Positions 1 through 5,169 of a stretch of 5,169 nucleotides of DNA are shown here, one piece after another. The position numbers and the translations under genes were made by a program. The notes below the pieces were generated by a model, which saw only the letters and a list, made by a program, of their open reading frames with translations, ran no database searches and had not been told where the DNA came from. Every line of letters begins with the position of its first letter. Positions within the stretch are counted from its first letter, which is position 1. Origin of the DNA: a candidate division TA06 bacterium SM23_40 (GTDB taxonomy: Bacteria; LJUI01; SM1-40); the NCBI GenBank assembly GCA_001303705.1, contig LJUI01000171.1, positions 1-5,169 on the forward strand, written 5' to 3'.

Positions 1-150
1 GACGAGCCACATCCCTGTACATCGGCTCCTCGGTGCACCAATTGAGCCTCAGGAGGACGAGCGCCCCCACGAGGTTCGCGTCGAATGAGGGGTTCTCGAC
101 GAGCGCAGCGGCGGGTGGCCACGACTCGCCTGAATGAGCGACGAAGAGAT
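1..150 (-). pseudogene. Partial second copy of the DUF255-like gene (C-terminal barrel segment)
   Basis: Bases 1-150 match 646-795 at 145 of 150 positions, with mismatches at 95, 97, 101, 103 and 148. On the minus strand they encode a segment beginning LFVAHSGESWPP, continuing ENPSFDANLVGALVLLRL and running off the left edge at DVAR; it corresponds to residues 470-519 of the neighbouring gene. The frame is intact as far as visible. Upstream it loses similarity at once and meets an in-frame TAA, with only an ATG at 166-164 between, so the copy lacks the signal peptide, the thioredoxin-like domain and most of the barrel. It is a truncated fragment, or the visible end of a longer rearranged copy. 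Two of three changed codons near 95-103 are TTA to CTC (synonymous, Leu) and AAC to GAG (Asn to Glu), more like real divergence than read error. Confidence 0.7.
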
Positions 151-286
151 TCCTCCTCTGTACCATCAGCCATTACTCCTCTCTCTCACACCCCACTGCC
201 TGCTCGTCACCTCTGCTCCATGTCCGACAGAGGTTGGGTCATCCACACCACTCGCCCCGCGACGATGCCGCGCGGTGGGGACATCA
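151..286. other. Non-coding gap between the DUF255-like gene and its partial copy
   Basis: These 136 bases hold no credible gene. There is a weak GC-rich inverted repeat (about 256-280) just past the stop codon, without a T-run, and a GA-rich stretch on the minus strand (about 174-187, GAGAGAGAGGAG) that resembles a ribosome-binding site 2 bases from an ATG at 173 and 9 bases from one at 166. Confidence 0.4.
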
Positions 287-2203
287 TTACTCTCTGCCCA
301 TCTGTTCCACGAAGCTGCTCACGCTGGCAGCCACTTCCTCCGCATCGAGGATGGGCGCCGAACAGGCTCGCCCGACGCAGACGAAGATGGCGGGGTCCAT
401 GTCCGTGGGAAACCCCCGGGCCTCGACCTCCTCACGTTCACTCTTCGGGTCGAGCAACTGTACGTGTTTGCCCGGTTCATACAGGCGGAGCGACTCTCTC
501 AACAGGGCCCTTGTCTGGGCCTCCTCCGGGGAACCGATAATCATCATCCGCACCGGATAGTCGAGGTATCGCTGGAGTGCGAGGCCGTATGCCCCCGCCC
601 GGTCCCCGAATCGGCCCCAGTCTCCCGACCAGCGAGTCAGAATCCGACGAGCCACATCCCTGTACATCGGCTCCTCGGTGCACCAATTGAGCCTCAGGAG
701 GACGAGCGCCCCCACGAGGTTCGCGTCGAATGAGGGGTTGTTGACTAACGCAGCGGCGGGTGGCCACGACTCGCCTGAATGAGCGACGAAGACATCGGCC
801 GTCTCCTGCCACTGCTCTTCGAGTGCGCGATCGACGAGCTGGCGTGCCCGCAGAAGGTACCTTGGCACACCTGTGTAGGCATAGGCGTCAAGCAGAGCCC
901 GGGCAAGCCACATACCATCAGCCACCAACCCGGGTGCCGAACCCGCCCCACGCTCGATATCGAAGACATGGTAGACGCGACCGTCCTCGCCCACGGCACG
1001 GTCCCACAGATCGTCGAGCAGCCCCAGCGCACGCTCTGTCCAGGTCTCATTCTGCAACACGAGCCCTGCCTTCAGGCCGAGAGATACCATCCTCGCGTTG
1101 CGATCGGTGTACAGCGTTCCATCCACGGGCGGCGCTGCCCCAGCCTCTGAGCGGCCCGCGCGGTCAAGCGCAAAATAAGCCTCGTCGCCTAACTGGCCGG
1201 CACGAAATGCGTCGATGTTCTCGTCGTAGAGCACGGTCAGGAGGAACCTCAGGATATCGCGTGCCGCACGCGGGTGGTCCTCCTTGCCCGTAGCCTCCCA
1301 GGCCTCCAGGTAGCTCAACGCAAGATCAGCATTGATCGCCAGATTCTTCCCCCCGGGTCCGCTGACTCCTCCCTCAACCTCATCCCAGTACCCGGCTTCT
1401 CTCACTGAGACGAGGGCGTCGCTTGCCAGGACCGCCAGGCTCTCCTCGCCTCGTGTGTGACCCAGGTACAGAAGGAGAGAGATGGCACTCGGATCTCGAA
1501 CCTTTCCGTCCTGGCCGGGCCCCCCGCCTGGTCCGCTCAAAGCACTGCGGAGCGAGGCGGCCACGCGATCAACAAGGTCGTTCGACAGCTCGCGCGTCTG
1601 TACCCGCCTCCTCATGATGAGAGGCTGCTCCCAGGCGATGACAGGCGCTTGCCCGGGGCCCTCGGGCCAGCGCTCGTAGAACATGTTAGTCTCCACTGCA
1701 TAGTCCAGAAACTCCTCCGTCCCCGGTGGATCGAGGAACCCTGCCGCCTGGATAAGCTGTCCCGACGCGTGGATGGAGACGATACCCGGCTCTCCTTCCT
1801 TCGGTACCAGCGCACCCGACCAGACCAACCGTTTCACTTCGGGGTGCCGCTCGATGTCGACGCGGATGGGAACACACTCTCTGTTGAGTCGCTCGATGAT
1901 GAGAGAGTCGGAGAGTGTGGTTTCATCGAACTGCCTCGCTTCTCGTATGGGCAGCGCCGTCATGACGAGCACGACCGGTCTTTCCTGCCGGCCTGCCCTC
2001 TCGAAAGCCTGCCTGCCCCAGGGCTCCCAGTCGATGAGAGAAGCTCGGTTCGCCCCCGGAGAGAACCGCATCTCCGCACCTTCGATGATCTCCGGTTCGG
2101 GGAGTTCGATTTCGCCCCTGCCGCACGAGAGGGAGAGGACCGTGCACAGGAGGACGGCGGATACGGCCAACAGAACCCGATGTCGCAGCCGCTCACTACC
2201 CAT
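287..2203 (-). CDS. Exported DUF255/YyaL-like protein with degenerate thioredoxin domain
   Basis: A 638-residue protein related to the YyaL/SPATA20 family, which joins a thioredoxin-like domain (DUF255) to an alpha/alpha-barrel resembling N-acylglucosamine 2-epimerases. Its biochemical role is not established in the family. Residues 1-27 look like a lipoprotein signal ending LSLSC (C27; -3 is Ser, so the lipobox is imperfect). The thioredoxin-like part (about 55-170) aligns by eye with the family: IDWEPWGRQAFERA (57-70), RPVVLV (75-80), LNREC...IRVDIERHPEV (106-123). The usual CHWCH motif would fall near 84-90, where LPIREAR stands instead, so the CxxC is gone. The helical barrel covers about 200-560. 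The C-terminal FVCVGRAC (607-614) matches the family's terminal two-cysteine pattern. Length is slightly short for the family (about 670-700) and no frameshift is seen. It lies 29 bases behind the TlpA-like gene. Residues 470-519 are duplicated in DNA 645 bp further left. Most members I know of lack an export signal, so secretion is noteworthy. Confidence 0.85.
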   Translation of the reverse strand: MGSERLRHRVLLAVSAVLLCTVLSLSCGRGEIELPEPEIIEGAEMRFSPGANRASLIDWEPWGRQAFERAGRQERPVVLVMTALPIREARQFDETTLSDSLIIERLNRECVPIRVDIERHPEVKRLVWSGALVPKEGEPGIVSIHASGQLIQAAGFLDPPGTEEFLDYAVETNMFYERWPEGPGQAPVIAWEQPLIMRRRVQTRELSNDLVDRVAASLRSALSGPGGGPGQDGKVRDPSAISLLLYLGHTRGEESLAVLASDALVSVREAGYWDEVEGGVSGPGGKNLAINADLALSYLEAWEATGKEDHPRAARDILRFLLTVLYDENIDAFRAGQLGDEAYFALDRAGRSEAGAAPPVDGTLYTDRNARMVSLGLKAGLVLQNETWTERALGLLDDLWDRAVGEDGRVYHVFDIERGAGSAPGLVADGMWLARALLDAYAYTGVPRYLLRARQLVDRALEEQWQETADVFVAHSGESWPPAAALVNNPSFDANLVGALVLLRLNWCTEEPMYRDVARRILTRWSGDWGRFGDRAGAYGLALQRYLDYPVRMMIIGSPEEAQTRALLRESLRLYEPGKHVQLLDPKSEREEVEARGFPTDMDPAIFVCVGRACSAPILDAEEVAASVSSFVEQMGRE

Positions 2204-2208
2204 GGTAA

Positions 2209-2214
2209 CCCCCT
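2209..2214 (-). promoter_or_regulatory. Ribosome-binding site of the DUF255-like gene
   Basis: AGGGGG on the minus strand, 5 bases before the ATG at 2203-2201, inside the 29-base gap after the TlpA-like gene. Confidence 0.5.
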
Positions 2215-2232
2215 AGGCCTTCAGGTCTCTTC

Positions 2233-2733
2233 TCAGGAACGACCGAGCAGCCTCTTGATGTCGTTCTCGAAGACCGACTTGTCGCGGTAGCCCTGATACT
2301 TCTTATATATCTTGCCCTCGCGGTCGATGATGAACGTTGTGGGGATGCCGCGCACGCCACCGTATGCCTGCGTCACCTCGTCTGTACCGATGAGAGTCGT
2401 GTACTCGATCCCGCGCTCTTCGATGAATGGTTTGACGACTGATACCCCGCCGGCATCGAGCGCGATCCCGATGATCTCGAAGCCATCGACCTTGTAGGCA
2501 TCGTAGAGCTCCACGAAGTGGGGCAACTCCTGGATGCACGGCGGACACCACGTGGCCCAGAAATCGAGCAAGACGATCTTGCCCCGGAAATCCCGCAGGC
2601 TCACGTCCCGCCCGTCGAGGTTCTTGAGCGTGAAATCGGGAGCCATGTCGGCGGAGGTAGAGGGACTCTCCCCCTGCCCTCCACAACCCGCAAGTAGGAG
2701 GATGACGGCCAGGAAGCTGAGCATCGTTCTCAT
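2233..2733 (-). CDS. TlpA/ResA-family thioredoxin lipoprotein
   Basis: An extracytoplasmic thiol-disulfide oxidoreductase of the AhpC-TSA/Redoxin (TlpA/ResA) type, 166 residues. The N-terminus is a lipoprotein signal: a hydrophobic stretch (4-16) ending in the lipobox LLAGC, with C17 as the predicted lipidated cysteine. A short flexible linker (18-30) follows. The thioredoxin fold shows APDFTLKNLDG (31-41), then VLLDFWATWCPPC (54-66) with active-site C63 and C66, and the cis-proline loop GIPTTFIID (129-137, cis-Pro P131). The region around IIGIALD (87-93) is the family's central insertion and strand. All catalytic features are intact and the length is normal. Family members reduce cytochrome c apoprotein cysteines or other envelope thiols; the partner here is unknown. 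The next gene follows 29 bases after the TGA, so the two are almost certainly co-transcribed. It is not preceded by an obvious SigR-type promoter. Confidence 0.93.
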   Translation of the reverse strand: MRTMLSFLAVILLLAGCGGQGESPSTSADMAPDFTLKNLDGRDVSLRDFRGKIVLLDFWATWCPPCIQELPHFVELYDAYKVDGFEIIGIALDAGGVSVVKPFIEERGIEYTTLIGTDEVTQAYGGVRGIPTTFIIDREGKIYKKYQGYRDKSVFENDIKRLLGRS

Positions 2734-2745
2734 GGGCGTTACCGA

Positions 2746-2753
2746 TCTCCTTT
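2746..2753 (-). promoter_or_regulatory. Ribosome-binding site of the TlpA-like gene
   Basis: AAAGGAGA on the minus strand, with GGAG 13 bases from the ATG at 2733. The spacing is somewhat long. The upstream frame meets a TGA before any alternative start, so 2733 stands. Confidence 0.6.
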
Positions 2754-2811
2754 CTCAGAGTGTCGAATCCTCTGCGAAATCATGACCCAGACTACAAGAA
2801 TCCGTGGTGCC

Positions 2812-2840
2812 ATCCTACACGATTTGCGGCCGGCGCGCAA
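2812..2840 (-). promoter_or_regulatory. Weak second promoter candidate for the thioredoxin gene
   Basis: TTGCGC (2840-2835), 17 bases, TAGGAT (2817-2812) on the minus strand. The -35 keeps only TTG and the -10 matches four of six bases. A start near 2805 would give a conventional leader of about 70 bases, downstream of the direct-repeat operator candidate. Confidence 0.25.
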
Positions 2841-2887
2841 CCACGAACCGCAGCACGGGAGAGAGAGAGGCCGAGCCAGACCAGAGG

Positions 2888-2934
2888 CGCGGCGTCATAT
2901 GTAGTATCGCGGCGTCATCATGATTGGCGCCGCG
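2888..2934. repeat. 11-bp direct repeat at 20-bp spacing with overlapping inverted repeat
   Basis: CGCGGCGTCAT occurs at 2888-2898 and again at 2908-2918, exactly 20 bp apart, about two helical turns. The first seven bases of either copy are complementary to CGCCGCG at 2928-2934, and the palindrome ATCATGAT (2917-2924) lies in the loop of the inner pairing. This suits an operator bound by a dimeric regulator, or alternative RNA stems in the leader. Confidence 0.5.
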
Positions 2935-2965
2935 TCCCGACCAAGAGCCATCCCTTACTCTCTCG

Positions 2966-2982
2966 GGCCCCAACACGGGGCC
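2966..2982. repeat. GC-rich hairpin, possible terminator or leader element
   Basis: GGCCCC (2966-2971) and GGGGCC (2977-2982) form a perfect 6-bp all-GC stem with a 5-base loop. On the minus strand it is followed by CGAGAGAG, not a T-run, so it is at best an atypical terminator for the sigma operon. Its arm overlaps bases that could instead pair with 3042-3048, so the two structures would exclude each other. Confidence 0.45.
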
Positions 2983-3049
2983 GACAGACGTCAGGTCCTT
3001 CCCTCCCGAAGCCCCACAGGGTACACGATATACGGACCTAATCGGCCCG

Positions 3050-3078
3050 TTCATACACGATACTGTCCAGATTGTCAA
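3050..3078 (-). promoter_or_regulatory. Housekeeping sigma-70-type promoter
   Basis: The minus strand has a perfect -35 TTGACA (3078-3073), a 17-base spacer, and -10 TATGAA (3055-3050; four of six consensus bases). The predicted start is near 3043. It lies 22 bases past the anti-sigma stop codon and points toward the thioredoxin gene, so that pair can be expressed independently of the sigma operon. The discriminator after the -10 is very GC-rich (CGGGCCG), as seen in promoters under stringent or growth-rate control. Confidence 0.65.
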
Positions 3079-3099
3079 GAAGAAATCCCGAACGCCCTC

Positions 3100-3888
3100 T
3101 CACCAGATTGCCGACGCCATGGCCACCAGGTCGTCTGCCGGCAGGTCTGATGCCAGACAGCAGGACATGGCTTCGTCCAACCAGACCACCAGGTTCGTTC
3201 CGTCGAAAAAGCAGAGGATGATCTCACGCCCTTCCACAATCTCCGTTCTCCCCTTGGGGAGGGATCGTATGGCATATTCGGGAGCGACGGCGAGGACGAC
3301 ACAGTGCTCTCCCATCTCGTACATCACGAGCCCGACGGGAAACCGGGATTTGGGACACGTGCAGGCCCCGCAGGGTTCCATCTCCACCCGCTTCAGCGCC
3401 TCTCCATGTATGGGGAGACCGGTCCTCTCGCTGAGCCACCTGGCGATCTCTTCGGGATTCGAGCTGTCCAGGTCGACCGTTCTCGAACCCTCCACGAATC
3501 CGGTGTGGAAGGCCAACGCCGCCTGGGCAATGCCGGGACCCCTTGCCCGGCTACTCAACCACCAGGTCCCGAGCACGAGCAGGATGAGGACAGCAGTGGC
3601 GGCGAAAGAGAAGGCCGGCGGCATCCTCAAACCACGAGGCACGAAAGCGCGGCGGAATTCTCTGTCTGCCACGTGCAGCGAGGCGACGACACGAGTTCGC
3701 ACCGATGCCGGCACATCCCTTACAGGCATCGTTTCCCGAATGAGGCCCTTGAGGGTACGCTCGAACTCCACCTTGCGTCGACACTCCTCACACCCATCGA
3801 GATGCTGCTGGATCCGCCGCATCTCGACCGGATCGAGCTCACCATCGAGCAGGTCATGAAGGTGGTGAGCGACGTTCTCACAACTCAT
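3100..3888 (-). CDS. Transmembrane zinc-type (ZAS) anti-sigma factor with Cys-rich external domain
   Basis: Probably holds the adjacent sigma factor inactive at the inner face of the membrane; 262 residues. The N-terminal anti-sigma domain (about 1-75) carries C3 and the H29-x3-C33-x2-C36 signature of zinc anti-sigma proteins (RsrA, RshA, RsiW), where such residues bind zinc and can act as a thiol switch. One hydrophobic segment (about 91-112) follows a basic stretch, predicting N-in/C-out topology. The outer part (about 113-262) has an RsiW-like pattern: [17 protein letters not shown] (144-160), then a strand-rich core, then [10 protein letters not shown] (229-238) and a final helix. Unusually it has seven cysteines: C173, C176 and C178 in PCGACTCP, then C196, C226, C243 and C244. 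RsrA and RshA themselves are soluble, so this looks like a SigR-type factor paired with a membrane-anchored sensor. Stop codon is TGA. The ATGA overlap with the sigma gene implies translational coupling. The sensed signal, redox, metal or envelope stress, is inference. Confidence 0.88.
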
Positions 3889-4478
3889 TCTTGCTTCTCC
3901 TTGACGAACCCTCGCTTGACGGCATAGTCCCACAGCTTCTGCTGGAGTAACCGCCTGCCACGAAACAGACGTGACCTGACAGTCCCCAACGGACATCCGA
4001 CGATGTCCGCTATCTCCTGATACGAGAACCCCTCGAGGTCCGACAACAGCACGGCAATCCGAAAATCGCTGGGCAGCTCCTCGAGCGCCTGTACCACTTC
4101 ATCTTCTACCAGATCCTCGAGCGCGTACCCCCCATTCTCAGGCGAAGGCGGCCCTGCCTTTCGGTCGGCCAGTTTCTCGTACAGGAAGAACGGGTTCGAC
4201 TCATCATATTGTGTGAATTTCGGCTCTTTCTTCTTCTTGCGGTATCTGTTTATAAATGTATTTGTCAGTATCTTGAACAGCCACGCCTTGAGGTTGGTGC
4301 CGGGCTCGAATCGGTGACAGAACCTGAATGCTTTGAGATACGTGTCCTGTACGAGGTCCTCCGCATCGTGTTCATTTCTCGTCATGCGGAGAGCAGTATT
4401 GTACAGCGCCTCCATGTAGCTCAGAGCCTCTTCTTCAAGGCCCGACCATACCTCTCGCCTGCGGGCGTGACCCAGCAC
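3885..4478 (-). CDS. ECF RNA polymerase sigma factor, SigR/SigH (ECF12)-like
   Basis: A sigma-70 family extracytoplasmic-function factor of 197 residues that directs RNA polymerase to a stress regulon. The sigma-2 region covers about residues 21-86. It includes [18 protein letters not shown] and then [20 protein letters not shown] followed by a KKKK basic patch; the NLKAWL...TNTFIN..RKK pattern is characteristic of SigR/SigH. A variable linker (87-123) follows. The sigma-4 region spans about 124-183: [21 protein letters not shown], then the helix-turn-helix [25 protein letters not shown] (151-175). No extra C-terminal domain is present, and the length is normal for the group. The GTG start has a purine-rich site in front; the first ~14 residues are poorly conserved, so a shorter start cannot be excluded. 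Its TGA overlaps the ATG of the anti-sigma gene. Autoregulation is likely through the upstream GGGAAC-N18-GTT element. ECF family is certain; the ECF12 subgroup is judged from motif resemblance. Confidence 0.93.
3897..3902 (-). promoter_or_regulatory. Ribosome-binding site fixing the anti-sigma start
   Basis: AAGGAG on the minus strand, inside the end of the sigma gene, lies 8 bases before the ATG at 3888-3886. The same frame is open a further 36 codons upstream, but this site, the ATGA overlap and the MSC start typical of ZAS proteins make 3888 the start. Confidence 0.75.
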
Positions 4479-4481
4479 GGT

Positions 4482-4490
4482 CCCCCCTCT
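4482..4490 (-). promoter_or_regulatory. Ribosome-binding site of the sigma factor gene
   Basis: The minus strand has AGAGGGGGG ending three bases before the GTG at 4478-4476; its AGAGG core sits 7 bases from that codon. It supports the GTG start, since the same frame has no ATG or GTG upstream before an in-frame TGA at 4529-4527. Confidence 0.55.
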
Positions 4491-4534
4491 TTCCTGCCGT
4501 CCCGACCTCAGGCCGGTCCTCCGGCGTCATTTCC

Positions 4535-4564
4535 GTCAACACAACCGATAGGGCGAAAGTTCCC
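4535..4564 (-). promoter_or_regulatory. Candidate SigR/SigH-type (ECF) promoter, autoregulatory
   Basis: The minus strand reads GGGAAC at 4564-4559, then exactly 18 bases, then GTTGAC at 4540-4535. The published SigR/SigH consensus is GGAA(T/C), a gap of about 18-19, then GTT, so elements and spacing both agree. The expected transcription start is near 4530, giving a leader of about 50 bases before the GTG at 4478. Autoregulation through such a site is the rule in SigR/SigH systems, and the gene it precedes encodes a sigma factor of that group. The match uses only about eight specified bases, so chance cannot be excluded. Confidence 0.55.
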
Positions 4565-4575
4565 GCTCTATCGGT
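4544..4575. repeat. 12-bp inverted repeat over the -35 element of the sigma gene promoter
   Basis: The left arm ACCGATAGGGCG (4544-4555) and right arm CGCTCTATCGGT (4564-4575) are complementary at 11 of 12 positions, with one G/T pair (4552/4567), around an 8-base centre (4556-4563). The centre on the minus strand is GGAACTTT, so the -35 half of the ECF-type promoter lies in the loop. No T-run follows on either strand, so a simple intrinsic terminator is unlikely. A repressor or activator operator, or a cruciform, is a better guess. Confidence 0.7.
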
Positions 4576-4676
4576 CTAACTAAAATGACTATTAGGACTT
4601 ATTTACTCAAGTTCGCCCGCCACCCCACCCGCTGTGTATCCTCCCGCGCCACGGTCTTTCCGATGCCGGTGCAGTC

Positions 4677-5169
4677 CTACTCGCAGCGCGAGTACCCGCA
4701 GCCGCGGCAGACCTCGCATCCCTCGACGTACTCCAGTACCCCTCCACACCGCGCGCAGCGCTCGTACTGCCTCCCCGGCTCAGGCGGGACGCTGACGGGC
4801 TGCCCTCTCTCGGACTCATAGCGTACGAGGGCCCGGCCGATCGCATCGGGACAGGAGAGGATGGCGTGCCCGTTTCGCCAATAGGGACGCGGACATCTGA
4901 TCCCGCGCAGCTGCTTGATAATCGACTCCGGCTTGACTCCAGACCTGAGCGCCAGCGAGACGAGCCTGCTGATCGCCTCAGTCTGCGACGCCTCGCATCC
5001 TCCGCTCTTCCCGAGGCTGGCAAAGACCTCGAACGGGCCGTGCTCGTCGGCGTTGACGGTCACGTACAGGTTCCCACACCCGGTTCCGATCTTCTCGGTC
5101 GTTCCGGACGTGACTTCCGGTCTCGGCCTCGGCTTGCGCCGCTCCTCTGCCGGCGGCCCGATCGCCGCT
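4677..5169 (-). CDS. nrdJ: Vitamin B12-dependent (class II) ribonucleotide reductase, C-terminal part
   Basis: Reduces ribonucleotides to deoxyribonucleotides in the cytoplasm using adenosylcobalamin. Only the last 163 codons are visible. The frame stays open to the right edge, so the gene is partial at its 5' end, and it stops at a TAG (4679-4677). Numbering the visible residues from 1: a charged proline/arginine-rich linker (about 6-18), then TGCGNLYVTVN (28-38), FEVFASLGKSGGC (46-58), a helix with SLALRSGV and IIKQLRGIRCP, then ILSCPDAI (103-110). These blocks are typical of the NrdJ C-terminal region. The tail is a cysteine cluster: C138-x2-C141 and C151-x2-C154-x2-C157-x4-C162. Such C-terminal cysteines in class II enzymes are known to re-reduce the active-site disulfide and/or bind zinc. 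The valine GTG at 5063 is internal, because conserved family sequence continues upstream of it. The next gene starts 198 bases downstream behind its own promoter-like element, so it is probably a separate transcription unit. Family assignment is very secure. Confidence 0.95.
   Translation of the reverse strand, partial: AAIGPPAEERRKPRPRPEVTSGTTEKIGTGCGNLYVTVNADEHGPFEVFASLGKSGGCEASQTEAISRLVSLALRSGVKPESIIKQLRGIRCPRPYWRNGHAILSCPDAIGRALVRYESERGQPVSVPPEPGRQYERCARCGGVLEYVEGCEVCRGCGYSRCE

Follow-up and report, generated by a model that had tools for sequence, protein, structure and literature searches.

A SigR-like sigma factor paired with a membrane-anchored zinc anti-sigma factor whose outer cysteines may sense thiol stress in the envelope

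In Actinobacteria, the textbook switch for disulfide stress in the cytoplasm is SigR/RsrA. The anti-sigma factors of SigR-RsrA in Streptomyces coelicolor and of SigH-RshA in M. tuberculosis are soluble proteins, without a membrane helix or an outer domain. The zinc in RsrA is held by Cys11, His37, Cys41 and Cys44 (PMC4960319). Zinc anti-sigma (ZAS) proteins bound to the membrane have been described as well. RsiW of B. subtilis is one of them (PMC4960319); it is controlled by proteolysis, and its partner sigma W is not SigR-like. In M. tuberculosis, the partner of SigL, RslA, is a membrane-associated ZAS protein with an oxidant-responsive cytosolic domain, the redox switch lying in a cytosolic CXXC, and the available part of that source describes no outer thiol sensor (PMC2877774). 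The locus presented here resembles SigR-RsrA and SigH-RshA in sigma family and promoter type and has the same four zinc ligands as RsrA, whereas its anti-sigma factor possesses both a membrane helix and an outer domain. It is membrane-bound like RsiW, and a redox-responsive cytosolic domain of the RslA kind is possible in it too. Unlike SigR-RsrA, the two proteins score under the TIGR02947 and TIGR03988 cut-offs.

In this work, the window is the whole stretch of DNA that was analysed, a complete contig of 5169 bases. It belongs to a fragmented genome (2.88 Mb in 189 contigs), the sole one of its phylum among the genomes searched. The order on the minus strand is the end of a ribonucleotide reductase gene, the ECF sigma factor, the anti-sigma factor, a TlpA/ResA-like lipoprotein and a DUF255 lipoprotein (Table 1). 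The anti-sigma start overlaps the sigma stop by 4 nt (ATGA).

Table 1. Features of the window; residue numbers are those of the anti-sigma factor.
Feature	Position	Strand	Basis or remark
B12-dependent ribonucleotide reductase, C-terminal end	4677-5168	-	
Candidate autoregulatory SigR-type promoter GGGAAC-N18-GTT (GGGAACTTTCGCCCTATCGGTTGTGTT)	4538..4564	-	Pattern search
SigR/SigH-like ECF sigma factor, 197 aa, GTG start	3885..4478	-	TIGR02947, PDB match, relatives
Membrane-anchored zinc anti-sigma factor (predicted), 262 aa	3100..3888	-	zf-HC2, TIGR03988, hydropathy, AlphaFold
ZAS domain, residues 1-37 (C3, H29, C33, C36)	3778..3888	-	Pfam zf-HC2, 8.6e-11
Transmembrane helix, residues 91-112	3553..3618	-	Hydropathy and AlphaFold
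Outer domain, residues 113-262, seven cysteines	3103..3552	-	HMM and modelled RseB/MucB-like fold
PCGACTCP, residues 172-179 (C173, C176, C178)	3352..3375	-	Translation
C196	3301..3303	-	Translation
C226	3211..3213	-	Strand beside the hairpin where Zixibacteria carry HxCxxC
C243-C244	3157..3162	-	Translation
TlpA/ResA-like lipoprotein thiol-disulfide oxidoreductase (WCPPC)	2233..2733	-	366 nt downstream of the anti-sigma gene
Lipoprotein with DUF255/Thioredox_DsbH domain	287..2203	-	Possibly one operon with TlpA

The top NCBIfam match of the sigma factor is TIGR02947 (SigH/SigR) with 205.3 bits, under the curated cut-off of 251.55 bits, and the next family reaches 127.5 bits. The best PDB match is SigH of M. 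tuberculosis (158.7 bits), with SigE at about 98 bits. The best relatives in a search of 84,980 species are actinobacterial SigR proteins (about 50-56%) and, at up to 58%, proteins of Candidatus Zixibacteria/GN15. They were gathered with the sigma factor as bait, since a six-row alignment was too divergent for a profile scan of genome contigs, which had given no relative; no close homologue of the window anti-sigma factor was found. In a tree of 130 rows, the sigma factor falls within a 79-row set that includes Zixibacteria and actinobacterial SigR (94% SH-aLRT), among surrounding branches that are weak and long. The preliminary description of this DNA had called the sigma factor SigR-type and had made its ECF12 membership a matter for phylogeny. 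The first part stands to the extent that SigR/SigH are its nearest relatives and a SigR-type promoter precedes it; the tree places it with Zixibacteria and actinobacterial SigR, but its own position there is weak. Because of this weak placement and the missed TIGR02947 cut-off, we call it SigR-like and not ECF12.

The candidate autoregulatory promoter, GGGAAC-N18-GTT, ends 59 nt before the GTG start of the sigma gene. The form GGGAAY-N18-GTT has 52 sites in the 2.88-Mb genome, and about 0.002 would be expected per 200-nt stretch on the right strand. Among related non-actinobacterial loci, GGAAY-N17-19-GTT lies 5' of the sigma gene in 31 of 36 (1 on the opposite strand, 0.85 in shuffles), and 25 of 43 actinobacterial loci have the GGAAT form. 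Both these 52 sites and the 26 genome sites of GGAAC-N17-TGTT are mostly within genes, and therefore the sigma factor's own site alone was taken as evidence. The pattern search found no SigR-type promoter before the tlpA of the window. Two candidate regulon members elsewhere in the genome are preceded by GGAAC-N17-TGTT, an nfu-like Fe-S carrier gene (115 nt; G000:C118 near 4345, L296) and the arsenite methyltransferase gene arsM (60 nt; G000:C48 near 8045, L290). A SigR-type promoter-like site also lies upstream of a gene for an Omp28-type redox protein (G000:C19 near 62355-62800, L284), in which an in-frame TGA is read through at TSU-SSC. This protein is likely a selenoprotein, because of the in-frame TGA, the match to NCBIfam Omp28_seleno (53.6 bits, under the cut-off) and the presence of SelB in the genome.

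The anti-sigma factor matches zf-HC2 with 42.2 bits (cut-off 22.2), and this match, together with the translation, confirms the ZAS signature C3, H29-x3-C33-x2-C36 that had been read from the letters. The four residues are invariant in a 25-row alignment. The protein combines HxxxCxxC with an anti-sigma domain adjoining an ECF sigma gene, by which ZAS anti-sigma factors are recognised, and is predicted to bind zinc and to inhibit the sigma factor. The ZAS domain of its model matches the structures of RsiW (Z 7.3) and RslA (Z 6.8). Its score against TIGR03988, the RsrA equivalog model, is 59.3 bits, below the cut-off of 62.5; membrane partners of other lineages score 48-56 bits, and the cut-off is reached by both soluble partners tested, one from Zixibacteria (L145) and one actinobacterial (L168). 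The single membrane helix proposed at 91-112 is upheld by hydropathy (2.03 over residues 93-111) and by an AlphaFold helix at 91-115, and the translation gives exactly the seven outer cysteines claimed before, 173, 176, 178, 196, 226, 243 and 244, together with PCGACTCP. A chance ORF is ruled out by full-length homologues with the same layout of ZAS domain, helix and outer domain in many genomes. It is nearly certain that the architecture and the pairing are real.

Adjacent partners could be scored for 91 distinct SigR-like sigma factors, and 45 of them are membrane proteins and 46 are short soluble proteins like RsrA. The membrane partners come from several phyla, mostly with the layout and the outer domain of the window protein. 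The combination of a SigR-like sigma factor with a membrane partner carrying outer thiols, first noticed in the window, is in this sense a recurrent natural arrangement. At least ten switches between membrane and soluble partners are needed on the sigma tree, which is weak, and soluble anti-sigma factors are described as truncated derivatives of membrane forms (PMC8103513). Such interchange would suit a sensor made of the cytoplasmic ZAS cysteines alone, as in RslA, with the helix and the outer domain serving for localisation or being inherited parts. All ZAS ligands are kept, the RsrA model gives the 59.3 bits mentioned above, and RslA is itself a membrane ZAS protein with a redox-sensitive cytosolic domain (PMC2877774). 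On the other hand, the ZAS motif is present in RsiW too and is structural there, and the outer domain is kept folded across phyla with recurrent cysteines. We regard sensing by the ZAS cysteines alone as very unlikely. Three partners of SigR-like sigma factors (L211, L219, L222) have another outer domain instead, in which CxxC or CxCC is conserved together with C-x3-GH further on. In 23 loci, mostly of Zixibacteria (e.g., L130:5401-6501), the gene downstream of the anti-sigma gene encodes a conserved TPR protein.

An HMM of other outer domains, built without the window protein, gives that protein 77.8 bits, and 1000 shuffles reach at most 7.2; the profile used to gather the homologues for this HMM did, however, contain the window protein. 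In the AlphaFold model of the window protein, the outer strands from residue 181 onwards have mostly pLDDT 80-94, and the preceding loop (170-181), which holds PCGACTCP, has about 56. The model of a Zixibacteria protein (L129) has mostly 86-97 in the outer domain and a poor ZAS domain. The C-terminal domain of RseB/MucB is the top match of the window outer model (Z 9.2, rmsd 2.6, 93 residues), and RseB also comes first for the Zixibacteria one (Z 8.6, rmsd 3.0, 95 residues). A new outer fold was rejected, since two separate models resemble RseB/MucB. As the Z values are modest and the identity is 6-14%, this is to be read as fold resemblance only. The identity of the window outer domain to the RseB/MucB domain is about 11%, and RseB and MucB differ from it in being separate periplasmic proteins that bind RseA and MucA. 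The modelled fold resembles a domain of the proteolysis-controlled RpoE/AlgU systems and speaks for an ordinary RsiW/RseA-type anti-sigma factor, which responds to another envelope signal (misfolded proteins, lipids or cell-wall damage) through site-1/site-2 proteolysis and whose outer cysteines form structural disulfides. This explanation, which we consider unlikely, also agrees with the finding that the ZAS motif of RsiW can be purely structural (PMC7406223).

On average, 3.1 outer cysteines accompany SigR-like sigma factors (n = 52) and 1.5 accompany other sigma factors (n = 14) in the same domain (Mann-Whitney p 5e-4, for rows that are related and not independent). That the same domain serves other sigma factors with few or no cysteines fits the RsiW/RseA type, whereas the enrichment with SigR-like sigma factors speaks against it. 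Furthermore, 21 of 22 membrane proteins of the Zixibacteria group, a set which includes a few records titled Calditrichota or unclassified, carry HxCxxC or a motif much like it, placed in a hairpin by a confident model, the second cysteine being invariant and the first at least 90% conserved. So short a motif in a hairpin turn would be atypical of a structural disulfide. The window outer domain is without this HxCxxC. Its own cysteines are shared unevenly among 65 other outer domains: C243 is the most widely shared (14), followed by C178 (8), C176 (6) and C244 (5) in several lineages, then C196 (2) and C173 (1), and none has a cysteine at the column of C226. The preliminary description had staked its proposal on conservation in close homologues; among the distant ones available, C243, C176, C178 and, less so, C244 recur in other lineages, but most of the cysteines are not kept. 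Of the seven proteins that carry C176, six also possess C243, a hint at C176 and C243 as a pair, though four of these are from one family. By the strand order of the AlphaFold model, C226 and C243/C244 would be two strands apart. Five SigR-paired outer domains have no cysteine at all (Nitrospinota L170/L173, L007, L038, L044), so the architecture does not depend on the thiols. Three related outer domains that go with other sigma factors (L039, L043, L049) end in CLMCH, CIVCH and CVVCH, forms of the CxxCH motif typical of c-type haem; a haem-bearing anti-sigma factor, if true, would be worth a look.

The gene context points to thiol chemistry in the envelope, in agreement with the earlier suggestion that the external thiols act as an envelope sensor. 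Downstream of the pair in the window, the TlpA-like lipoprotein gene lies on the same strand. At the locus of the best full-length homologue of the window anti-sigma factor (G058), whose phylum is represented by one genome among those searched, a CcdA-type membrane thiol carrier gene begins 32 nt past the anti-sigma gene and is followed by a TlpA that is 50% identical to that of the window; the sigma gene there has the same promoter type, GGAAY-N17-19-GTT, upstream. The genome of G009, source of another of the closest full-length homologues, yielded a single CcdA gene, situated 1.2 kb upstream of the sigma gene. The linkage to thiol genes is three of three in a set chosen after the fact (the window, G058 and G009), and no TlpA or CcdA neighbours were seen at the Zixibacteria loci. 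Thiol-reductant genes near these three loci again argue against the RsiW/RseA type. The DUF255/Thioredox_DsbH lipoprotein probably has no oxidoreductase activity, because its thioredoxin-like part is without CxxC. Four of the Zixibacteria loci (L126, L129, L130, L148) do have a DCC1-like thiol-disulfide oxidoreductase gene divergent from the sigma gene. Many species of Microbacteriaceae have a TlpA/ResA-like gene on the strand opposite to sigR, about 2.7 kb upstream of it (e.g., L181:933-1319).

The outer cysteines, with the histidine in Zixibacteria, could instead be an external binding site for a thiophilic metal or metalloid. Both CGACTC and HxCxxC would be plausible metal sites, the exchanged outer domains of L211, L219 and L222 have CxxC or CxCC followed by a later Cys and GH, and the cysteines of NrsF matter in a system that responds to chromium and cadmium (PMC3511200). 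The promoter-like site 60 nt upstream of arsM in the genome of the window can be cited for a metal sensor too, although chance could account for it, the genome having 26 such matches. Moreover, no metal-transport gene adjoins the pair of the window, and the cysteine positions vary among lineages. We consider metal sensing to be quite unlikely. The sequences are compatible with redox as well as metal sensing, and with outer as well as inner sensing.

We hypothesize, giving it an even chance, that the pair is an envelope thiol sensor in which the outer thiols do the sensing. The ZAS anti-sigma factor would hold the SigR-like sigma factor at the membrane, with the thiols carried by the outer domain, which resembles the C-terminal domain of RseB. 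These cysteines may be kept reduced or metal-free by TlpA, and by CcdA where it is linked. Oxidative or thiophilic stress on the outer side of the membrane would change the state of these thiols and so alter the outer domain, whereupon the ZAS domain frees the sigma factor, either directly or after regulated proteolysis. The freed sigma factor would then transcribe its own operon from GGAAC-N18-GTT and, in G058, also the linked CcdA/TlpA genes. The sequences show the architecture, the pairing, a promoter-like site, the recurrence in several phyla, outer thiols as a class and the linkage to TlpA/CcdA; from these we infer that the outer thiols sense, that the signal is redox, how the sigma factor is released and what its regulon is. 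Possibly, the thiol sets inside and outside the membrane feed one switch. A wider reading, which we hold only tentatively and think somewhat doubtful, is that these loci form an unrecognised, widespread branch of SigR/RsrA that reads thiols outside the membrane by lineage-specific redox-active cysteines and controls CcdA/TlpA.

The nearest experimental parallel to outer thiol sensing, from an unrelated sequence family, is OsrA/NrsF, which act with EcfF/SigF (ECF16). They are membrane anti-sigma factors with two conserved functional cysteines, one of them predicted to be exposed to the periplasm (PMC3420878, PMC3511200). The response to H2O2 depends on Cys179 of OsrA, whose sigma factor co-regulates a DsbD-like protein and a thioredoxin of the periplasm (PMC3420878). 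OsrA and NrsF differ from the window protein in their DUF1109 domain with six membrane helices and in their unrelated sigma group; a DUF1109-type assignment of the window protein was rejected, as it has no DUF1109 match and one helix instead of six. The contrast drawn in the preliminary description, between soluble redox-sensing ZAS proteins and proteolysed membrane ones, is incomplete, since RslA is already a membrane ZAS protein with a redox-sensitive cytosolic domain (PMC2877774) and OsrA/NrsF are membrane anti-sigma factors with functional cysteines. In the open-access literature, we recognised no described membrane-bound RsrA and no CcdA/TlpA-linked ECF pair of this kind. In a coevolution study, the RsrA anti-sigma group was confined to Actinobacteria, and non-actinobacterial ECF12 sigma factors had no recognised anti-sigma factor nearby (PMC7406223). 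The non-actinobacterial SigR-like sigma factors seen here adjoin RsrA-like proteins, which are often anchored in the membrane and carry outer thiols. Should these thiols act as sensors, a single sigma family would, by exchanging its inhibitor, follow the redox state of either membrane side, and the route from an outer thiol signal to a cytoplasmic zinc anti-sigma domain could be tested by simple cysteine mutants. It would mean that the SigR/RsrA paradigm extends across the membrane.
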